The position numbers were made by a program, and so were the translations under genes. A DNA stretch of 7,582 bases from a bacterium (GTDB lineage Bacteria; CSSED10-310; JAJRTK01), in contig JAJRTK010000144.1 in assembly GCA_024278345.1 (NCBI GenBank), positions 1-7,582 of the forward strand, read 5' to 3'. Of this stretch, positions 1 through 7,582 are shown one piece after another (the first letter of the stretch is position 1; each line of letters begins with the position of its first letter). The notes under the pieces are model-generated. The model was given only the letters and a program-made list of their open reading frames with translations, had not been told where the DNA came from and did no database searches.

Positions 1-1
1 C

Positions 2-259
2 GCTTGTATCGCCGCCTGCCCCAATGCCTCTGCTTCCCTTTTCACCGCCGCGAAGATCGGGCACTTGGGCACTCTGCCCCAAGGCCAGCCCGGGCGCGTT
101 GCCAGAGCCCTGAATATGGTCTCCACGATGGATCGCGAGGGTTTTGGAAGTTGCACCAACATCGGGGAATGTTCCGCCGTTTGCCCCAAGGAGATCAGCA
201 TCGACTGGATCGCCAGGATGAACCGCGACTTCCTCAAGGCCAGCCTGGTCCACAGGTAG
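2..259 (+). CDS. sdhB: Succinate dehydrogenase/fumarate reductase iron-sulfur subunit, C-terminal part
   Basis: Only the last 85 codons are in the window; the gene begins upstream. SdhB/FrdB passes electrons from the flavoprotein subunit to the quinone site through three Fe-S clusters, on the membrane side of complex II. Visible are CIAACP at the left edge and [14 protein letters not shown] near residues 56-69 of the fragment. By comparison with characterised SdhB, the Cys residues of the first motif would be the last of the CxxCxxC group of the [4Fe-4S] cluster and the first ligand of [3Fe-4S]. The three Cys of the second motif would complete [3Fe-4S] and [4Fe-4S]. The segment [17 protein letters not shown] followed by LPQGQP is characteristic of the Bacteroidota/Acidobacteriota-type enzyme rather than the E. 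coli type. The N-terminal plant-type ferredoxin domain is outside the window. No further sdh gene follows, so this is likely the last gene of its operon. Confidence 0.93.
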
Positions 260-310
260 GAGCGGCAGCCAGCGTGCGGGGTTCCGGTTTTTGGTGGCGG
301 TGCGCTCACA

Positions 311-353
311 GGGCACAATCCTAAGAAAACACTTTTTTCTTTGGGTTGTGTCC
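311..353 (+). terminator. Long imperfect hairpin after sdhB, candidate transcription terminator
   Basis: Bases 311-321 (GGGCACAATCC) pair with 343-353 (GGGTTGTGTCC) through 11 pairs, two of them G-T. After one T/T mismatch, 323-329 (AAGAAAA) pair with 335-341 (TTTTCTT), leaving the loop CACTT. This makes 18 pairs in 43 bases, starting 52 bases after the sdhB stop. A run of T lies inside the stem rather than after it, so it is not a textbook intrinsic terminator. It may instead protect or process the 3' end of the sdh transcript. The structure is seen directly; the terminator role is inferred from position. Confidence 0.45.
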
Positions 354-549
354 GCTCCCGTCGGCGGCAGTCCGTCCGCCGCCACTCGCCCTTCATCGCC
401 CCGGACAGGGTCTGCTGCCCTGAAGCGGAGGCCCTGGCGCTGTGCCTGGAATTCACTGGTTGCCCGTCGCCCAGTCCGGCGAGAGCCGCCGAAGCGGCCA
501 CCGATGTCGGGTAGATGATGCGCCGGTGCGGCATCGTGGTGAGATATCC

Positions 550-558
550 GGGGGGGGG
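550..558 (+). repeat. Homopolymer run of nine G
   Basis: Nine consecutive G occur 58 bases before the start of the YbjN-like gene and just upstream of the weak promoter-like pair at 563-590. Tracts of this length are prone to slipped-strand length change. In this position a change would alter promoter spacing or leader length rather than a reading frame. The tract is seen directly; any regulatory consequence is inference. Confidence 0.6.
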
Positions 559-600
559 ACCGTTGGAACAGGTCAGGAAGAGTGGATACCTGGAAAAACA

Positions 601-608
601 AGGAAGGA
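601..608 (+). promoter_or_regulatory. Ribosome binding site AGGAAGGA
   Basis: A strong purine-rich Shine-Dalgarno-like sequence ends 8 bases before the ATG at 617. It decides the start of the YbjN-like gene at 617 instead of the in-frame ATG at 515, which has no such site and would put extra sequence before the signal peptide. Confidence 0.7.
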
Positions 609-616
609 TCGCGGGA

Positions 617-1120
617 ATGACCAACAAGGTTTTTGATTCATTGCTAGTCATCGTCTACTTGGTGATGATGTCTTTGACAGCGACAGCCGCCTATGCGGAG
701 GATGTTATTACCGCGAAAAACCCAGAGACTGTCCTAAATATAGTCTAGGGGTTTGGTAGCGGAGACTTGGAGAAAGATGGGCAAGGCGATCCAATGATCG
801 TGGGAAGGATTGATGGGACGAAATATGTCGTTTTCTTTTATGGATGCGATGACAAGGGCGCTAATTGTAACAACATACAATTCCTTGCGTCATGGGGTGG
901 GTACAAAGTTTCGACCGATGTTATCAATAAATGGAATAGCTCAAAAAGATTTGGGACAGCATACTTAGACAAAGATGGAGATCCCGCCTTGTCAATGTCC
1001 GTCAATCTCAGTTTTGGCGTGAATAAAAAGAACTTCGAGGACACCTTCGAGTGGTGGGTTACCGCACTCAAAGGCTACAAAGAAACCGTGTTGAAGGCAG
1101 ATGCAGAAAAGTCTCCGTGA
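617..1120 (+). pseudogene. YbjN-domain secreted protein interrupted by an in-frame TAG at codon 44
   Basis: Reading from ATG 617 gives a signal peptide (hydrophobic core about residues 9-24, cleavage likely after AYA at 25-27). A mature protein follows that resembles YbjN-domain proteins (putative sensory/regulatory family of unknown mechanism). Family-like segments are NPETVLNIV, then GFGSGDLE, GDPMIVGRIDG, VVFFYGC, NNIQFLASW, INKWNSSKRFG, YLDKDGDPALSMSVNL and NFEDTFEWW. At 746-748 the frame has TAG, exactly between NIV and GFG, where relatives commonly have Gln; a single C-to-T change from CAG would produce it. Everything after it stays in frame for 123 codons with no other lesion. The product is therefore either recently inactivated, made by amber readthrough, or affected by a base-calling error. 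Read through, it would be 167 residues. It is noticeably more AT-rich than both neighbours (about 43-48% GC in sampled blocks), hinting at acquisition. The true state of the gene is unresolved. Confidence 0.82.
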
Positions 1121-1182
1121 TCGGGCAAACCCTCCTGAAACCGCCTGAAGCGCCCCAAACCCGATGGCCGAAGCGCCCGCTG

Positions 1183-4100
1183 TCAATCCTGGAATCTCCA
1201 GGGGCGCCGCCAGGCTGCGGCCAGCAAGGCCAACACGGGGAGCCAGGATGATCCTATGGGGACCTTGGGCGGAGGGGCTCCCCCGGAACCTGGGTCGGCG
1301 TCGGTCGAAGTTTCGTAGGCACCGCGATCGCAGTAGCTCGCGGGTCGAGTTGAGCCACGTTGATCCATACCTCCCACACCTGCCCCGGAACAGACCGCGG
1401 CATCTCCGGAGGCGATGGCCGCCGAGGGTTCCTGTAACCCCATAGTCCGCGTAGACCCGCCCTGGTTCTTTAAAGGTCCCAGGTTCGGGTCTCCCGACAT
1501 GAATCCCCTCAGCTTGGTCCCCGTGTTGCAGCTTCCGTCTTCCACAAGTGTGCCGACATTCTCAAGAAGAAGCCCGGGATTTCCGGAATCTTGGCTATTG
1601 AAGCACTCCTGCCCGTCACCGTTGGCCATGACCACGTTCCGCAACCAGAGTTTTCCGCCGCCGGAATTGTAGAGGCTTGCGCCAAGGTCCCTGTTCGACT
1701 GCTCTGGAGTGAGGCGATTCCCAGAGAAAGTCGAGTTGTTGATCTCCAGATTTCCGCCGTTCCGTATCGCCCCTCCAAGCTGGGCGCTGTTTCCGGCGAA
1801 CGTCGTGTTGGAGAGCGTTGCCTTTCCGCCCTGGATGCGGATGGCGCCTCCGCAGACCGCACGATTCCCCACGAACGTCGAGCGGCTGATGAAGGCTTCT
1901 CCCGTCGCCTGGTAGTAGGCGGCTCCACAGCCGGTGGCCTGGTTGGAATCGAATTCGGAGTCTTCCACGATGACGCTGCCGCCGCAGCTCTGGGCCAAGG
2001 CAGCTCCCCAGGCCGTGCCACTGTTTTCCGCAAAGATCATCCGCTCCAGCGTGAGGAGCTCACCGCAATTGAAGATGGCGCCGCCCATTCCGGCCCAGTG
2101 AGCCAGGTCATCGGCGGCGCCGTGCCGGATTTCCAGGCCTCGCAGGGTCGCGAGAAGAGTCCCGGCTCCCTGGATATGGAAGGCGCGCTTGCTGCCCGCG
2201 TCGATGGAAATCGCCAGCTTCTGCCCATCAATGATCAAGCTCTTGTCGATATCGATTTCGCCGTTCAGCTTGAGTATTCCGCCGGCTAGGCTAGGTTGAA
2301 AGGTGATAACCTCACCGGGGGCAGCGGTTGCCACGCGCTCCCGGAGGGAACAGGGTACCAAGCTTGACGGACCGGCGGGAACCGCTGAGTCCAGGAGGTT
2401 GGTCACCAGTCCTGGCGCACATTCCACGGCGTCGATCTCCACGGTGGCCATGTCGCTCAGCATTCCCGCCCCATCGTCGGTGACCGTGACGTTCAGGGTA
2501 TAGCTCGTCGGGAAGACTGCCTTTTCCGTGACGCGAATTTCCCCAAGCTGGCGATCGATAGCGAAGGCACCCCGGTCGTTGCCGCCGGTGATGGCAAAAC
2601 TCAAAGCGTCGCCCGGATCGGAATCGACTGCCTCCACACGCCCCACCAAGGTTCCGGCGGGATCGGTTCCGAAGATGGTCAAGGCGGCATCCTTGGCTTC
2701 CGGCGCAAGGTTGACGTCCCGAAGTTCAACGGTGATGAGCTCCCGGTCGGCAAGCGGCGGCGAGCTCGAGTCGATCACAGCGACAGCCAAGATGATGTGC
2801 GGCATTTGTGATACGTACAGATACCGGTTCCGTGCTACTCGGATTTCCCCGGACGCGGAATCGATGCTGAACGTGCCGTGGACGTTGCCATCGGTGATAG
2901 CGTAGGCAAGAGGAGGCGTGCCGCCAACAGTCAGCGGGCTCCCCACCAAGGTTCCAAGGGCGGCGCCCTCATCGACGGAGAAAATTGCCGCTTCCATATG
3001 GGGAGCCCCAGGCGGCAAAATTCCCCGGAACTCGTAAGCTCCGATGTCGCATGTTGTGGCTGGTCGGCCATAGCCTCGCTGGTCCAGTCCCCCCACTGTC
3101 GGGCTTCCGCAGATCTCCGGGGCCCCGGCGTCAATGGCGGGAGAACTTTCCAAAAGCTCCATCGTCTTAGTGATGCCACCGTTATTTCGCAGCCCACCCA
3201 ACTTCGGCTCGCCGGTCATCAATTCCACGGTCACCGCGGAAGCCGCGCAGTCCGCGCCGCCATCACCGATGAGGTTGTTTCTGCTTTCCAGGAGATCGCC
3301 TCCGTCAGCTCCGTCATTCCAGCGATCCCTCCAGCAGTCGCTGGCATCGTTTGGGGTTCCGCCGGCCACGATGCTGTTTCTCAAGATGAGAGCTCCCTGG
3401 AACTCGATGTTTCTTCCGTTTTGTGTCGAGCCAACGTCCGAAATTTCGTTTTCCACCAGAGTGCTGTTTGTAATCGTCAGAGGTGAACTCCAAGTGGAGT
3501 CGCTGAACCACCCGCCTATGGCGCCTCCCGATCCAGCCGAAAAATTTCCCGTCAGTGTCGAGTTTTCGATCTCCACCGTCGCCCGCTCAAGAGCAACAGC
3601 GCCGCCCGCGGCGTTGGAATAGGTGGAGACGCGGTTTTTCTCGAAAAGACTGCGAGCCACCCGGAGCCCGCCTCCGCCAGCGAAAAGAGCGCCACCGCCA
3701 AAATCTGCCTCGTTGCCCCGAAACAGACTCTCCATGACCAGACCATCACCGCACAGAAAATAGACGGCCCCGCCGCGATCCGCGCCTCGCCCATCTGCGA
3801 TGGAGTTTTCCAGGAAGGCCATCTTATCCAGTGTCACCAGGCCGTCCCGGCAATCCATGGAGACCGCTCCCCCCTGGCCACTATTGACACCCGATTCCGA
3901 AAAACCATTTCCCTCCACCAGGGTCAGACTCCGCAGCGTGACAGGCCGCGCAACGACGGTGAACTGGCGCGTTACGCCAGCGCCGCTGATCGTGATCCCC
4001 AGATCCTCACCGTCGATCACGATGGGTTTCGGGAGCACGATTTCGGTCTTCAAGGTCAGGCGTCCACCGGCCAAAGAAGGATCGAACGTGATCACCGGGT

Positions 4101-6345
4101 TCGCCTCCTGGCCGTAGTCGTGATGGAGCAAAAGGCTCCTTACCGTCGCCCTGAGTGTGCAGGGGATCCTAGCCTCGAAGGAGTCATCGGGATTATTGGG
4201 ATCGTTGGGGTCGTAGTCCGACAGGCTCTTCACGACGTAGGGCGCCGCCGTTGATGTCTGACAACCAGAATTGTCGGGCTCAATGGGAAAATCGCTGTCA
4301 GAGACATCGAAAAAGAAGTGGTTCGAGGTGCTGGCGCAGGAGACCCGCACCCTAGCCCGATCCGTTGCCACGGACGGAACCTCTACCTCTTGGGAACCGT
4401 CGTTGGGAACAGAGGCCGCCAGGGAATAGAGATAGCTCCAACCTCCGTCTACTGACAGGTCGATATCGACGCTCACGCAGCCCACGGGGGGCTCATCGGT
4501 TCCGGCCACATCCCAGGCGACACTGGTCGTGCTTCCCGGTCTCCACGAAAGAGCGGGCTCCGAGGAGCTGGGTGCAACGACCCTGAAGGGACCGGAGTCG
4601 CCGTCGAAGGTCAAATCCATTAAGTCGTAAGCTAGACCGCCACCCTCCGGGAAACTGTCGCGGGCAACCAGCCGCATTTGAACTGTGCGGGTCGTCCCGG
4701 GTGAGGGCACGGGAACGAACTCTCCAAGGCTCCGATCTGGATCGCCGGAAAGGATCTCCTCTAGTTTGGGAAAAGTCCGCTCCGGGCTCGATGATGCCTG
4801 AAACACAGAGAAATATGGTGGTTCGTTGTCATTGGGGGCCGATCCCTGCTCCGGATTCGAAACCGTCCTGCCCGGGTCATTCGGATCCAAAACCGTTGGC
4901 GTGTCCGGAGCGTCTGGCAGGTCGATTTCTTCCCAACTGAATCTTACGGAGTCCCCATCCTGATCACTGCCTGTTCCCCGCAATAGAAACGGTGTCCCCT
5001 TCGGGAATACCAGGCCACTCGTTCCAGCACTCACCGCCGGCGGATGGTTCAAAGAGCTCATATCGACCACTGTGCCGCAGAGCCCGCTCTCCCCATTGTC
5101 CAGCTGCTCGTAAACTCTGTCGATTCCCTTGGAGTGAAACTGGAAAAGCCGGCTCGCTGCCACGTTGTCCGGGCCGCAAAGTCCAGCGTAGGACATCAGC
5201 GTGCTTCCAGAGCCGGGCTCGAAAGCGAATTCCGGCGAATACTGGCTACCGGTTTCCCCATTACACCGGCTCCAAACGTGGGGCATCCCGAGCTGGTGTC
5301 CCAGCTCATGCACTAAGATCTCCACCGGAATAGCGCTTCCCGTCAACGCTTTGGCCTTCCCCGCCGAGCAACTGAGCCCGCCAGTGACGCCGCCGCACGT
5401 GCTCCAGACGAACAGATGCCCCACGTCATAATTTTCCGGACCAACGATTCCATCGACGGTCTCCTGGTTCAACTCGAAGTTTTCCGCCGCTGCCCGACCC
5501 AGCTCACACGGCTCCGTAAATCCCGGATCCGTCGCGTCGGTGAAAATCAATTCGCTGTTTTTCTCAACCAGTATGAAACGAAGCGACAGCTCGGGCAAGG
5601 TAATCGCATGGATTTCATTGATTTTCGAGACAATCGCCGCCAGAGTGTCGGCCTTTCTGACCAACAGAGGATCGCCAGAATAGCTCACCTGGTTCGTATA
5701 GTGGCGGCTGGCCGTCACCGCGAGGCGGAGCACCCGAACCTCGCTTCCAGTCCGTTCCACTCCCCGCGTTGCCTCTCCTCGGCTTCTCAAAGCCTGTTCC
5801 AGGAAATCTCCCAACAGATCGCCTCCTGTCCATCGAGGCTGCTGAAGGCGATCCCGGGCAAAGACGGCGTAATACCGCTGCTCACCAGGACTCATCGGCT
5901 GTATGGAGACGACATGATGTTCGTTCATCACCAGCGCGTTCAAACCTCGCCCGGACCAGGCAAGATGAACTCGGATCGACGGATCGTCCTCGCGAACACC
6001 CAAATAAGTCCTGACGCTGGGAAATTGGGCCGCCAGCCCCGGTTCCATGACGGCGTAGCGCCGAATCCGATAGCGCTCCACCGAGCCATCCAACCCGGGA
6101 AGCTCCACCACAGCTTCCCCTTTGCCTACTTCCAAGCCCTCCAATGCCGCTCCAAATGCGATGGAGTCCAGCACCGCGGCCTGATAAGATCGAGGAACGA
6201 GGGCAAGCCGCGGAGCCCGCCCTTGCAGCTCCCTCTTCGCCACCCGGCGCCAAAGACCGCCAGCCTGAACCGGGCGACCTCCAAGAAGAAGCCCTAGTAC
6301 TCCAACAAGCACCAGTCCCCGCTGTCCCATTCTAAGCAGGTCCAT
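1183..6345 (-). CDS. Secreted reprolysin-like zinc metalloprotease with two CSLREA-like/beta-helix/choice-of-anchor Q modules and cadherin repeats
   Basis: About 1720 residues; start ATG 6345, chosen for GTGAGG six bases upstream and a signal peptide directly after it (residues 1-28, ending VQA). An alternative start is ATG 6330. Residues 60-165 resemble the propeptide of bacterial reprolysin-like proteases (FPSVRTYLGV, then DDP, then YYAVFARD). The catalytic domain is about 203-413, with HELGHQLGMPH at 346-356 (zinc His346, His350, His356; Glu347 general base) and Met-turn LMSYAG around Met384. Residues 434-690 are the Ig/PKD-like region usual after such domains (SDQDGDSVRFSWE, SSPERTFP, VAWDVAGTDEPPVGC, DIDLSVDGGWSY, NHFFFDVS). 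Next come a CSLREA-like segment (PCTLRA, 728), Pmp-type GGA[IV]/FxxN beta-helix repeats (823-970) and an anchor-Q-like end (DQRGYGRP, CDIGAYE). Two cadherin-like repeats (1120-1306) follow. A second module has PCSLRE (1331), GGAI/FxxN repeats and CDRGAYE (1672-1678). The tail is Gly/Pro-rich, then SSWLPVLALLAAAW and RRPWR, like a tripartite sorting signal. Substrate unknown; probably acts outside the cell or on its surface. Confidence 0.9.
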   Translation of the reverse strand: MDLLRMGQRGLVLVGVLGLLLGGRPVQAGGLWRRVAKRELQGRAPRLALVPRSYQAAVLDSIAFGAALEGLEVGKGEAVVELPGLDGSVERYRIRRYAVMEPGLAAQFPSVRTYLGVREDDPSIRVHLAWSGRGLNALVMNEHHVVSIQPMSPGEQRYYAVFARDRLQQPRWTGGDLLGDFLEQALRSRGEATRGVERTGSEVRVLRLAVTASRHYTNQVSYSGDPLLVRKADTLAAIVSKINEIHAITLPELSLRFILVEKNSELIFTDATDPGFTEPCELGRAAAENFELNQETVDGIVGPENYDVGHLFVWSTCGGVTGGLSCSAGKAKALTGSAIPVEILVHELGHQLGMPHVWSRCNGETGSQYSPEFAFEPGSGSTLMSYAGLCGPDNVAASRLFQFHSKGIDRVYEQLDNGESGLCGTVVDMSSLNHPPAVSAGTSGLVFPKGTPFLLRGTGSDQDGDSVRFSWEEIDLPDAPDTPTVLDPNDPGRTVSNPEQGSAPNDNEPPYFSVFQASSSPERTFPKLEEILSGDPDRSLGEFVPVPSPGTTRTVQMRLVARDSFPEGGGLAYDLMDLTFDGDSGPFRVVAPSSSEPALSWRPGSTTSVAWDVAGTDEPPVGCVSVDIDLSVDGGWSYLYSLAASVPNDGSQEVEVPSVATDRARVRVSCASTSNHFFFDVSDSDFPIEPDNSGCQTSTAAPYVVKSLSDYDPNDPNNPDDSFEARIPCTLRATVRSLLLHHDYGQEANPVITFDPSLAGGRLTLKTEIVLPKPIVIDGEDLGITISGAGVTRQFTVVARPVTLRSLTLVEGNGFSESGVNSGQGGAVSMDCRDGLVTLDKMAFLENSIADGRGADRGGAVYFLCGDGLVMESLFRGNEADFGGGALFAGGGGLRVARSLFEKNRVSTYSNAAGGAVALERATVEIENSTLTGNFSAGSGGAIGGWFSDSTWSSPLTITNSTLVENEISDVGSTQNGRNIEFQGALILRNSIVAGGTPNDASDCWRDRWNDGADGGDLLESRNNLIGDGGADCAASAVTVELMTGEPKLGGLRNNGGITKTMELLESSPAIDAGAPEICGSPTVGGLDQRGYGRPATTCDIGAYEFRGILPPGAPHMEAAIFSVDEGAALGTLVGSPLTVGGTPPLAYAITDGNVHGTFSIDSASGEIRVARNRYLYVSQMPHIILAVAVIDSSSPPLADRELITVELRDVNLAPEAKDAALTIFGTDPAGTLVGRVEAVDSDPGDALSFAITGGNDRGAFAIDRQLGEIRVTEKAVFPTSYTLNVTVTDDGAGMLSDMATVEIDAVECAPGLVTNLLDSAVPAGPSSLVPCSLRERVATAAPGEVITFQPSLAGGILKLNGEIDIDKSLIIDGQKLAISIDAGSKRAFHIQGAGTLLATLRGLEIRHGAADDLAHWAGMGGAIFNCGELLTLERMIFAENSGTAWGAALAQSCGGSVIVEDSEFDSNQATGCGAAYYQATGEAFISRSTFVGNRAVCGGAIRIQGGKATLSNTTFAGNSAQLGGAIRNGGNLEINNSTFSGNRLTPEQSNRDLGASLYNSGGGKLWLRNVVMANGDGQECFNSQDSGNPGLLLENVGTLVEDGSCNTGTKLRGFMSGDPNLGPLKNQGGSTRTMGLQEPSAAIASGDAAVCSGAGVGGMDQRGSTRPASYCDRGAYETSTDADPGSGGAPPPKVPIGSSWLPVLALLAAAWRRPWRFQD
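1186..1290 (-). other. C-terminal sorting-signal-like tail of the protease (GlyGly-CTERM-like)
   Basis: The last 35 residues of the large protein run from a Gly/Pro-rich linker (GSGGAPPP) through a short hydrophobic stretch (WLPVLALLAAAW) to a basic end (RRPWR). This order is that of bacterial C-terminal surface-sorting signals such as GlyGly-CTERM, which is cut by rhombosortase. Choice-of-anchor domains are named for preceding such variable tails. The Gly motif is spaced further from the hydrophobic part than usual, so the exact class is uncertain. Confidence 0.45.
1312..2424 (-). repeat. Second CSLREA-like/beta-helix/anchor-Q module of the protease gene
   Basis: This coding stretch repeats, with divergence, the plan of 3031-4239: a PC[ST]LR segment followed by VITF and PSLAGG, a beta-helix of GGAI and FxxN repeats (FAEN, FDSN, FVGN, FAGN, FSGN), then DP-LGPL-N-GG, DQRG-RP and CD-GAYE. 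The two copies match in motif order but not in detailed sequence, so the duplication is old or the modules were recruited separately. Confidence 0.7.
2428..2988 (-). repeat. Two tandem cadherin-like repeats within the protease gene
   Basis: Residues 1120-1306 contain two cadherin-like units. The first has FSVDEGAALGTLVG, then YAITDGN, GTFSIDS, SGEIRV and VTVELRDVN-type spacing. The second has AGTLVGRVEAVDSD, FAITGGN, GAFAID and LGEIRV. The copies share an identical 15-base stretch (CCCCACCAAGGTTCC on the plus strand) at 2641-2655 and 2941-2955, exactly 300 bases or 100 codons apart, marking the repeat period. Such domains usually bind calcium and act as spacers or adhesive units. Confidence 0.7.
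3031..4239 (-). repeat. First CSLREA-like/beta-helix/anchor-Q module of the protease gene
   Basis: This encodes PCTLRATV, VITFDPSLAGG, IVIDGE and then Pmp-like repeats with GGAV, FLEN, GGAVYF, FRGN, GGALF, FEKN, GGAVAL, LTGN, GGAI and LVEN. It ends in NNLIGDGG, LGGLRNNGG, DQRGYGRP and CDIGAYE, the pattern of a choice-of-anchor Q domain. A short Asp/Asn/Pro run (DPNDPNNPDD) precedes it and could be a calcium-binding or flexible linker. Confidence 0.7.
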
Positions 6346-6493
6346 GGAAAGCCTCACCCAGACGGCGCAACAGGCGAAAAAGCCGGTCATCTTTCGGGTT
6401 GGAGCCCGCTTGTATCGCCCGCGGTCTTTCAGACTCACAGCTCGCGGTTTTGGTTGTTCCGTCCAGCAATTCATGGGTCGCTTCTCCAGGCAT
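6332..6493 (-). CDS. Possible 53-residue small protein overlapping the protease start
   Basis: ATG 6493 shares its A with the TGA of the ORF upstream (TGATG), and GAGAAGG lies about four bases before it. Its TAG stop lies 14 bases inside the protease gene and one base before the alternative protease ATG at 6330. Such overlaps often mean translational coupling. The product (start MPGEATHELLDG, end DDRLFRLLRRLGEAFHGPA) is hydrophilic with a likely amphipathic helix at its end and no signal peptide. I recognise no family. ORFs of this size arise by chance in GC-rich DNA, so this rests mainly on the start/stop geometry. Confidence 0.3.
   Translation of the reverse strand: MPGEATHELLDGTTKTASCESERPRAIQAGSNPKDDRLFRLLRRLGEAFHGPA
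6352..6357 (-). promoter_or_regulatory. Ribosome binding site GTGAGG for the protease gene
   Basis: Read on the minus strand, GTGAGG ends six bases before the ATG at 6345. The reading frame stays open up to ATG 6474, but that longer start would place about 43 non-signal residues before the signal peptide and has no clear ribosome binding site. Confidence 0.55.
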
Positions 6494-6675
6494 CACGCCT
6501 TCTCTTTGGAGATCCGGATCCGTTCATCGATGCGGCAGCCCAAGATATGGACCACACTCTCAAGAGTCATCTGGAACCCTGTTTCCAAATGAAGAGCAGC
6601 CTTTCTAGCCCTGGCTCTCAAGCCGTCTCGCACCTTGGTTTTGAGCGGCAGGCCCTGGCCGGTATGCTCGAGCAC
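6493..6675 (-). CDS. Possible 60-residue hypothetical protein upstream of the small ORF
   Basis: The frame is open back to about 6732. The only usual upstream start is GTG 6675, with no convincing ribosome binding site; ATG 6570 would give a 25-residue product. The segment GLPLKTKVRDGLRARARKAA vaguely recalls the end of ECF sigma factor region 4 (G-P-TVK-RVR-GL-RLR), but with missing residues, so a decayed remnant is possible. The rest (LHLETGFQ, then ESVVHILGCRIDERIRIS) is not recognised. The stop overlaps the next ORF by one base. Confidence 0.25.
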   Translation of the reverse strand: MLEHTGQGLPLKTKVRDGLRARARKAALHLETGFQMTLESVVHILGCRIDERIRISKEKA

Positions 6676-6828
6676 TTCAGTGGTAGGGTTAGGGCTACAA
6701 TCCAGTTCTAAGGGTGGCTTCCGACTTTCGATTCACGGAAGCGCGCCTTTGCCTGGAAATAAAACACCCGAGAATCGTCACCAAGAGCCCGACATCGCGA
6801 GTTTGGCGGTCAGCCACCGGAATAAGAG

Positions 6829-6861
6829 GGGACAGGACAGATCCCGGACGCGGGACAGTCC
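6829..6861. repeat. REP-like GGGACAG hairpin
   Basis: GGACAG occurs three times within 30 bases (6830-6835, 6835-6840, 6853-6858). TCCCG (6842-6846) pairs with CGGGA (6851-6855) around the loop GACG, and GGAC (6835-6838) can pair with GTCC (6858-6861) outside it. Sequences built on GGGACAG/CTGTCCC near an AATAAG stretch, as here at 6821-6826, resemble intergenic repeats associated with REP-type transposases. That link is from memory and no transposase is visible in the window. Confidence 0.35.
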
Positions 6862-6895
6862 ACGCCTCCATTCTCTTCTTCTTTGGCGAATGGCC

Positions 6896-7111
6896 TCAGA
6901 GCGATTCCGCTGCAACCCCACCATCGGCAGCGGTTGAGGTGGCCGAGCCAGGCTCCTTGACAAGCTTGCGGCGAAGCTCGGTCCTTTCCTTCGATAGGCG
7001 GACTCTTGAGATCGTCTTCGCAGGCTTATCTAAACCGCCGCTCCCCTTACCGGCCTGGCAAGCGGTCCGCAGCGGCCACCTGTCGCCATATTGCTTCTCA
7101 GGCGACAGAAA
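6896..7111 (-). pseudogene. Possible C-terminal gene remnant, no start codon
   Basis: A 71-codon open frame ending in TGA at 6896-6898 encodes a charged, helix-prone stretch (GLDKPAKTISRVRL, then SKERTELRRKLVKEPG) that looks like the C-terminal end of a real protein. It has no ATG, GTG or TTG start, and the frame closes at TAA (7112-7114) exactly where the sequence becomes AT-rich. It may therefore be the tail of a gene cut off at that boundary. The family is not recognised, and chance is not excluded. Confidence 0.25.
7080..7108. repeat. 8-bp perfect inverted repeat CTGTCGCC/GGCGACAG
   Basis: CTGTCGCC (7080-7087) and GGCGACAG (7101-7108) are perfect complements separated by 13 bases. On the minus strand the repeat lies directly after TATAAT (7116-7111), so it would sit near a transcription start if that is a -10 element; no matching -35 was found at normal spacing. 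It could be an operator, a leader hairpin or a relic of an element end. Confidence 0.4.
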
Positions 7112-7250
7112 TTATAAAAACAGACAACCAAAAGCTCAGTAACATCAAAAAAACGAACTGTCAACTATTTTTCCGGAAAAAAGTAGAGAATGTTCTTCGT
7201 TGAAGGTGAAGTTTTTGGTAAAGCCTTTGTTCTCCCTGTGTTTCGTTTAT
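7109..7250. other. AT-rich island with palindrome TTTTTCCGGAAAAA
   Basis: This stretch is far richer in A/T than the rest of the window. It holds a 14-base perfect palindrome at 7168-7181, extended by CTA (7165-7167) and TAG (7184-7186) with a two-base bulge. More distant complementarity exists between AACGAA at about 7151-7156 and TTCGTT at about 7196-7201. It contains poly-A runs and the TATAAT noted above. No gene is visible; it could be a regulatory region, a bidirectional terminator or inserted DNA. Confidence 0.35.
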
Positions 7251-7317
7251 CAGCCCGTTGGGCGAGGGGTTTCTCAATCACACACATCGGGGGCCGTCCC
7301 ACTGCCCTGGGGCGGAG

Positions 7318-7325
7318 CAACACCG
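7318..7325. repeat. Left 8-bp direct repeat CAACACCG (candidate target-site duplication)
   Basis: This is identical to 7529-7536. Each copy abuts one end of the inverted-repeat unit at 7326-7528, as expected for a target sequence duplicated on insertion. A ninth base (G) also matches but belongs to the element end on the left side. Confidence 0.6.
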
Positions 7326-7528
7326 GGCCTCGGTCACATGGTACCGGCCACCCGAAAAAAGCGCGCAGCGCACAAAGATGTGGGTCCAGGGAGCTGGCTC
7401 CCTGGCGTGGGTCTGGGAGCGGCGCTCCCAGCGGAGGTCCGGAGGCAGAGCCTCCGCCGCGTTCCAGGGCTGGAAGCCCTGGGGCGGCGTCTGAAATCTG
7501 CACCGTGGCCGGTACCATGACCGAGGCC
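7326..7528. mobile_element. MITE-like 203-bp element with 24-bp terminal inverted repeats
   Basis: The left arm (7326-7351, beginning GGCCTCGGTCA) and the right arm (7505-7528, ending TGACCGAGGCC) are complementary over all 24 bases of the right arm. The left arm carries two extra bases (CA) around 7337. The unit is flanked by the 8-bp direct repeat CAACACCG. It is too short for a transposase and has no credible ORF, so if mobile it would depend on an enzyme elsewhere. Several IS families (for example ISL3, IS66, IS256) make 8-bp duplications, but I cannot assign this one from the ends. The interior is mostly the four-hairpin array at 7382-7482. Ends and duplication are seen directly; mobility is inferred. 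Confidence 0.6.
7382..7482. repeat. Four tandem hairpins with co-varying arms, about 25-27-base period
   Basis: Four units each begin with a G-rich lead ending in TC (GGGTC, GGGTC, AGGTC, CGTTC) followed by a perfect stem. Unit 1: CCAGGGAGC 7386-7394 with GCTCCCTGG 7397-7405. Unit 2: CTGGGAGC 7413-7420 with GCTCCCAG 7424-7431. Unit 3: CGGAGGC 7440-7446 with GCCTCCG 7450-7456. Unit 4: CCAGGGCT 7464-7471 with AGCCCTGG 7475-7482. Loops are 2-3 bases (larger if terminal pairs open). Unit starts are 27, 26 and 25 bases apart. Stem sequences differ between units while pairing is kept, which points to selection for structure, in RNA or in single-stranded DNA. Confidence 0.75.
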
Positions 7529-7536
7529 CAACACCG
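7529..7536. repeat. Right 8-bp direct repeat CAACACCG (candidate target-site duplication)
   Basis: This is the second copy of the sequence at 7318-7325, immediately outside the right inverted-repeat arm. Bases beyond it (7537-7582) show no recognisable gene. Confidence 0.6.
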
Positions 7537-7582
7537 GAAAGTAGGCATGGGGTGGTCCGAGTCTGGGAGCTAGTTCACCTGC

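Follow-up and report, generated by a model that had tools for sequence, protein, structure and literature searches.

Miniature inverted-repeat elements (MITEs) of bacteria, such as Correia/NEMIS, RUP, ERIC and MITEAba12, are short, gene-less sequences with terminal inverted repeats (TIRs), target duplications, high copy number and strong secondary structure. Insertion sequences (IS) of the ISL3 family typically produce an 8-bp duplication. REP/BIME sequences are RAYT-associated short palindromes without TIRs or target-site duplications (TSDs), and Rickettsia palindromic elements sit in frame inside protein-coding genes. The element described here shares the listed properties of the bacterial MITEs, but it differs from them in its own end sequence (not found in the other collections searched), its 8–9-bp duplication, and a four-hairpin core that exceeds the subterminal arms in conservation and is common to a second TIR family; in addition, its partner IS was not found. 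The element type is ordinary and well proven, and the core is unusually conserved and shared. The locus represents a MITE family that is undescribed and was recently active, in a phylum with few sampled genomes (8 in the collection compared).

Anatomy of the element

The analysed window (7,582 bp) was the entire contig C64 of a 6.06-Mb genome assembly with 550 contigs and a completeness of 87.9%. The element spans bases 7326-7528 (203 bp) and lies between exact copies of the target-site duplication CAACACCG (left, 7318..7325; right, 7529..7536), which were identified by direct sequence inspection and by a duplication test across copies. As in each element of the family, its parts are ordered TIR, left arm, H1, H2, H3, H4, right arm, TIR. 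The left TIR (7326..7351, plus strand; arm match and copy alignment) reads GGCCTCGGTCA(CA)TGGTACCGGCCAC, where the 2-base CA insertion is private to the window copy, the other A-type copies in a 36-copy alignment reading GGTCATGG. The right TIR (7505..7528, minus strand; arm match and genome TIR matches) is the exact genome consensus GGCCTCGGTCATGGTACCGGCCAC. The inverted arms 7325-7336/7518-7529 and 7337-7351/7505-7519 are 100% complementary with a 2-base offset.

Inside the TIRs lie two subfamily-specific subterminal arms, delimited by copy alignment and subfamily identities, both annotated on the plus strand: the left one (7352..7385; CCGAAAAAAGCGCGCAGCGCACAAAGATGTGGGT) forms a small weak hairpin according to pairing analysis, and the right one covers 7483..7504. 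Between them, likewise on the plus strand, follow hairpin H1 (CCAGGGAGC-TG-GCTCCCTGG, 7386..7405; inverted repeat and cross-family comparison), H2 (CTGGGAGCGGCGCTCCCAG, 7413..7431; inverted repeat and compensatory changes), H3 (CGGAGGC-AGA-GCCTCCG, 7440..7456; sequence and pairing analysis), and H4 (CCAGGGCT-GGA-AGCCCTGG, 7464..7482; inverted repeat, with U-A replaced by C-G in 13 of 27 copies). The sequence-only reading, which had described 24-bp TIRs with a 2-base insertion on the left and an abutting 8-bp duplication, was accurate to the base, as was its view of a gene-less 203-bp element lacking a transposase: this length is too short for a transposase gene, and the open frames are explained without one. 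Nearly all copies measure 199-204 bp; A-type copies other than the 203-bp window copy have 199-201 bp, with the exception of one 174-bp copy without one of the hairpins.

Elsewhere in the window, the minus strand encodes a 1763-aa protein (1183-6474) with reprolysin-like metallopeptidase, cadherin, beta-helix, and choice-of-anchor Q domains. At about 352-384 (minus strand) lies another palindromic repeat with dispersed copies, the third of its kind (GGCGGCGGACGGACTGCCGCCGACGGGAGCGGA), which had 43 matches in 0.78 Mb in addition to the window copy.

Copies, target duplications and empty sites

Scanning the genome for the TIR with up to 2 mismatches returned 108 forward and 108 reverse matches (216 in total; reversed control pattern, 0), in agreement with the earlier argument that the arrangement was not due to chance. 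TIR-like ends (up to 4 mismatches) occurred 44 times in 775 kb and 0 times in shuffled sequence. Among 80 contigs inspected (775 kb, picked by number only), the related end types GGCCTCGTCCATCGTTTCGGCCAC (subfamily B) and GGCCTTGGTCATCGTTTCGGCCAC (subfamily C) were encountered, and both together gave 56 further matches in a whole-genome scan. About 40 copies, full or partial, were scored within the genome at 92-99% identity. The element has thus spread to more than 100 places and comprises at least three related subfamilies, so that the single copy genome-wide named beforehand as contradicting transposition did not occur. Many contigs start or stop within a copy, indicating that the repeat breaks the assembly, and it accounts for much of the assembly's fragmentation. 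Two contig ends (L003, C413; L008, C282) share one insertion site (GTTTTCTG), but their MITE copies show several base differences, which reflect either strain variants or assembly error.

The element was found in its own genome and not in the 60 other genomes (relatives) searched, nor in the plasmids and viral contigs searched. Perfect 20-mer matches in public genomes (L054, L055, among the matches listed) and in one viral contig (L202) were attributed to chance, having neither a second arm nor a MITE interior alongside.

Perfect duplications flanked 22 of 40 distinct full copies (39 plus the window copy), 14 of them 8 bp long (window copy included) and 8 of them 9 bp long, and almost all differed in sequence between copies. 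This is what had been predicted, i.e., several copies with common ends and differing abutting 8-bp duplications, with 9 bp occurring in some. Leaving out the window copy, 16 of 39 had no perfect duplication, some being near-perfect; several copies lie at contig edges with doubtful assembly joins, which possibly explains the missing duplications, as recombination might alternatively. In one case (L154), a copy was inserted in the end of another MITE-like TIR, with the duplication GGGCTCGGT.

Empty sites were recognised by comparing joined flanks. The copy on C123 (L025) lies in a repeat of which dozens of uninterrupted matches show one GGGCAACG, and the target GATTTAAC of the L159 copy is single and uninterrupted in L191. 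The copy on C5 splits an ISL3 transposase open reading frame (ORF) with a 9-bp duplication (GTTCAAGCG); upon removal of the MITE, the reading frame is restored across the two ORF halves, and their joined product matches intact ISL3 proteins along 97% of their length. The expectation of empty sites thus held insofar as they read a single duplication unit, but all of them are paralogous sites of other copies, and none is the CAACACCG site of the window insertion. Copy number, varied duplications and single-unit empty sites agree with the MITE and transposition reading.

Many copies, a palindromic interior, and a mosaic structure would also be found in a REP/BIME-like palindromic repeat array, and mosaic palindromes are likewise typical of Rickettsia palindromic elements. 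Such an array in place of a transposition unit is nevertheless highly improbable, being contradicted by the fixed outer ends, the 24-bp TIRs, the abutting 8-9-bp duplications and the single-copy empty sites: unlike REP/BIME and Rickettsia elements, the window family is a complete TIR/TSD transposition unit. With elements below 600 bp, no transposase gene, TIRs, copy-specific duplications, dispersed copies and empty sites, the family corresponds to MITEs.

The window element is therefore almost certainly a non-autonomous miniature inverted-repeat element of a bacterial DDE-type IS that was moved in trans and left the CAACACCG duplication. The inverted ends, the constant 8-9-bp duplications and the empty sites, all directly observed like copy number and subfamilies, fit a DDE transposase acting in trans, and it is from established IS biology that we infer this chemistry and supply. 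A transposase supplied in trans would recognise the 24-bp ends, cut out or copy the element, and insert it at a cut staggered by 8 (sometimes 9) bp, giving rise to the CAACACCG duplication. Its source would presumably be an IS that was lost or is absent from the binned assembly.

Search for the partner transposase

The full-length IS with these ends that the sequence-only reading proposed to look for was not found: no autonomous element with such ends was present in the assembly, no A-type TIR with A or T as the next base was detected in the genome, and no facing TIR pairs 1-3 kb apart occurred among the matches listed or the contigs examined. Since every listed contig is at least 2.5 kb long, an IS whose multiple copies were assembled into one short contig could be missing from the bin. 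Genome searches for Transposase_mut, IS1595, DDE_Tnp_1, and ISL3 gave no convincing partner. An IS256-derived origin was rejected with no Transposase_mut match in the genome, and an IS1595-derived one because the resident IS1595 remnants appear to end in GGCTCTATATGCGATCC, unlike the MITE ends.

ISL3 is broken in this genome, with a transposase at C5 and a remnant at C395. That an ISL3-family transposase mobilises the MITE, its copies now being broken or absent from the bin, is possible but doubtful. The MITE duplications, 8 bp in most cases and 9 bp in some, fit the 8 bp typical of ISL3, C5 starts inside the transposase gene at a contig edge, as repeats presumably often do, and the B and C ends weakly resemble the right end of this genome's ISL3 (GGCTCTTCGCCATCTTTGAGGCCAAG; 37-90 of 20000 shuffles as good). 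The A-type end, i.e., that of the window, is however no closer to it than shuffles (5484 of 20000 as good), the ISL3 copy was itself hit by the MITE, only its right end is seen, and the window element differs from ISL3-family IS in having no transposase. At L045:1-1800 (G000:C33), an apparent IS with CTGGGGTGGTGAATTT in its ends interrupts an A-type copy; the 468-aa ORF of this IS had no match in Pfam or NCBIfam.

Hairpin core, second MITE family and host genes

The folding z-score was about -8, as RNA or as DNA. Across 27 copies, 95.9% of the named pairs were standard, and 13 pairs were changed on both sides (91 cells; 0 of 500 shuffles as good), including TIR positions 8, 9, 15, 18, and 19 as well as stems H2 and H4. 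Covariation of TIR positions between subfamilies is expected for paired transposase sites. Between subfamilies, identity was 0.81-0.95 in the core, 0.34-0.89 (mostly 0.34-0.69) in the arms, and 0.70-0.98 in the TIRs, with the sharpest contrast in A versus B (core 0.81-0.92, arms 0.45-0.57, TIRs 0.70-0.79).

The same genome harbours a second MITE family (e.g., L101:8855-9088), whose ends GGGTATCCACGCAAGGCGGGACA are unrelated to those of the window element, with 324 genome matches to the end GTATCCACGCAAGGCGGGAC and likewise 8-9-bp duplications. H1 and the sequence preceding it are common to both families (41/45 identity for window versus second family; 44/49 for B versus second family), and an apparent hybrid joins a first-type to a second-type end (L125 near 4682). 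Modules appear to have been exchanged between MITE families by recombination, and selection is possibly acting on the hairpins. Because the core exceeds arms and ends in identity between subfamilies and reappears in the second family with other ends, it may be kept or exchanged as a module.

Taken further, the core would be a structured, conserved functional unit of its own under selection or conversion (structured RNA, cruciform, or replication hairpin), which at least two unrelated end types carry as interchangeable vehicles and exchange via recombination. The core conservation, the shared H1 module, the hybrid-looking element, the compensatory stem changes, and the low folding z-score all argue for it; conversion or template switching can, however, homogenise palindromes without function, and Rfam had no match in the window. 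This reading of the sequences is rather unlikely. If true, it would invert the usual MITE pattern of conserved ends and a free interior. With a core common to subfamilies and two end types, selection on MITE interiors versus their homogenisation by conversion becomes testable. Smaller palindromes are apparently nested in MITE hairpin H2 (ATGCCGAGCG...CAAGC) or in a MITE end (GGTGGTGCCTTCGGCAGCTCTCGCTGTCGCTCGGACC) at several loci (L034, L038, L090; L087, L112, L124, L130).

Two shorter elements lie inside open reading frames. A 132-bp hairpin-less relative (L112:1205-1336; 9-bp duplication TCCCTTTTC) was observed inside a 765-codon open frame, which by eye resembles a fusion of an exosortase and an EpsI-like part. 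Flanked by 9-bp duplications (AAACCAGAG), a MITE remnant of 99 bp (L109:3252-3368; G000:C370) is located in frame in a 2-oxoacid dehydrogenase E2 gene, similar in this respect to Rickettsia palindromic elements. It lies in the linker between the lipoyl and E3-binding domains and adds about 36 codons, showing that MITE-type elements can add protein sequence.
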